From the NCBI RefSeq assembly GCF_007625155.1, contig NZ_VMNK01000015.1:434001-498000 (forward strand): a DNA stretch of 64,000 bases, in the 5' to 3' direction. A model generated the notes under the pieces. The model did no database searches. It worked only from the letters and a program-made list of their open reading frames with translations, and was not told the origin of the DNA. A program made the translations under genes and the position numbers. Positions 1-64,000 of this stretch are shown here, one piece after another. The stretch comes from Denitromonas halophila. GTDB taxonomy: Bacteria > Pseudomonadota > Gammaproteobacteria > Burkholderiales > Rhodocyclaceae. The number at the start of each line of letters is the position of its first letter. Positions within the stretch are counted from its first letter, which is position 1.

Positions 1-389
1 ATGGTCCGTCGGCCGGTGGGGCGATTACGACGGCCATGGTGTCGGCGCTGACCGGGATCCCCGTGCGGTGTGACGTGGCAATGACCGGCGAAATTACCTT
101 GCGTGGAGAGGTCTTGCCGATCGGCGGTCTCAAGGAAAAGCTGCTGGCTGCCGTGCGCGGCGGGATCACCACAGCGTTGATTCCGGAAGAAAACGTCAAG
201 GATTTGGCGGAAATGCCTGACAACATCAAGAATGCGCTGGAGATTGTGCCTGTGCGCTGGATTGATCAAGTGCTGGAGCATGCGCTGGAGCGTCGTCCTG
301 AGCCGCTGCCGCCGGCCTCTGCCGATGGCGGAGCGACGGTGTCGGATTCGGAGAAAGCGTCTGATCCGCAGAACCTGCGAGCGCACTAA
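1..389 (+). CDS. lon: Lon protease, C-terminal end (partial)
   Basis: ATP-dependent serine protease that degrades misfolded and regulatory proteins in the cytoplasm. Only the end of the proteolytic domain is in the window; the reading frame is open from base 3 and the start lies upstream. The frame reads [10 protein letters not shown] at the left edge, which holds the catalytic serine (PSAG), followed by [20 protein letters not shown], where the first lysine of GGLKEK is the catalytic base of the Lon Ser-Lys dyad. The tail after the domain (about 35 residues, rich in Pro, Ala and Glu) is ordinary for betaproteobacterial Lon. It is followed by a strong terminator and then hupB, the usual neighbour of lon. 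Confidence 0.97.
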
Positions 390-404
390 GCGCTCGAAGA
401 CTGG

Positions 405-435
405 AAAACGGCCGCGTAAGCGGCCGTTTTCTTTT
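405..435 (+). terminator. Rho-independent terminator after lon
   Basis: A 10-bp perfect stem AAAACGGCCG / CGGCCGTTTT with a six-base loop (CGTAAG) is followed by CTTTT. It lies 15 bases after the lon stop codon. Confidence 0.9.
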
Positions 436-458
436 GTGCGTTTGCGCTGCACCGCGGC

Positions 459-488
459 TTGACAGTCATAAAAAGCCCACGCTATAAA
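459..488 (+). promoter_or_regulatory. Sigma-70 type promoter of hupB
   Basis: A perfect -35 box TTGACA (459-464) and a near-consensus -10 box TATAAA (483-488) are separated by 18 bases. The pair sits about 95 bases before the hupB start, so the leader is long. Confidence 0.75.
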
Positions 489-583
489 ACCTGTGCGTTA
501 CCCGCCAGCACTGCCGCGATACCGCACCGTAGTGGCGCGGAATGGTGGTTGTTGCCCATATCAAAAAACGAAAGGGGACATCC

Positions 584-856
584 GTGAATAAATCCGAACT
601 GATCGATCAAATCGCTGACCAGGCTGATCTGTCGAAAGCGGCTGCTGGCCGGGCGCTTGATGCGGCTATTGGGGCTGTGTCGACGGCGCTGAAAAAAGGC
701 GGCACGGTAACGCTCGTGGGCTTTGGTACCTTCTATGTTGGCAAGCGGGCGGCCAGAACGGGGCGTAACCCACGCACGGGTGCAGCTATCAAGATCAAAT
801 CAGCAAAAGTGCCGAAGTTTCGCGCTGGCAAAGCCCTCAAAGATGCAGTAAACTAG
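584..856 (+). CDS. hupB: DNA-binding protein HU-beta
   Basis: Small basic nucleoid protein that bends and compacts DNA as a dimer. The 90-residue product has the complete HU fold: an N-terminal helical part ([10 protein letters not shown]) and the DNA-binding arm with GFGTF (beta saddle) and the RTGRNPRTG arm tip. I chose the GTG at 584 because it gives the family's standard length and NKSEL start, and because AAAGGGGA lies 6-13 bases upstream; an ATG 42 bases further up would add a non-homologous tail. The gene lies between lon and two tRNA genes, the conserved order in this group. Confidence 0.97.
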
Positions 857-885
857 CGCGCTTTCGAGCCTCGTGGCTTGAGCGC

Positions 886-961
886 GGGTGCTTAGCTCAG
901 TTGGTAGAGCGTCGCCCTTACAAGGCGAATGTCGGCGGTTCGAACCCGTCAGCACCCACCA
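886..961 (+). tRNA. tRNA-Val (anticodon TAC)
   Basis: A 76-base cloverleaf. The acceptor stem GGGTGCT pairs with AGCACCC, the anticodon loop is CTTACAA, the T arm contains GGTTCGAACCC, and CCA is encoded. It is followed nine bases later by tRNA-Asp, so both are probably cut from one transcript. Confidence 0.97.
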
Positions 962-970
962 GCGCACAGC

Positions 971-1047
971 GGAGTGGTAGTTCAGTTGGTTAGAATACCG
1001 GCCTGTCACGCCGGGGGTCGCGGGTTCGAGTCCCGTCCACTCCGCCA
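971..1047 (+). tRNA. tRNA-Asp (anticodon GTC)
   Basis: A 77-base cloverleaf. The acceptor stem is GGAGTGG/CCACTCC, the anticodon loop CTGTCAC carries GTC, the T arm has GGTTCGAGTCC, and CCA is encoded. Confidence 0.97.
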
Positions 1048-1055
1048 GACCAAAC

Positions 1056-1084
1056 AAAGGCGAGCGTTACGTTCGCCTTTTTTT
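1056..1084 (+). terminator. Terminator after the tRNA pair
   Basis: The stem AAAGGCGA / TCGCCTTT with a short inner loop is followed directly by a run of T (TTTTTTT). It ends the hupB-tRNA or tRNA transcript before ppiD. Confidence 0.85.
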
Positions 1085-1142
1085 ATGCGAGTTTCGCTTT
1101 CGCGATACCATCCGCCTTTCAACGCTCTACTTGGTCATAAAC

Positions 1143-3047
1143 ATGTTTGAGGCAGTTCGAAACAACAAGCGCATCGCGCAAGCCATTCTCGCCCTGATCT
1201 CGGTGACGTTTGCATTCTTCGGTATCGAGTCCTATCTCAATAACAACGGCGCTGCTGGTGAGGTCGCGACGGTTGGTGGTACGCCCATCTCCGCTTACGA
1301 GTTCGAGCAGGCGGTTCGCGAGCAACAAGACCGAATTCGCGCCTCCAACGAAGGGCAGGTCGATCCGGCCACGTTCCAGGATCCGCTGTTCCGGCGCGCG
1401 GTGCTCGACAATCTCGTGAATCAGCGGCTGCTGTCGCTGTTCGCCAGCGAACACCGTTTGTCGGTGTCGGATGAGCAGTTGCGTCAGACGATTGCCGGCA
1501 TTCCCGCATTTCAGGAAGACGGTCAGTTTTCCAATGCACGCTATCAGGCCGCGTTGCGCGGCCAGGGCATGAATGATCTGAGCTTCCAGGAGCGCCTCCG
1601 CGGCGAGCTGGCCTATCAGCAAGTGCTCAGCGCCATGGGTGAGGCAGCCATGGTCCCCAAGGCGGCGGTGTCGCGTGTGCTGTCGGCGCAGCTGGAGGAG
1701 CGGACGGTGCATATGGTGCGTTTCGAACCAGAGACCTATCTCAAGTCGCTCGAGATCTCGCCGGAAGCGGCGAAGGCATACTACGAAGCAAATATCGAAA
1801 GCTATGCTGTGCCGGCGCGCGTCAAGTTGTCGTACCTCGTATTGAGTGCTGACACGCTGAAATCAAAAGTGACCGTCTCTGACGATGAACTGCGCGCCGA
1901 GTACGAGCAAACCAAGTTGAACCTCGGGTCGCCCGAGGAGCGCAAGGCACGCCATATTCTGGTTCAAGTGGCCGCCGATGCCTCCGAGGCTGACGTGGCT
2001 GCCGCAAGCAAGAAAGCAGAGGCGCTGCTGGCCGAGATCAAGGCGGACGGCTCTCGTTTTGAAGCCATCGCCAAGACCGCCTCGGATGATCCGGGTTCGT
2101 CGGCCAATGGGGGTGACCTGGGTTTCTTTGGTCGCGGCGCCATGCTCAAGCCGTTTGAAGATGCCGCGTTTTCGCTGGCGGTGGGCGAAGTGAGCGAGCT
2201 TGTTCGTTCAGATTTTGGTTTCCATATTATTCGTGTCGACGACATTCGCAAGGCGACGATCCCGTCTTTTGAGGAAGCACGCGGACAACTGGAGGCGACG
2301 CTGCGCGAGCGCGCTGCCAGCCGTCGTTTCGCGGAGTCTGCCGAGCAGTTTGCCAACCTGGTGTATGAACAGCCGGACTCTCTCGAGCCGGCGGCCAACC
2401 AGTTCGGGCTTGAAATCCGCTCGACGGAAGACTGGATCGAGAAGGGGGCCACGACGGTCGCCGGGTTCGAGTCTCCCGCCTTGGCCGAAGCGGTGTTCTC
2501 GCAGTCAGCCATTGCCAGCAAGCACAATACGGATGCGATCGATATCGGAAACAATACGATTGTTGCTGCACGTGTGACATCGCATGAGCCGGCACAGCGA
2601 CGGAGTTTCGATGAGGTAAAAGCCGAAGTCGAATCGCAGTTGCGTCAGCAACAGGCCGCAGAAGCCGCAGCGAAGGCCGGCGCAGACCAGTTGGCCGCGC
2701 TGACGAAGGGCGAGAAGGCCGACCTGAGCTGGGGCGACCCGATCAAGCTCCAGCGCGGTTTGCCGATGCTGCCGCCAAACGCGATGACTTCTGTCTTTGC
2801 TGTGGCGTCCGATAGCCTGCCGGCCTACACCGGTGTGAGCGTGCCAGGCGCAGGGTATGCGCTGTTTCGTGTGGATGCCGTCAAGAAGGTGACGATTGAC
2901 GACAAGGATCCTCGCCTGGAGACGATGACTGATCAGTACGCGCAGTTGATGGGCGCGCAGGATTTGCGCGCTTTCTTGAGTGCGTTGCGTGAGCGTTATG
3001 CGGTGAAAATCAATGCAGCTGCGCTGGCGACTGACAGCAACGGCTGA
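1143..3047 (+). CDS. ppiD: Periplasmic chaperone/peptidyl-prolyl isomerase PpiD
   Basis: Inner-membrane anchored folding factor that helps newly translocated outer-membrane proteins near the Sec exit. The 634-residue product starts with the typical [11 protein letters not shown], followed by one transmembrane segment (about 14-33), a SurA-N-like chaperone region (about 40-250), a parvulin domain (about 260-370; ARHILV...[10 protein letters not shown]...FGFHIIRV) and a long C-terminal chaperone part. Length and order match the family. The ATG at 1143 is preferred over an in-frame TTG at 1131 because family members begin MFE/MLD; no strong ribosome site is visible. It is a single gene closed by a terminator shared with fabI. 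Confidence 0.96.
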
Positions 3048-3080
3048 GACCCGCGTTTCGTTTAAGTTTTGAGCAGCTTA

Positions 3081-3112
3081 AAAAAATGCCTCCCGAGTGG
3101 GAGGCATTTTTT
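3081..3112. terminator. Bidirectional terminator between ppiD and fabI
   Basis: A perfect 14-bp palindrome AAAAAATGCCTCCC / GGGAGGCATTTTTT with loop GAGT. It has T tracts on both strands and serves the convergent ppiD and fabI. Confidence 0.92.
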
Positions 3113-3167
3113 ATGGGTGCTGAAAAAAACCAACGCGATGCGCCAGTTTTTTAGATTCTCAGGTCAA

Positions 3168-3959
3168 TCAACCTTGGTCGGGGTTGCCCAGTGCGGTGGT
3201 ATTGAAACCGCCATCGACATACATGATCTCGCCGGTGATGCCGCTGGCCAGGTCGGAGCACATGAATGCGGCCGCGTTGCCGACTTCGTCGATTGTGACG
3301 TTGCGACGCAGCGGCGCGTTGCGCTCGTTGAAGGAGAGCAGCTTGCCGAAGTTGCCAATGCCGGAGGCTGCCAGCGTCTTGATCGGGCCAGCCGACACGG
3401 CATTGACGCGCGTGCCTTCGGGGCCGAGGCAGGCGGCGAGGTAGCGTACCGAGGCTTCAAGACTGGCTTTGGCCAGACCCATGATGTTGTAGTTCGGCAT
3501 GGTGCGAACGGCGCCGAGGTAGGACAGCGTGAGCAGCGAGCCATTGCGTCCGGCCAGCAGCGGCCGCGCCGCTTTGGCCATGGCCGGGAAGCTGTAGGCA
3601 CTGATTTCCTGGGAGATGCGGAAAGCCTCACGTGACAGCCCTTCAAGGAAGTCGCCCTCGAGTGCATCGCTGGGTGCGTAGGCAATCGAGTGAACTACGC
3701 TGTCGATGCCGCCCCAGGCGTCGCCGATCTGTGAAAAGAGGTCGTCGATCTGCGTGTCGTCCTGGACGTCACACGGCAAAATCAGTTCACTGCCGAAATC
3801 GGCGGCGAGTTTGCTGACGCGTTCCTGGAAACGTTCGTTCTGATAGGCAAACGCCAACTCGGCGCCTTCGCGGTGCATTGCTCGCGCGACACCGTAGGCA
3901 ATCGACCGGTTGCTAAGCAAGCCGGTGACCAGAATTCGCTTTCCTGTGAGAAGCCCCAT
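3168..3959 (-). CDS. fabI: Enoyl-[acyl-carrier-protein] reductase (NADH)
   Basis: Catalyses the last, NADH-dependent reduction of each fatty acid elongation cycle in the cytoplasm. The 263-residue short-chain dehydrogenase fold shows the FabI form of the nucleotide loop ([14 protein letters not shown], residues 12-25), the CDV motif, the SIAYAP motif and the catalytic Tyr-x6-Lys (Y then MGLAK, about 156-163). The length is standard. It is convergent with ppiD, and I saw no second enoyl reductase nearby. This enzyme class is the triclosan target; nothing in the sequence indicates a resistance form. Confidence 0.97.
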
Positions 3960-4282
3960 TTTTATCTAATCTCCGTTGAGCCAATCGGCGAATTATAGCC
4001 GAAGCCACACAGACCGAGGGGTTGTAGGCCGCAATCTTCGGCGAAGCGTTGAGGGGGGGGCAGGGCAAGGGGATTCGCTGCATGGCTGAGCCGCGTGAGG
4101 CCATGTGAGCCGTGCTCTCCTGCGAGCGCTTGATGCTTGTGCGGGGAGAACGCCGATGCCAGTCGTTCGCTGCTTGGGCTAAACTGCCGGCCATGCTCAA
4201 CCGCTTTCGCACAATGCGCCTCGTCCTTCGATGTCATTTGCTTCGATGCCCGCTGGCCGGCGTATCGGCAGTTATCGATACC

Positions 4283-6460
4283 GTGCGGCGAGGTGTCTCG
4301 ATCATGTGTGCGGCGGTGCTTTGTGGGGTGCTGTCGGGCTGCGGCAATGCCTGGAATGATCCGTATCCGGCGGCGGAGTCGGGCCAGAATATTCTCTATT
4401 CGGCTTTTGTTAACCGGCCGAAGCACTTCGATCCGGTGCAGTCGTATTCCGAAGACGAGGCGACCTTTCTGTACCAGATCTACGAGCCGCCGCTTCAGTA
4501 TCACTATCTGCAGCGTCCGTATGCATTGATCCCAGGCGCCGCCGCACAGATGCCTGTGCTGTATCGCTATGGCAAGGATGGCGTGCTGCTGCCTGACGGT
4601 GCGGCGGCCGCCGACGTGGCCCATACGGTGTACGAAATAAGGGTGCGCCCCGGTGTGCGTTATCAGCCTCACCCCGCATTTGCGAAAGACGCGTCGGGGC
4701 GCCCAGCCTATGTGCCAATGCCTGCTGCGGCACTTGAGGTCGCGACGGCAATTCCCGACTTCCCGCTGGTGGGGTCTCGCGAGCTGATTGCCGAGGATTT
4801 TGTCTATCAGCTCAAGCGCCTTGCACACCCCAGGCTGCATTCGCCGATCTTCGAACTGATGCGGGGGTATATCCGCGGCTTGAGTGGCCTGCACGAGGCG
4901 CTTGCGGCGGCAGCGGAGAAGGCGGGGCCGGACGCCTGGCTCGATCTGGACGAGTTTGTGCTCGATGGCGTGGAGGTGGTTGATCGCTACACCTACCGGA
5001 TTCGGGTTGAAGGCACCTATCCGCAACTGTCCTACTGGATGACGATGCCGTTTTTTGCGCCTGTGCCGCGTGAAGTCGATCGCTTTTACGCACAGCCCGG
5101 CATGGCGGAAAAGAATCTGACGCTGGACTGGTGGCCGGTGGGAACGGGCCCGTACATGCTGGTCGAGAACGATCCGAATGCGCGCATGGTGCTGGCGCGC
5201 AACCCGAACTATCGTGGCGAAACCTACCCGTGTGAAGCCGGTGATGATGATGTTGCAGCCGGCATGGTGGCCGATTGTGGCAAGGCGATTCCGTTCATTG
5301 ATCGGGCGGTGTTCTCTCGCGAAAAAGAGGGCATTCCCTACTGGAACAAATTCCTGCAGGGGTACTACGACGCTTCCGGGCTGTCGTCCGACAATTTTGA
5401 TCAGGCCGTCCAGATGGGCGGCGAGGGTGAGGTTGGACTCAGCGACGAGATGCGCGCGCAAGGGATCGAGCTGATCACCTCGGTGTCGCCCACAGTGATG
5501 TACCTGGGCTTCAACATGCTCGACCCTGTGGTCGGCGGAACCAGCGAAGCAGCGCGCAAGCTGCGCCTGGCGCTGTCGATTGCGATTGATGAAGAAGAGT
5601 TCATTTCGGTGTTTCTCAATGGCCGCGGGTCACCTGCAATGCATCCGGTGCCGCCGGGCATCTTCGGTCATGAACCCGGCGAGGCGGGCATCAATCCAAT
5701 GGTGTACGACTGGATCAATGGTGCGCCGGTGCGCAAGTCGGTCGACGTCGCGCGCAAGCTTCTGGCCGAAGCCGGTTACCCGGGCGGACGCGACGTCAAC
5801 ACGGGTGCGCCCTTGGTGATTCACCTCGATACGACCTCGTCAGGCATGGGCCAGAAGTCATACGTGAATTGGCTGACCAAGCAACTCAGGAAGATCGATC
5901 TCCAGTTGGTGGTGCGAGATTCCGACTGGAACCGCTTGCAGGACAAATTGCGCAAGGGCAACGCGCAGATGTTTTTCCTGGGCTGGAACGCCGATTACCC
6001 CGACCCGGAGAATTTCTACTTTTTGCTGTATGGCCCGCAGGGGCGGGTGGCGACGCAGGGCGAGAATGCGAGCAACTACCAAAATGCCGAGTTCGACCGA
6101 CTCTTCGAGGCCATGAAAGTGATGTCGAACGGCCCTGAGCGCCTGAGCATCATTCGCAAGATGAACCGCATTTTGCAACACGATGCGCCGTGGATCTGGG
6201 GCTTTCATCAAAAAGCGTTTGTGCTTCAGCATGGCTGGCTTAAAAACCGGAAACCGGGCGCCATCGTGCGCAACACGCTGAAGTATCAACGTATCGATAC
6301 GGTTCAGCGGAGCGAAAAACGTCTGGCCTGGAATCGGCCGGTGATCTGGCCGCTGGGCTTGATGGCCGGGTTGCTGGTGTTGATGATCTGGCCGATGGTG
6401 CGTCGGTATCGCCAGCACGAACGGCAAACGGTCCGCGTGGCCGACGCGGCGGAGGGTTGA
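4283..6460 (+). CDS. ABC transporter substrate-binding lipoprotein, oligopeptide type
   Basis: Periplasmic binding component (SBP_bac_5 / family 5) of a peptide-type ABC importer. I chose the GTG at 4283 because it gives a textbook lipoprotein signal: RRG, a short hydrophobic stretch, then the lipobox LSGC with cysteine 20. ATGs at 4193 and 4112 would give an implausibly long signal, and no clear ribosome site decides. The mature part shows family hallmarks: FDPVQSYSEDEA near the start, a YMLVENDPNARMVLARNPNY block, and NADYPDPENFYFLLYG near the end. An oddity is a second hydrophobic segment close to the C-terminus (IWPLGLMAGLLVLMIWPMV) followed by a basic tail, so the protein may be anchored at both ends. 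Three bases separate it from the first permease gene. The substrate cannot be told from sequence. Confidence 0.9.
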   Translation: MRRGVSIMCAAVLCGVLSGCGNAWNDPYPAAESGQNILYSAFVNRPKHFDPVQSYSEDEATFLYQIYEPPLQYHYLQRPYALIPGAAAQMPVLYRYGKDGVLLPDGAAAADVAHTVYEIRVRPGVRYQPHPAFAKDASGRPAYVPMPAAALEVATAIPDFPLVGSRELIAEDFVYQLKRLAHPRLHSPIFELMRGYIRGLSGLHEALAAAAEKAGPDAWLDLDEFVLDGVEVVDRYTYRIRVEGTYPQLSYWMTMPFFAPVPREVDRFYAQPGMAEKNLTLDWWPVGTGPYMLVENDPNARMVLARNPNYRGETYPCEAGDDDVAAGMVADCGKAIPFIDRAVFSREKEGIPYWNKFLQGYYDASGLSSDNFDQAVQMGGEGEVGLSDEMRAQGIELITSVSPTVMYLGFNMLDPVVGGTSEAARKLRLALSIAIDEEEFISVFLNGRGSPAMHPVPPGIFGHEPGEAGINPMVYDWINGAPVRKSVDVARKLLAEAGYPGGRDVNTGAPLVIHLDTTSSGMGQKSYVNWLTKQLRKIDLQLVVRDSDWNRLQDKLRKGNAQMFFLGWNADYPDPENFYFLLYGPQGRVATQGENASNYQNAEFDRLFEAMKVMSNGPERLSIIRKMNRILQHDAPWIWGFHQKAFVLQHGWLKNRKPGAIVRNTLKYQRIDTVQRSEKRLAWNRPVIWPLGLMAGLLVLMIWPMVRRYRQHERQTVRVADAAEG

Positions 6461-6463
6461 ACC

Positions 6464-7441
6464 ATGTGGGCCTATCTCGTCCGCCGCCTGCTGTATGCGC
6501 TGCCCATCCTGATGGGCGTCAATCTGCTGACCTTTGCCTTGTTTTTCGTGGTCAACACGCCGGACGACATGGCGCGGATGCAATTGGGCGTCAAGCGCGT
6601 CACACCCGAAGCCATCGAACGCTGGAAGGTCGAGCGCGGCTACGACAAACCTTTGTTCTTCAATGAAAGCGCCGAGGGCGGTGGGCAGTTGACTGACACC
6701 GTATTCTTCGACAAGTCACTGCGCATGTTCGTGTTCGATTTTGGCGCGGCCGACGACGGTCGGGACATCGCCCGCGAAATCCAGCAGCGCATGGGACCGT
6801 CGCTGGCCATCGCGCTGCCGACCTTTGTATTGGGCTTGTTCGTTACCGTCAGCTTCGCGCTGATGCTGGTGTTCTTCCGCGCTACGCCACTCGATTTCTG
6901 GGGCGTGGTGATGTGCGTCGCGATGATGTCGATCTCAAGCCTGTTCTACATCATCGGCGGACAGTGGTTGATATCAAAAGTCTGGCACCTGGTGCCGATC
7001 TCGGGCTACGGCGGCGGGCTGGATGCGCCGCGCTTCCTGGCTTTGCCGGTGGTGCTTGGCGTGATTGGCGGTATCGGCAGCAGCACCCGGTGGTATCGGA
7101 CCATTTTTCTTGAAGAGATCTCTCGGGATTATGTCCGGACGGCGCGCGCCAAGGGCGTGTCCGAACTGACCGTGCTGTTCCGGCATGTGCTCAAGAACGC
7201 CATGATTCCCATCCTCACCGGCGTGGTCGTGGTGATCCCCTTACTGTTCATGGGGAGCCTGATCATCGAGTCCTTCTTTGGCATTCCGGGGTTGGGGAGC
7301 TACACCATCGACGCCATTCAGGCGCAAGATTTTGCCGTGGTGCGAGCGATGGTGTTTATTGGTTCGGTGCTCTACATCGTGGGGCTGATTCTCACTGATT
7401 TGTCCTACACCCTGGTGGATCCGCGCGTGAGGTTCGAATGA
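6464..7441 (+). CDS. ABC transporter permease, DppB/OppB-like
   Basis: Inner-membrane channel subunit of the importer whose binding protein is encoded just upstream. The 325-residue protein starts MWAYLVRRLLYALPILMGV, the family's N-terminal helix, and has five or six further membrane helices. The cytoplasmic EAA loop that contacts the ATPase reads DYVRTARAKG then FRHVLKNAMIPIL. The C-terminus LTDLSYTLVDPRVRFE is the usual ending of DppB-type permeases. The stop codon originally overlapped the ATG of the next permease gene (ATGA), but an insertion now separates them by about 230 bases. Confidence 0.94.
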   Translation: MWAYLVRRLLYALPILMGVNLLTFALFFVVNTPDDMARMQLGVKRVTPEAIERWKVERGYDKPLFFNESAEGGGQLTDTVFFDKSLRMFVFDFGAADDGRDIAREIQQRMGPSLAIALPTFVLGLFVTVSFALMLVFFRATPLDFWGVVMCVAMMSISSLFYIIGGQWLISKVWHLVPISGYGGGLDAPRFLALPVVLGVIGGIGSSTRWYRTIFLEEISRDYVRTARAKGVSELTVLFRHVLKNAMIPILTGVVVVIPLLFMGSLIIESFFGIPGLGSYTIDAIQAQDFAVVRAMVFIGSVLYIVGLILTDLSYTLVDPRVRFE

Positions 7442-7681
7442 TCCTAGAAACCGCAGTTGACCGCTTGTGCCCATGAGCAAGGTATTGAACATGCGAAGCT
7501 TTTCGGCTTCGAGGTCGATCACCCGGTGGGTGATCGCGCTACGCGCCAGAGTGCGCGTCTGGGGGGCCGCCTTGCTGCGTTGCTCCCCCTTACAGCGTGC
7601 AGGCTGTGCGTCGTCGCGCCTTGCCAGACCGCCCGCCAGGCGCACACTCGGGTGCGTCCAACTACGGTTTCTAGGATGATC
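7438..7681. mobile_element. MITE-like inverted-repeat element with 6-bp target duplication
   Basis: A roughly 232-base non-coding element (7444-7675). It is bounded by near-perfect terminal inverted repeats: CCTAGAAACCGcAGTTG on the left, and CAACTaCGGTTTCTAGG on the right. It is flanked by direct repeats ATGATC at 7438-7443 and 7676-7681. Inside is a palindrome, GATCACC-CG-GTGGGTGATC-like, near 7520. It carries no ORF of its own that looks real. It sits exactly where the stop of one permease gene overlaps the start of the next, and the duplicated ATGATC restores both the TGA and the ATG. I infer mobilisation in trans by a transposase not encoded here. Confidence 0.8.
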
Positions 7682-9064
7682 GAGCACGGATTTGAAACGG
7701 TCGTGTTGTGGACCGATGCCTGCTTTTTCCTGCTGCTCGGCGCGTTCGCCGTCGGTGCGCTGCACGCCTGGCGCCGTCCGCACCTTCGTCGCTCGTGGGC
7801 GCGGGTTGGGGAGCGCCCTGCAGGCATGGCCGCCATGGTTGTGTTGTTGGTCTTTCTTCTCATCGGCATTCTCGACAGCCTGCATTTTCGCGCTGCCTTA
7901 CCGCCGACGGCGGGGCAGACGGAGACGGTCTACGCCACGGAAGTGACGAGCGTGCTGGATGTTGTCATGCACCGTCAGCGGACCGATGTCGAGCGCACCT
8001 ATTCGGCACCGCTTGCGACGCATGCCTTCGTCAAAGAGACGGTTGAACTGCCTGACGGCGGTCAGCGGCGAGACTTTCCGCGGCTGGTCCATGGTGGCGC
8101 ACATCTTGAGGATGCGGCGCAGGACCATGGCGCTGATATCGCCAGTCGTCTCATGCGAGGAGCTGCGGTGGGTGTCGGGCTCTCGCTGCTGGCCGCTGCC
8201 GTGCTGAGTGTATTTAATGGTGGTGCTGGCCGTCTGATACGCGGCCAGACGCAACTGGCCTGGCGCAGTGCCTGGCTGACCTGGTCGATTGTGGCCGTTG
8301 TGGCGGGCATGCTGCTGTCGCTGGCGCAGGGATACCACGTGTTCGGCACCGACAAGGTCGGGCAAGACGTGTTTTACCTCACCCTCAAGAGCGTGCGCAC
8401 CGCGTTGATGATCGGCACACTCACGACACTGGTGACACTCCCGCTGGCGATCGCGCTCGGTATTCTTGCCGGCTATTTCGGCGGGTGGGTTGATGATGTC
8501 ATCCAGTACCTCTACACCGTGCTCAACTCCATTCCTGGTGTGCTCTTGATTGCTGCGGCGGTGTTGATGATGCAGGTATTCATCGCAAACCACCCCGAGT
8601 GGTTTGCCACCGCGGCCGAACGATCCGATGCGCGGCTGCTGGCGTTGTGCTTCATTCTTGGCATGACCAGCTGGACCGGGTTGTGCCGTCTGCTCAGAGG
8701 CGAAACCCTGAAGCTGCGGGAACTGGAGTATGTGCAAGCGGCCCGGGCATTCGGCGTGCCCACGGTGCGCATTCTGTTGCGCCATGTACTGCCCAATCTC
8801 ATGCACATTGTGATCATCGCGTTGGTGATGGACTTTTCCGGTCTGGTGCTGGCCGAAGCCGTGTTGTCCTATGTGGGCATTGGCGTCGATCCCAACATGG
8901 CGAGCTTTGGCACGCTGATCAACGCCGCGCGCATGGAACTGGCCCGCGACCCGATGGTGTGGTGGTCCCTGGCGGCGGCGTTTGTGTTCATGTTCGTGCT
9001 GGTTCTTGCCGCTAATTTGCTTGCTGACGTAGTGCGTGACGCGTTCGATCCTCGGGCCGGCTAA
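7676..9064 (+). CDS. ABC transporter permease, DppC/OppC-like, extended N-terminus
   Basis: Second channel subunit of the peptide-type importer. The ATG at 7676 (MIEHGFETVVLW) lies in the duplicated ATGATC and restores the pre-insertion start; the frame is open further upstream through the inserted element, but that sequence is not homologous. At 462 residues it is longer than usual DppC (about 300). The first 150 residues hold two membrane helices and a long periplasmic segment before the canonical permease core, which begins around GTDKVGQDVFYLTLKSVRTAL. The EAA loop is EYVQAARAFG then RHVLPNLMHIVI. The long N-terminal region recalls YejE-type permeases. No ATPase gene follows. Confidence 0.92.
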   Translation: MIEHGFETVVLWTDACFFLLLGAFAVGALHAWRRPHLRRSWARVGERPAGMAAMVVLLVFLLIGILDSLHFRAALPPTAGQTETVYATEVTSVLDVVMHRQRTDVERTYSAPLATHAFVKETVELPDGGQRRDFPRLVHGGAHLEDAAQDHGADIASRLMRGAAVGVGLSLLAAAVLSVFNGGAGRLIRGQTQLAWRSAWLTWSIVAVVAGMLLSLAQGYHVFGTDKVGQDVFYLTLKSVRTALMIGTLTTLVTLPLAIALGILAGYFGGWVDDVIQYLYTVLNSIPGVLLIAAAVLMMQVFIANHPEWFATAAERSDARLLALCFILGMTSWTGLCRLLRGETLKLRELEYVQAARAFGVPTVRILLRHVLPNLMHIVIIALVMDFSGLVLAEAVLSYVGIGVDPNMASFGTLINAARMELARDPMVWWSLAAAFVFMFVLVLAANLLADVVRDAFDPRAG

Positions 9065-9147
9065 GCTCAGGGGACGCGCGACAGCATGGATTCGACCGTT
9101 GCCAGAGAAAGGCTGGCATTTGGTCTTACGTAAATTTGCGAGAGACA

Positions 9148-10272
9148 ATGGATTGCCCCAAGTGTGGACATAGTCAGTCGAACACCGAGCAGTGCGAATC
9201 CTGCGGTGTGTTTTTCGAAAAATATGCGCAGTATCTCGCCGAGAAGGAAGCCATGGCTTCTGCAAAACGCGCGCCCCGACGCAGCGGTGGCGACGATGCG
9301 CCGGGGTTCCCACTCGTCAAAAGCGCGATTGCGCTGCTCATCGTGTTGGGCGGCGCCTTTGCCATCTTTGGCGGTGACGGGGCGGACACCGCATCAGTTG
9401 AGGGGGCGCCAGCAGCGGTTGCTTCGCCGCCATCGCAGCCACAAGGCGGTATTGCCGCCAAGCTCAACAAATCTCACCCACCACGCAACGCAATCGAAGC
9501 CGCGCGCAATGCCACGGTGTTCATCCAGACGCCTTGGGGCAGCCTCGGATCAGGCTTTATCGTGAGCACCGATTGCCGGGTCGTGACCAACCGGCATGTG
9601 CTGCATTTCGATAGCGCCAGCGCCAGGCGCGCCGCAGAACAATCCCCCATGATCGCCAAGGAGTTTGCGCGCCAGCAAAGTGAGTTGCTCCAGGATCTCA
9701 AGGCCTTGTCGGCGGCTTATCGAGAGGAAGTGGCTCGCAACGGCAAGGGTAGCGGTGGTGCGTTGTCCTTGCAGATCAAGATCGACAAGGTGAAGGAAAG
9801 CATACGCGCGCTCCCCGAGGCTGTGCGCCAGCAAGTCAATGACGAGATCAGCAAAACCGCGCTCTATGCGCGCTTGGCAACCTACAAGGTGTCGCTGGTC
9901 GATGGCACCAAGTTCGACGTCAATCAAGTCGAATACGTCGACGAACTTGACCTCGCCAGCTTTCGACTGCCCGCCAGCAACTGCCCCTACATCAAGCGCG
10001 GCAAAAGTGCAGCGCTCAGTCAGGGCGAGCGGCTATACACCGTCGGCAGCCCTTCGGGCCTGACCTACACTGTCACCGGGGGTATTTTTTCCGGCTACCG
10101 GGACGAAGGCGAACGCCGATATCTCCAGACCGATGCGCCCATCAACCCGGGCAATAGCGGCGGCCCATTGATCACCGAAGTGGGCGATGTCGTCGGCGTG
10201 AATACGGCGGTATTGCTCGGGACGCAGGGGATCGGGTTCGCGATTCCGGTCGAGGATATTCCGGCGCTGTAG
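9148..10272 (+). CDS. Membrane-anchored trypsin-like serine protease with N-terminal zinc ribbon
   Basis: The 374-residue protein begins with a zinc-ribbon pattern (CPKC at 3-6, CESC around 15-18), then a basic stretch and one transmembrane helix (about 56-74). The rest should therefore lie in the periplasm. It is a chymotrypsin-fold protease with His150 (TNRHVL), Asp268 (ELDLAS) and Ser337 (NPGNSGGPL). The gap between His and Asp is about 118 residues instead of the usual 30-40, because a charged helical, probably coiled-coil insertion of about 80 residues separates them. There is no PDZ domain, unlike DegP/DegS. The ATG at 9148 is preceded by GCGAGAGA; an upstream TTG at 9136 is less likely. 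It appears to be a single gene. Target and trigger are unknown. Confidence 0.85.
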   Translation: MDCPKCGHSQSNTEQCESCGVFFEKYAQYLAEKEAMASAKRAPRRSGGDDAPGFPLVKSAIALLIVLGGAFAIFGGDGADTASVEGAPAAVASPPSQPQGGIAAKLNKSHPPRNAIEAARNATVFIQTPWGSLGSGFIVSTDCRVVTNRHVLHFDSASARRAAEQSPMIAKEFARQQSELLQDLKALSAAYREEVARNGKGSGGALSLQIKIDKVKESIRALPEAVRQQVNDEISKTALYARLATYKVSLVDGTKFDVNQVEYVDELDLASFRLPASNCPYIKRGKSAALSQGERLYTVGSPSGLTYTVTGGIFSGYRDEGERRYLQTDAPINPGNSGGPLITEVGDVVGVNTAVLLGTQGIGFAIPVEDIPAL

Positions 10273-10346
10273 CGGCTGGGTTCACCACGCGTGTCGAGGC
10301 GTTTGAGGTGTGCTGCGTGGTGGCCCCGATCGATGCGTCAGGGCGG

Positions 10347-10946
10347 TCACGCATAGCCGCCGCCGGTCAAAACACGGCGTTCACGCTCAAGATTGCGTCG
10401 CGCCAAGCCTTCCCAAGCCTCAAATAGCGCCGGTGTAGCGTAGATATGCGTGCGCGCCAACAGGTGGGTGATGAACGCCTGTCGCCCGGCACCAAATACG
10501 TCGTCTGACACATGTGCATACTCGCGACGGATTCGATCGACGTAATCATCGTAGGCGCTCGGTTCCGCGGCGAGAATCGAAAGATCCAGATCCATCAGCA
10601 GCGCAGCATCGTAGTCGCCTGGCGGCGCCGCGTGTTTTGCGGTCATCTGGATCAAGGAGGCAACCCGCCGACAGGCGTCGTCAGACCAGCCGATGCCGCT
10701 CAGATATTCAGTCGCCAGATCGGCAGATCGTGCTTCGTTGTCGCGACGCGTCGGGTTGTAAATCGCATCATGAAACCATATCGCGGCATCGATCAACTCA
10801 GGCTGCCGGCACAGCGAGCCAAACGCGGCAAAGTGCTTCAACATCGCGCAGATGTGATCGAGCGTGTGGTAGTGCCGGTGCGGTTCCGAATATCGCGAGA
10901 TCAACGCCTCGCGCAGCGCGGCAGGCGGACATGGGAGTTGAGGCAT
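10347..10946 (-). CDS. HD-domain metal-dependent phosphohydrolase-like protein
   Basis: 199-residue cytoplasmic protein with a complete HD-type metal site: H of HYHTLDHI (about 25-32), the HD pair in WFHDAIYNPT, an ARSADLA helix, and a later MDLDLSILA segment. It matches the conserved family of predicted HD-superfamily hydrolases (COG4339-like) found in many proteobacteria, whose substrate is not established. It is flanked by a protease gene (convergent) and the T6SS effector region and shares no obvious operon with either. Confidence 0.8.
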   Translation of the reverse strand: MPQLPCPPAALREALISRYSEPHRHYHTLDHICAMLKHFAAFGSLCRQPELIDAAIWFHDAIYNPTRRDNEARSADLATEYLSGIGWSDDACRRVASLIQMTAKHAAPPGDYDAALLMDLDLSILAAEPSAYDDYVDRIRREYAHVSDDVFGAGRQAFITHLLARTHIYATPALFEAWEGLARRNLERERRVLTGGGYA

Positions 10947-11187
10947 TGGCGTTCCGTAGTGTGGTCTATTTCAAATTTAGATTTTCACCATTTTTTTATG
11001 ACACGCCCGAACCAGGCGTCGGAGCCTGAACTAACGCTGGAACCGTTCAATCTCGAAATGACCGCACGGCACCGCTGCGTCGTGCTTTGAATGCTCATAG
11101 CGTCCGGCACCAAACCCACAATGCCTTTCGTCCTTCATGCAGGGGCAGGTCACTGGTAACCCCACATTGTGAGCACATGCCGAAATG
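10947..11187. other. Intergenic segment, locally AT-rich, no supported gene
   Basis: The part near 10970-11000 is noticeably richer in A and T than its surroundings, typical of the edge of a transferred toxin/immunity segment. A 35-codon frame on the minus strand (11031-11138) has several Cys and His codons but no supporting evidence. Confidence 0.4.
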
Positions 11188-11922
11188 CTAGCTTGGTCCC
11201 AGCCATACCCAATCTACGTTTTTTCCGTGATTTCTGGGCATCCTTTCGCCTTTCCATAGAAGATGAGATTCCTTGAGATCGTCAACCCGACCCCATCGAC
11301 CATTCTTTTCACATACTTCACCCGAGTGTTGAGAAATCGGGAGACTTACGTTGGCCCATTCATGTTTGGCAGTTTCTGATTTCTCAGGATGTGTATGCTC
11401 GGATGAGAGGCAGTGGACCGCCTCTGCGACGCCGACAAAAAAATCCCAGCTTCCCAAAGTGCGGTCTGAAAAAGGCGTTACGTCTGCACCATACAGGCGC
11501 AGGAATAATTGTGATTCGTAAACGACATCCGTCGTTACTTTTCCGTCAACAACGAGCTTAAACCGGCTTTTCCCTTGCTCCAGCGCCCCCGACGGCTTTT
11601 TAGCCGGTTCGACCACAGCATCAATGGATGTATGCAGGGCTCGAATTTTTCCGTTGCGAGCCCGCTCAAATAGGGGGGTTATCTGATTGTGATTGTCTCG
11701 AAAGCAAAATCGATCTGAGTAATCCCAGTACGCGCAGTAGCGAACAGTATCGCCCTGATAGTAGGTCCCGCGAATGGCCATATCGAAACGGGCATCGAGT
11801 GGCACCTCGCCATCGCTAGGCGCGTCTCGTTCTTCCACAGAGAACCAGTCACCAGTGCTCATTGAAAGGGAAATGACATCGTCTGCCGTGTGATGGCGAC
11901 ACAGAAGTACGTTAAGATTCAT
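11188..11922 (-). CDS. Putative immunity protein for the adjacent T6SS effector
   Basis: 244-residue soluble protein, no signal peptide or membrane helix, not recognised as a named family. It is rich in Trp, Tyr and acidic residues (for example RYCAYWDYSDRF in the first third and NVDWVWLG at the end). It starts three bases after the putative effector gene ends, as the last gene of the vgrG operon, and that position is the main reason for the immunity call. Base composition is lower in GC than the secretion genes, as often seen in exchanged toxin/immunity cassettes. An alternative is an effector accessory protein or a second effector. Confidence 0.5.
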   Translation of the reverse strand: MNLNVLLCRHHTADDVISLSMSTGDWFSVEERDAPSDGEVPLDARFDMAIRGTYYQGDTVRYCAYWDYSDRFCFRDNHNQITPLFERARNGKIRALHTSIDAVVEPAKKPSGALEQGKSRFKLVVDGKVTTDVVYESQLFLRLYGADVTPFSDRTLGSWDFFVGVAEAVHCLSSEHTHPEKSETAKHEWANVSLPISQHSGEVCEKNGRWGRVDDLKESHLLWKGERMPRNHGKNVDWVWLGPS

Positions 11923-11925
11923 CGC

Positions 11926-13056
11926 TTATTTCCCTCCATTTACGATCCTGTCGATCTCCGCGAGTAACGCTTTGGCTCGATCAGCATCACCGGACTGCTT
12001 GGCGCTGTTGTACTCGAGAATACGGTCCCAGGGAAAATCGTCACCCCCGGTGCGTTGGGCACCTTCGATGATTTCTTCGTTGGTTTTGGGTTTGCCGCGC
12101 CCGACTTTAATCTCATCGCCGTGCTCGTCAATTCGTGTGCCGCGGCGCAAGTCTTCATATTTTGGCCCAAGAGGGTCGCCATATGTTTTCTGGTTTCTTC
12201 TGTAGATAACTTCCGCCAAGTCAGCGTCCGTTGCATCTTTCGCTTCTTTGCCAATGGCTCGCCGTTCTGCGTGGGCAAATCGGGCTATATCCTCGGAACT
12301 CCGGCCCGCAGCCTTCATGCTTTCCACTTTTGCGCCAATGCGACGGCGAACAGCGACTTCATAGTCAAGGCGCATCAATGGCTTGGCGCTGTGCGCCAGG
12401 GTATTCGTTGCATCGGCTGTGCCGTCCAATCTTGCCGGTTTGGCGCGAGCGAGCAGTTCATCCAGTTCCTTCTTGAGGAAGCGCATCGCTTCGGGGATCT
12501 TGCTCTGGCCCAAGGCTTTGAGTTTGTCGATTTGCTGTTCAACGAGTTCCAGGCGCTTGAGCTTGTTGCCAAATACGGCTTTCGCCAGCCACATGTGACG
12601 CACATCCGAGATGCCCAGTTTGAGCTTGTTGACAATCTCGTTGAAGTTCTTCAATGCCTGCCGGGCGTAGTCGTCCATCGGGAGGGATTTGAGCCACTTG
12701 ACCGGGTCGCCCTTGCCGGCCCCGCGCACCACGGCAAGAATCATCTCCAGCGCTTCGTCAGCATGTTTGCCGCCTTTGCGGACGAACTGGATCAGGATTT
12801 TGAAAACGCCTTTCAGGACGCTCCCAAGTATAGGGATCAGGCCGATCAGCGTGATCGCCAGCGCGACCCACTTCCAAGTGTCTTTCGAGTCTTTCGACAG
12901 TTGGTGCAGATTGGCGATTACGTCCCGCACATCAGCAATCTGGTCGATGATCGGAATGGCGGTGATGATGCCTGACACGATGGTTTGCGACAGGCTGGGC
13001 TCTTCGTTGAAGTCGCCTTGCAGGACGCCCCAGAACCAGTCGAGCGCCTCGTCCAT
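11926..13056 (-). CDS. Putative T6SS effector (pre-toxin with two membrane segments)
   Basis: 376-residue protein encoded directly after vgrG, with its ATG overlapping the vgrG stop (TGATG). The N-terminal third carries two hydrophobic segments, roughly 25-45 (IVSGIITAIPIIDQIADV) and 62-92 (WVALAITLIGLIPILGSV), a layout common in VgrG-linked effectors. The middle is helical and charged. The C-terminal 85 residues (from about 292) contain YGDPLGPKYEDLRRG and NEEIIEGAQRTGGDD, which I recall as a recurrent ending of polymorphic toxins whose activity is not established. No PAAR repeat is visible. A putative immunity gene follows at once. The enzymatic activity is unknown; loading on the VgrG is inferred from gene order. 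Confidence 0.65.
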   Translation of the reverse strand: MDEALDWFWGVLQGDFNEEPSLSQTIVSGIITAIPIIDQIADVRDVIANLHQLSKDSKDTWKWVALAITLIGLIPILGSVLKGVFKILIQFVRKGGKHADEALEMILAVVRGAGKGDPVKWLKSLPMDDYARQALKNFNEIVNKLKLGISDVRHMWLAKAVFGNKLKRLELVEQQIDKLKALGQSKIPEAMRFLKKELDELLARAKPARLDGTADATNTLAHSAKPLMRLDYEVAVRRRIGAKVESMKAAGRSSEDIARFAHAERRAIGKEAKDATDADLAEVIYRRNQKTYGDPLGPKYEDLRRGTRIDEHGDEIKVGRGKPKTNEEIIEGAQRTGGDDFPWDRILEYNSAKQSGDADRAKALLAEIDRIVNGGK

Positions 13057-15935
13057 CAGACGATCTCCCTTGTGTACAGCTCAAAAAGTGCGACGGCTTG
13101 TTCTTCGCTCAGTCGTTTTCCGTACGCTGGATTGGCCTGGGGTTGGGCGCTGTCGTCCAGTGTCCATGACCTCGCATCTTCACCAATTTCGATCTCCGCC
13201 AGACCCCCTGGTGTTCCTTCAACGCGGGCAAAGCCCGCCTCGTTCAAGCGTGCTGTGCGAATCGTTCCGCCGGCGAACGTGATTTCTACTGGAGCCCCCT
13301 GAACGGCGGAACCGTCGTAGTACTTGCGCTCGACTTCGATCCAGTGAGGAACCTCGACCACCGTCCCCATTGGCAATCCGTAAAGACTGGCGCTCCCCCG
13401 CCCCGGCCCCTGAAACGCATTCCCCCCGCCCTTGACCGAGAAGGTGCCGGGGCAGGCGAAGGTGATGTCGCCGCCTGAGAGGGTCACCGCGCTTTGCCCG
13501 GCCTTGATCTGGATCTGGTCCTTGGCGAGGATGCGGATTTCATCGCTGGTACTGGTGACAGTGACGGCCTTGTCGGCGTGAACGGCCATGGCGTCGGTGT
13601 GGGCCTGGATGGTGTGTCGGCCGGCGGCGGCGACGGTCTTGATGCCGTCGGCGTGGCTGAACCAGCTGGCGGCTTCTCCGACCGTGGTGCTGAGAGTGTG
13701 GGCGGCGGCGCTGTGCCAGTCGTGCTGAACGGTGGCGTGCAGGTGCTCGGCGGCAAAGAACACGGTGCTGGCCGGTGAGGTGAGGCCGATGTCGTCGGGC
13801 GCTTCGGCGACGATGACCGGCTCGGCGAAGCGCTCGGTGGGCTCGCCGAGGGTGCGACTGGCGGGCTGCGCCTTTTGCGCGGTTTGCCCGCCGACGCTGC
13901 TGGTGAACTTGCCGTCTTTGGCCGGGTCGATGCCGTCGATGAAGCGGGTTTGCTGGGTGTTCGCGGCCAGGGGGTGTGCGCCCTGGCCGGCGGCCGCGTC
14001 GGACAGTGTTTTGGCGGTGCACTCGGCCGCCCGTAGTTGGGCGACGGCTTCGCTGACATCGAGCTGTGAGCTTGTGGCGTTGCTGCGAGCCGTGCTCGAG
14101 AGCAGCATGCCTTCGCCGGCACGCACGGCGAGCCAGCCGTCGGTGCGCAGCTCGAAGCCGCTGCCGCGCCAGGGGCCGCGCGTGGCGGTGAGCGGGTGGT
14201 GATGGATGAGGTGACCAAGGCCGAGCTGGCTGTCGGCGCGGCTGGTGGCCAGGCGGGTGTGCAGTTGGCCGGGCGCGTCGTCGGCGAGCCATTGGTTGAA
14301 GCCGGCGTCATGATTGTGGCTCATCCAGCCGCTGATCACGCCGGGGTGGTTGGCGCCGGAGTCGTGGCCGGCGCTGAAAGGCGGAAGCTCTTCGCCAGTA
14401 AAGGTCTGCCCGACAATGACTGGGCGGTCGATGTCCCCGCCGATGAACTCGACCAGGACTTCGGTCCCAATGCGCGGCAGGAAGTGACTACCCCAATTGG
14501 CTCCGGCCAGCCATTCGGCAACGCGGATCCAGGAGCCTGAGGTTTCGTCTCCTGGTGCATTTGAGCCGGCCCGACGCTCGCTTTTCTCGCTGCCGGCCGA
14601 GGGCGCTGCGCTGGCGCTAGAGGTGATTCCTTGAGTGGGGGCTGACAGTCCGCCGGGATTCGGCGTATCGCCGCGTTGCCAGTGAAACTGAACCTTGATG
14701 CGATGGTCTCGATCCGTGCTCAATGGGGCGTCATCGTGCCCGACGACCTGCGCACTTTGTGGTGCGACATAGGGCTTCGGGCAGGGGAGTGGGACGATTG
14801 GCTGTGCGTAGGCTTGGGCGTCAAACTGGTTGCGGTAGCTGCCCGCTTCAATGTCTGGTGACTTGAGCAGGCGCGCCATATTTGCGCCGAGGTTGTTGGC
14901 AGCCTGGTGGGAAATGGCAAGTGCGGTAAAGGTGTTGCGACCTGACGGGTATTGATCGTGGCCAGTGAGCGTAAAGGTGCTGGCGACGGCCATTGCGCGT
15001 GCGCTGCCTGTGCCTTCGAGGCGCTGGAACCGTGATTCGTGTGCGGCTAGAAGGGCGTCGGATCGTTGCGTTGCGGCCTGACGGCTTTCGAAAGGATAGG
15101 CGGCGCTGCCGTCGTAGATTTCCAGCGGGGGGACTTCGTTGTTGTTCTGCGTGCTGCTGGCTTCGCCGCCTGGGGCCGTGAGTTGTTTGTAGTCCCACCC
15201 GCTGAGACTGACTTTGTTGGTGAGTATCTGTCGAGTTTCGTGAATTCGTTGGACGCTGTCGGTGATTTCCGTTGCGTCGGCACGATGGAAACGAATGGTC
15301 GGTTGGATGCAGATGGGGCGTTCGGCGTTGCGATCGAAGACGACGAGTTTGTGGCGTGCGTGTGTGGCGTTGTCGCCCGCGGCGGCGCTTTGGTCGTGTT
15401 CAAATCGGTAGGACAGTCCTTCGGCCGAGAGCACCCGCTGGATGAATGCCAGGTCGGTTTCCCGGTATTGGGTGAGCCGGCTGTGAGTGCGCAAGGTTTG
15501 CGAGACATCGATGCGCCAATCGGCCTGGGGGTAGTTGGACAGGATTCTGTCGAGCGCCGTACGAATATCGACATCTTGAAACAAGTAGCAGTTGCGTCGA
15601 TGCTTGAGCAGTGCGAGCCAAGGCGCTACGTTGAGTCGATACCGTGCAAACCCGCCGTCCGAACCGAGTTGAAGCGCCTGGGTGACGTAGCCGTGCCAAC
15701 ACCGATGCGCGCCGTCCGCCAATTGCAGGCGAAGCGTGATTTCTTCGCCGATCAGCGCGTTCAGGTCGAAGTGTGCGTGCGCCGAGAGGCAGTCGATTTC
15801 GAACAGGAAAGGCTGTGATACCGACTCGTGGCCGATGAAACGTTCGACGAGCAATGCGGCGTCGGGGAGAGCCGTTGATATTTCTATCAGCCGGTTTTGC
15901 TGTGAGATCAGCGCGGCAAACGGGAATAGGGTCAT
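13056..15935 (-). CDS. vgrG: Type VI spike protein VgrG (TssI) with C-terminal extension
   Basis: Trimeric tip of the T6SS tube that pierces target cells. The 959 residues read: gp27-like base (about 10-400; ETDLAFIQRVLSAEGLSYRFEH is the family signature), gp5 OB-fold part (WIRVAEWLAGANWGSHFLPRIGTEVLVEFIGGD split over about 510-545), and a DUF2345 beta-helix needle (about 700-845). Past residue 846 comes a 114-residue extension (VEVPHWIEVERKYYDG, then GAPVEITFAGG and LNEAGFARVEG) that looks like a transthyretin-like beta-sandwich adaptor, a domain used by other VgrGs to carry effectors. The downstream effector gene overlaps its stop. The start codon at 15935 lies 29 bases after the tssL stop. 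Confidence 0.95.
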   Translation of the reverse strand: MTLFPFAALISQQNRLIEISTALPDAALLVERFIGHESVSQPFLFEIDCLSAHAHFDLNALIGEEITLRLQLADGAHRCWHGYVTQALQLGSDGGFARYRLNVAPWLALLKHRRNCYLFQDVDIRTALDRILSNYPQADWRIDVSQTLRTHSRLTQYRETDLAFIQRVLSAEGLSYRFEHDQSAAAGDNATHARHKLVVFDRNAERPICIQPTIRFHRADATEITDSVQRIHETRQILTNKVSLSGWDYKQLTAPGGEASSTQNNNEVPPLEIYDGSAAYPFESRQAATQRSDALLAAHESRFQRLEGTGSARAMAVASTFTLTGHDQYPSGRNTFTALAISHQAANNLGANMARLLKSPDIEAGSYRNQFDAQAYAQPIVPLPCPKPYVAPQSAQVVGHDDAPLSTDRDHRIKVQFHWQRGDTPNPGGLSAPTQGITSSASAAPSAGSEKSERRAGSNAPGDETSGSWIRVAEWLAGANWGSHFLPRIGTEVLVEFIGGDIDRPVIVGQTFTGEELPPFSAGHDSGANHPGVISGWMSHNHDAGFNQWLADDAPGQLHTRLATSRADSQLGLGHLIHHHPLTATRGPWRGSGFELRTDGWLAVRAGEGMLLSSTARSNATSSQLDVSEAVAQLRAAECTAKTLSDAAAGQGAHPLAANTQQTRFIDGIDPAKDGKFTSSVGGQTAQKAQPASRTLGEPTERFAEPVIVAEAPDDIGLTSPASTVFFAAEHLHATVQHDWHSAAAHTLSTTVGEAASWFSHADGIKTVAAAGRHTIQAHTDAMAVHADKAVTVTSTSDEIRILAKDQIQIKAGQSAVTLSGGDITFACPGTFSVKGGGNAFQGPGRGSASLYGLPMGTVVEVPHWIEVERKYYDGSAVQGAPVEITFAGGTIRTARLNEAGFARVEGTPGGLAEIEIGEDARSWTLDDSAQPQANPAYGKRLSEEQAVALFELYTREIV

Positions 15936-15964
15936 GATTGGCGCAGCCCTTGCAGACGTTGAAT

Positions 15965-16735
15965 TCAGGGCAGAGTGATCGTTAAGGTGGGTGCGCGCGG
16001 GGCGAGCTGAACGATGTCCTGGAAGGGGGCTATCGTGTCATGCGTGGTTCGTTGGGCGTAGCTGTTGAGTGCCAGGTAGGCGAGCAGGCCAAGCAGGGAG
16101 AGTACCGAGCCGATGACCCAGACGGGTACTTCACGCTTGAGGGCGTGGGTGATTTTGTCGGGCGCCATGGCGCGTGGTGCAAAACTTGCAGCTTTGCCTT
16201 TGAGGTGGGCGATTTGCTCACCGACCTGGGCGGTGAGGTACTTGAGCTTTTCGGGCCCTTCGAGCAGGTACTTGCCCTTGAAGCCGAGGAGCAAGCACAT
16301 GTGAAATACGTCGAGCGCGTTGAGTCGGCTGGCGCCGCCGTTTCTCGCCGCTTCGAGCTTGTCGAAAAAATGCTCGCCGGCGAGTTGATCGCCGAACAGG
16401 GCCAGTTGCAGCGGACGCCGCTCCCAAGTGTCGCGAATGGCGGATCGGGAGGAGAGAATCGTTTCATCGACGGTGGCGCAAAAGGCGTACTTGGCGTCAA
16501 AGATGTCTTCGGCGCTGAAGTGATGTTTTTTGGCCGTTCGTTCAAAGTTGGCGAGAAACTTCTGAACGTGTGTAGTGAAGCGGTCCGCGTCGCTCGGTGC
16601 CGTCTGGTTTCGCAGCAAAATCAGCATGTAGAACCCGTCGTAAAGCAGATCGACCAGTGTTCGGGCGCTGGATTCGATGGCTGGCGGTCGTGGCGCGGGA
16701 GTGGCGTCGCCGAAAAGGGTGGGGGGTGAATTCAT
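15965..16735 (-). CDS. tssL: T6SS membrane complex protein TssL (DotU family)
   Basis: Inner-membrane component of the T6SS that links the envelope complex to the baseplate. The 256-residue product has the DotU cytoplasmic helical domain (LVDLLYDGFYMLILLRNQ, DAKYAFCATVDE, FFDKLEAAR, LDVFHMCLLLGFKGKY) and one C-terminal membrane helix (about 207-228). It has no peptidoglycan-binding OmpA domain, so it is the short form. I chose the ATG at 16735 because it overlaps the tssK stop (ATGA) and gives the family N-terminus; the frame runs on upstream but only as a shadow of tssK. Its usual partner TssM is not encoded in this window. Confidence 0.95.
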   Translation of the reverse strand: MNSPPTLFGDATPAPRPPAIESSARTLVDLLYDGFYMLILLRNQTAPSDADRFTTHVQKFLANFERTAKKHHFSAEDIFDAKYAFCATVDETILSSRSAIRDTWERRPLQLALFGDQLAGEHFFDKLEAARNGGASRLNALDVFHMCLLLGFKGKYLLEGPEKLKYLTAQVGEQIAHLKGKAASFAPRAMAPDKITHALKREVPVWVIGSVLSLLGLLAYLALNSYAQRTTHDTIAPFQDIVQLAPRAPTLTITLP

Positions 16736-18078
16736 GGGGTGACGGCGATGAGTTCGAGTTTGAGGTCTTGGTAGCTTTCCGGGGCGTAGATCATGATGGA
16801 CTGCGCATTGAGCATGCGTTCGTACAGCGCGCCCTTGGTGTCGAGCGCAAAATAGCTTGCACCGGGTCGAACCGGGATTGCTGCCGGGACTTGCGCCGCG
16901 TGGCTGATCCGCACGCCGGACATGGCCGACAGCACGAGTTTTTCGACATCGTCCGGGGCGCCCACTTTCAGACGCAAGGGGACCGATTCGATAAGCTCTG
17001 ACTGAGGGTGAGCCGCGCTGACAGAGAGATAGAACGTGGTGTCGCTGGCGATTTTTTCCGAATCGAGACGCCCAGCGTGGAAGGCGGCTTTGGGTTGAGT
17101 AAGTGCAATGGAAAAGTATCGAGTCGAAATGACCGTATCGAGCAGGTCGCGCAGGATTTTGTCGAGTTGAGTGAAGCACGCGCCGGGGGCGCCATGTTCG
17201 TAAGCGGGCAGATCGTCGAGCGCATGATGCTTCGAGAAGGTCATCAATCCGCCGGCCAAACGAAGCAGTTCCTGAAACAGTCGTTCCGGGTGGATGTCTG
17301 GGTTGCGGAACAGATGTGTCAGCGCCGCACAAGCGCTGCTGGCGGTATGAAGCAGCCAGAACGATGCAATGTCGCCGGAGCGGAATTCAATAATGTTCTG
17401 CGAGGGTTCGCGATGAAAACCATAGAGCGCATCGACTTTTGCGCGAAGCGCGTCGATTTGACGGCGGAGCATGAGGTAGAGCAGCGGGGCACTGCGCAGA
17501 CTGGTGGCCGGGGGCAAAAATGCAGGATCGCGTTCGAACCCGTCACTGCTGGTCCGCCGTATGCGAAGTAGCGGAAGCGTCGCGTATTGGTCTCGTGGCT
17601 CGCTGGCGGCTTTAAGATAGGCCAGCTTGCTGAGGTAGGTGATTTGCGCATCGGCTGCGTCAGTAAAGAGGTCGGCCGTGTCTTTGGGTTCGATAAGAAA
17701 TCGCGCATGGCTGTCGTCGCGACAGCCCTCGACGCAGTTTCCTCCGTGATTCTTGAGCTGATGAATCGCCAGGTGGAATGTGATGCCGCCCTGGTCGGAG
17801 ACGAGCGCGTCCAAGGCAACGGGTGGCGGAAGCTGGTCAATGTCCGGGGCCGTAAATGATGTCCCGTCGGACATCACGACATCAATGCGATTGAAGCGCA
17901 GCGTGCCGGTTTTGAGCGCTTCGATATCCAGTGCAAGGTCTTTGACGCCCCACGCGAAGGGCTGGGCGGTCATGAGTGCATGACGGCTCAACGCCTCGGC
18001 ATACGCATCCTGTTGCTGGAAGTGTTGTGGCCGAAGAAAAAGCCCTTCGCCCCACAGTATCTTTGCACTCTGCATCAC
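16732..18078 (-). CDS. tssK: T6SS baseplate adaptor TssK
   Basis: Connects the baseplate wedges (TssF/TssG/TssE) to the TssJLM membrane complex. The 448-residue protein opens with the TssK signature ILWGEGLFLRPQHFQQQD, and the C-terminal part (YFALDTKGALYERMLNAQ, MIYAPESYQDLKLELIAV) is the membrane-complex-binding end. Length is normal. It lies ten bases after tssJ and overlaps tssL by four bases. Confidence 0.96.
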   Translation of the reverse strand: MMQSAKILWGEGLFLRPQHFQQQDAYAEALSRHALMTAQPFAWGVKDLALDIEALKTGTLRFNRIDVVMSDGTSFTAPDIDQLPPPVALDALVSDQGGITFHLAIHQLKNHGGNCVEGCRDDSHARFLIEPKDTADLFTDAADAQITYLSKLAYLKAASEPRDQYATLPLLRIRRTSSDGFERDPAFLPPATSLRSAPLLYLMLRRQIDALRAKVDALYGFHREPSQNIIEFRSGDIASFWLLHTASSACAALTHLFRNPDIHPERLFQELLRLAGGLMTFSKHHALDDLPAYEHGAPGACFTQLDKILRDLLDTVISTRYFSIALTQPKAAFHAGRLDSEKIASDTTFYLSVSAAHPQSELIESVPLRLKVGAPDDVEKLVLSAMSGVRISHAAQVPAAIPVRPGASYFALDTKGALYERMLNAQSIMIYAPESYQDLKLELIAVTP

Positions 18079-18088
18079 TATCCCTTGG

Positions 18089-18700
18089 CTACCCGTCGCA
18101 GCTCACGCCCGACAGTGTTCTTGATTGATCGGCCGATTGGGCGCCCGACACCACCCCGCGGCCTGCCGTCAGTGCGCAGGCATGTGCGCCGACCGTGATA
18201 CCTGTTTCTTGTGACGCGACCGCGTCGAACGTGAGTTTCCAGCGGCGCTGGGCCGGCGATCGGAAAAGGCCGACGACGCCGATGGTTGTGCTGTCGGCAG
18301 TCAGCTTTTGGGTGAGGTCATAGTTTTTTCCCGGTATGAGCACGACGTCCTCTACCGCGACCAGATCCTCGCCCAGCACTGCTTTTCCCGCATCGTCGCC
18401 GCTTGCTGCGGGGTAAGGGAGTTCGTTGAATGCGCGGCCATTTCGTAGTTGATAGACCCGCACGACCAGCGACAAGGACTGCCCTGAGGGGGTGGTGTTG
18501 AGTTCGTTTCCGGCGGAGATTCGCATTGGCACCTCAACGGCCTTTTGCTCCTTGTTGCCGGCATCCGTCTTGATGCCGGAAAGCTGCATCGCGATGTTGA
18601 CGGCAGTGCCTACCGCTTGCACGGCGCCTGTTGTGGCGCACCCGGTATTTGTCGCCACTGTCGCGACAAGCAATGCGAGAAGCCTTTTCTGAAGCGTCAT
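18089..18700 (-). CDS. tssJ: T6SS outer-membrane lipoprotein TssJ
   Basis: Anchors the T6SS membrane complex in the outer membrane. The 203-residue product has a lipoprotein signal with a TNTGC-type lipobox (Cys21) and the TssJ beta-sandwich, recognisable by SLSLVVRVYQLRNGRAFNEL, LVAVEDVVLIPGKNY and GVVGLFRSP. It has about 30 extra residues between the lipid anchor and the sandwich. First gene of the leftward operon, divergent from the TPR lipoprotein gene. Confidence 0.94.
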   Translation of the reverse strand: MTLQKRLLALLVATVATNTGCATTGAVQAVGTAVNIAMQLSGIKTDAGNKEQKAVEVPMRISAGNELNTTPSGQSLSLVVRVYQLRNGRAFNELPYPAASGDDAGKAVLGEDLVAVEDVVLIPGKNYDLTQKLTADSTTIGVVGLFRSPAQRRWKLTFDAVASQETGITVGAHACALTAGRGVVSGAQSADQSRTLSGVSCDG

Positions 18701-18881
18701 TGGTCCATTCGTCGATCTGCTCTGTATGACATAGTCACTTTTTACGGCGCCATGCTAGCATGCGTTCGTCGTATGCAAAACGCGTTGTTTTTGTCGAGGC
18801 GAGACTGTACTATCTCGCACTTTCCAAAGCAAACATTTGTCATATTGTCAGCGTCGTTGTGCGCTGTGAATGAGGATAGCC
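18701..18881. promoter_or_regulatory. Divergent promoter region of the two T6SS operons, with a 12-bp palindrome
   Basis: This 180-base gap must hold promoters for both operons. A perfect palindrome CATGCTAGCATG lies at 18751-18762, roughly 50 bases from the tssJ start and 120 from the other start, a plausible operator. I could not assign clear -35/-10 pairs or a sigma-54 site. Confidence 0.5.
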
Positions 18882-19520
18882 ATGAGTTTGACGCGTTCCG
18901 TTTGGTTGTTTTTGGCGCCAGTTGTACTTTTCGGCGTCCAGGCTTGCGCGACGAAGCCCTTGCCCTTGTCGCAAGAGGCGTTTTCATCGGCGATGGCCGT
19001 GTCTGGTGTGAAAGTCGACGTGCTCGTCGATGAAGCCAAACTGGACGAGGCGGTTGGATTGCTTGCCAAGATGGCGGAAGACAATCCTGCTCAGAAGGAA
19101 CCCTGGGTGCGTATGGCCCGAATTCACTTTGAAGCCGAAAACTATGGCAATGCCATCGTTGCTGCAGATGAGGCTTTGCACCGCGACAGTACGGATATGA
19201 CAGCCAAAGGCTTGCGTGCGGTCAGCGGTTTGCGGGTTGCTACACAGTCGCTGGCCGAGCTTCGTGATGACACGAATCTGAAAGGTTCCGCCCGGGCCGA
19301 TGCGCTCAGTCTGGCGAAGGTGTTGCGCGAAACACTTGGTGAGGATGTCTTGGTGCCGCCGGTGTCTGCCGAAGCCAAGCGTCGCGAGGAGGCGCTCGAA
19401 GTGCGTGCCAAGCCGCGCAGGAAGGTGCGCCGCGCTCCTGTTGCTGTCGCGCCTTCACCCGTAACACGGTCCCCGGCGCCGCTGCCTGTGGATGGTGATC
19501 CTTTTAGCGTACTCAAGTAG
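18882..19520 (+). CDS. TPR-containing lipoprotein at the head of the T6SS sheath operon
   Basis: 212-residue protein with a lipoprotein signal (LFGVQAC, Cys22) and one or two tetratricopeptide-like helix pairs (about 45-110; EAVGLLAKMAEDNPAQKEPW, then YGNAIVAADEALHRDSTD). The C-terminus is rich in Ala, Pro and Arg. A related lipoprotein precedes tssB in T6SS loci of other betaproteobacteria, as far as I recall; its role is probably in envelope assembly. The ATG at 18882 is preferred because GAGGA lies five bases upstream; an ATG at 18870 has no ribosome site. Confidence 0.8.
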   Translation: MSLTRSVWLFLAPVVLFGVQACATKPLPLSQEAFSSAMAVSGVKVDVLVDEAKLDEAVGLLAKMAEDNPAQKEPWVRMARIHFEAENYGNAIVAADEALHRDSTDMTAKGLRAVSGLRVATQSLAELRDDTNLKGSARADALSLAKVLRETLGEDVLVPPVSAEAKRREEALEVRAKPRRKVRRAPVAVAPSPVTRSPAPLPVDGDPFSVLK

Positions 19521-19604
19521 CTATTGAATCGATGCCGGCTGCGCACCAATGATTTGTGCGGGGCGACGGCGAATCCGTGTTGAACATCTGATTGGAGACG
19601 TACT

Positions 19605-20117
19605 GTGGCAAAAAAAGAGAGTGTTCAAAAACGATTGCAGAAGGTGCGGCCTCCGCGCGTGCAACTGACCTATGACGTTGAGCGTGGCGACGCAATTGAG
19701 CAAAAGGAGTTGCCTTTTGTCGTAGGCGTGCTGGGTGACTATGCCGGGCAGTCCGAGCAGCCACAGGGTAAATTGCGCGACAGAAAATTCGTCAATGTCG
19801 ATCTCGACAATTTCGACGATGTCATGGCGGGTTTGGCGCCTCGTGCGGCGTTTCGCGTCAAAAACCGCCTCACGCCTGAGGGCGGCGAACTTGCTGTCGA
19901 CCTGACATTCAATCGCTTTGAGGACTTTCGTCCCGAGTCCGTGGTGCGCCAAGTGGCGCCTTTGCGTCGTTTGCTAGAAGCGCGTTCAAAAATCGCCGAT
20001 TTACGCAACAAGTTGGCTGGCAATGAGAAGCTGGAAGATCTTCTTGTGGATGTGCTCAAAAGTACCGAGCAGCTTCAGCAACTCGGACACAACGGTGATC
20101 AGGAGGGGGGCGAATGA
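19605..20117 (+). CDS. tssB: T6SS contractile sheath small subunit TssB (VipA)
   Basis: Forms, with TssC, the contractile sheath that drives the Hcp tube. 170 residues; the signature is RVQLTYDVERGDAIEQKELPF followed by VVGVLGDYAGQ, then DRKFVNVDLDNFDDVM. The GTG start at 19605 is preceded by GGAG. The stop overlaps the tssC start by four bases. Confidence 0.97.
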   Translation: MAKKESVQKRLQKVRPPRVQLTYDVERGDAIEQKELPFVVGVLGDYAGQSEQPQGKLRDRKFVNVDLDNFDDVMAGLAPRAAFRVKNRLTPEGGELAVDLTFNRFEDFRPESVVRQVAPLRRLLEARSKIADLRNKLAGNEKLEDLLVDVLKSTEQLQQLGHNGDQEGGE

Positions 20118-21598
20118 GTACCCAGATGGCGACCCAGGCCACAGTGACGGAAGCGCCCGATGCAAGCCTGCTTGACCGGATCATTGAAGATAGTCGCGTG
20201 GCACGTTCCGACAACGAGCGGGCGCGGGCGAGGGACATCATCAGCGAGTTTGCCAGCCAGGTGCTCGAAGGCGAAGTGGTCGTCTCGGAGAACCTCGCCG
20301 CATCGCTAGACGTGCGCGTGGCGGAACTCGATCGACTGATCTCGGAGCAGTTGAGTGAGGTGATGCACGCCCCCGCGTTTCAAGCGCTCGAAGGTGCCTG
20401 GACCGGGTTGCATTATCTGTGCAAGCAGACATCAACCGGCGAGCAACAGAAAATCAAGCTGATGAGTGCGACCAGGCAAGAGCTGGTCAGGGACTTCAAG
20501 ACAGCGATCGATTTTGATCAGAGTGCGTTGTTCAAGAAGGTTTACGAAGAAGAGTTTGGCACCTTCGGCGGTGCGCCATTTGGCGCGCTGATTGGCCAGT
20601 TCGATGTGACACGTCAGCCCGAGGATATGTACTTCATCGAGCAGATGTCGCATGTGGCGGCGGCGGCCCATGCGCCCTTCGTTACGGCAGCGTCACCTGA
20701 ATTATTCGGGCTGGACTCCTTCACTGATCTGGGGAAGCCGCGTGATCTGTCGAAAGTGTTCGATACCGTCGAGTATGCGAAATGGAAATCGTTTCGGGAT
20801 GCCGAAGATTCGCGCTATGTCGGATTGGCCATGCCGCGCTTTCTTGGGCGCCTGCCGTACAACCCGATCGATGGCATCACGACCGAGGGCTTCAATTTCG
20901 TTGAAGAGGTCGACGGGGCTGATCACAGCAAATACCTGTGGTGCAACGCTGCGTTTGCGTTTGGTGCGCGACTGACCAATGCATTCGAGAATTATGGCTG
21001 GTGCGCCGCCATTCGCGGGGTGGAGGGCGGAGGCTTGGTGGAAGACCTGCCCACGCACACCTTCCGCACGGATGAGGGCGAGATTGCACTCAAGTGCCCG
21101 ACGGAGATCGCTATTACCGATCGCCGGGAAAAGGAGCTGAGTGACCTGGGATTCATCCCGCTGGTGCATTGCAAGAACACCGACTTTGCCGCCTTCTTTG
21201 GTGCGCAGTCGGCGCAAAAGGCAAAAAAATACGACACCGACTCCGCCAACGCCAACGCCTCCTTGTCGGCGCAACTGCAATACATCTTTGCCGTCTCACG
21301 AATCGCGCACTACATGAAGGCGATGATGCGCGACAAGATCGGCAGTTTTGCCTCATCTGCCAATGTTGAGTCCTACATCCAGCGCTGGATCGATCAGTAC
21401 GTCACCGCCGATGACTCCGCTTCTCAGGAGACCAAGGCGCAATTTCCGCTTCGCGAGGCCTCGATTGAAGTCAGCGAAGTGGCCGGGCGCCCGGGTGTAT
21501 ATCGCGCTGTGTCGTTTATTCGACCCCATTTTCAACTTGATGAGTTGTCGGTGTCCTTGCGACTGGTGGCTGAGTTGCCGCAGTCGAGCAAGGGTTGA
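20114..21598 (+). CDS. tssC: T6SS contractile sheath large subunit TssC (VipB)
   Basis: Large sheath subunit, 494 residues. Family features are the early LDRLISEQLSEVMHAPAFQ, the EGAWTGLHYL block, YVGLAMPRFLGRLPY in the centre, the EVDGADHSKYLWCNAAFAFG segment, and the C-terminal FIRPHFQLDELSVSLRLVAE. The N-terminal strands that interlock with TssB and offer the ClpV-binding surface are intact. It is co-translated with tssB. Confidence 0.97.
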   Translation: MSTQMATQATVTEAPDASLLDRIIEDSRVARSDNERARARDIISEFASQVLEGEVVVSENLAASLDVRVAELDRLISEQLSEVMHAPAFQALEGAWTGLHYLCKQTSTGEQQKIKLMSATRQELVRDFKTAIDFDQSALFKKVYEEEFGTFGGAPFGALIGQFDVTRQPEDMYFIEQMSHVAAAAHAPFVTAASPELFGLDSFTDLGKPRDLSKVFDTVEYAKWKSFRDAEDSRYVGLAMPRFLGRLPYNPIDGITTEGFNFVEEVDGADHSKYLWCNAAFAFGARLTNAFENYGWCAAIRGVEGGGLVEDLPTHTFRTDEGEIALKCPTEIAITDRREKELSDLGFIPLVHCKNTDFAAFFGAQSAQKAKKYDTDSANANASLSAQLQYIFAVSRIAHYMKAMMRDKIGSFASSANVESYIQRWIDQYVTADDSASQETKAQFPLREASIEVSEVAGRPGVYRAVSFIRPHFQLDELSVSLRLVAELPQSSKG

Positions 21599-21632
21599 TT
21601 TTTCTCTGTCATAACCCCAAGGGGGATCAAGC

Positions 21633-22169
21633 ATGAAGGATATTTACGTCGAGTTTAAAGGGAGTGACATCAAGGGTGACTCCCGCGATGCCAAACACAA
21701 GGACACGGTCGAAGTGTCTGCGTGGAGCCATACCATTCGCCAGCCGAAATCGGCGACAGCATCGGGCTCTGGAGGTCACACCGCAGAGCGCGTCGAGCAC
21801 GGCGAAATGATCTTCACCAAAGATATCGACGGTTCCAGCCCGAAGCTCTACCAGGCGTGCTCATCCGGTCTGGTGATCAATGACGTGGTGATCTATTTCT
21901 ATCGCGCGTTTGGCGGCAAGAACACCACGGGCAATCCGTCGGGCACCCAGAACCGTCATCAGTACCTCAAGATCGAACTGAAGAACGCGATCATCGCGTC
22001 CGTTTCGCCGTCGGTGAGCGACGAGGCGATTCCTCAAGAGACGTTTTCCTTGAAGTATTCGGCGGTCAAGTGGACCTATGACGAGCTGAATATCGATGGC
22101 ACCAAGTCTGGAAAAGTGAACATTCAGGGCGCTTGGAATCTGGCAAAGAACACCCCGAATCTGACTTGA
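21633..22169 (+). CDS. hcp: T6SS inner tube protein Hcp (TssD)
   Basis: Ring-forming protein that stacks into the secreted tube and can carry small effectors. The 178-residue product has the Hcp barrel (MKDIYVEFKGSDIKGDS, VSAWSHTIRQP, ERVEHGEMIFTKDID, then LKYSAVKWTY). It is slightly longer than the 160-residue standard form. A ribosome site (AAGGGGG) lies just before the ATG. A strong hairpin follows the gene and may raise its level above that of the downstream baseplate genes. Confidence 0.96.
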   Translation: MKDIYVEFKGSDIKGDSRDAKHKDTVEVSAWSHTIRQPKSATASGSGGHTAERVEHGEMIFTKDIDGSSPKLYQACSSGLVINDVVIYFYRAFGGKNTTGNPSGTQNRHQYLKIELKNAIIASVSPSVSDEAIPQETFSLKYSAVKWTYDELNIDGTKSGKVNIQGAWNLAKNTPNLT

Positions 22170-22185
22170 TCGACGGTGTGAGGCA

Positions 22186-22218
22186 AAAGAATGGCGGAGC
22201 ACAACTCCGCCATTCTTT
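22186..22218 (+). terminator. Hairpin between hcp and tssE (attenuator or mRNA stabiliser)
   Basis: A 14-bp perfect stem AAAGAATGGCGGAG / CTCCGCCATTCTTT with loop CACAA lies 16 bases after the hcp stop and ends 11 bases before the tssE start. The T tract is short, so termination is probably partial. Confidence 0.7.
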
Positions 22219-22229
22219 CGAGGCATTGA

Positions 22230-22709
22230 ATGAAAGGATTTGAACCGTCAATTTTCGACAAGCTCTTTGATGAGTCGCCCATGCAAGCATTGCGCCGGCG
22301 CCTGAGCATGGATGAAGTCAAAGACGCCGTTGCCCGTGATCTTGAAGCTTTGCTCAATACACGCACCGTCATCGATGAATCGCTGGCGTCGGATTTCCCG
22401 CGTGCATTGAGTTCAGTGGCCAGCTTCGGGCTGAACGATTTTTCGGGATTGAGCCTGTCGAGCGTTAACGATCGCCGGCGCATTTGCGCTTCCATCGAAC
22501 GGACCATCGCTCGCCATGAACCGCGACTGCGCGAGATCGAGGTCGGCCTGGAACTGGATCGCCGGTCAATCAACGCTCTGTACTTCTCCATCCGCGCGGT
22601 GTTGGTGGTAAGGCCAGCACAAGAGCCTGTGAGTTTCGACGCCATGCTGCAACCCACCACGCTTCAGTATTCGATCGGGCGCCAACGGTCCCGGATCGGG
22701 AACGCCTAA
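22230..22709 (+). CDS. tssE: T6SS baseplate wedge protein TssE (gp25-like)
   Basis: 159-residue gp25-fold protein that starts sheath polymerisation on the baseplate. It shows the gp25 patterns: VARDLEALLNTR, the central DFPRALSSVASFGLNDFSG, and an IERTIARHEPRLREIEV helix. Its stop directly abuts the tssF ATG. Confidence 0.95.
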   Translation: MKGFEPSIFDKLFDESPMQALRRRLSMDEVKDAVARDLEALLNTRTVIDESLASDFPRALSSVASFGLNDFSGLSLSSVNDRRRICASIERTIARHEPRLREIEVGLELDRRSINALYFSIRAVLVVRPAQEPVSFDAMLQPTTLQYSIGRQRSRIGNA

Positions 22710-24548
22710 ATGGAAGCGCTTTTACCCTACTACGAGCGTGAACTGGCCTTTCTTCGCGGACATTCGCGCGAGTTCGCCGAGCGCTACCCGAAAATTGCCG
22801 GGCAGTTGTTGTTGTCAGGCGAAGGCTGCGACGATCCGCATGTTGAGCGGATTATCGAGTCCTTGGCGCTGTTGACGGCGCGGGTGACCAAAAAGCTCGA
22901 AGACAGCTACCCGAGCTTTACCGAGGCGCTGCTCAACGTTCTATATCCGCACTATCTCAGGCCATTTCCCAGTTGCTCGATTGCGTTTTTCGATGCCACC
23001 GGCGCTGAACTTCAGCTGTCGTCACCGGTCGCGATTGATCGCGGTACAGAACTGATCTCCCGGCCGATCAAGGGCGCGGTATGCCGGTTCAGAACTGCCT
23101 GGAATGTCGACCTGCTGCCGGTGAGTGTGAGCCAGTTGTCCTTTGAGCCCGTGGCACGCGCACCGGGTAGCGTGCGACTGCCGGTCGGCAGCAGTGCGAC
23201 TCTGTCCTTGAGTCTGGAGATTCCGGCAGCAGAAGGGCGCTGGGCTGCCGCGAAGGTGGATCATCTCAGGTTCTATATTGATGCCGAGCCTTCGGTGGCG
23301 GCGGCTTTGCGCGATGCACTCTTTCTCAAGCTGGCGACGACCTACGCCGAGGCGGACGACGGTCATTGGCGCCTGGCGGGTGAGGACGTGCTGCGTGAGG
23401 TCGGTTTCGGTGATGCCGAGGCGCTGATCGACATGCCGGCGGCGGGCCACGCCGCCTATCGGCATTTGACCGAGTACTTTGCCTTCCCGGAGAAGTACAA
23501 CTTCTTTGATCTGATGCTGCCGGCCCTTCCCGCGGCATCCAAACAAACTCGGCACTTGACGCTGCATTTCGTGTTGTCAAACCTGCGCGCCGACGGTGAC
23601 GCATCGCGTTTGCTGCAAACGCTGACGGCCCAAAACCTACGATTGGGCTGTGTACCTGTGGTCAATCTGTTCTCGCAGCGCGGTGATCCCATCCGGATAA
23701 CGCATCGAAGCTCGACCTACCCGGTCGTGGCGGACAGCCGTCGTGCTTTCGCCTACGAGGTGTACTCGATCGACTCGGTGCGGCGTGTCCGCCAGAGCGC
23801 ACAAGGAGAGTCGATTCAGGAGTATCGGCCATTCTTTTCTCTGCGCCATGGCGAAACACCTGAGCAAGAAGGCAACTACTGGTATGCCCAGCGCAATGCG
23901 CTGGTGGCCGAACAGAGCCCCGGATTTGAAACCGAGTTGTCGTTGGTCGATGCTGATTTCGACCCGGTCTCGCCGAAGACCGATGTTCTGAGTCTCGCCT
24001 TGACATGTTCCAATCGCGATCTCCCAACGCTGATGAGCGTTGGCATGCCGACGGGCGATCTTTTTCAGGAGGGCGGTGCGGCGGCGCGTTCCGTGCGCCT
24101 TCTCAGAAAACCCACCCAACCGTGCCGATTTGATCATCGCCACGACGGTCAGTGGCGGCTGGTGTCGCATCTGGCGCTCAACCACCTGTCTTTGACCAAT
24201 AGTGGTTTGAGCGCTTTCAAGGAGATGTTGGCGCTCTACGATATTCAGCGTACGGCCAGCTCGCGTCAGCAAATCGACGGCATTCAGGCCATCGAGCAGC
24301 GCGACGCCACGGTCTGGTTGCCGGGCAAGCCTTTTGCTAGCTTTGTTCGTGGGCTGGAAGTGCGGCTCACGCTGGACGAATCCAGTTTTGTTGGTAGCGG
24401 TCTCGATGTGTTTGCCCGATGCGTCGATCGTTTTCTCGGGCTGTACGTTCATCTCAACAGCTTTGTCCAATTGATTCTGGTGTCCGGACGAACCGAAGAG
24501 GAGCTGATCCGATGTGCGCCGCGCACCGGCGAATCGATCCTGCTCTGA
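22710..24548 (+). CDS. tssF: T6SS baseplate protein TssF
   Basis: Large wedge subunit (612 residues) that forms a TssF2-TssG complex in the baseplate. It begins with the diagnostic LLPYYERELAFLRGHSREFAE and contains LNVLYPHYLRPFPSCSI and the later LALTCSNRDLP, all normal for the family. The last 37 bases overlap tssG in another frame. Confidence 0.96.
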   Translation: MEALLPYYERELAFLRGHSREFAERYPKIAGQLLLSGEGCDDPHVERIIESLALLTARVTKKLEDSYPSFTEALLNVLYPHYLRPFPSCSIAFFDATGAELQLSSPVAIDRGTELISRPIKGAVCRFRTAWNVDLLPVSVSQLSFEPVARAPGSVRLPVGSSATLSLSLEIPAAEGRWAAAKVDHLRFYIDAEPSVAAALRDALFLKLATTYAEADDGHWRLAGEDVLREVGFGDAEALIDMPAAGHAAYRHLTEYFAFPEKYNFFDLMLPALPAASKQTRHLTLHFVLSNLRADGDASRLLQTLTAQNLRLGCVPVVNLFSQRGDPIRITHRSSTYPVVADSRRAFAYEVYSIDSVRRVRQSAQGESIQEYRPFFSLRHGETPEQEGNYWYAQRNALVAEQSPGFETELSLVDADFDPVSPKTDVLSLALTCSNRDLPTLMSVGMPTGDLFQEGGAAARSVRLLRKPTQPCRFDHRHDGQWRLVSHLALNHLSLTNSGLSAFKEMLALYDIQRTASSRQQIDGIQAIEQRDATVWLPGKPFASFVRGLEVRLTLDESSFVGSGLDVFARCVDRFLGLYVHLNSFVQLILVSGRTEEELIRCAPRTGESILL

Positions 24549-25573
24549 TCGAGCAGCTCGGCACGGCGCCGCAGCACTTCGAGTTTTTCCAGGCTGTTCG
24601 AATGCTCGAACACTGGATGTCGTCCTCGGAAGGGCGGCGGCCGGCCGACCCTGTCTCGGAGCAAATCCGCTTTCGGAATTCCTTGTCGCTGGGGTTTGCG
24701 CCCAGCGACATTGAACACTTGGAGATGCCGGTCTCGGCTCCCGACGAAGATGCAAGCGCCGCGCCACCCCGTATCGAGCTGACACCGCGCTTTATCGGTT
24801 TGCTTGGCCTGCATGGTGGTTTGCCGATCCATTACTCCGAGCGACTTGCAAGTCTGGACCGGGCGCAGCGAGACGAGGGCGCGCATGCGTTTTTCGATCT
24901 ACTGTCCAATCGTGCGGTGGGGCACTTCTACCGCGCCTGGAAGAAGTACCGCTTACCGATCCAGTATGAAACCGATCGAAAAAATCGTTTTCTGCCACTG
25001 ATCCTCAGCCTGACGGGGCTCGGTTTTGATGCACTGCGCGATCGCCTGCACGACACGCCCGGATCGATTGATGACGAATCGGTTGCCCATTTTGCCGGCC
25101 TGTTGCGGCAACGTCCGCTCTCGGCGGCGGCGCTGCAATCGATGTTGTCGGATTACTTTCGCGTCCCGATCCGTATTGAGCAGTTTGTTGGCAAGTGGTA
25201 CGCGTTGCCGCATGCACAGCGTTCTGTGCTGGGCGGCAAGAACGCTGCCCTGGGAAAATCCTGCCTGGTCGGCGAGCGCGTCTGGCAGCGCAACCTGCGT
25301 GTGCGTGTGCATATTGGCCCCCTGGCGCATGCGCGCTACCGGCAGTTTCTGCCCGACGGTGAGTTGGCGGCAGTGCTCGACAAACTCCTGACGCTGGCAA
25401 CAGGCACGCAGTTTGAATACGAGATCCGCCCCGTGTTGCGCGCGGCGGATGTCCAGCCCGTCTGTCTCGGCGGCGCCCCGGGTGCCCGACTCGGATTCGA
25501 CAGCTTCATGCTCACGCGTGCGGCCACGGAAGATCGCAGCGACACCGTATTTGAATTGCACGCCACCCATTGA
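24512..25573 (+). CDS. tssG: T6SS baseplate protein TssG
   Basis: Wedge subunit partner of TssF, 353 residues from the ATG at 24512 (MCAAHRRIDPALIEQL). A longer frame upstream is only a shadow of tssF. Family features are FFQAVRMLEHW, IRFRNSLSLGFAPSDI and ELTPRFIGLLGLHGGLP, then FFDLLSNRAVGHFYRAWKKY. Overlap with tssF suggests coupled translation. Confidence 0.95.
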   Translation: MCAAHRRIDPALIEQLGTAPQHFEFFQAVRMLEHWMSSSEGRRPADPVSEQIRFRNSLSLGFAPSDIEHLEMPVSAPDEDASAAPPRIELTPRFIGLLGLHGGLPIHYSERLASLDRAQRDEGAHAFFDLLSNRAVGHFYRAWKKYRLPIQYETDRKNRFLPLILSLTGLGFDALRDRLHDTPGSIDDESVAHFAGLLRQRPLSAAALQSMLSDYFRVPIRIEQFVGKWYALPHAQRSVLGGKNAALGKSCLVGERVWQRNLRVRVHIGPLAHARYRQFLPDGELAAVLDKLLTLATGTQFEYEIRPVLRAADVQPVCLGGAPGARLGFDSFMLTRAATEDRSDTVFELHATH

Positions 25574-25599
25574 ACCTTACGACTCCCCACCGGTAAGCC

Positions 25600-28275
25600 A
25601 TGAGTACCTCTCTCAAGACCCTGATCACCAAGCTCAATTCTCCCTGTCGAAAAGCCGCTGAACGCGCCGCCAGCATCTGCATGTCGCGCGGCCACTATGA
25701 GGTCGACCTTGAGCATCTATTCCTCAGTTTGCTGGAGCAAGCCGATTGCGATTTTGCGGTGATTGCGACGCGCTGTGGTGTCAGCCCGAGCGGGCTCGAA
25801 CGCGATCTGACGAGCGAAATCAGTCGTTTCAAAACCGGCAACAGCCGCACGCCGGTGTTCTCGGCGCATGTGCCGAAGCTGCTCGAGCAGGCTTGGCTGA
25901 TCGCCTCGCTGGATGCCCGGTTGCCGCGCATCCGTTCGGGCCATCTGTTGCTCGCTTTGCTGACCGACTCTGACCTTGCCCAACTCGCCGCGCGCGCCTC
26001 GACGCTTTTCAAGCGGATCAAGCTTGAGCAGCTCAAACACGATTTCGATGCCCTGACGGCCGGCTCGGCAGAGGCAAAAGAGGCCGCCAGCGCCGATGCC
26101 GGCGCGGATGAGGGCGCAGCGACGGAGGCCGATTCGACACCCGAGACCGCTGTCGTCAGCAAGACCCCCGCACTGGATCAATTCACCACCAATCTGACCC
26201 GGCGCGCGGCTGACGGGAAGATCGACCCGGTGATTGGGCGGGACGCAGAGATCCGTCAGTTGATTGACATCCTCATGCGTCGGCGCCAAAACAATCCCAT
26301 TCTTACCGGCGAGGCCGGGGTCGGCAAAACCGCTGTGGTCGAGGGCATGGCGCTGCGCATTGCGCTCGGCGACGTCCCGCCGCCACTCAAAAACGTGAGC
26401 CTGCATGTGCTCGATCTCGGCTTGCTTCATGCGGGCGCCAGCGTCAAAGGCGAATTCGAGAACCGTCTCAAGAATGTGATCGACGAGGTCAAGCAGAGTC
26501 CGACGCCGGTCATCCTGTTCATCGACGAGGCGCACACCATGATCGGCGCGGGCGGTCAGAGCGGCCAGAACGACGCGGCCAATCTGCTCAAGCCGGCGCT
26601 GGCACGTGGCGAATTGCGCACCATTGCCGCCACGACCTGGGCGGAGTACAAAAAATATTTCGAAAAGGACGCGGCGCTTGCCCGGCGCTTTCAGGTGGTG
26701 AAGGTTGACGAACCCACCGAACCGCTGGCTGCCGCCATGTTGCGCGCCATGGTGCCCTTGATGGAGTCGCACTTCGGGGTGCGTGTGCTCGACGACGCGG
26801 TGACCGAGGCGGTCCGTCTGTCGCACCGATACATCAGCGCGCGGCAGTTGCCAGACAAGGCGGTGAGCGTGCTCGATACCGCTTGCGCCAAAGTCGCGCT
26901 GGGCCAGAGCGCCACGCCGGCGCTGATTGATGACGCGGAGAAGCGATTGCAGCGCGAGCGTGCTGAACTCACGGCGTTGGAACGCGAGGCCGCCACCCAC
27001 ACCGGCCACCAGTCTCGAATCGCCGAACTCGTGACTTCGATGGCGCAAATCGAAGCCGCGCTGACCGAACTGCGCGCCCGATGCGAGGAGGAGGGCGAGA
27101 TCGTGTCGCGCTTGCTGGCGTTGCATCAGCAGCTTGAGCGTCGTGGCCAGTCTGATGCACTCGTTGAGGGTGAAGAGGACGACGTGGCATGTGCGGAGCT
27201 TGCGTCGCTGACGACCCGCTTGCGCACCCTGCAAGGCGACAGCCCGATGGTGCCGCTTCAAGTCGATGGCGTGGTAGTGGCCGAAATCGTATCCGCCTGG
27301 ACGGGGATTCCCCTGGGCAAGATGCTCAAGAATGAGATCAATACGGTCCTGAATCTCAAATTGCTGCTCAACGCGCGGGTGATTGGGCAAGACCATGCGC
27401 TTGAAGCAATTGCGCAGCGGGTCCGCACCGCGCGGGCGAATCTGGATGATCCCAACAAACCGAAAGGCGTGTTTCTGTTCGTCGGTCCCTCGGGGGTGGG
27501 TAAAACCGAAACCGCGCTTGCGCTGGCCGATGTGCTCTACGGCGGCGAGCGCAAGTTGGTCACCATCAACATGAGCGAATACCAGGAGGCGCATTCGGTC
27601 TCCGGCCTCAAGGGCTCGCCACCGGGCTACGTCGGCTACGGCGAAGGCGGTGTGCTGACCGAAGCCGTGCGACGCAACCCCTACAGCGTCGTGTTGCTCG
27701 ACGAAATCGAAAAAGCCCATCCCGACGTCCTCGAGCTCTTCTTTCAGGTGTTCGACAAGGGCGTTCTCGACGATGCCGAGGGGCGGGAGATCGACTTCCG
27801 CAACACCCTCATCATTCTCACCAGCAACGTCGGGTCCAGTCAGATCATGCAGGCCTGCCTCAACAAGACGGCGGCCGAACTGCCAAGTGCCGATGCGTTG
27901 GCGGAGGCCTTGCGCCCGGCGCTGTATACCGCGTTCAAGCCGGCCTTTTTGGGGCGCATGAAGGTCATTCCCTACTACCCGATTTCCGATGATGTCTTGC
28001 TCAGCATCATTCAGCTCAAGCTCGAGCGGATTCGTGATCGCGTCAGCGCCAACCACAAAGCGGTGTTCGGCTGGGACGCGAAGTTGGTGGATACCGTTCT
28101 GGCGCGGTGCACCGAGGTCGACTCTGGCGCGCGAAACGTCGATCACATTCTCAACGGGAGTTTGCTCCCCGAGATGGCCGAAGCCGTGCTCACCCGCATG
28201 GCCGACGGCGCGGCAATCGCCCGCATCAAGGTCAGCGCGACCAAGAGCGGCGACTTCCGCTACGCCATCAAATAG
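25600..28275 (+). CDS. tssH: T6SS sheath-recycling AAA+ ATPase ClpV (TssH)
   Basis: Disassembles contracted sheath after firing. 891 residues: an N-terminal Clp-N repeat domain (about 10-150), AAA domain 1 with Walker A GEAGVGKT (about 237-244) and Walker B ILFIDEAH, a shortened middle coiled coil (about 410-510), and AAA domain 2 with Walker [10 protein letters not shown] (about 629) and [14 protein letters not shown]. The pore loop GYVGYGEGG is present. The Ala-rich linker near 160-185 is typical of ClpV rather than ClpB. Last gene of the rightward operon; tssA, which often follows, is absent. Confidence 0.96.
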
Positions 28276-28288
28276 GGCGGCTTCACTT

Positions 28289-28305
28289 CGGAGGGCAACC
28301 CTCCG
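28289..28305 (+). terminator. Short hairpin after tssH
   Basis: A 7-bp GC-rich stem CGGAGGG / CCCTCCG with loop CAA lies 14 bases after the tssH stop. There is no clean T run, so termination is uncertain. Confidence 0.4.
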
Positions 28306-28332
28306 GTTCTTACCGGTCCTCAGATGCCGTGG

Positions 28333-28560
28333 TCATGCTGCAAGGGCCAGCTTTTGCTTCGGGGTGATGCCGCCAAGGGCCGTGCTGGGACGTTTGTGAT
28401 TGCAGGTCCAGATTCATCGCGTTGCAGGCGCCTGGACTGGTGGGATGGATTCGAACAGAGAATGACTGAGCCAGTCTTGGCGCACGCTGCGGTTGATCGT
28501 TCGATGCTGGCGTTCTGCTGTGGGTTTCCGGAGCCAGGTCACGCGAGCCGGTCTGTGGCT
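28333..28560 (-). pseudogene. Decayed IS3-family transposase (OrfB C-terminus)
   Basis: The minus strand ends in NHKRPSTALGGITPKQKLAL-AA, the characteristic C-terminus of IS3-group (IS407-like) OrfB integrases. Upstream, in another frame, comes ERQHRTINRSVRQDWLSHSL-FESI, which matches the usual IERYNRTVRYDWL...LFESI block. At least one frameshift and a stop separate the two pieces. The rest of the transposase and the insertion sequence ends are not recognisable. The 470-base gap 28276-28744 holds nothing else I can support. Its position directly after tssH, where tssA often lies, suggests past rearrangement. Confidence 0.75.
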
Positions 28561-28744
28561 CATGTGCTTGAGTGCTTTCTCGACAAGTGCGTCGGTCCGC
28601 CTCGCCCTGTGCATCTATCGGTTGCGAACAGCAGGGTTCGTGTTGCAAGCGCTAGCGCCGCGCCAGGTTTAGCCGTTCGTGGCGGCAAGCCATCGGAATC
28701 CCGACAGTAGATCGGATCTCGCCAAGCCGGTATGATCGGCGTTA

Positions 28745-29512
28745 ATGACAAATAATTATTTATCGGCATCTCTCGCATCAGATGCCAGTGCCAACTTTGG
28801 CCGAATCGAATGGGTTCTTCAGGGGCTGATCATATTGAGTCTCCTGGCGTTTGCGCTGGAAACGCTGCCTGATCTGTCACCGCTTCAGTTGCAAGCGTTG
28901 CATGGCTTTGAAGTGTTTGCGACGGTGGTGTTCACGGTCGAGTATGTTGCGCGTGTCTGGCTGACGCGCCCGTGGCGGCGCTATGTGTTCAGCTTCTACG
29001 GTTTGATCGACATGCTCGCGATAGCGCCGTTCTACCTGTCGCTTGGGGTCGGGAGCGAGTCGCTGCGATCGCTCAGGCTGTTGCGTCTGTTTCGCATTCT
29101 CAAGCTGGCGCGCTACAACGTGGCGATGTTGCGCTTCTATCGCGCCCTGGTGATTGCGCGCGAGGAGTTGATCCTGTTTGGCGCCATGGCTTTGATTCTG
29201 TTGTATCTGGCGGGCGTGGGCGTGTATCAGTTTGAGCATGTCGCTCAGCCGGAGGCGTTTCGCTCGGTGTTTGATGGTTTGTGGTGGGCGCTGTGTACCT
29301 TGACGACGGTCGGCTACGGCGATGTGTATCCGGTTACCGCGGGCGGCAAGCTGTTCACTTTTGCGATTCTGGTGGTTGGTCTGGGGGTCATCGCCGTACC
29401 GGTGGGGTTGGTCGCATCGGCGCTGACGTTGGCGCGGGAGGAAATTGAACGCGCTACGGGGCAGGGAATGCAGAACCCGTCTGCCCGCCCAATGGTTAGC
29501 AGTGACGATTGA
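28745..29512 (+). CDS. Voltage-gated potassium channel (six-helix type)
   Basis: 255-residue inner-membrane ion channel. Helices S1-S6 are visible; the S4 voltage sensor is LRSLRLLRLFRILKLARY with regularly spaced arginines, the pore helix WWALCTLTTVGYGD holds the potassium selectivity filter TVGYGD, and S6 is LFTFAILVVGLGVIAVPVGL. There is no cytoplasmic RCK/TrkA-N domain; the tail is only about 30 residues. It is a single gene after the IS remnant. Function in membrane potential or osmotic control is inferred from the family. Confidence 0.92.
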   Translation: MTNNYLSASLASDASANFGRIEWVLQGLIILSLLAFALETLPDLSPLQLQALHGFEVFATVVFTVEYVARVWLTRPWRRYVFSFYGLIDMLAIAPFYLSLGVGSESLRSLRLLRLFRILKLARYNVAMLRFYRALVIAREELILFGAMALILLYLAGVGVYQFEHVAQPEAFRSVFDGLWWALCTLTTVGYGDVYPVTAGGKLFTFAILVVGLGVIAVPVGLVASALTLAREEIERATGQGMQNPSARPMVSSDD

Positions 29513-29532
29513 TATCGATGGGCTAGATGCCC

Positions 29533-29562
29533 AAAAAACAAAAAAGCCCGCATTGGCGGGCT
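29533..29562 (-). terminator. Terminator of the tRNA-Val(CAC) transcript
   Basis: Read on the minus strand: stem AGCCCGC / GCGGGCT, loop CAAT, then TTTTTGTTTTTTGG. It lies ten bases past the tRNA end. Confidence 0.88.
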
Positions 29563-29572
29563 GTCTTGCGAG

Positions 29573-29647
29573 TGGTGGGCGGTACTGGGATCGAACCAGT
29601 GACCCCTGCCGTGTGAAGGCAGTGCTCTACCGCTGAGCTAACCGCCC
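29573..29647 (-). tRNA. tRNA-Val (anticodon CAC)
   Basis: A 75-base cloverleaf on the minus strand. The acceptor is GGGCGGT/ACCGCCC, the D arm GCTCAGCGGTAGAGC, the anticodon stem CTGCC/GGCAG with loop TTCACAC, the T arm GGTTCGATCCC, and CCA is encoded. It reads GUG codons, complementing the TAC isoacceptor near the left end. Confidence 0.93.
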
Positions 29648-29758
29648 ACTCGAGAAGAGCGCGCATTTTAGGCGGCGTTTGGGCAGACGTCAAGTCGCCT
29701 GCGATCTTTCTGAATTGACGTAGAATACGCGCTCGATTTTCATTGCTTAGATCAGCCC

Positions 29759-31156
29759 ATGGCCACCCCTGTTCGCACCCGTTTTGCCCCGAGCCCGACC
29801 GGCTTTCTTCACATTGGTGGTGCGCGCACTGCCTTGTTTTCATGGGCGTTTGCCCGGCATCACGGTGGTGAGTTCGTGCTGCGGATCGAGGATACCGACG
29901 TCGAGCGCTCGACGCCCGAGGCGGTCCAGGCGATTCTCGATGGCATGAAGTGGCTGGCGCTGGATTGGGACGAAGGCCCGTTCTACCAGATGCAGCGTAT
30001 GGATCGCTATCGCGAAGTGGTGGCCGAACTGCTGGCCAAGGGCTTGGCTTATCCGTGTTATGCGAGCCCGGCGGAATTGGATGAGATGCGCGAGGCGCAG
30101 CGCGCCCGCGGCGAGAAGCCGCGCTACGACGGTCGTTGGCGTCCGGCGCCTGACAAGACCTTGCCTATGCCGCCGGCGGGTGTTGATCCTGTGATTCGCT
30201 TCTGCAATCCGACCGAAGGCGCGGTGGCGTGGGATGACCTCGTCAAGGGGCGCATCGAGATCGCCAACGCCGAGATGGATGACCTGATTATCGCGCGGCC
30301 GGACGGCACGCCGACCTATAACTTCTGCGTGGTGGTGGATGACTGGGACATGAAGATCACCCATGTCATTCGTGGTGATGACCATGTGAACAACACGCCG
30401 CGGCAGATCAATATTCTGCGCGCGCTGGGCGCGGAAGTGCCGGCCTATGCGCATCTGTCGATGATCCTGGGCGACGATGGCCAGAAGCTGTCGAAGCGCC
30501 ATGGCGCGGTCAGCGTGATGCAGTATCACGAAGATGGTTATCTCACCGAGGCAGTCATCAACTATCTGGCCCGCCTGGGCTGGAGCCACGGTAACGACGA
30601 GGTGTTCTCGCGCGATCAAATGATCAATTGGTTCGATCTGGACCACATCACGCCGTCGGCGGCGCAGTTCAATACCGAGAAGCTCAACTGGCTGAACGCG
30701 CATTACATCAAGGCCACCGACGACAACGTGCTGGCAGCCGACACCGCCAGTCGCTTGGCGCGGCGTCAGGTCAATCCCGAAAATGGCCCGGCGCTTGATA
30801 CGCTGGTGGCCTTGTACAAGGAGCGGGTGTCGACGCTGAACGAGTTGGCCGATGCGGTCGAGGCTTTTTATGTTGATGTGCGGCCATCGGAAGAATTGCT
30901 GAATCAGCACCTCAATGATGCCGCGCGCGCAGCCTTGGCTGATCTGGCCGGCGAGTTCGATGCGTGTGACTGGCAGCGCGAGGCAATCAGCGCGGCGATC
31001 AAGACGACCATGAAAGCCCACGGGCTCAAGATGCCTCAGGTGGCGATTCCCTTGCGGGTGTTGCTGGTGGGGCAGCCGCAGACGCCGGCGATTGACGCGG
31101 TGGTCGAGGCCATGGGGCGGGAGACCGTGATGGCGCGTTTGCGACGCTATCTTTGA
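29759..31156 (+). CDS. gltX: Glutamyl-tRNA synthetase
   Basis: Charges tRNA-Glu with glutamate. 465 residues, class I synthetase: HIGH motif as [12 protein letters not shown] (about 20), KMSKS-type loop as KLSKRHG (about 243), and the [16 protein letters not shown] and [13 protein letters not shown] stretches of the discriminating GltX family. The C-terminal helical anticodon-binding domain is complete. A strong terminator follows. It reads away from the tRNA-Val gene. Confidence 0.97.
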
Positions 31157-31172
31157 TGGCGTGTTGCGACAG

Positions 31173-31197
31173 AAACCCCGCTGAGGCGGGGTTTTTT
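31173..31197 (+). terminator. Terminator after gltX
   Basis: Stem AAACCCCGC / GCGGGGTTT with loop TGAG, followed by TTT. It overlaps the end of the convergent gene by a couple of bases. Confidence 0.9.
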
Positions 31198-31756
31198 ATT
31201 GCTCCTGCTGGGCTTGACTGAGGTCGGTCTCGGCTTCGATCCAATAGCTTTGTTTGTGGCCTAGCGCTTCGAGGCGAATGCGTTCGCTGTCGGCTTGCGG
31301 GTAGCTGAGGTGGCGCAGCATCACGAAGCGCTTGCCGTTGTCGTCGAGCCGGCACAGGCGATAGATGGGTAGGGTCTGGCTGCGCTCGATGGCGTCGGGG
31401 ACGGTGTCGCCAGACTGAAAGCCGGCGCGCTGGGCGAGCGTGTTGAGGTGCGACAGTCGGCCGTTGCGCCAGGTGTCCATGCCCTCGCCAATGCAGGCCG
31501 TGGTGTGGCCAACGGTGGCGGCGATGACGCCGACGCGCTCGATCACCGCCAAGGCGGCGATGCCGGCGTTGTGTTTGCCGACACCAGCATCGTTGAAGAA
31601 CACCATGCGCGGTGGGTTGCCCTGCACGTAGTCGGCGGCGCTGAGGCCGCCGTGCGAGCCGCAGACGATGATCTGGCCACGATCATCGGGGCACAACTCG
31701 GCGATCGAGTCGAGGATGCGAACGTGGCCGAAGGGGAGGTCGATGCTTTGGCGCAT
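31196..31756 (-). CDS. Conserved protein of unknown function
   Basis: 186 residues from the ATG at 31756; the frame continues upstream but only into the neighbouring gene's end. No signal or membrane helix. Conserved-looking blocks are IIVCGSHGGLSAADYV and RMVFFNDAGVGKHNAGIAAL, the second followed by ERVGVIAATVGHTTACIGEG. I recall similar uncharacterised proteins in other proteobacteria with the same GSHGG / FNDAG pair, which could form an active site of a small alpha/beta enzyme; no reaction is known to me. It is possibly co-transcribed with the upstream glycine-zipper gene (52-base gap). Confidence 0.7.
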   Translation of the reverse strand: MRQSIDLPFGHVRILDSIAELCPDDRGQIIVCGSHGGLSAADYVQGNPPRMVFFNDAGVGKHNAGIAALAVIERVGVIAATVGHTTACIGEGMDTWRNGRLSHLNTLAQRAGFQSGDTVPDAIERSQTLPIYRLCRLDDNGKRFVMLRHLSYPQADSERIRLEALGHKQSYWIEAETDLSQAQQEQ

Positions 31757-31808
31757 GCCGTCGATTGTGGCGGAATTTTGCGTGCGCGTCTTCGGCCCGT
31801 TGCTGCGT

Positions 31809-32531
31809 TTAGAAGTTGGCCCGGCCGGATTCGGATAGACGACCGCCCTCGACTCGAACCCGATCCCCCGCCATCCAGGAGGGCGGCTCATCCTGATCGA
31901 TGGTGCGCACGCTACCGTCGTTCATTTCCACCGTGATGCGATAGCGGGTGGTGGGCGTGACATTACGCTCGACGTTGTGGCCGGCGACGCCGCCGATCAC
32001 TGCACCGGCGATGGTCGCCAGATCCTTGCCGCTGCCTTTGCCGACCTGGTTGCCGAGCAAACCGCCGACCACGCCACCGGCAATGGCACCGATACCGCTG
32101 CCTTTGCCGCGGCGGTCGAGGGTTTCAACCCGGGTGACGACACCGCAGTCGGGGCAGTAGCGTTCGACCGGCTGTACGACGGGGGATGGTTGCGGCGCCG
32201 GACGCGGCATTTGCGCGACCACTGGTGCTGGCACGGGTTTGGGCTTGACGACGACCGGGGCAGGCGCCGGCTTGGCGGCGGGTTCGATCACTTTAGTGGG
32301 CTCGGCGATCGCTTCATTTACCGGTGTCGGGTCGGCTTTGGGCATGGGCGAGACATCAGCAGGTGTCAGCACGGCGACCGGCGGCACCGGTTTTTCGGTG
32401 GTCAGCAGTTCCGGCTTGAGTGCCGCCTCGGAGCCAGGCAGCCAGCCCATGAAGGCGGCGGTGCCGGTCACGCAAAAAGCGGTGATGGCCGCGGCCATCA
32501 ACCATTGCATGGGGTGAAGTGTTTTGCGCAT
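31809..32531 (-). CDS. Glycine-zipper 2TM envelope protein
   Basis: 240-residue membrane-anchored protein. The N-terminal helix (about 8-28) is followed by a long Pro/Ala/Val/Lys-rich spacer (about 30-130), then CPDCG, and a glycine-zipper pair (about 150-190): IGAIAGGVVGGLLGNQVG and LATIAGAVIGGVAGHNVE. The C-terminus is a small beta domain (RYRITVEMNDGSVRTI) like the SlyB/PcP/YMGG envelope proteins. The ATG at 32531 is preferred over 32564 since it places the hydrophobic helix at the start. Likely spans the periplasm; exact role unknown. Confidence 0.85.
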   Translation of the reverse strand: MRKTLHPMQWLMAAAITAFCVTGTAAFMGWLPGSEAALKPELLTTEKPVPPVAVLTPADVSPMPKADPTPVNEAIAEPTKVIEPAAKPAPAPVVVKPKPVPAPVVAQMPRPAPQPSPVVQPVERYCPDCGVVTRVETLDRRGKGSGIGAIAGGVVGGLLGNQVGKGSGKDLATIAGAVIGGVAGHNVERNVTPTTRYRITVEMNDGSVRTIDQDEPPSWMAGDRVRVEGGRLSESGRANF

Positions 32532-32623
32532 GTTCGCGGTCCCGTCATTGAAAGTCATGCGCATTTAACGTGACAGCGCGTCGTGACGAGGACCGCGGAA
32601 AGAAAGCCTTACAAATGCGCCGT

Positions 32624-34543
32624 TCAGCCGTCGCTGGGGATACGATCGCGGCGTGCGCGCCGGAGCACGAAGCGGCCCGGGTCAATCGCATCCACCAGGT
32701 CGCGCTCCAGCGGCAGTGGGTCGCCATCGAGCTGGCTGGCCAGGGTTTCGGCGACGATGGTCGACCACACCAGGCCGCGCGCGCCAAAGCCTGAGATTGC
32801 ATACAGGCCGGGCTCACGCACTACCTGCTCCAACGTGGCGTCGGCAGGATAACTGCCGGGTATGGCGATGGCGCCGATCATTGGCAGTCGGTCTGGTGAG
32901 GCGGGGCGAAAGCCGACGCGGCCGGCCATCGTGGTGTCATCGAGCGTGGTGCTGAAGCCCGGCAGGATGAAATCGAGCTTGGCCAGATTGTCGGCGTGTT
33001 CGCTTTCGCGTAGCGCGGGGTCATCGTCGTCGACAAGAAAAGTCGCGCCGGCACACCGCTGGCCGTCGATGGCTGGGCTCACATAGCCGAGCCGGCAGAC
33101 CACGACTTTGGGCGCACTGCCTTCGGTGGCGGGCAAGTGGCTGACCTGGCCGCGGGCAGCGCGCACCGGCAGGGTTTGGGCGACGTCGAGGTGGCGGATG
33201 TCGGCGCCGTTGGCGAGAATCACACAGGCGGTTTCGGAGATCAACGCGTCGTTGGCGTCATGAAGCTGCCAGTATTCGGCGACGCGTGTCAGGCGGGCGA
33301 CCGACGTGCCGTAGCGCACGGTCAGGGCGGTGCCTGCGGCGGCAATGTTGGCCGCGCACAGACTGGGCGGTTGTACCCAGCCGCTGCACGGAAACCACCA
33401 GCCGCCGGTAGCGAGTGGCCAGTCGGCCAGTGCGCTGGCTTCGGCCTGATCCACGTAGCGCAGGTAGTCGTCGGGCGGCCGCTGGCTATCGACGACGTCG
33501 CGCTGACGGGTTTCGTGTACGGGGTCGCGCGCCAGATGCAGCACGCCGGTGGGTGCCCAGCGCACCGCGTGGCCGGCGGCAGCCAAGGCGTTGAGATGGC
33601 GGATGCCGGCCAGCGTGCCGGCGCGGGTGAGGCGAGCCAGGCGGTTGTCGTCGAGACTCGGCAGCGGGCGCAAGACGCCGGCCAGATTGCCCGAGGCGCC
33701 TTGGCCGGGGCCGTTGGCGGCGTCGAGCAGTTGCACCGACCAGCCGCGTTTGACCAGGCGGTGTGCCAGTGAGGTGCCCGCCAGCCCGGCGCCGACGATG
33801 ATCGCTTCGCGGGAGGGGTGCGCGGGGGGGCGTTCCGGCGCGCCAGCGATATGGCCGCGCAGCATTTCGCTCTTGCCGGTAAAGCCGCGCACCTTGTCGA
33901 TACGGAAGCGCGCGTATTCCAGATGCTGACGGACTTCACGCGAGACTGACCAGGTGGCCAGGGTGGCCACCGGTGCAGCGAGCGCCGCGAGTTGGTGGCA
34001 TATTTTTTCCGACCAGAGTTCGGGGTTTCGCGCGGGGGAGAAGCCGTCGAGGTAAAAGGCGTCGACGCGCGCGACGAGCTTGGCGAGCGCGGTGGAGGCG
34101 TCGCCGAATATCAAGGTGAGAGCGATGCGCCCGTCGTCGAGCCACAGGCGATGGATGCCGGGCGTGAGCGTGGGCCATTGTGTGCGCAGGCGCGCCGACA
34201 GCGCGGCGAATTCGGGCCAGCGTTGGTGCGCGGTGGCGAGATCGGTGGCGTTGAACGGGTGCTTTTCGATCGAGATGAAATGCAGGCGGTCACAGCGTTT
34301 CGGGTCGTCGCGCCAGGCTGCCCAGGTGGCGAGAAAATTCAGCCCGAGGCCAAAACCGGTTTCGAGAATGACGAAGCGCGACTTGCGCTGCCAGCGGTGC
34401 GGCAGCTGGTTGCCTTCGAGGAATACATGGCGGCTCTGACCGAGAGCGCCATGCTGAGTGTGATAGACGTCGTCAAACTGGCGCGAGAACGGCGTGCCGT
34501 CTTCGGCATATTCGAGCACCGCCGGGTCGATTTTCTCGTACAT
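32624..34543 (-). CDS. mnmC: Bifunctional tRNA mnm5s2U34 biosynthesis protein MnmC
   Basis: Converts cmnm5(s2)U to mnm5(s2)U at tRNA wobble position 34. The 639-residue fusion has an N-terminal SAM methyltransferase (MnmC2; LETGFGLGLNFLATW near 65, DAFYLDGFSPARNPELW) and a C-terminal FAD oxidoreductase (MnmC1; AIIVGAGLAGTSLAHRL near 260 and GFGARGLVWSTI near the end). I chose the ATG at 34543 (MYEKIDPAVLEYAEDG), which overlaps the stop of the upstream gene (TGATG); the longer frame is only a shadow. Confidence 0.96.
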   Translation of the reverse strand: MYEKIDPAVLEYAEDGTPFSRQFDDVYHTQHGALGQSRHVFLEGNQLPHRWQRKSRFVILETGFGLGLNFLATWAAWRDDPKRCDRLHFISIEKHPFNATDLATAHQRWPEFAALSARLRTQWPTLTPGIHRLWLDDGRIALTLIFGDASTALAKLVARVDAFYLDGFSPARNPELWSEKICHQLAALAAPVATLATWSVSREVRQHLEYARFRIDKVRGFTGKSEMLRGHIAGAPERPPAHPSREAIIVGAGLAGTSLAHRLVKRGWSVQLLDAANGPGQGASGNLAGVLRPLPSLDDNRLARLTRAGTLAGIRHLNALAAAGHAVRWAPTGVLHLARDPVHETRQRDVVDSQRPPDDYLRYVDQAEASALADWPLATGGWWFPCSGWVQPPSLCAANIAAAGTALTVRYGTSVARLTRVAEYWQLHDANDALISETACVILANGADIRHLDVAQTLPVRAARGQVSHLPATEGSAPKVVVCRLGYVSPAIDGQRCAGATFLVDDDDPALRESEHADNLAKLDFILPGFSTTLDDTTMAGRVGFRPASPDRLPMIGAIAIPGSYPADATLEQVVREPGLYAISGFGARGLVWSTIVAETLASQLDGDPLPLERDLVDAIDPGRFVLRRARRDRIPSDG

Positions 34544-35052
34544 CAGTGAACAGTGGGCGGAACGTCGCTCGGCGTCGGCGTGGCAGCGTCGGGCAGGGGG
34601 AGCTTGTCGAGCGACAGATCCCACTCCGCCTTGGCGACGGTGCCACGGATCATGGCGCAGAGCGCCTGCATCAGGTTTTGATCGCAGTCGAAGCTGACCT
34701 GTCGGGCGCGGGTTTCGCCAAGCATGACGCGGCACAGCGGGCCTTCGATCGGCTCGAGCCGGCTCTCGGTGGCGAGCAGCGGTTCGGCGCCCAGCGGGTG
34801 ACTGAGATTGTTGTCGTCGAAGGGGGCCTGGAAGCTGCCGGGTTCGGCGGCGTCCTTTGGCTTAGCCACGGGCATGCCCGGCGCCGCCTTCGCGAGATGG
34901 CTATTCAGCATGCGCTGCAGACCCGGCCACAGTGCCTTGATGAGTCGCCGGGTGAGCAGCACGTTGATGCCTTCGCGTTGCGCGGTGGCAATGCGCAGGA
35001 GCAGGCGATCTGCCCGCGCATCGTAGGCTACCTGAAGTTGCTGGATCTGCAT
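34543..35052 (-). CDS. Conserved hypothetical protein between lysS and mnmC
   Basis: 169-residue cytoplasmic protein with no recognised domain. The N-terminus (MQIQQLQVAYDARADRLLLR) looks like a beta-hairpin, followed by TRRLIKALWPGL. A low-complexity Pro/Ala middle and a second ordered part (VSFDCDQNLMQALCAMI) follow. Small proteins of this kind in betaproteobacteria carry MQIQ...YD.ReDRLLLR starts, as I recall, without a known function. It is 11 bases after lysS and its stop overlaps the mnmC start, so it belongs to a lysS-this-mnmC operon. Confidence 0.75.
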   Translation of the reverse strand: MQIQQLQVAYDARADRLLLRIATAQREGINVLLTRRLIKALWPGLQRMLNSHLAKAAPGMPVAKPKDAAEPGSFQAPFDDNNLSHPLGAEPLLATESRLEPIEGPLCRVMLGETRARQVSFDCDQNLMQALCAMIRGTVAKAEWDLSLDKLPLPDAATPTPSDVPPTVH

Positions 35053-35063
35053 CGTGCGCCGGC

Positions 35064-36563
35064 TTACTCCGGGCGCATCTGCGGAAACAGGATCACGTCA
35101 CGAATGGCCGGGCTGTCGGTCAGCAGCATGACCAGACGGTCGATACCGATGCCGCAGCCGCCAGTGGGCGGCAGGCCGAATTCGAGCGCCCGGATGTAGT
35201 CGGCGTCGTAGTACATGGCTTCGTCGTCGCCGGCTTCTTTGGCTTCGGCCTGCGCGCGGAAGCGGGCCGCCTGGTCTTCCGGGTCGTTCAGCTCGGAGAA
35301 GCCGTTGGCAATTTCGCGGCCGACGATGAACAGCTCGAAGCGTTCCGTGACTTCCGGGTCGCTGTCGGAGGCGCGGGCCAGCGGGCTGACTTCGACCGGG
35401 TAGTCGATGATGTAGGTCGGCTCCCACAGCTCGGCTTCGGCGCAGGCTTCAAACAGCTGCAACTGCAGGCTGCCCAGACCGCCCGGTTTGACGCTCTCGC
35501 CGAAGGCATTGATCTTGGCCTTGAGCCATTCGGCGTCGGCCAGTTGCTCGACAGTGAAGCCCGGGTGGTATTTGCGGATGGCTTCGACGATGGTCAGGCG
35601 GTGGAAGGGCTTGGACAGGTCGAGCTCGCGGCCCTGATACTGGAAGACCTCGGTGCCCAGCGCTTCGCGCGCAGCGTGTCGGATGAGGCCTTCGGTGAAG
35701 TTCATCAGGCTTTGGTAGTTCGCGTAGGCCTCGTAGAACTCCATCATGGTGAATTCGGGGTTGTGACGCGGGCTGAGGCCTTCGTTGCGGAAGTTGCGAT
35801 TGACCTCGAACACCTTCTCGAAACCGCCGACCACCAAGCGCTTGAGATAGAGCTCGGGGGCGATGCGCAGGAACAACTCCATGTCGAGCGCGTTGTGGTG
35901 GGTGGTGAAGGGCTTGGCCGAGGCGCCGCCGGGAATGGGGTGCATCATCGGCGTTTCGACCTCGAGGAAGCCGTGATTCATCATGTAGTTGCGGATCGAC
36001 TGCACCATGCGGCTGCGTGCCACGAAGGTGAAGCGCGACTGCTCGTTCATGATCAGGTCGAGATAGCGCTGGCGGTATTTGGTTTCCTGGTCGGTCAGGC
36101 CGTGGAATTTTTCGGGCAGCGGGCGCAGGTTTTTGGACAGCAGGCGGATTTCGGCGCAATTGACGGTCAGCTCGCCAGTCTTGGTCTTGAACAGGGTGCC
36201 GACCGCGCCAACGATGTCACCGATATCCCAGTGCTTGAAATCGGCATGCACGTCTTCGCCGACGCCCTGATTGCTCACATACAGCTGAATACGACCGGAG
36301 AGATCCTGAATGGTGGCGAAGCTGGCTTTGCCCATGACGCGCTTGAGCATGATGCGGCCGGCCACGCGCACTTCGATCGGGGTCTGTTCGAGTTCTTCGC
36401 GGGTCTTTTCGCTGTATGTCTCGTCGAGTTTGCCGGCGGTGTTCTCGCGTGAGAAGTCGTTCGGGTAGGCGCGGCCGGATTCGCGCCACGTGCGCAGCTT
36501 TTCGCGGCGCTCGGCGATGAGGTGGTTTTCGTCGGCGGAAGGCGAGGCGTTTTGTTCTGACAT
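35064..36563 (-). CDS. lysS: Lysyl-tRNA synthetase, class II
   Basis: Charges tRNA-Lys. 499 residues, with an N-terminal OB-fold anticodon-binding domain ([19 protein letters not shown]) and the class II core: motif 1 around [20 protein letters not shown], motif 2 [20 protein letters not shown], motif 3 [16 protein letters not shown]. It is the first gene of a leftward operon with the hypothetical gene and mnmC. Confidence 0.97.
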
Positions 36564-36755
36564 GTGTGGCTCGTTTGAATGATGGCGAGTCCGGCGTTGC
36601 GTTGTTGCTATACGCGGGTGCCGAAAAACCGCAATTTTCTCATAACCGCCGCGAGAAGTCGCTCGCCAAGGGGCGTTCGTGCCCGGCGCCGGCGCATAAA
36701 CCGTTTAATGATGGCGATTCGGTGCCGTAATACGAAAGACCTGTGGAAGACACGC

Positions 36756-37814
36756 ATGCGAACACGGACTGGCGACTCTCTTCTGGCCTTGCTCAAGGCC
36801 GCGCAACATCTGACCTCACTGCATGTGAGAGAGACGCTGTTGCGCGCGTTCTGTGTTGGCGTCCAGCGCGCGCTGCGCGCAGAGCGTTGTGAGCTGCGGG
36901 TGCTAGGGCTGGGGCGTCGGCAGCTCAAAAGCATCGGCTGGTGCAACAAAGCGGGCGTTGGCGGCGATTGGGACGACGCTGCCGACGGCCTGGACGGTCA
37001 GGTGCAAGAGGGGTTTCTGGCGCAGGCGATCGACAATGGCGCGAATCTCACCCGAGCTCACGATTCGGATGGCTGGCGGATGGCGTTTCCGGTGTTGCAC
37101 GCTGGTCGCGTCCGATGGATTCTCGATGTCCATGCCACCACGGCGATTGCCGCCGTCACCGTCGATGGCGTTCGGGCCTATGTTCATTGTTTTGAGCGCT
37201 TGATGGCGCACTGGGATTACGCCAATCTGGATACCTTGACCGGCTTGCTCAACCGCAAGACCTTCGATGAACAGTTTGACCAGTTGATTGCGGTCGCCGA
37301 GCGGGCACGGCGCCAGGACGGGGAGCGACGCGAAGATTCGGTGCTGCCCAGCCCAGCGTGGCTGGGGATTGTCGACATCGACCACTTCAAGCACATCAAC
37401 GATACCTGGGGCCATCTGTTCGGCGACGAAGTCCTCATCCGCTTGGCTGATTGTATGCGCAGCGCGTTTCGCAGCTCCGACAAGCTGTTCCGTTTCGGTG
37501 GCGAGGAGTTCGTGGTGATGTTGCGCAATGTGCCGGCCGAGACCGTGACCAGTATTTTCGAGCGTTTCCGGATCGCGGTCGAAACGCATGATTTTCCGCA
37601 AGTCGGGACCGTCACCTGTTCGATCGGATTCGCCCAGGTTGATGACCGGCTGCCTCCCGCAGAACTGCTCGGTCGTGCCGATTCAGCGCTCTACTATGGC
37701 AAAGAGCATGGCCGGAACTGCGTCTGGGCCTACGAAGACCTGGTGGCAGCCGGCGAGCTGGTCTGCACCACAGCGACCAGTAGCGCGCAGCAAGACGCTG
37801 ACGAATACTTCTGA
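36756..37814 (+). CDS. Diguanylate cyclase (GGDEF domain)
   Basis: Makes cyclic di-GMP from two GTP. 352 residues from the ATG at 36756, chosen for the GGAAG ribosome site ten bases upstream; the frame extends further but through non-homologous sequence. The N-terminal half (about 10-150) looks like a GAF-type sensor, and the C-terminal half is a GGDEF domain with FRFGGEEFVVML (active GGEEF) and the inhibitory I-site RSSD five residues before it. No membrane helix, so a soluble sensor. Convergent with the SMC operon, with 18 bases between. Confidence 0.93.
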   Translation: MRTRTGDSLLALLKAAQHLTSLHVRETLLRAFCVGVQRALRAERCELRVLGLGRRQLKSIGWCNKAGVGGDWDDAADGLDGQVQEGFLAQAIDNGANLTRAHDSDGWRMAFPVLHAGRVRWILDVHATTAIAAVTVDGVRAYVHCFERLMAHWDYANLDTLTGLLNRKTFDEQFDQLIAVAERARRQDGERREDSVLPSPAWLGIVDIDHFKHINDTWGHLFGDEVLIRLADCMRSAFRSSDKLFRFGGEEFVVMLRNVPAETVTSIFERFRIAVETHDFPQVGTVTCSIGFAQVDDRLPPAELLGRADSALYYGKEHGRNCVWAYEDLVAAGELVCTTATSSAQQDADEYF

Positions 37815-37832
37815 CCGGGCGGCGTCCGGCGG

Positions 37833-40625
37833 TCAGTCTCGCTGGCGCTGCAACACCCCGATCGGCGGTGCCCATTCTTCTGACGGCGGCTTCTTGCGCG
37901 TGACCAGCGTGAGCTGCGCCGGCGCAAATACATTGGCATTGTGCGTCACCGGCGTGGTGATCAGATATTGCGCGCGGGTCGCCCGCAGGAAGGCGCCGAC
38001 GCGGTCGATGTTGGCCACATCCAGATGCGCGAAGGGCTCGTCGATGAAGACGAAGCCGCCCGGGCGGGTCTCGTCCATCAAGAGCGCAATCAGCAAAATC
38101 AACGACTTCATCACCTGCTGGCCGCCCGAGGCTTCGCCATCGTTCAGGCCGACCGCGCCCTTGCGGTCGAAGTCAAAGCGCACATCTAGGCCGGAGCGGT
38201 GCAGGGCGGTGTCATCGTTGTCCAGATGCGGTACCGGGCAGTCCACCTCGACATGCGCCAGTTCGCCCAGGGCTTTGAGGTTGCGGCTGTACTGGCGCAC
38301 CGTGGCGCGCAGCTTGCCAATGTAGGCGCTGCGCGCTTCGTCGGTGTGGCGGCGTGCCGTGGCGCAGTAGCCCTGGCGGGCGGCGTAGTCGCGCTCGCGG
38401 CGGCCAAGGTCGTCAAGCAGACGGTCGCGCAGGGTGAGCACGGCGGGGTCTTGCACCCAGTCGCCTTGTTCAAGCCGCAGACGCAGGCGCTCGGATTCGG
38501 CACGCGCGCTGCGGGCATCGCCGTAGCGCTCGGTGAGTGCTTCGATGCCTTCGCCACGGCGCCATTCGGCGGGCATGCCGCGACGCAGCCGGCGCAGACG
38601 CTGCACGCGTTGGGCTTGTGATTGGCGACGTGGGCGGTCCTCGCTGTCGAGCAGGCCCAGACGTTGCTCGTGGGTGGCCAGTTCGCGGCGGCGGCGGTCG
38701 AGTTCGATCTGGATGCCGTTGAGCCGCTCGCCTATGCCGTCGAGCGTGGCCTGCAATTCGGTGCGCTCGGCGATGGCGTCGGTCAGCGCTTTTTTTGCCA
38801 CCGGCAGGTCGGCCTCGGCCTCGGCAAAGGCTTGCGCGCGGGCGGCCAGTTGGGGTGCGGCGCTCAGGCCGAGTAGCTGACTGCGTAGGGTGTTGAGCCG
38901 GTCGCGCAGTGCGTCCATCTGCGGGCGCAGCGGGCTGAGCGCCTTGTCGAGCTCGCGCACATCGGCCGAGAGCGCATCGATGCGCGCCTGCCGTGCCAGC
39001 TCGCCAAAGTGGAATTCGCGCGGGCGGCCCAGGTGGCGGGCGCCGCGGCGCTCGCGGTGGTAGGCGTCGCGGGTGATCCACTCGGTATCGCGCGACAGGG
39101 CGCTGCCGGCGGCGGCGTCTTCGACGCGGGTGATGCGGTTCAGCAGGTCGGCCAGCCAGCGCGGCACGGGGCCGGCAAAGCGGACGACTTCGGCCAGCGT
39201 ATCGCGCTGGGCCGGCGGGGCGTTTTCGCAGTCGGCCACGACGAAATGGCGGAAGCGCTCGCGCTCACCCAGCGCCCAGGCCTGATGACGATCGGCGGCG
39301 CGCTCGAGCAGCAACACGTGGCGATAGGGGCGCAGTACGGCTTCGATCGCGCCTTGCCAGGCGGCGTCGGTGATTTCGATGGATTCGCTGAGCGCGCTGT
39401 GTGCGATGCCGGCCTCGGTCAGTACGGCGCGGAAGGCGCGCACCTCGGGGTCGGAGGGCGGGCTGCTGCGCTCGTGGGCATGGGCGAGCGCGTCCTTGGC
39501 GGTTTCGAAACGGGCGACCAGCTCGCGTTCTTGTGCGCGCAGGGCCGTCAGCTCGGCTTCGACCGACTCGTGTTCGGCTTCGATGGCGACGGCGTCCTGA
39601 CCCTCTTCGCGGGCCAGTAGCTCGCGCAGGGCGCTGCGCTCGGCCAACACACGTTCGAGATCGCGTACGCGGTCGTGGGCGCTCAGATGGCGTTGTTCGG
39701 TGTCCAGAAACTGGCTGCGGGCTTTGGCGCGGGCCTTTTCTTCGGCCAGACGCTCGGCGTCGACCTGGGCGATGCGCTGGCGGGCGGCCAGCAGGCCGGA
39801 CTGGCGCTCGCGGCGCTCGCCATCCTGGGCGCGCAACTGGCTGCGTTCGGCACGGATGTCGCGGCGCAGCTCAAAGGCTTCGAGGCGCGGAATGATCTCG
39901 GCGTCGAGCGCCGAGCGTTCGTCGGTAATCTGCTTCCATTCCAGATAGCGGTCGGCTTCGAGGCGCTTGGCTTCAGCCTGGGCACGCAGGCGGTCGAGGT
40001 CGATCGACAGGCTGTCGAGCTCGCGCTCGGCGTTTTGCTGCTCTTCGCGCGCAACGTCGTAGTTGTCGAGCACTTCCTTGTCGCCAAAGACATCGAAGAC
40101 CAGTTCGAGCAGGGCTTTGGGCGCGTATTCGCACAGCTTGTCGGTGTCGCCTTGTTCCAGCGCGAGCACTTTGGCGATGGCCGGGGTCAGGCCACCGGCG
40201 GCGAGGCGGCTTTGATAGTCGCGCAGGCCGATCCAGTCGTTGCTGGTGTCGAGCGCTTCAATTTCGATGTCGCCATCGACGATGGTGTAGTCGCGCGTCC
40301 ATTCACCGCCCGCGCGGCGGATGCGGCAGGCCAGAGTGACCACGTCGTCGAGACAGGGGAAGAACGGCCGTCGGCCGGTGGCACCGGGCAGGTTGGCGAC
40401 GGTGGCGCGAATCCAGGCGTGACTGCGGTTGGCGCGGCGCACATAGCGGCGGAAGTCGCGCTTGCCCGAGCAGCGCAGCGCAAACAGCGTGCGCAGGGCG
40501 TCGAGCAAGGTGGTCTTGCCTGAGCCGTTGGGGCCGACGATGGTGATGATCTGGGCGTCCAGCGGCAGCGTGAAGCGGCGCCAGAAGTCCCAGTGGACCA
40601 GTTCGATCTGTTTGATATGGAACAT
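37833..40625 (-). CDS. MukB/MksB/JetC-like SMC ATPase
   Basis: 930-residue SMC-type ATPase. Walker [15 protein letters not shown] is at 31-44. Two long charged coiled-coil arms surround a central non-coiled block (about 400-545; DAAWQGAIEAVLRPYRHVLL), which resembles the middle of MukB-class proteins rather than a canonical SMC hinge. At the C-terminus come the signature LNDGEASGGQQVMKS (about 828-840) and Walker B FVFIDEPFAHLD (about 858-868). It is the last gene after mksF- and mksE-like genes and a small secreted protein, the order F-E-B of MksBEF and of JetABC. No JetD gene follows; the next gene is convergent. Role in chromosome organisation or in defence against circular plasmids is inferred. 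Confidence 0.85.
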   Translation of the reverse strand: MFHIKQIELVHWDFWRRFTLPLDAQIITIVGPNGSGKTTLLDALRTLFALRCSGKRDFRRYVRRANRSHAWIRATVANLPGATGRRPFFPCLDDVVTLACRIRRAGGEWTRDYTIVDGDIEIEALDTSNDWIGLRDYQSRLAAGGLTPAIAKVLALEQGDTDKLCEYAPKALLELVFDVFGDKEVLDNYDVAREEQQNAERELDSLSIDLDRLRAQAEAKRLEADRYLEWKQITDERSALDAEIIPRLEAFELRRDIRAERSQLRAQDGERRERQSGLLAARQRIAQVDAERLAEEKARAKARSQFLDTEQRHLSAHDRVRDLERVLAERSALRELLAREEGQDAVAIEAEHESVEAELTALRAQERELVARFETAKDALAHAHERSSPPSDPEVRAFRAVLTEAGIAHSALSESIEITDAAWQGAIEAVLRPYRHVLLLERAADRHQAWALGERERFRHFVVADCENAPPAQRDTLAEVVRFAGPVPRWLADLLNRITRVEDAAAGSALSRDTEWITRDAYHRERRGARHLGRPREFHFGELARQARIDALSADVRELDKALSPLRPQMDALRDRLNTLRSQLLGLSAAPQLAARAQAFAEAEADLPVAKKALTDAIAERTELQATLDGIGERLNGIQIELDRRRRELATHEQRLGLLDSEDRPRRQSQAQRVQRLRRLRRGMPAEWRRGEGIEALTERYGDARSARAESERLRLRLEQGDWVQDPAVLTLRDRLLDDLGRRERDYAARQGYCATARRHTDEARSAYIGKLRATVRQYSRNLKALGELAHVEVDCPVPHLDNDDTALHRSGLDVRFDFDRKGAVGLNDGEASGGQQVMKSLILLIALLMDETRPGGFVFIDEPFAHLDVANIDRVGAFLRATRAQYLITTPVTHNANVFAPAQLTLVTRKKPPSEEWAPPIGVLQRQRD

Positions 40626-40640
40626 CGTTTTCGGCGTTGA

Positions 40641-40931
40641 TCAGCGCAGGCTGCGGCCACAGCCGCCGTCGCGCATGCGTTGTTGGTAGCGCTGCTTGCT
40701 GTCGGTCAGGCGCTGGATGCGGCTGCGGTTGCCTTCGCGAGCGATGCTGGCGTTGAGCTTGGCGATGGCACTTTGATAGCGTGCGCAATTGCGGTCGCTT
40801 TGCACGGGTTGTGGACGATAGCTGCCGCTGCTGCTGTCATCGCCGCCGGCACGCGCGCTGCTCAGGGCGTGTGCTTGCGCTGAGGCGAGAACAACAAACA
40901 GTACGAAAAAGCTTTGGAAATAGCGTGTCAT
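40641..40931 (-). CDS. Small secreted protein embedded in the SMC operon
   Basis: 96 residues with a clear Sec signal peptide (hydrophobic FFVLFVVLASAQAHA, cleavage near residue 22), a Ser/Gly/Pro-rich linker, then a short helical part bounded by two cysteines (NCARYQSAIAKLNAS to DGGCGRSLR), which could form a disulfide in the periplasm. Its ATG overlaps the stop of the mksE-like gene (TGATG) and it ends 15 bases before the SMC gene, so it is translated from the same mRNA. Why a periplasmic protein sits inside a DNA-organising operon is unexplained. Not a recognised family. Confidence 0.75.
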   Translation of the reverse strand: MTRYFQSFFVLFVVLASAQAHALSSARAGGDDSSSGSYRPQPVQSDRNCARYQSAIAKLNASIAREGNRSRIQRLTDSKQRYQQRMRDGGCGRSLR

Positions 40932-41659
40932 CAGAATATCTCGGAGCCGGGTTCAGGCATGTCGCCGTCGAATTCGTCTTCATCGTCGGCGCCGGCCAGG
41001 GCAAAGGCGTCGGCGGCGGGCGGCGGGTGGCCGGCGTCGGAGAGCACGCCGGCGAGGGTGCCGTGAATGATGCGGTCGGCCATCAGGCGGTAGTCGAGGG
41101 CGACGTCGAGCAGCGGGCCTTCAAGCAGCATGCCGCTGCGGCGCTCGATGAAGCCGAGGCGGGCGAGGCGGCCGAGCATGAAGTTGCGCACCTTGGTCTT
41201 GCCGCCCAGGCGCGGGCCGAAGTCGGCAATCAGCGAGGCTTCGGACACGCCGGCCGAGACCTCGGCGCCATGGGCGACAGGTTGCTCGGCGGCGAAGAGT
41301 TCTTCCTGACCTTCGTTGGCGAGGTTCTGGCGGGTCACCTGGCGTTCGCGCTTGGGCAGGATGATCAGTGCCCACAGCACCACCAGCAGCGCGATCTCGT
41401 CGCGGGTAAGCCCCATGTTGCTGGCCTGGTATTCGCGGCCGCTGCCGAAGGTGGGCTCGAGCGCGTCGGGGGTCAGGCCGACGGCCACATGGGCGGCGTA
41501 GGGGTTGTCGAGCAGGCGCAGGCCAACGCTGGCCAGTCGCTGGTCGATCTCGTGGCGGAAGGTTTCGTCGATGAGCGCGCGGCGCACCATCGGGTCTTTG
41601 CGTGGCAGCCAGCGCTGGGCAATGAGGCGCGCGGTGAGGGCGCGGATGTCGTGTTCCAT
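40931..41659 (-). CDS. MukE/MksE/JetB-like kite subunit
   Basis: 242-residue soluble protein. The N-terminus (TARLIAQRWLPRKDPMVRRALIDE) and two winged-helix-like parts (LTRDEIALLVVLWALIILPK and TKVRNFMLGRLARLGFIERR, then LEGPLLDVALDYRLM) fit the MukE/MksE pattern of a tandem winged-helix dimer that binds the kleisin. The C-terminal 35 residues are acidic and probably unstructured. Assignment rests on this fold pattern, size and position between the kleisin- and ATPase-like genes. Confidence 0.72.
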   Translation of the reverse strand: MEHDIRALTARLIAQRWLPRKDPMVRRALIDETFRHEIDQRLASVGLRLLDNPYAAHVAVGLTPDALEPTFGSGREYQASNMGLTRDEIALLVVLWALIILPKRERQVTRQNLANEGQEELFAAEQPVAHGAEVSAGVSEASLIADFGPRLGGKTKVRNFMLGRLARLGFIERRSGMLLEGPLLDVALDYRLMADRIIHGTLAGVLSDAGHPPPAADAFALAGADDEDEFDGDMPEPGSEIF

Positions 41660-41666
41660 GAGCGCG

Positions 41667-42944
41667 TCAGTCCGTGGTTTGGGGTCTCAGGCGGCGGATG
41701 CTGCCGGCGCTGATGCGAGCGATTTCGTGGTGGCCGACGTCGACCAGTGTGGCGTCGAACTCGACCTTGAGGGGCAGGCGCATGAAGGCGCCGATGGGGC
41801 CGTCGGCAGGGGCGCTGTCCTGACTGTCGGCCAGCAGGGCGAGCAGCGACAGGCGATAGGCCGCATGGCCGAAGCCGCCACCGGCGACCGCGTCGTGCAA
41901 GGTGGCGGGCTCGGTGTCGATAGCGTCGAGCCGGTCGGCAAAATGGGTGAGCAGGCGCAGGTCTTCTTCTTCGGGCGCGAGCGCGGTGGGGGCCGTGTCG
42001 GCGGCAGGCAGGGTGGTGTCGTCGGCTTCGCCACGCAGCAGATCGCACAGGGCGGTTTCGGCACGGTCGAGCAATTCGTGGCCGCCGGCGAGCAGCGGCA
42101 TGTGCGGGGTGTCGGTGATGGCATCGAAGGCTAGCGCAGCCAGTGCATCCATGCTTTGCTGCCCGAGCCAGGCGGTGACATCGCTGGACGAAATGCCGGA
42201 GCTGCCGAGCGTGACGCGCTGGGTCTCGATCTTGTTGAGTGCGCGCTGGAAGGCGGCATCGACCCGCGCCAGACGGGATTGCGCCAGGCCGATGCGCTGG
42301 GCGATGCGGGCGACGTCAAAGGGCGCGTCGGCGTCTGAGAGCAGTGAGCGCAGGATGTCGGTGCCGCGATCGAGCCATTTGCCGTTGGCCGACAGCCGTC
42401 GGCGTGACTCGACGATGCGGAATTCCGAGCCCGAGGCGATGGCCTCTTCAAAGTGCAGGGTGAGGTCGTTGAGCTTGGACAGCAGATGGCCGAGCGCCTC
42501 GGCGTTGATGCTGTCGGTGGCTTGCAGGCCGGCGAGCTGGGCGGTGAGGAAGCCGAGTTCGGCGTCTTCGGACTCGCCAAAGCGCAGCAGCATGCCGAGT
42601 GCGGCCACGGCATTGCGGCCGGCGTCGGACAGGTGGTAAAGCCCGTCGTCGGCGTAGCTGATCAGGCCCGATTCGCGCAGGCGCTTGAGCGTGGTTTCGA
42701 GCTTGACCGGGTCGAGGTAGGCGAAGCGACGGCGCAGTGCGTCGGGTGACCAGCGCGGGTGATCGACATCATGGCCGACTTCGCGCAAGACAAGCAGGCG
42801 CAGCAAGACCTCCGCCTCACTGCCGCGAAACAGGGAGATGAAGGTGTCGATGACCGGCTGCGCCGCGGCGAGTGCCGAGAGTTCTGGCACATCGTCAACG
42901 GCGTAGCCTGGCGCGAGATAGTCTGCGAGGTCCTGATCGGTCAT
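41667..42944 (-). CDS. MukF/MksF/JetA-like kleisin subunit
   Basis: 425-residue helical protein, first gene of the SMC operon. An N-terminal winged helix (about 35-115; VLLRLLVLREVGHD, LKRLRESGLISYADDGLYHL) is followed by a long all-helical middle and a small C-terminal beta-rich domain (LKVEFDATLVDVGHHEIARI), as expected for a MukF-type kleisin that bridges two ATPase heads. Sequence identity to known kleisins cannot be judged here; the call depends on architecture and operon order. It starts 30 bases after the prfB end region on the opposite side of transcription flow (prfB lies upstream on the same strand). Confidence 0.72.
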   Translation of the reverse strand: MTDQDLADYLAPGYAVDDVPELSALAAAQPVIDTFISLFRGSEAEVLLRLLVLREVGHDVDHPRWSPDALRRRFAYLDPVKLETTLKRLRESGLISYADDGLYHLSDAGRNAVAALGMLLRFGESEDAELGFLTAQLAGLQATDSINAEALGHLLSKLNDLTLHFEEAIASGSEFRIVESRRRLSANGKWLDRGTDILRSLLSDADAPFDVARIAQRIGLAQSRLARVDAAFQRALNKIETQRVTLGSSGISSSDVTAWLGQQSMDALAALAFDAITDTPHMPLLAGGHELLDRAETALCDLLRGEADDTTLPAADTAPTALAPEEEDLRLLTHFADRLDAIDTEPATLHDAVAGGGFGHAAYRLSLLALLADSQDSAPADGPIGAFMRLPLKVEFDATLVDVGHHEIARISAGSIRRLRPQTTD

Positions 42945-42974
42945 GCCGGTTTTGCGCTCAGTGTGTGCAGCGCC

Positions 42975-44079
42975 TTAAACGGCTTGCTTGAGGCTGGCCT
43001 CGATGAAGTCGTCCAGATCGCCGTCGAGCACGGCCTGGGTGTTGCCGACTTCGTAGTTGGTACGCAGATCCTTGATACGTGACTGGTCGAGCACGTAAGA
43101 GCGAATCTGGTGGCCCCAGCCGATGTCGCTCTTGGCGTCTTCGAGCGCCTGCGCCTCGCTCTGGCGCTTGCGCAGCTCCAGCTCGTAGAGCTTGGCCTTG
43201 AGCATCTTCCAGGCTTCGTCCTTGTTGCGGTGCTGCGAGCGGTCGTTCTGGCACTGCACGACAATGCCGGTCGGGTTGTGCGTCAGACGCACGGCCGAGT
43301 CGGTCTTGTTGATGTGCTGACCGCCCGCACCCGAGGCGCGGTAAGTGTCGGTACGCACATCGGCCGGGTTGATGTCGATCTCGATGGAATCGTCGATTTC
43401 CGGGTAGATCGACACCGAACAAAAGCTGGTGTGGCGGCGTGCGTTGGAGTCGAAGGGCGACTTGCGTACCAAGCGGTGAATGCCGTTTTCGGTGCGCAAA
43501 AAACCGAAGGCATACTCGCCCGTGACCTTGATGGTCGCGCTCTTGATGCCGGCCACTTCGCCGTCGGATTCTTCGAGCAGTTCGGTGGTGAAGCCCTTGC
43601 GCTCGCAATAGCGCAGATACATGCGTTCGAGCATGCCGGCCCAGTCCTGGGCTTCGGTGCCGCCGGCGCCGGCCTGGATATCGATGAAGCAGGCGTTCTC
43701 GTCCATGGGGCCGGAGAACATGCGACGGAATTCGAGGCCGCCCACGATCTCTTCGAGCGCCTTGGCGTCGGTCTCGATGGCTTCGAGCGTGTCATCGTCG
43801 CCTTCGGACTCGGCCATCTCGAACAGATCGATCAGGTCGCCCGACTGCTGGGCGACGTGTTGCAGCGTCACCACCACGCCTTCGAGCAGCTTCTTTTCCT
43901 TGCCCAGGGCCTGACCGCGCGCAGCGTCGTTCCAGACGGCGGGGTCTTCGAGGGCGATGTTAACTTCTTCTAGTTTTGAGGCTTTTTCATCGTAGTCAAA
44001 GATACCTCCGAAGTTCTTCCCCGCGGCGCTTCAAGTCCGCAAGGGCTTCGGCGATGTCGTTGATGCGTTCTGCGTCCAT
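42975..44079 (-). CDS. prfB: Peptide chain release factor 2 (programmed +1 frameshift)
   Basis: Terminates translation at UGA and UAA. The gene is read in two frames: 27 codons from the ATG at 44079 to a CTT, then a +1 shift past an in-frame TGA (43998-43996) into the 340-codon main frame, for 367 residues in total (E. coli 365). The SPF stop-codon recognition motif is in [15 protein letters not shown], and the catalytic GGQ is in [16 protein letters not shown]. The shift gives autoregulation: low RF2 favours frameshifting. It lies downstream of pstS and upstream of the SMC operon on the same strand. Confidence 0.97.
43996..44010 (-). promoter_or_regulatory. prfB programmed frameshift site
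   Basis: On the minus strand the sequence reads CGG AGG TAT CTT TGA C. The Shine-Dalgarno-like GGAGG three bases before the slippery CTT, followed by TGA-C, matches the known RF2 frameshift signal. Confidence 0.95.
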
Positions 44080-44146
44080 GGTCGGGGGCTCCGGCTGTTC
44101 AATGCAAACCGCGCATTATACAGGCAGCGCTCCCGCGATCGGCAGC

Positions 44147-45208
44147 TTACTGGGCAAGACTCGCGTAGGCGATGGGTGTGCCGTTCGGGTTGGTGATGGT
44201 GGCCAGTGCGCGATAAGCCTTGGCCTGTACGACATCGGGCAAGCGCACGAAATTGGCGTGATTGGCCAGTTCGTCGCCATGCATGAAGGCCCAGGTAAAA
44301 AAGCGTAGTGTGGCGAGGCCGGCGACGTCGTCCATGACCTTGGGCAGCAGCACGAAGGTGCCCATGGTGATCGGCCAACTTGCGCTGCCGCCCTGGTCGG
44401 TGAGTGTCTGAGTAAAGTCCCCCCGGCTGTGCCAGACGCTTGCATTGAGCGCGGCGCGGAAGCTGTCGATGCCTGGCGTGACAAAGTGTCCGGCGCGGTT
44501 CTTCATGTCGACCGTGCGCAGGCCGCCCTTGAGTACATAGGTGAAGTCCACATAGCCAATGGCGCCCGGCGTCGCCATGACCGTGCTGACCACGCCACCG
44601 CTGCCCTTGGCGGGGAGCACTTTGCCCGACCAGGCGATCAGCGTATTCGCGCCAAAGCGGCTCTGCCAGTCGGGGCTGACCTTGGCGAGATAGTCGGTGA
44701 AATTGTAGGTCGTACCCGAGCCGTCGCTGCGCGTGACCACGCGGATTTCCGATGCGGGCAGTTCGCCCTCGGGGTTGAGTCGGTGGATCGCGGGATCGTT
44801 CCAGTGGGTGATTTGCCCCATGAAAATCGCCGCCAGAGTCGGGCCGTCAAGTCGCAAGGCCGGCTTGAAGCCGGGCAGGTTGATGATCGGCGCGATACCA
44901 CTGACTACGGTCGGAATGACGATCAGGCCATCTTTGGCCAGTACGTCTTGGGGTGGGGCGAGATCCGATGCGCCGAAATCGACCGCCCGTACCTGAATGG
45001 CATTGAGCCCTTTCGACGACCCGACGGGTGCGTAGTCGATGGCACTGCCGCCGCGTTTGGCAAAGGCCTCTGACCACGCCTGATACACCAGTTTGGCGGC
45101 GGAGGACCCCGCACCCCGAACGGTGTGTGTGTCGGCACGAAGTGGCACGCTGAAACTTAATAACAGTGATAAAAGGCAGGCGAGGGTGGTACGAAGGATC
45201 ACGGTCAT
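44147..45208 (-). CDS. pstS: Phosphate ABC transporter substrate-binding protein PstS
   Basis: Periplasmic phosphate-binding protein. 353 residues from the ATG at 45208, which starts a Sec signal peptide (MTVILRTTLACLLSLLLSFS, cleavage near Ala-Asp 26). Phosphate-contacting blocks are present: GAGSSAAKLVYQAW, the DFGASDLAPP loop, and RSDGSGTTYNFTDYL. No pstCAB genes follow in the window, so it is a solitary copy. A candidate Pho box lies 47 bases upstream, between modC and this gene. Confidence 0.95.
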   Translation of the reverse strand: MTVILRTTLACLLSLLLSFSVPLRADTHTVRGAGSSAAKLVYQAWSEAFAKRGGSAIDYAPVGSSKGLNAIQVRAVDFGASDLAPPQDVLAKDGLIVIPTVVSGIAPIINLPGFKPALRLDGPTLAAIFMGQITHWNDPAIHRLNPEGELPASEIRVVTRSDGSGTTYNFTDYLAKVSPDWQSRFGANTLIAWSGKVLPAKGSGGVVSTVMATPGAIGYVDFTYVLKGGLRTVDMKNRAGHFVTPGIDSFRAALNASVWHSRGDFTQTLTDQGGSASWPITMGTFVLLPKVMDDVAGLATLRFFTWAFMHGDELANHANFVRLPDVVQAKAYRALATITNPNGTPIAYASLAQ

Positions 45209-45254
45209 GGACTCATACGAAAGCGATACGAAGGGCGTGATTCTCGTAACACTT

Positions 45255-45272
45255 CGTGACAAATGCGTGACC
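45255..45272 (-). promoter_or_regulatory. Candidate Pho box of pstS
   Basis: On the minus strand GGTCACG-CATT-TGTCACG: two 7-base direct repeats with a 4-base spacer, the layout of PhoB sites (consensus CTGTCAT-N4-CTGTCAT). A further GTTACG follows ten bases on. Confidence 0.55.
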
Positions 45273-45292
45273 GCGTCAGAAATTGCTTCTGC

Positions 45293-46378
45293 TCAGCGGA
45301 CCGCAACGCCCTTGACGAGTGCCCATACGGCCATGCCGGGTTGCAGGGCGAGTCGTTGGCGTGAGTGCCGTGTGATGCGTGCCAGCAGCACCGCCTTGCC
45401 AACCCGCAGACGCACAAGGCAATGTGCCGGGTTCGGGTCGTCGTTGATGTCGACGATGTCCGCACGCAGATGATTGATTACGCTGCTGTCGGTGGGTGCG
45501 CTCATGGCGATTGCCACATCACGGGCAGCAATTCGGACGCGTGCGCTGACATCGATGGGCCGCGCTACCGTGCTGACCAGCAGTTCGCCGCCGTCGAAGG
45601 CGAGCCGGGTCAGGTGTTCGTGTGCAAGGTGCTCGACAACCCGCGCCTGCAGAACGACGCCGGCGTGCGCGCCATGCGCGAGCGGCAGGTCGCAGCGGGT
45701 GAGTATCGTGTTGGTTGGACCATCGGCAATCAGGCGACCTGCCGACATCAGCAACAGATGGTCGGCGAGGCGGGTGATTTCTTCGATTGAGTGGCTCACG
45801 TAGATGATCGGAATGCCGAGTCGCTCGGGGAGCTGCTCCAGTGTATCGAGAATGGCGTCGCGGCCGTCAGCATCTACCGCGGACAGCGGCTCGTCCATCA
45901 GCAGTAAGCGCGGCTGTGCCAGTAGTGCACGGGCGATGGCAACGCGTTGGCGCTCGCCACCAGACAGGTGCGACGGCAGGCGGTCGAGCAGGTGGCCGAT
46001 GCCTAGCCAGTCCACGGCGTCGTGAAAGCCAATGGTTCGATCCGGAACCCGTGCTCGCGTCAGCCCGAAGCTGAGGTTCTCGCGGACATTCAAATGGGTA
46101 AATAGGCTCGCCTCCTGAAAAACATAGGCCAGCGGGCGTTGATGCGTTGGCAGGCGCCGCTTGTGGGTGTCGTCTTGCCAGCAGCTTGCGCCGAGGCGGA
46201 TTTGGCCACGGCCAGTCGCTTCGAGCCCGGCAAGCATACGCAGGAGCGTGGTCTTGCCTGAGCCGGATGCACCAAACAAGGCCGTGACGCCTGTCGCGGG
46301 TAGCGTTGCGGCAGCCCGAATCTTCAGTTGGGGCAGGTCGAGCGCGAGATCAAAACACAGGGCGCTGTTGCCGCTCAT
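45293..46378 (-). CDS. modC: Molybdate ABC transporter ATP-binding protein ModC
   Basis: Energises molybdate import. 361 residues: Walker [15 protein letters not shown] (about 35), signature [15 protein letters not shown], Walker [13 protein letters not shown], the switch histidine in YVSHSIEE, and a C-terminal TOBE (mop-like) domain (about 290-355) that may bind oxyanion. Its start overlaps the modB stop by four bases. Confidence 0.95.
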
Positions 46379-47058
46379 CGTTGTGCCTGACGATCGTTGA
46401 GGGTGTGGAGCGCGAGCAACACCAGAAACGAGAAAACCAGCAAGCCACCCGCGAGCCAGTGCGCCTGCGTGTACTCCAGAGCCTCGACATGATCGTAGAT
46501 CTGGATGGCGACGACACGTGTTTCGTTCGGGATATTGCCGCCGATCATCAGCACCACGCCGAATTCACCGACCGTGTGAGCGAAGCCGAGTACGGTGGCG
46601 GTCAGAAAGCCTGGGCGGGCCAGCGGGAAAACCACCGAGAAAAAGGCGTCGAGCGGCCGCGCTCCTAGGGTGGCGGCGACTTCCAGCGGGCGCGGGCCAA
46701 TGGCGATAAAGGCATCGCGGATCGGCTGGACAACGAAGGGCAAAGAGTAAATCAGCGAGCCGATGACCAGCCCGGCAAAGGTAAAGGGCAGGGCGCCAAG
46801 GCCGATCTCGGAGGTCAGGCGACCAAGCGGGCCGTTAGGGCCCATCGCAACCAGCAAATAGAAACCGAGCACGGTCGGCGGCAGGATCAGCGGCAGGGCA
46901 ACCAGCGCATTCACCGCGCCGCGCCATCGTGCGCGCGAATGCGCCAGCCACCACGCCAGCGGCGTGCCGAAGAGCAGCAGCAAGACGGTGGTGGTGAACG
47001 CCAGCCGGAGCGTGAGCCATATGGCATCGAGATCCGATGGGCTGAGGTATTGGCTCAT
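46375..47058 (-). CDS. modB: Molybdate ABC transporter permease ModB
   Basis: Inner-membrane channel for molybdate. 227 residues, five membrane helices, starting [20 protein letters not shown], with the EAA-type loop [25 protein letters not shown] split across about 145-170 and the [17 protein letters not shown] motif typical of ModB. It overlaps modA and modC by four bases each. Confidence 0.95.
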
Positions 47059-47807
47059 TCCGTGTCGTAGCCGTGCTGGCGGATGATCCGCCGTGCCGCG
47101 TCGCTTTGCAGAAAGCGCATGAAGTCGTGTGCGGCGGGGTTGTCTTTTGCGCGTGACAAGACAATGGCGGCCTGCCGGATGGGGGGGTGCATGTCGGCGG
47201 GCACCCGCCAGCCTGATCCACGAATGAATTGGCCGTTTTGGCTGACTTGAGACCAGGCCACAAATCCGTACGCGGCGTTGCCTGTGGCAACGAACTGGAA
47301 GGTTTGCCCGATATTCTCACCTTGCACCAAGCGGGGTTTCAGCGTGTTGGTGAAGCCGAGCGCGGCGATGACTGCGGCAGCAGCGGTACCGTAAGGCGCG
47401 GTTTTCGGATTGGCGATCGCCACGCGCCCGCCGTCGGGAGATCGCAGTACGTCAGGGCTGATGTGTTGCGCGTCTTTTGCGCTCCAAAGCACCAGGCGCC
47501 CGATGGCGTAAACCAAACGACTTCCCTGAACGCCGAGTCCTTCGTCTTCGAGGCGCATCGGTCGATCTTCATCCGCGGACAAGAAGACATCAAACGGTGC
47601 GCTGCGCTGGATCTGGGCGTATAACTTGCCGGTCGAGCCGGTAGATGCGCGCATCTGGTGGCCGGTCGCCGCGGTAAATGCCGGGGCAATGGCTTCAATC
47701 GGTTTGATGAAATTCGAGGCGACCGCGACCGTGAGCTCACCGCCGTGTGCCAACGGTGCAATCAATAGCGACAGGATGGCGCATAGCGGGCGAACGGTTC
47801 TGGGCAC
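47055..47807 (-). CDS. modA: Molybdate-binding periplasmic protein ModA
   Basis: Captures molybdate (and tungstate) for ModBC. 250 residues from a GTG start at 47807, with a signal peptide ([15 protein letters not shown]) and the ModA blocks [42 protein letters not shown] and [18 protein letters not shown]. First gene of modABC. Repeated sequence motifs directly upstream suggest control by a molybdate-responsive regulator such as ModE, though no modE is in the window. Confidence 0.95.
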
Positions 47808-47823
47808 GGTGGCTTCGGGTAAT

Positions 47824-47901
47824 CGTTATTGTTGGCAAACGATAACGCATTTTGCCAAGCGGCGGATCAAATCCAGATCAACCCGTTTGTCGATAACGCA
47901 T
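47824..47901 (-). promoter_or_regulatory. Candidate modA operator and 11-bp direct repeats
   Basis: CGTTAT (47824-47829) and ATAACG (47842-47847) form an inverted repeat 15-40 bases upstream of the modA start, with a ModE-like CGTTAT/ATAACG core. The 11-mer CGATAACGCAT occurs exactly twice, at 47840-47850 and 47891-47901, 51 bases apart. Confidence 0.5.
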
Positions 47902-47983
47902 GGGGTGTTGCGAAAAACAGCTCCGCCAGCGGATGGGGTGATTGCTCAGTCAGCACCGAGCTTGCGTGTTGTTGCGATGCCGC

Positions 47984-48430
47984 TCAGGTCTTGTCCCGCA
48001 TCAGGCGGCCTTTCTCGCGCTCCCACTCGCGGGCTTTTTCGGTCTCTCGCTTGTCGTGCTGCTTTTTGCCCTTGGCCAGGCCGACCGAGGCTTTGATCCG
48101 GCCTTTTGAGTAGTGCAAGTCCAGCGGCACCAGGGTGTAGCCGGCGCGCTCGACCTGGCCAATGAGGCGATCGATCTGCGCTGCATGGAGCAGCAGTTTG
48201 CGGGTACGGACCGGATCGGCATGGATGTGTGTCGAGGCCGAGGTGAGGGGCGTGATGTGCATGCCGAGAATGAAGATCGCACCATCGCGGATCAGCACAT
48301 AGGCTTCCTTGATGTTGGCGCGGCCTGCGCGGATCGCCTTCACTTCCCAGCCCTCGAGTACGAGGCCGGCTTCGATCTTCTCTTCAATGAAGTAGTCGTG
48401 GAAAGCTTTGCGATTGTCGATGATGCTCAT
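47984..48430 (-). CDS. smpB: SsrA-binding protein SmpB
   Basis: Partner of tmRNA in rescuing stalled ribosomes. 148 residues from the ATG at 48430 ([18 protein letters not shown]), the family N-terminus. The OB-fold ([24 protein letters not shown] split about 22-50) and the basic C-terminal tail ([16 protein letters not shown]) that enters the ribosomal A site are intact. An upstream ATG at 48460 is not preferred. Divergent from ratA. The ssrA gene is not in the window. Confidence 0.97.
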
Positions 48431-48510
48431 GACGTCCCGGTCGGCCATATCGGCCAGCATGCGGTAAAATCGGGCATTCTAGCAGTTCCGCTATCTTCCG
48501 CCCCGAACAC

Positions 48511-48948
48511 ATGGCCGCCGTCAAAAAAGTTGTCCTGATCGAATTCACCCCTGCCGAGATGTTCGCGCTCGTCGACCAGGTCGAGGACTATCCCAAGTTC
48601 TTGCCGTGGTGTGGCGGGACCGAGCTGATCGAGCGCAGCGATACGCTGACCGCCGCGACGCTGCATATCAACTACCACGGCATCAAGGCGCATTTTTCAA
48701 CCGAGAACACCAAGCTGCCGCCGCGGGAGATGCACATCCGCCTCAAGGAAGGCCCGTTCGAACACCTTGACGGAGGCTGGGTCTTCACGCCGCTGGGCGA
48801 TACCGCTTGCAAGGTCGAGTTCAGCCTCAACTACCAGTTTGCCAGCCGTTTGCTCGAGAAAGTGCTCGGGCCGGTCTTCAATCATATTGCCAACACCTTC
48901 GTCGACGCCTTCGTGAAGCGCGCCGGGCAGGTCTATCGGAGCACCTGA
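48511..48948 (+). CDS. ratA: RatA-family START-domain protein (COQ10-like)
   Basis: 145-residue polyketide-cyclase/START-fold protein: MFALVDQVEDYPKFLPWCGG near the start, PFEHLDGGWVFTPLG in the middle, and LEKVLGPVFNHIANTFVDAF at the end. Members are annotated as ribosome-associated toxin RatA in E. coli but are related to the ubiquinone-binding COQ10 proteins, and that quinone role may be the general one. Conserved order smpB / ratA-ratB, as in many beta- and gammaproteobacteria. Four bases separate it from the next gene. Confidence 0.93.
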   Translation: MAAVKKVVLIEFTPAEMFALVDQVEDYPKFLPWCGGTELIERSDTLTAATLHINYHGIKAHFSTENTKLPPREMHIRLKEGPFEHLDGGWVFTPLGDTACKVEFSLNYQFASRLLEKVLGPVFNHIANTFVDAFVKRAGQVYRST

Positions 48949-48952
48949 TTTC

Positions 48953-49291
48953 ATGGCTGAACAGATTTCCGTCGAAGTGGTGTACGCGCTGCGCGAGCGT
49001 CAGGATGTGGTGCGGGTCAAGGTGCCGGAAGGCGCGACGGCACAGGATGCAATCGAGGCTTCCGGTCTGCTGCAGAAATATCCCGAAATCGATTTGAGCG
49101 GCGCCAACAAGGTGGGGATCTACGCCAAGCTAGCGCCCCCGTCGAGCGTGTTGCGAGAGCGCGATCGCGTCGAAATCTATCGTCCCCTGATTGCCGATCC
49201 GAAAGAGGTGCGCCGCAAGCGGGCCAAAGAGGGCAAGGCCATGACGAAAGGCGGTGGCGACGACAAGACGTCGGCGGACGAAGCGCAGTAA
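48953..49291 (+). CDS. RatB/RnfH-family ubiquitin-like protein
   Basis: 112-residue protein with a beta-grasp fold: ISVEVVYALRERQDVVRVKVPEG, then AIEASGLLQKYPEID, and the signature RDRVEIYRPLIADPKEVRRKRA. The C-terminal 25 residues are a charged tail (Lys, Gly, Asp). Co-transcribed with ratA. The function is not established; the older name RnfH comes from linkage to rnf genes elsewhere. Confidence 0.92.
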   Translation: MAEQISVEVVYALRERQDVVRVKVPEGATAQDAIEASGLLQKYPEIDLSGANKVGIYAKLAPPSSVLRERDRVEIYRPLIADPKEVRRKRAKEGKAMTKGGGDDKTSADEAQ

Positions 49292-49318
49292 GTCGGCCGG
49301 CAATAAACCTAGATTTAA

Positions 49319-49351
49319 AGAAAAGGCCCCGGGTTGTTGGGGCCTTTTCTT
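49319..49351 (+). terminator. Terminator after ratA-ratB
   Basis: Stem AGAAAAGGCCCC / GGGGCCTTTTCT with an eight-base loop, A-rich before and TTTTCTTATT after; it probably serves the convergent DUF4124 gene as well. Confidence 0.88.
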
Positions 49352-49384
49352 ATTGGGTGCTCGGTGTGCGAATGGTCGGCAAGC

Positions 49385-49867
49385 TTACTCGCAGGCTCGT
49401 TTCATGACGTTTCGGCTGCGTTCCATTTCTTCGGCGCGACCGGCGTCGTCCAGCACTTCGCGCTCGCCGGCGTTGTTGATGCGTTGCACGCGCCCACCGC
49501 TTTCGAGCAGTTTGAGCTGGGCGCTGGCCTGTTCGCAGGCTTCTTTCTTGCGGCGTGCCTGCTCGGCTTCTTCGTTGGCCTTGGCGGTGTTTTCAGCCGC
49601 CTCGGCTTTGCGCTTGGAGAAGTCGGCATTTTTTTCGGCCCATGTGGTGGGGGCGTCGGCGGTGCTCTGTGCTGCGCCACCGGCCGGCGGTGTGCTGCTT
49701 GTGCGAGGACCGGTCCGGATGCCGGTTGCCTTGGCTTCTACGCCAGCCGGCGGCGTATCGGAAAAGTGGCGCTTTCCGTTGGCGTCAGTCCATTCATAGA
49801 CCTGGCCGGCAAAAACGATGCTCGAAGCCAGTGTCAGGAGAAGTAGCGGTGAGTAGCGAAGTCGCAT
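49385..49867 (-). CDS. DUF4124-domain periplasmic protein
   Basis: 160-residue exported protein from the ATG at 49867: signal peptide (LLLLTLASSIVFAG) and then the DUF4124 motif YEWTDANGKRHFSDTPPAG, which occurs in many proteobacterial envelope proteins of unknown role. A Thr/Pro/Ala linker and a highly charged helix (KRKAEAAENTAKANEEAEQA, likely coiled coil) follow. It faces the ratAB operon and is divergent from guaB. Confidence 0.85.
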   Translation of the reverse strand: MRLRYSPLLLLTLASSIVFAGQVYEWTDANGKRHFSDTPPAGVEAKATGIRTGPRTSSTPPAGGAAQSTADAPTTWAEKNADFSKRKAEAAENTAKANEEAEQARRKKEACEQASAQLKLLESGGRVQRINNAGEREVLDDAGRAEEMERSRNVMKRACE

Positions 49868-50092
49868 TGAGATCAAGCCTTGCAGGATTGAGTGTTCAAT
49901 CGGTCAGGGCCAGCGCGAAAAGGCCTTGCGCCGATGGTCAATGTCATTGTAATCGGATCTGTGCCCTTGGGCGGAAACGAAATGGCTGTGCGGTGTGTCC
50001 ATGGCATCAGCCCGCTTCGTCGGAGGCGTGGTCTGGTCAGTCGCGGAACGCCAAAAGCGCGAGTTTCCTACGCGGGACTCAACAGACTGTAG

Positions 50093-51595
<1,503 letters not shown>

Positions 51596-51613
51596 TCCGC
51601 ATACCGTTTGCAC

Positions 51614-51637
51614 AAGGCGGCTTCGGCCGCCTTTTTT
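51614..51637 (+). terminator. Terminator between guaB and guaA
   Basis: Stem AAGGCGGC / GCCGCCTT with a TTCG tetraloop, then TTTTT, 18 bases after guaB. It ends 24 bases before guaA, so guaA needs readthrough or its own promoter. Confidence 0.85.
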
Positions 51638-51660
51638 CCATTTCCAGCTGAGCGAAAACC

Positions 51661-53223
51661 ATGGCGCATCAGAAAATCCTCATCCTTGATTTCGGTTCCC
51701 AGTTCACCCAGTTGATCGCCCGTCGTGTGCGCGAACAACAGGTGTATTGCGAAATTCACCCCTGCGACGTGTCCGACGAGTTTCTGCGCAATTTTGGCGC
51801 GGACGGCATCATCCTCTCGGGTGGTCCGAATTCGGTGTACAGCGAGATCGAAAGCGCACCGCAGGCCGTATTCGAACTCGGCAAACCGGTGTTCGGCATC
51901 TGCTATGGCATGCAGACCATGGCCGCGCAACTCGGTGGCAAGGTCGAAAGCTCCGAAACCCGCGAGTTCGGCTATGCCGAGGTGCGCGCCCAGGGGCATT
52001 CGAAGCTGTTCGAGAACATCCAGGACCGCAGCAACGACCAAGGCCACGGCCTGCTGGATGTGTGGATGAGCCATGGCGACAAGGTGACCGAACTGCCACC
52101 GGGTTTTCGCCTGATCGGCAGCAACGCATCCACGCCGATTGCGGCAATGGCAGACGAAGAGCGCGGCTTCTATGGCGTGCAGTTTCACCCCGAAGTGACT
52201 CACACCCTCAAGGGCAAGGACATCATCACCCGCTTTGTGCACGACATCTGCGGTTGCGGTCATGACTGGAACATGCCCGACTACGTGGCCGAAGCCGTCG
52301 CGGCCATCCGCGAGCAGGTGGGTGATGAGGAAGTGATTCTCGGTTTGTCGGGCGGTGTGGATTCTTCCGTGGCGGCTGCGCTGATTCACCGTGCGATCGG
52401 TGACCAGCTGACCTGCGTGTTTGTCGACAACGGTTTGCTGCGTCTGAACGAGGCCGAGCAGGTGATGCTTACCTTTGGCCGTAACCTGGGCGTCAAGGTC
52501 ATCCATGTGGATGCGACCGAGCAGTTCCTCGGCCATCTCGTGGGCGTGAGTGACCCGGAGCAGAAGCGCAAGATCATCGGTCGAGAGTTTGTTGAGGTTT
52601 TTCAGGCGCAAGCCGAGAAGCTGCCCAAGGCGCGCTGGCTGGCGCAGGGTACCATTTACCCTGACGTGATCGAATCGGCCGGCGGCAAGAACAAGAAGGC
52701 CCACACCATCAAGAGCCACCACAACGTCGGTGGCCTGCCCGAGACGCTCAACCTGAAGCTGCTTGAGCCGCTGCGCGAGCTGTTCAAGGATGAGGTGCGT
52801 GAGCTGGGCATTGCCCTGGGCCTGCCGCACGACATGGTTTACCGCCACCCCTTCCCGGGGCCGGGCCTGGGCGTACGCATCCTTGGTGAGGTCAAGAAGG
52901 AATTCGCCGACCTGCTGCGTCGTGCCGATGCCATCTTCATTGACGAGCTGCGCGCTGCCGACTGGTACGAAAAGACCTCCCAGGCCTTTGCCGTCTTCCT
53001 GCCGGTCAAGAGTGTCGGCGTGATGGGCGACGGCCGCACCTACGAGTATGTGGTTGCCTTGCGTGCCGTGCAGACGCAGGATTTTATGACGGCATTGTGG
53101 GCCGAATTGCCGCATACGCTGCTGGCGCGGGTCAGCAACAGGATCATCAACGAAGTGCGCGGCATCAACCGGGTGGTGTACGACATCTCCGGCAAACCGC
53201 CAGCGACGATCGAGTGGGAGTGA
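51661..53223 (+). CDS. guaA: GMP synthase (glutamine-hydrolysing)
   Basis: Aminates XMP to GMP. 520 residues: class I glutamine amidotransferase domain (1-about 200; nucleophile Cys in [11 protein letters not shown], His/Glu in FHPEVTHT), ATP-pyrophosphatase domain with P-loop [11 protein letters not shown] (about 228-238), and the C-terminal dimerisation domain ending PPATIEWE. Standard length. A terminator follows. Confidence 0.98.
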
Positions 53224-53230
53224 ACTGACG

Positions 53231-53264
53231 AAGCCTGGCGCCTGAAAACGCCAGGCTTTTTTCT
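53231..53264 (+). terminator. Terminator after guaA
   Basis: Stem AAGCCTGGCG / CGCCAGGCTT with an eight-base loop, then TTTT. Confidence 0.92.
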
Positions 53265-53637
53265 CACTTGCAGCAAGATTCTTCAAGCATTTTGGTTTGC
53301 GGGGCCTTTGCGCCCAAACACCTTCCTCCCGCGCGGGCAAATTTGCCGAATGCATGTGGCTACGAGTCGGCCCATGTGATCAGCGTCAACCGCTCGCCCC
53401 AGTCTGCAACTCCCACCCCTAGCGATTCATGGCCACGACAGGTGGTTCTGGCAGGGGCGTCGATCGCTGTGTGCGCCAGCAGACAGACGATGATGCGCTC
53501 TCGACCTAAGCTCCAGCAATCTAAGCCGGCATGGGCGAACTGCGAGCCACATCTGCAGCAAGAATATTGATGTGCTGCCTGTGTTCATACATCGACCGAC
53601 TGTCTGCGAGAACTGACGAGGCACTATCCAAGAGACC
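53265..53637 (+). other. Intergenic region upstream of the AI-2E transporter gene
   Basis: About 370 bases without a supportable gene; short frames on both strands lack ribosome sites and family features. It must hold the promoter of the downstream envelope/stress operon, but I see no clear consensus boxes. Confidence 0.5.
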
Positions 53638-54873
53638 ATGAATATCGCTGCCATTTCAGATGCCGTTTGCGGGGCGCCCGATGCGCCTTCCCCCGAGACG
53701 CCGGATGAAGCAAAAACACCGGTTTCCCCGGCAACGGCGCGGAATAATGTCAGTGCATCCGGTGTCCCGCCTGCAACGGTGATTCGGCAACTGGTGGACG
53801 CAGGTGGCGTGTCGCTGGCGATATTGTCAACAGTCGCCGTGGTTTTTGCGTTGAGCTGGGCGCAGAGCTTTGTTATTTCACTGCTGCTTGGCATTCTCTT
53901 CGCGTACACGTTGAATCCACTGGTCGTGTGGTTCGAGCGTTTCAGGATCCCCCGTGTTTTCAGCGCCAGCATCGTCATGACAGGCGTTGTCGGTACATTA
54001 CTGCTTGGCTCCTACGCCTTGCAGGGGCAGGTGCAGAAGATCCTGGCTCAGTTGCCTGAAACCACCAGCCGCTTTTCCGCCGGGCTGGCCAGCATGGGCA
54101 AGGGGCAGCAAGAGAACATGCAGAACGTTCAGGCCGCCGCGACCGAGATGGAAAAGGCGACTTCCCAGATGACCGGCATTGCGCCGAAAGCTCGTGCCAC
54201 CCATGTCGTCATCGATCCGCCGGCCTTCAAACTCAATGACTATCTCTGGGCGGGTTCCAAAGGAGTATTGGGCTTTGCAGGTCAGGCGATCATGGTGGTG
54301 TTCCTGGTCTATTTTTTGTTGTTGTCGGCGGACACATTCAAGCGAAAACTGGTGCGGCTCACCGGACCGTCCCTGTCGCGCAGGAAGATCACGGTTAACA
54401 TCCTTGACGATATAAATAAATCCATCCAGAGCTATATGTTCATGCTGCTGACCACCAATATGCTGGTCGCGCTGCTCGCGTGGCTCGCATTCCGCTGGAT
54501 TGGGCTGGAAAATGCCGGGGCCTGGGCCGTTGCGGCGGGCTTGCTGCATCTCATTCCGTATTTTGGCCCGGCCGTGACGGCTACGGCGACCGGCATGGCG
54601 GCCTTTATACAGTTTGGTGACCTTTCAACGGTACTGCTGGTCGCGGGCGGGTCACTGGCGATTGCGACAGCCGTTGGCACCTTCGTCACGACCTGGATGA
54701 CCGGAAAGATCGCGAAAATGAATACCGCCGCAATATTCATTTCATTGTTGTTCTGGGGGTGGCTGTGGGGCGTCTGGGGCATGCTGCTCAGCATCCCGAT
54801 CATCGTTATCGTGAAAGTGGTGTCCCAGAACGTCGTGCAATTGCAACCGGTGGCCGAGCTGCTGGGCGAATAG
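53638..54873 (+). CDS. AI-2E family transporter (PerM-like membrane protein)
   Basis: 411-residue inner-membrane protein with about eight helices in the PerM/AI-2E pattern: a helix pair LSWAQSFVISLLLGILFAYT, the motif YTLNPLVVWFERFRIPR, a long soluble loop (about 125-200), and the C-terminal half with LHLIPYFGPAVTATATGMAA and WGWLWGVWGMLLSIPIIVIV. The first 50 residues are a Pro/Ala-rich extension. The family includes putative exporters and Na/H antiporters; the substrate here is unknown. Possibly co-transcribed with the three small genes that follow. Confidence 0.88.
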   Translation: MNIAAISDAVCGAPDAPSPETPDEAKTPVSPATARNNVSASGVPPATVIRQLVDAGGVSLAILSTVAVVFALSWAQSFVISLLLGILFAYTLNPLVVWFERFRIPRVFSASIVMTGVVGTLLLGSYALQGQVQKILAQLPETTSRFSAGLASMGKGQQENMQNVQAAATEMEKATSQMTGIAPKARATHVVIDPPAFKLNDYLWAGSKGVLGFAGQAIMVVFLVYFLLLSADTFKRKLVRLTGPSLSRRKITVNILDDINKSIQSYMFMLLTTNMLVALLAWLAFRWIGLENAGAWAVAAGLLHLIPYFGPAVTATATGMAAFIQFGDLSTVLLVAGGSLAIATAVGTFVTTWMTGKIAKMNTAAIFISLLFWGWLWGVWGMLLSIPIIVIVKVVSQNVVQLQPVAELLGE

Positions 54874-54973
54874 GTGGTATTTGCGGGCGAATATTTTGCA
54901 GAGATGGAGTGGCGTTCAGGATTGAGTGCAGTTCGAATGTTTCGATCTGCAGATTGCTGTCAAGGAGTTCACC

Positions 54974-55285
54974 ATGGCGACTGAAACACAGGAAGCGCGC
55001 GACCAGCTGATCGAGGATTTCCAGAAGGTCATTGACGATGCGGAAGAACTGCTCAAGTTAACCGCGAATGAGACCGGTGGAAAAATCGTTGCTGTTCGAG
55101 ATCGGGCCGAAGAAAATTTACGTGAGGTCCGGCGCAAACTCAATGCGTTGGAGGACGATGTCCTGGTCAAGGCCAAGGCGGCGGCCAAGGCGACTGGGCA
55201 GCTTGTGCAAGAAAATCCGTGGCAGGCGGTGGCGATTGCCGGCGCCCTCGGACTACTGCTCGGCATGTTGAGCGGTCGGCGCTAA
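54974..55285 (+). CDS. DUF883 (ElaB/YqjD) family tail-anchored protein
   Basis: 103 residues from the ATG at 54974, preceded by AAGGAG at 54962-54967. A long amphipathic helix (LIEDFQKVIDDAEELLKLTA ... VRRKLNALEDDVLVKAKAAA) ends in one membrane helix with a GxxxG-like face (PWQAVAIAGALGLLLGML) and RR. ElaB/YqjD bind ribosomes at the membrane in stationary phase in E. coli; that role is inferred for this homologue. Five bases before the YqjE-like gene, as in the E. coli yqjDEK order. Confidence 0.9.
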   Translation: MATETQEARDQLIEDFQKVIDDAEELLKLTANETGGKIVAVRDRAEENLREVRRKLNALEDDVLVKAKAAAKATGQLVQENPWQAVAIAGALGLLLGMLSGRR

Positions 55286-55289
55286 GCAC

Positions 55290-55700
55290 GTGGCAGACAG
55301 CGACAGCAATTCCGAATCGACCACGCCCCGATCGCCGGGGCTATTGGCGTCGCTGCAGCGGCTGTTGGCAAGCGCCGCAGAGGTGCTGCGTACTCGGATG
55401 GAAATTCTCTCCACGGAGCTGGAAGAGGAGGGGGGCAGAATCCGGGAGTTGCTTCTCCTCCAGCAAGTGGCCTTGTTTTTCCTCGGCCTTGGCGTGCTGC
55501 TTGCGACGTCATTCGTTCTGATGGCGTTCTGGGACGATCATCGATTGGTGGCACTGGGGGTATTCGCTGCGCTCTATCTGAGCGCCGGCGTCGGTGCTGC
55601 ATGGTTTCTGCGCCGCAAGCTGAAGCACCATCCACGGTTGTTTAACGCGAGCCTGAGCGAACTGCGCAAAGACCGTGAACGGCTGAGCCCGCGACCATGA
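55290..55700 (+). CDS. YqjE-like membrane protein (phage holin superfamily 6)
   Basis: 136-residue protein from a GTG start at 55290, with an N-terminal amphipathic helix (LASLQRLLASAAEVLRTRME), two membrane helices (about 60-80 and 88-110), and the pattern LLLLQQVALFFLGLGVLLAT. Despite the Pfam name there is no sign of a phage here. It overlaps the next gene by four bases. Confidence 0.85.
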   Translation: MADSDSNSESTTPRSPGLLASLQRLLASAAEVLRTRMEILSTELEEEGGRIRELLLLQQVALFFLGLGVLLATSFVLMAFWDDHRLVALGVFAALYLSAGVGAAWFLRRKLKHHPRLFNASLSELRKDRERLSPRP

Positions 55701-55987
55701 GCGCACGGAAAGACGATCTGCGCCGCCGCCGTGAGAAGCTGGTGGGGCAGGCGGCGGCGCAGCGCGACGAGATGTCCTCGATCGCAGCGGATCTGCAATC
55801 GACGTTTCGATGGGCGGATAGAGGTTTTGCGGTCGGTCAGGTGCTGCGCAGCCATCCGGCACTGGCCATGGCGGCGGGCTCGTTGCTGGTGCGTGTGTCC
55901 AGATCCCATTGGTTGGTCAGGGTCGGCCAGGTGTTTACAGCTTGGGAATTATTCAGCATCGTGCGCAAGCGGTGGACGCGAATATAA
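55697..55987 (+). CDS. YqjK-like protein
   Basis: 96-residue basic protein, third in the DUF883-YqjE-YqjK set. A charged N-terminus (KDDLRRRREKLVGQAAAQRDE) is followed by a weak hydrophobic segment (ALAMAAGSLLVRV). A short hairpin AGGAAGGC-GTG-GCCTTCCT follows its stop. Function unknown; assignment from size, composition and position. Confidence 0.75.
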   Translation: MSARKDDLRRRREKLVGQAAAQRDEMSSIAADLQSTFRWADRGFAVGQVLRSHPALAMAAGSLLVRVSRSHWLVRVGQVFTAWELFSIVRKRWTRI

Positions 55988-56415
55988 CTTCAGGAAGGCG
56001 TGGCCTTCCTGTGGGGGGCGACTCCCGAGGTGTTTCGGTGGCAGCACAATCACCGTGTTTTGTGCAAATGGCACCGGCCTGAAGTCAACGCGGTTGCAGT
56101 GAGATGGCCGCAGAAAGCGGAAGCCCGCGATGTCGTCGAAGACCTCGGCCTTGAAGTGGTAGAGATCCCGCGCAAGGGGGGGGGCACACCGTCGCGTGTG
56201 CCCCGCTCAACGATGCATTCATATTCCGACAGTCGGTTGGGCGGTGGCGAGCGCCAGAGACAATGCCTGCTCCGGAATGGCGATCTCCTCGGATGGACGG
56301 GCGTGCAACTCGTCGTTGAGGGCGAAACGTTGCGGATGGTTGGCAGGGATGGCCATGGTCACGAGGCGATGGTTTCAGCCTTGGCCGGTTGCCGAATGGG
56401 GCAACCGGCCGTCGC
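55988..56415. other. Intergenic region, no supported gene
   Basis: A plus-strand frame runs through here into the antisense of the BON gene, but it has no ribosome site and no recognisable domain. A GC-rich hairpin GGGGCACAC / GTGTGCCCC with an eight-G run lies near 56178-56204. Confidence 0.45.
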
Positions 56416-56730
56416 TTACTTGACGCGCATGTCGTCCTTGACGGACTTCACGCCGCTGACGCCACGTGCGACCTCGATCGCCTTGTCGGCAGCCGCCCGG
56501 GTACTCACGAACCCGCTCAGTTGCACCACGCCCTTGAATGTTTCGACGTTGATTTCAGCCGATTTCAGCATGCCGTCGTTGAAGATGGCCGCCTTGACTT
56601 TTGAGGTGATGACGCTGTCGTCCATGTATTCACCCATGCCCTCCTGCCTGCTGGTGGAGGCACAGCCGACGGCTGTCACCAGTGTCACTGCCAGAAAAGC
56701 GGCCGATAGGTACTTGCCAAATGATTTCAT
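56416..56730 (-). CDS. BON-domain lipoprotein (OsmY-like)
   Basis: 104 residues from the ATG at 56730, with a lipoprotein signal (LAVTLVTAVGC, Cys23) and one BON domain (about 38-103): DDSVITSKVKAAIFNDGM, INVETFKGVVQLSGFV, and GVSGVKSVKDDM. BON lipoproteins are envelope stress proteins that bind phospholipid or other envelope partners. On the opposite strand to the surrounding small genes. Confidence 0.9.
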   Translation of the reverse strand: MKSFGKYLSAAFLAVTLVTAVGCASTSRQEGMGEYMDDSVITSKVKAAIFNDGMLKSAEINVETFKGVVQLSGFVSTRAAADKAIEVARGVSGVKSVKDDMRVK

Positions 56731-57103
56731 GGTGATTCTCTCCAGAGGCAAATGGAACGGCTTGTTTCGTATCGAAAATGGCCAACTCAGGGGCCTGTTC
56801 GCGACGCCGTTGGTCAGGACATCCCGGTTCGCGGCAAGCGTTCATCGAACGCCTCCGCGGCTTGTGTCGAAACCTGTAGGCAGCATAGCCACGCCGGCCG
56901 ACGGAATCGGTACGCTGGCGCACACAAGGCTGCACCAGCGCGCCGCAGAGCCGCCTGCAGCGGGTTTTCCGAGGCAGGGCGAAACGCGTCATCTGTGTGT
57001 GCCAGCGTACTGAACCGCCGTGGCAAGGCGCGTAGCTTTGGCGTCGATGCCGTCAATCGCGCGAGAGCTGCGATTCGGTCATCCAATCCGTGGAGGTCTT
57101 GCT
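56731..57103. other. Intergenic region before the 24-residue protein gene
   Basis: About 370 bases with no supportable gene. It must contain promoters for both the BON gene (leftward) and the small membrane protein (rightward). Confidence 0.45.
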
Positions 57104-57178
57104 ATGAACAGCATCATTTATATCGTTGGGCTGGTCGTCGTCGTCCTGGCCGTATTGTCGTTTTTCGGCTTTCGATAA
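57104..57178 (+). CDS. 24-residue single-helix membrane protein
   Basis: ATG at 57104 with a strong ribosome site TGGAGG eight bases upstream; the product is MNSIIYIVGLVVVVLAVLSF plus FGFR, almost entirely one membrane helix with a short basic end. Very similar tiny proteins are annotated in many proteobacteria beside stress genes, as I recall, but with no function. Followed by a stable hairpin at 57215-57239 (11-bp stem CCTGGATGTCG), without a T tract. Confidence 0.75.
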   Translation: MNSIIYIVGLVVVVLAVLSFFGFR

Positions 57179-57571
57179 GACGTCGAAATCGCCGCAAGGC
57201 GTTTCAGAATTCACCCTGGATGTCGCATCGACATCCAGGACAAAATCCATGCTCTGGATGAACGACATGGCACAAGCCGGCGGCCCGGGCGAGACGGCGG
57301 CTGTCGAGCCATGCATGTCGTTCACGAAGGAGCACGATCACATTGACGGTATTGCCGATGGCCACTACCGGGCTTGTCGCCGGCTGCGTTGCCTACGATC
57401 GTCCGCAGGTGGACGGCGGGCACCATCGGGACCGCTCATCTGGGTGGACCGGCCGGATCGCGACGATCACCAGGGCGGTGCTGCTGATCGGTGGGACCGG
57501 CGTCCGAACGATCACAACGGCTGCCGAGCGCCTCCGCGCGGTCAAACCCCGTATTCGGGCGGTGTGGCGCC
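57179..57571. other. Intergenic region with a possible broken lipoprotein gene
   Basis: A perfect hairpin CCTGGATGTCG-CAT-CGACATCCAGG lies at 57215-57239. From a TTG at 57343 a frame reads MTVLPMATTGLVAGCVAYDR, which resembles a lipoprotein signal (AGC box). After about 35 codons a charged, Asp/Arg/His-rich ending (DRPDRDDHQGG, DRWDRRPNDH) continues only in another frame. This could be a frameshifted small lipoprotein gene. Confidence 0.35.
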
Positions 57572-60076
57572 TTATTCGCGCTCACAGTCCTGCAAACCAT
57601 GCACCTGTTGATCGAGCGATAGCGCGAACTCCTTCGCGGGCACGGGATATCCGAACAGATAGCCTTGGGCTTCGTCGCAGTGCTGCGCCAGGAGGAAGGC
57701 GAGTTGCTCTTGCGTCTCAACGCCCTCCGCAATGACGCGCCGCTTGAGCTTGATGCCCATGCCGATGACCGCGGAAACGATGCTCGCATCGTCGCCATCG
57801 CTGACAATGTCGCGCACGAAGGATTGGTCGATCTTCAGCGTGTCGATGGGGAACTGTTTCAAGTAACTCAGGCTGGAATAGCCAGTACCGAAATCGTCGA
57901 TGACAAGCGCGATGCCCATGCGCTTGAGGGCGCGCAGCACTGCCATGGACGACTCGGCATTGTGCATGAGCAGCGATTCGGTCAACTCGACCTGCACGAA
58001 CCGGGGCGGCACACCGGTTTCTTTCAGCGTCCGCGCGAAGCTCGTCAGAAAGTCCTTGTGCCTGAACTCGACCGCCGAGATGTTCACCGCCACCGGCACG
58101 GCGTGCCAGCCATTTGCTAGCCAGGTCTGGATTTGCTGGCAAGCTTCCCGGAGCACCCAGCGGCCGATGGGAACGATGAGGCCGCATTCTTCCGCAATCG
58201 CCACAAACTGATCGGGAAAGACGAGGCCGAGCTCAGGATCGCGCCAGCGAATCAGCGCTTCGGCCCCGGTCATTTTTCCTGAGACGAGATCCATCTTCGG
58301 TTGGTAGTACAACTCGAATTCGTCGTGCTTGAGGGCGCGGTGCAGCCGGCTCTCGACGGCCAGTCGGCGCACGACACGGGCGTTCATTTCGGCGGTGAAA
58401 AACTGATGGTTGTTCCGCCCCTTGCTCTTGGCGTGGTACATGGCGGTATCGGCGCTCTGCATCATGGTATCGACGTCGATTCCGTCGACCGGATAGATAC
58501 CAATGCCAATGCTTGGGGTGACATGCAGTTCGTGCTCACCAACAAGGAAGGGCGCGGCCAGGGAGGTCAGGATTTTTTCGGCAACCCAGACCGTATCCTC
58601 GGGTTGATCGATTTCCGGCAGCAGAATCAGAAATTCGTCGCCCCCCAGGCGGCCCACGGTATCGGTGGCGCGCACACATCGGGACAGACGTTCGGCCACG
58701 GCCTTGAGCAATTGATCGCCAACGCCGTGGCCCAATGAGTCGTTGATGTTCTTGAAGTGATCCAGATCGATGAAGAGCAGGGCCGCCTGAGCGTGATGCC
58801 GGTGGGCCAGGCCGATCGCCTGGGATATCCGTTCGGTCAGCAATACCCGATTGGGGAGGCCGGTGAGAAAATCGTGCTGCGCCAGATGGGCCAGCTTGAT
58901 CGTCGCCGCCTGGGATTTGCTGACATCGTGAAATACGATCACGGCGCCCGCCACCTGACCGTCGCGGTTGTGGATCGGCGCGGCGGAATCCTCGATAGCC
59001 GATTCGGTGCCGTCGCGGCGGATCAACAGGCAATTCGCGGCAAGGCCCACGGTACGGTCCTCCGAGATGGCGCGCTGTGCCGGATTGGGCGCGATCTGAC
59101 GGGTCGTGCCGTCAACGATCCGGAAGACCTCGGCCAACGGGCGACCCAGCGCATCCGCCAGCGGCCAGCCGGTCATGGTCTCCGCGGCCGAATTCAGGTA
59201 GGTCACGTTCCCCAGCATGTTGGTGCTCAGTACGGCGTCGCCGATGGAATTGAGCGTGACCTGAGCGCGCTCCCGCTCGGTGAACAGATCGTCCTCCGCT
59301 GCGCGCAGCACCGCTTCGGTCGCTTTTCGCTGACTGATGTCTTCCACGGTTTCCACATGCCCGAGGCACATCGCGCCGTCTTGCGTGACGGCACGGTTGA
59401 GACGGGTCCAAACAACGCTTCCGTCCCCGCGCACGAAACGCGCCTCCGCCTGGAAGGGGGTCTGATTCCGTAACGCGTCATGCCACTGGGCGAGCACGCC
59501 CGGGCGATCGTCCGGGTGGATAGCCATGCTCCAGTCCGTTCCGTGAGTCTCGCCAAAGTTCAGGCCAGAGATCTTGTGATAGGCGGGATTGGTGTAGATG
59601 CATGCCCCCTGATCGTCCGACACGAAGATGCCCAAGGGAGATGCTTCGCTGATCGATCGAAAACGCGCCTCGCTGAGATGCAGCGCTTCCTGGCTCGCCC
59701 GGTGTGCGACAAGCGTCGCCAGGGCGGGGAGAAATCGGTCGGCGTCGGCATCGTCGTGGGTGATACGCCCTTGGGTGCCATCGCCGACGACCCGCCATTC
59801 AATGCCGCCTTCGTGCTCTGCGCTGAAGCGCACAATCAGCGCATGCGGCGTCGCCTGTCTCAAGGCGGCGACACTCTGATGCCGATCCGGCAGTGCGCTG
59901 TCGAGCACGATCACGTCGAATCCGTCCTGATTCAGCCGGGCAAGGGCATCTGCCACCCCCGTTACCCGCTCAACCCGATAGGCGGTGCGATCCGCCGCCG
60001 TCAGCGCCAGAGGCATCGTTTCGGCGGCGCAGCGGTCATGCTCGACGAGAAGGAGCCGGAGCGGGGCCGGTTTCAC
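57572..60076 (-). CDS. REC-PAS-PAS-GGDEF-EAL cyclic di-GMP protein
   Basis: 834-residue soluble signalling protein. Receiver-like domain (1-about 125; VIVLDSALPD with Asp59), PAS 1 (about 133-255), PAS 2 (about 265-385), GGDEF (about 390-560; GRLGGDEFLILL, intact), EAL (about 575-825; GAEALIRW, NISAVEFRHKDF, DDFGTGYSSLSYL, AEGVETQEQL). Both catalytic signatures are intact, so it could make or break c-di-GMP; in such composites one often regulates the other. The receiver lacks the conserved lysine near its end, so phosphorylation is doubtful. No membrane helix. Confidence 0.93.
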   Translation of the reverse strand: MKPAPLRLLLVEHDRCAAETMPLALTAADRTAYRVERVTGVADALARLNQDGFDVIVLDSALPDRHQSVAALRQATPHALIVRFSAEHEGGIEWRVVGDGTQGRITHDDADADRFLPALATLVAHRASQEALHLSEARFRSISEASPLGIFVSDDQGACIYTNPAYHKISGLNFGETHGTDWSMAIHPDDRPGVLAQWHDALRNQTPFQAEARFVRGDGSVVWTRLNRAVTQDGAMCLGHVETVEDISQRKATEAVLRAAEDDLFTERERAQVTLNSIGDAVLSTNMLGNVTYLNSAAETMTGWPLADALGRPLAEVFRIVDGTTRQIAPNPAQRAISEDRTVGLAANCLLIRRDGTESAIEDSAAPIHNRDGQVAGAVIVFHDVSKSQAATIKLAHLAQHDFLTGLPNRVLLTERISQAIGLAHRHHAQAALLFIDLDHFKNINDSLGHGVGDQLLKAVAERLSRCVRATDTVGRLGGDEFLILLPEIDQPEDTVWVAEKILTSLAAPFLVGEHELHVTPSIGIGIYPVDGIDVDTMMQSADTAMYHAKSKGRNNHQFFTAEMNARVVRRLAVESRLHRALKHDEFELYYQPKMDLVSGKMTGAEALIRWRDPELGLVFPDQFVAIAEECGLIVPIGRWVLREACQQIQTWLANGWHAVPVAVNISAVEFRHKDFLTSFARTLKETGVPPRFVQVELTESLLMHNAESSMAVLRALKRMGIALVIDDFGTGYSSLSYLKQFPIDTLKIDQSFVRDIVSDGDDASIVSAVIGMGIKLKRRVIAEGVETQEQLAFLLAQHCDEAQGYLFGYPVPAKEFALSLDQQVHGLQDCERE

Positions 60077-60315
60077 GGCTCAGGGTGTCCGGAGTGTTCC
60101 GCGTGCGCCCTCAGCCGGAGCGTGTCGCGCATCGGGCGTCGCTGCACGCCCGTCCGAAGAGCAGCCTCGGTCGCGTGTCTGAGGCCAAGGCGCAGGAAAC
60201 GTATACGCCCATCCCGGCCGGCTGTGCCCAAACACTCGATCGGCAGTGGCGCATTGTTGGCGATGGCCCCGCCTCTGAACGACACCCGGCTCTGTGCAAA
60301 GATGTCGCGGCTCAT
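60073..60315 (-). CDS. Possible 80-residue leader protein of the EAL gene
   Basis: A frame from an ATG at 60315 with GAGAGGA eight bases upstream; its stop overlaps the downstream ATG (four-base overlap). The product (80 residues, Arg-rich, no known domain) contains GGAIANNAPLPIE and IRFLRLGLRHATE. The ribosome site and overlap favour real translation, but composition is unremarkable and nothing similar is recognised. Confidence 0.4.
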   Translation of the reverse strand: MSRDIFAQSRVSFRGGAIANNAPLPIECLGTAGRDGRIRFLRLGLRHATEAALRTGVQRRPMRDTLRLRAHAEHSGHPEP

Positions 60316-60679
60316 GTCATGTGTCCTCTCGTCCGATTGTGTTCATCACACAGGCCTCCGCATACCACCGTCGGTGGCTCGGGTGGCGAGGCGATCCTGC
60401 GCCGCCGGGAGATCGGAACTCGCGACGGCTTGTATAGGCTAAAGGTGCCATCCGCGAAGATCTGTGCGGTGTCGAACAGAATCCGGGCGGTAACGGCAAG
60501 CTTGTTCGATGCGGGGCGCGGTATGCTGTAGGCAGCGGCCCGCTCAATGTCTCGCTGGTCTGTACGAAAGCGCACATACATGGCCTGTCCGGCCTGTTTA
60601 AAGTAAAACACGGCGGAAGCCTGGAATGGCTGTCGTTCCGACACGGGCTTTCGCACATTGCTGTGTTTGGAGAACACCC
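60316..60679. other. Divergent intergenic region between the EAL operon and the first Crp-like gene
   Basis: About 360 bases. Frames on both strands are shadows. It contains TCTGTACGAAAGCGCAC near 60559-60575 upstream of the regulator gene, a possible promoter or operator part, not assigned. Confidence 0.4.
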
Positions 60680-61393
60680 GTGCCTGAAATCCAAGACCCG
60701 CGCCAGAATCACCTTCTTGCCGCTTTGCCGGTTGAAGACCGCGAGCGCCTTTTCTCCAAGCTGGAAGAGACCCCGATGCCGCTGGGGCACGTCCTGTACG
60801 AATCCGGCGCGCAAATGCGCCATATCTATTTTCCGACCACGGCCATCGTGTCCCTGCTGTATGTGATGGAAGACGGCGCGTCTGCCGAGATCGCCGTGGT
60901 CGGCAACGAGGGGGTCGTCGGGGTATCCCTCTTCATGGGCGGCGAAACCACGCCCAGCCGGGCCGTGGTGCAAAGCGCCGGCCTTGCCTACCGTTTGCCG
61001 GGGCAGTTGCTCAAGGACGAATTCCTGCGCGCCGGGCCGATGCAGCGCCTGCTGCTGCGCTATACCCAGGCCCTGATCACGCAGATGGCCCAGACGGCCG
61101 TGTGCAACCGGCATCACTCCCTGGACCAACAGTTCTGCCGTTGGCTGTTGCTGTCTCTCGACCGTCTGCCCACCAACGAGTTGGTCATGACCCAGGAGCT
61201 GATCGCCAACATGCTCGGCGTGCGCCGCGAGGGGGTCACCGAGGCCGCCGGCAACGTGCAGCGGGCGGGTCTGATCGAATACCGCCGGGGCCACATCACG
61301 GTGCTGGATCGTGCCGGTCTGGAAGCACGGGCCTGTGAGTGCTACGCGGTGGTGAAGAAGGAGTTCGACCGGCTGTTGCCCTATACAGACTAG
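60680..61393 (+). CDS. Crp/Fnr-family transcription regulator (first copy)
   Basis: 237 residues from a GTG at 60680, with GGAGAACA just upstream; the frame extends 18 codons further without homology. An N-terminal cyclic-nucleotide-type beta barrel (about 15-130; LYESGAQMRHIYFPTTAIVS, AEIAVVGNEGVVGVSLFMGG) lacks the cAMP-contact residues of Crp and the cysteines of Fnr. The C-terminal winged helix has its recognition part in QELIANMLGVRREGVTEAA. The effector is unknown. This subgroup is common in Rhodocyclales and Nitrosomonadales near stress genes. Confidence 0.9.
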   Translation: MPEIQDPRQNHLLAALPVEDRERLFSKLEETPMPLGHVLYESGAQMRHIYFPTTAIVSLLYVMEDGASAEIAVVGNEGVVGVSLFMGGETTPSRAVVQSAGLAYRLPGQLLKDEFLRAGPMQRLLLRYTQALITQMAQTAVCNRHHSLDQQFCRWLLLSLDRLPTNELVMTQELIANMLGVRREGVTEAAGNVQRAGLIEYRRGHITVLDRAGLEARACECYAVVKKEFDRLLPYTD

Positions 61394-61596
61394 CGGCACT
61401 GTATGGCAACTTATCCATTCCGGGCTTTCCCCGTGGACAGGAGGGACGCCCCGGGGCCACCAAGCCCGCAGGGTGAGCATCCGTCAAAGCAGCCCAGGCT
61501 TCTGGCCGCACGGGAGGCGGAAACCGGCAGCCCCGGTCGCGGCCGCTAGGCGAAATCGCACCCCGGTAGCGGTACCCGTGGGGCGCGGCGCATCGA

Positions 61597-61800
61597 TTAC
61601 TTCTTGTCGTCGCCCTTGGCGGCATCCTGGATGGCGTCGCCGGCCTTTTCGATCTGTTGTCCGGTTTTTTCCATCGCCTTGTCGACTTCCTTGCCGGCCC
61701 GTTCCATCGGGCCTTCGTCCTTCTGGCAGCCGGACAATGCGACGAGCAACGCACCCATGAGCAAGGCTGCGCCAGTGTGTCTTTTAAGTTTCATCATCAT
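61597..61800 (-). CDS. Small amphipathic lipoprotein
   Basis: 67 residues; three ATGs in a row (61800, 61797, 61794) follow GAGGAAC, the second or third having best spacing. Lipoprotein signal LLMGALLVALSGC (Cys25 from the first Met), then one charged amphipathic helix (MERAGKEVDKAMEKTGQQIE, then KAGDAIQDAAKGDDKK). Composition resembles small stress-induced envelope lipoproteins of the entericidin kind; function unknown. Confidence 0.75.
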   Translation of the reverse strand: MMMKLKRHTGAALLMGALLVALSGCQKDEGPMERAGKEVDKAMEKTGQQIEKAGDAIQDAAKGDDKK

Positions 61801-62158
61801 GTAGTTCCTCGTGATCCCCTTGGCGCGAAGCCAAGATCCAGGGCAATTCTGTTGACGTTGAGCGTGTTCATATCGTTCCTTCATGGGTGAGCCTGGGCGT
61901 GCCGCATCGGTAGGTCGAGCCGGACAAACACGTGTCATCGCCCGGGGCGCGCTGCGTTCATCGATTTCGCATTGCTCCGGGCCTGCGGGCTCCGATGAAA
62001 CGAGCTTAGGGATCCGTCCCCCCATTGTCCGTCTGCTGCCGTACAGAGCCAGGGTTGTCCGTTGCCCGCAGGCATCCGATGCTGAACGGCACCCTGTCAC
62101 CCGGGCTCGCCAGTCGGTAATCGCGCCGCTCCTCGCCGGCGAGCGGCACCCGATCCTC

Positions 62159-62272
62159 GCCGATTGCCGGCGAGCTCATATCACGGTGCTCGAACGACCG
62201 GGGCTGGAGCGCCGCGCCTGCGAGAGCGACGCGGTGGTCATGAAGGCGTTCGATCGCCCGCGTCCCTTGCGG
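62159..62272 (+). pseudogene. Decayed C-terminus of a third Crp-like regulator
   Basis: The frame reads RRAHITVLERPGLERRACES then DAVVMKAFDRPRPL, which parallels the last 33 residues of the first Crp-like protein (RRGHITVLDRAGLEARACEC, YAVVKKEFDRLLPY). No start, sensor domain or ribosome site precedes it. It lies in the 61801-62377 gap, which otherwise holds the promoter of the second copy and nothing else I can support. Confidence 0.65.
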
Positions 62273-62377
62273 AGCGCAGCCCATTTGCCCACGGATCGCC
62301 CCTTCTGTGCGCCAGCGTCCAGACGTCGGCGCCTGAGCGCGTTCAAGCTGCGAAGACAATCATTCAGGAGCACCGCC

Positions 62378-63067
62378 ATGCCCCCGGCCAATCGCCTGCT
62401 CTCAGCCTTGCCTTCCAAGGATCGTCGGCGGTTCTTGTCGGGCTGCGAGTCGGTGGGGCTCGCATTTGGAGACGTTCTGACCGAGCCAGGCGATCCCATT
62501 CGTCATGTCTATTTTCCGACCCAGTCCTTCATTTCCCTGGTTATGCCCGTCAGCGGCCATTCGGGCCTGGAGGTGGGTCTGGTCGGCGATGAAGGCATGC
62601 TCGGGATTTCGCTGAGCCTCGGCGTGGATCGCTCTTCCTTCCATGCCGTGGTGCAGGGCGAGGGCATGGCCTTGCGTCTGGATGCGGCGCGGTTTTGCCA
62701 CGAGTTGGCGCTCAGCTCGGCGCTCCAGGGCATCCTCAAGCACTATATCGCGGTGGTCCTTGGCCAGCTGGCGCAAACGGCAGCCTGCGCCCGTTTCCAT
62801 GTGGTCGAGGCGCGTCTCGCCCGCTGGCTCTTGATGAGCGGTGACCGTGCCCATTCGCCAACATTCCATGTCACTCATGAATTTCTCGCCTATATGCTCG
62901 GCGTGCGCCGCGTCGGTGTGACCAAGGCGGCATCCTCGCTGCAGGCGCGCGGGTTGATCGGCTATCGGCGTGGCGATGTCACGATCGTCGATCGGCCGGC
63001 GCTGGAATCCGTGTGCTGCGGGTGCTATGCCGCCGACAACACTGTCTATGCCAAGGTGATGGGTTAG
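62378..63067 (+). CDS. Crp/Fnr-family transcription regulator (second copy)
   Basis: 229 residues from the ATG at 62378, preceded by CAGGAG at 62365-62370. Same architecture as the first copy but clearly diverged: barrel with LTEPGDPIRHVYFPTQSFIS and EVGLVGDEGMLGISLSLGV, and a winged helix with HEFLAYMLGVRRVGVTKAA and GYRRGDVTIVDR. No cAMP- or iron-sulfur-binding residues seen. The longer upstream frame includes the decayed paralogue fragment and is not used as the start. Confidence 0.9.
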   Translation: MPPANRLLSALPSKDRRRFLSGCESVGLAFGDVLTEPGDPIRHVYFPTQSFISLVMPVSGHSGLEVGLVGDEGMLGISLSLGVDRSSFHAVVQGEGMALRLDAARFCHELALSSALQGILKHYIAVVLGQLAQTAACARFHVVEARLARWLLMSGDRAHSPTFHVTHEFLAYMLGVRRVGVTKAASSLQARGLIGYRRGDVTIVDRPALESVCCGCYAADNTVYAKVMG

Positions 63068-63082
63068 CGGGGCGGGGCTCGG

Positions 63083-63889
63083 CTAGGACACTTCGTCCGT
63101 AGTCACCTGGAATTGCTTCAGGGTATTGGGGCCGAACGTGTTGCTGAGGGCCACGTCGGCCGCGTCGCGGCCACGGGCGATCAGCACCCGCCCGATGCGC
63201 GGCATGTTGTTGCGCGCATCGAAGGTGTACCAGTGCCCGTCGAGATAGGCCTCGAACCAGCCGGCGAAGTCCATCGGGCCGTAGGGCGGCGGCATGCCGA
63301 TATCCCCAAGGTAGCCCGTGCAGTAACGGGCGGGAATATTCATGCAGCGACAGAAGGCGATGGCCAGATGGGCGTAGTCGCGGCAGACGCCGGCTTTCTC
63401 GTGGTAGGCCTCCCACGCCGTCTTGGTTGAGCACGCGTGTTCATAGCCGAACGCGATGTGGTGGTGAACGAAATCGCAGATCGCCTGGACGCGCGCCCAT
63501 CCCGGCGGTGACGTGTGAAACAGCGCCCAGGCGGTTTCCGACAGGCGATCGGTCTCGCAGTAGCGGCTTCCCAGGAGAAACAGCAGGGTCTCGTCGGGCA
63601 GCGTTTCCACCGGTGTCTGTCTCGCCTCGGGAACAATGCTGTCGGGCAGGCCCGTATCGTTCACCAGGGCATCGGTAGACAGTTTGAGCAGGCCCTTGGG
63701 CGCGATGATACGACTGCACCAGTTGCCGAAGCTGTCGCGATAGGCGGTGATCGGGACCGGCGGATCGGCAATCAGATGGTCCGGCCTGATGATGTCCGAC
63801 ACGCGCGAGTAGTGCACGCTCAAGCTCAGGATCATGGGCGTTGGTTGAGGGCATTCGTAGATCAGTTCGTAGCCAATGCGAATCTTCAT
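63083..63889 (-). CDS. Transglutaminase-like cysteine peptidase-fold protein
   Basis: 268 residues from the ATG at 63889, with GGAG ten bases upstream. An N-terminal beta domain (MKIRIGYELIYECPQPTPMI) is followed by the transglutaminase core: Cys in EKAGVCRDYAHLAIAFCR, His in DGHWYTFDAR and the Asp two residues after Phe of the same block, plus YCTGYLGDIG. Members of this bacterial family are predicted proteases or amidases; substrate unknown. Faces the second regulator gene. Confidence 0.9.
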   Translation of the reverse strand: MKIRIGYELIYECPQPTPMILSLSVHYSRVSDIIRPDHLIADPPVPITAYRDSFGNWCSRIIAPKGLLKLSTDALVNDTGLPDSIVPEARQTPVETLPDETLLFLLGSRYCETDRLSETAWALFHTSPPGWARVQAICDFVHHHIAFGYEHACSTKTAWEAYHEKAGVCRDYAHLAIAFCRCMNIPARYCTGYLGDIGMPPPYGPMDFAGWFEAYLDGHWYTFDARNNMPRIGRVLIARGRDAADVALSNTFGPNTLKQFQVTTDEVS

Positions 63890-64000
63890 GGGGGTGCTCC
63901 TGCGTTGCGCCGGCACGGCCCGGTGGTCGGTGCTGACAATGAGGGGAAGGGGGAGGGGGGCTGCGGATTGGACGCGGTATCGGGCCCGGGGCGGCCGAGG

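Follow-up and report, generated by a model that had tools for sequence, protein, structure and literature searches.

We analysed a window of 64,000 nt from Denitromonas halophila. It carries three consecutive open reading frames for a kleisin-like, a kite-like and an SMC protein (Table 1). An earlier sequence-only reading had described them as a kleisin-kite-SMC operon flanked by prfB and a diguanylate cyclase gene. The three frames and their strand were confirmed, and so were the flanks: prfB lies 30 nt upstream of the operon and a GGDEF gene 18 nt downstream, followed by lysS.

Table 1. Positions of the operon and its neighbouring features in the window.
Feature	Position	Strand	Remarks
Kleisin-like subunit (JetA/MksF position), 425 aa	41667..42944	-	open frame
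Kite-like subunit (JetB/MksE position), 242 aa	40931..41659	-	open frame
SMC ATPase (JetC/MksB position), 930 aa	37833..40625	-	open frame, ATPase motifs intact
96-aa ORF between kite and SMC	40641..40931	-	signal-peptide-like start
Empty "JetD slot", 18 nt, SMC stop to convergent GGDEF gene	37815..37832		
prfB (RF2)	42975..43877	-	Pfam PCRF/RF-1; conserved upstream gene
lysS	35064..36563	-	NCBIfam lysS_bact above cut-off; conserved 3' flank of slot
GGDEF (diguanylate cyclase-like) gene, convergent neighbour	36579..37814	+	Pfam GGDEF E=3e-36

The arrangement kleisin-kite-SMC is the conserved F-E-B order, and in the relatives the kleisin-like gene also comes first. The GGDEF gene is no part of the SMC complex. 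A survey of the neighbours, suggested by the earlier reading, placed prfB on the strand of the operon and no more than 3.2 kb upstream of it in 55 of the 64 close loci, and in none of the 16 distant loci. Scans for promoters and terminators gave no signal exceeding that of shuffled sequences. The 96-aa ORF between the kite-like and SMC genes had been overlooked earlier. Among 110 loci its homologues were found solely in L002, L004 and L081-L085 (L081 being the window's own locus), which are the window's nearest relatives, and it is probably a lineage-specific insert outside the complex. An alternative effector within the operon was rejected, since the ORFs in the kite-SMC and prfB-kleisin intervals vary by lineage, as judged by clustering and by eye.

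The SMC protein has a complete Walker A (GPNGSGKTT), signature (SGGQQ) and Walker B (FVFIDEPF), in agreement with the earlier reading. Of the 86 SMC rows in the tree set, 85 show all three motif patterns; the exception, L137, has GANGSGKTT. The protein was matched by the SMC_N profile (E=3e-16) and by PADLOC JetC1 (E=4e-25, best stretch 187-699). When aligned by hhalign with six JetC proteins, three of which were confirmed as JetC1, the hinge region gave a probability of 99% (E=8.5e-18). Judged from its sequence the window SMC is of the JetC type, the hhalign likeness covering the hinge region only. The SMC proteins of the relatives are 929-941 aa long, except for L032 (1001 aa) and L054 (cut by a contig end); shortness of the subunits characterises the family and is not due to truncation.

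The two smaller subunits were much harder to place. Residues 47-114 of the kleisin-like protein gave a weak match to a winged-helix regulator (E=0.061), and the JetA1 profile matched one of 18 kleisin-like members weakly (E=0.01). DUF4194 was weakly matched in 5 of 18 kite-like members (best E=0.016), and one PADLOC JetB1 model matched two of the 18 (best E=0.0035). Neither subunit reached a curated cut-off in the profile searches, and hhalign joined neither the kleisin-like protein to JetA nor the kite-like protein to JetB. In ordinary Wadjet loci, JetA1 and JetB1 are picked up by this same PADLOC library at E 1e-90 and below. The first two subunits of this divergent branch are unrecognised, or barely recognised, by PADLOC-DB 2.0.0, even in nuclease-bearing operons. 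It is mainly gene order and size that point to a kleisin in the 425-aa protein, and the 242-aa protein is its putative kite partner.

The identical gene order would also fit a plain orthologue of E. coli MukBEF or of Pseudomonas MksBEF, the latter working on the chromosome beside SMC according to PMC7485682 and PMC10586767. The profile comparison proposed by the earlier reading gave the JetC1 match and the weak JetA1 and JetB matches described above, and MukE and MukF were unmatched. With hhalign the probability for E. coli MukF and MukE against the kleisin-like and kite-like proteins was below 1%, and the match of MukB to the window SMC was confined to the C-terminal head; orthology to MukBEF was rejected on these grounds. 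The SMC profile was also run on 119 genomes, presumed to be Pseudomonadaceae from the PrrF RNA in member G441, with 7 candidates scored per genome, no positive control and PAO1 outside the sample. It gave a single match, to a frame of 1240 aa in a JetC1/JetA1 locus, and orthology to Pseudomonas MksBEF is not supported. We consider plain orthology to either system very improbable.

No JetD-like gene lies beside the operon, as the earlier reading had noted, and none was detected elsewhere in the host genome. PF11795 at E 0.001 gave 0 matches genome-wide (the control matched in 1 of 14 genomes), PF09983 at E 10 likewise 0 (control 2 of 14), and the family's own JetD profile at E 0.01 matched none of the 22 candidates, all of which were scored. 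The earlier reading had left three options: an MksBEF-type condensin, a Wadjet that lost or outsourced its nuclease, or a distinct subgroup. Since the three JetD profiles found nothing genome-wide, an outsourced nuclease was rejected for the host genome, and our results favour a lost nuclease combined with a distinct subgroup. One relative, L042, has its JetD 5.5 kb away.

Ten of the 16 distant named loci, and a minority of the Rhodocyclales, encode 3' of the SMC gene a protein of ~405 aa that matches PADLOC JetD1; this profile was matched by all nine aligned JetD-type members (best E=2.3e-22). The earlier reading had named a JetD gene conserved beside the orthologues as counting against it; such a gene accompanies a minority of them and is absent from most. 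Because 6 of the 16 distant loci also have no JetD, its absence is no peculiarity of the Rhodocyclales. Among the 96 SMC-bearing genomes of the host's family, JetD was open in 17, damaged in 3 and not found in 76, a count in which the G013 match (E=0.005) is taken as none and some absences may be misses, as only 23 candidates were scored in many genomes. All nine SMC-bearing genomes of the host genus are without detectable JetD, and elsewhere species within one genus differ in its presence. In L029, L032, L034 and L045 the ~1.2 kb JetD gene sits between the SMC gene and the GGDEF-lysS pair, whereas the slot is closed in 20 JetD-less loci, with 16-583 nt from the SMC gene to the GGDEF match. 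JetD-less named loci yielded no convincing JetD relic below E 0.5.

A hand count placed the SMC gene in 91 of the 100 genomes from 17 genera, which had been chosen for having the close form. The operon is not generally essential, because 201 of 297 family genomes had no SMC match. Of the 96 SMC-bearing genomes, 95 have ScpA, the host genome among them. Only 2 of 72,556 plasmids carried relatives, both truncated and beside IS1071.

A complex without JetD might still be defensive, loading on small circular DNA and silencing or excluding it by extrusion, or passing it to an unlinked host nuclease. Nuclease-bearing relatives do have the look of a defence system: in genus g19 the operon is sporadic, occurring in 2 of 12 genomes and each time with JetD, and one such relative lies on a Variovorax megaplasmid. 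Ordinary JetD_C also occurs elsewhere in 18 of the 96 SMC-bearing genomes, including G060 (weak) and G238 of the host genus. It was also present in 36 of the 201 other family genomes; no association was seen, and in the 18 genomes, compared by hand, it was on the same contig as the SMC gene but >80 kb apart in 7 and on a different contig in 11. Most defence systems are not near-fixed in their distribution, whereas the JetD-poor form is near-fixed and prfB-linked, and neither kind of JetD was found in the host genome. We therefore regard a continued defensive role as unlikely.

The direction of the JetD change was approached by comparing trees. The JetD and SMC trees of 21 taxa had 11 of 18 splits in common, compared with a mean of 0.19 and a maximum of 2 in 500 shuffles, and the Rhodocyclales JetDs formed one group with moderate support (85/94). 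The JetD tree omits L026, L028, L068 and L134, and the SMC tree omits SMC sequences <900 aa. One well-supported conflict was seen: the JetDs of Thauera group with Pseudothauera at 98/98, while the SMC tree instead joins L010/L061 with L015 at 100, which points to some lateral exchange. On the SMC tree at least 14 state changes were needed (11 after collapsing branches under 95). Within the Rhodocyclales, a clade of 64 rows that includes MAGs under other titles (L049 is titled Moraxellaceae), there were at least 9 (7 collapsed), or 18 losses (15) if JetD was ancestral and never regained. The counts omit 7 of the 86 SMC rows, in which less than 1.6 kb of sequence followed the SMC gene; they score JetD as present in L026 (in-frame stop), L028 and L068 (cut by contig ends), L042 (5.5 kb away) and L067 (motifs changed).

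Parsimony counts of this kind are symmetrical and do not distinguish gain from loss. They would equally fit an ancestral three-gene condensin that gained JetD many times at the 3' end of the SMC gene, with at least 14 changes in either direction, and the tree conflict would fit as well. The broad agreement between the JetD and SMC trees makes repeated loss the preferred interpretation. The single Rhodocyclales JetD group and the use of the same slot also speak against many gains, and the damaged JetD copies (the in-frame stop of L026, an internal deletion, a 3' remnant), together with the changed-motif copy in L067, resemble footprints of loss. We find repeated gain quite improbable, and the change would have run towards loss.

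A relic drifting since the loss of its effector could explain why JetD is gone and why the kite-SMC interval holds unrelated genes in several relatives. This is contradicted by the selection data. Against L001, L002 and L004, dN/dS of the three operon genes was 0.02-0.12, about as low as for prfB and lysS (0.02-0.07). Values against L003 were higher for the operon (0.19-0.32), for prfB (0.19) and for lysS (0.12); a JetD-less pair elsewhere, L008/L018, gave 0.20-0.23, and the GGDEF gene 0.13-0.25 against L001-L004. The ATPase motifs were retained in all 54 JetD-less SMC rows scored, which likewise contradicts drift. A relic is hardly credible.

We consider it probable that the operon is a disarmed Wadjet retained as an accessory, MksBEF-like condensin, with a putative chromosomal role. 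Within the Wadjet/MksBEF superfamily it would belong to a divergent branch and encode an entire kleisin-kite-SMC complex, and in its ancestor the SMC gene would have been followed directly by one for a JetD-type Toprim nuclease. The lineage of the host genus would have lost the nuclease, as would many other Rhodocyclales, with strong purifying selection continuing to act on the ATPase complex as part of the core genome. The remaining complex would most likely bind DNA in an ATP-dependent manner and extrude loops without cutting, and would most likely serve as an accessory condensin beside Smc-ScpAB.

More tentatively, and with slightly more doubt than confidence, we propose that the Rhodocyclales offer a natural series: a single plasmid-cutting SMC defence would have been disarmed on at least 7, perhaps 15 or more, independent occasions, its motor being kept each time as a housekeeping condensin. 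The routes would include clean deletion, nonsense mutation and internal deletion, and outside the order a change of the JetD catalytic motifs, as found in Crenobacter. If this holds, the transition from Wadjet to condensin would be a recurrent evolutionary route, caught here at several stages. The locus makes it testable whether nuclease loss frees the SMC machine for chromosome work, and how a Wadjet core behaves that extrudes but is unable to cut. Literature searches returned no paper on Wadjet in Rhodocycl-, nor on MksB in Xanthomonas.

Compared with known systems, the operon has the F-E-B order and the SMC head motifs in common with E. coli MukBEF, but MukB is 1486 aa long and the window SMC 930 aa; according to PMC10586767, MukBEF apparently replaced Smc-ScpAB. 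With Wadjet type I (JetABCD/MksBEFG/EptABCD) it shares the gene order, the JetC1-like hinge of the SMC and, in the window's relatives, a JetD1-matching protein directly after the SMC gene. It differs from this type in having no JetD gene in the operon, in kleisin-like and kite-like proteins that the JetA and JetB profiles recognise weakly or not at all, and in its short subunits, which the earlier reading had rightly noted: the SMC has ~930 aa against ORFs of 1133-1230 aa and the kleisin-like protein 425 aa against 486-503 aa in six ordinary loci, three of them identity-checked. The features expected of an MksBEF-type condensin that are found here are the SMC protein, the gene order, the missing nuclease and a coexisting ScpA, with a kleisin and a kite of putative identity. 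P. aeruginosa MksBEF has the same gene order and also coexists with Smc-ScpAB, here judged from ScpA; it acts on the chromosome alongside SMC, and its origin from Wadjet defence by JetD loss was proposed for that one lineage, according to PMC10586767. The Rhodocyclales operon would be a second, divergent lineage beyond P. aeruginosa, one in which JetD presence differs within a genus, the flanks of the empty slot are preserved, and, unlike in P. aeruginosa, nuclease-bearing and nuclease-free relatives coexist within genera.

All three operon genes described in the sequence-only reading were found intact on the minus strand in the order kleisin-like, kite-like, SMC, the SMC protein carrying all three ATPase motifs. 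Their position between prfB and a GGDEF gene was likewise confirmed, with lysS behind the latter.

Features of the operon and its surroundings in the window
Feature	Position	Strand	Remarks
prfB		minus	30 nt before first operon gene
Kleisin-like subunit, 425 aa		minus	intact; winged-helix matches weak
Kite-like protein, 242 aa		minus	intact; second gene
96-aa ORF	40641-40931		between kite and SMC genes; start resembles a signal peptide
SMC ATPase, 930 aa		minus	intact; third gene; Walker A, signature and Walker B present
GGDEF gene	36579-37814	convergent	3' of SMC gene; lysS beyond

The N-terminal part of prfB lies in another frame that ends in a stop codon (42975-44120); such a split frame is expected from the programmed frameshift of RF2. 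Homologues of the 96-aa ORF were detected in the nearest relatives of the window only; at the same place locus L001 holds a 108-aa ORF of similar look, as judged by eye. The GGDEF neighbour is very variable in sequence (43% in L002); it is convergent to the SMC gene in the window and in L001-L004 and co-directional in most loci scored (L029-L062).

To the question of family, raised earlier between MukBEF, MksBEF and Wadjet, the profiles gave a divided answer. The hinge region of the SMC was joined to JetC (99%, E=8.5e-18) and PADLOC recognized a JetC1-like stretch in it, whereas MukB aligned at the C-terminal head only. The kleisin was not joined to JetA nor the kite to JetB, neither matched MukF or MukE, and PADLOC gave no match for the two window proteins, while ordinary Wadjet loci were strongly recognized as JetA1, JetB1 and JetC1. 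Single family members showed weak matches to DUF4194/JetB1 (kite) and JetA1 (kleisin). Gene order, size, these weak matches and the company of the SMC suggest that the first two genes encode a putative kleisin and kite.

The absence of a JetD-like gene on either side, as first read, extends to the whole genome (4.39 Mb, 34 contigs): no match was found to JetD_C, DUF3322 or the operon family's own JetD profile, with which all candidates were scored. ScpA was found in this genome, and Smc-ScpAB is therefore probably present.

In relatives the picture was different. Directly 3' of the SMC gene, overlapping it by up to 25 nt or starting at most 75 nt after it, a gene for a protein of approx. 405 aa was present in a Variovorax RA8 record and in 10 of the 16 distant named loci (SMC identity 45-48%), and missing at L073-L076, L078 and L080. 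All nine aligned members matched PADLOC JetD1 (best E=2.3e-22); in Pfam, at E up to 1, DUF2399 was found in five, Top6A/Spo11 Toprim in five and JetD_C in four. The patterns ENxxxF, DxDPxG and KxEQE, which we take to be linked to Toprim catalysis, were kept in 26 of 27 JetD sequences checked. A Crenobacter homologue (L067:11810-13015) has an open frame with none of the three; judged from its sequence it may be catalytically dead, possibly retained as a structural part. In Methyloversatilis thermotolerans (L042:17304-18530) JetD is open but 5.5 kb from the SMC gene. An ExoVII large-subunit-like gene follows the operon in L063, L069, L071 and L133 and may serve the JetD-bearing form as an accessory nuclease; that of L133 has an N-terminal DUF5710 domain and is followed by an ExoVII small-subunit gene.

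A JetD conserved beside the orthologues had been named as an argument against the sequence-only reading, and it was encountered in a minority: among 96 SMC-bearing genomes the family JetD was open in 17, damaged in three (in-frame stop in G108, named locus L026; middle part missing in G214; short 3' remnant in G243) and not found in 76, these including a marginal match in G013 (E=0.005) and, since absence was judged in many genomes from the best 23 candidates, possibly a few misses. It was absent from all nine SMC-bearing genomes of the host genus, two of which (G238 and, weakly, G060) encode an ordinary JetD_C far from the operon. Genomes with and without the family JetD stand side by side within five genera (g6, g37, g49, g50, g58).

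The closest relatives are L001-L004, including Denitromonas iodatirespirans; next come Thauera, Azoarcus, Aromatoleum, Zoogloea and others. The SMC was present in 96 of 297 sampled genomes of the host's family; by hand count, in 9 of 10 of the host genus and in 91 of 100 from the 17 genera, chosen as those holding the close form. Copies 46-47% identical occurred in g19 (2/12), g24 (1/2) and g25 (2/2). With the kite profile (E 1e-5) the host and G615 alone were found among 370 thinly spread genomes of the class, a sample without the Chromobacteriaceae-like relatives known from another search and thus no census. Among 72,556 plasmids only two Variovorax megaplasmid records (L132, L133) matched, both SMC genes truncated beside IS1071; the RA8 copy retains JetD and ExoVII genes.

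Upstream prfB on the same strand marked 55 of 64 close loci vs none of the 16 distant loci, the upstream flank being short in some of the latter. Of the nine remaining close loci, L044 shows no kleisin and no kite gene within 9 kb; the other eight have no kleisin match or too little upstream DNA. The operon of L135 and L136 (g25) is also prfB-linked; it is without JetD and about 46% identical, yet grouped with JetD-bearing distant loci in the tree. At least 15 loci hold a gene of approx. 415 aa between prfB and the kleisin gene. Extra genes (0.7 to about 6 kb) separate kite and SMC in L005, L006, L010, L011, L012, L018, L052 and L061; the SMC gene thus need not adjoin its partner genes.

Where both GGDEF and lysS lie 3' of the SMC gene, JetD occupies the interval in L029, L032, L034 and L045; in 20 such loci it is missing, and the SMC gene and GGDEF match are 16-583 nt apart. 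Compared over 21 taxa, the JetD tree and the SMC tree had 11 of 18 splits in common, where 500 shuffles gave 0.19 on average and 2 at most. The JetDs of Rhodocyclales fell into one group (support 85/94); one well-supported conflict points to some lateral exchange. On the SMC tree of 86 rows (24 with JetD, 1 broken, 54 without, 7 unknown) no fewer than 14 changes of JetD state were needed (11 once branches below 95 were collapsed), against a mean of 21.6 and a minimum of 15 in 300 label shuffles. Assuming an ancestral JetD without later regain, 18 losses would be needed within the Rhodocyclales clade, where 11 rows have the gene and 46 do not; collapsing the branches lowers this to 15. Change counts alone cannot separate gain from loss; the shared slot and the broad agreement of the two trees favour loss. 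No convincing JetD relics were seen in the JetD-less named loci; most losses, if losses, were thus clean.

Against L001, L002 and L004, dN/dS of the three operon genes was 0.02-0.12, that of prfB and lysS 0.02-0.07 and that of the GGDEF neighbour 0.13-0.25, with dS partly saturated. Against the more distant L003 all values were higher (operon 0.19-0.32, prfB 0.19, lysS 0.12, GGDEF 0.24). Elsewhere, for the three operon genes, five JetD-less pairs gave 0.04-0.23 and five JetD-bearing pairs 0.02-0.27; conservation of the complex is thus about equally strict whether or not the nuclease is present.

The account that we find best supported, and hold to be somewhat likelier than its competitors together, is a Wadjet-type machine minus its cutter, retained as an accessory MksBEF-like condensin. 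A Wadjet-type ancestor would have lost JetD, and the remaining SMC complex would have been kept for loop extrusion and a presumed chromosome function. A precedent has been proposed in P. aeruginosa, whose MksBEF may have arisen from Wadjet through loss of JetD (PMC10586767). Descent from Wadjet is probable; as JetD, the defining feature of Wadjet, is missing, we do not file the operon there. In its working it would most resemble the nuclease-less MksBEF.
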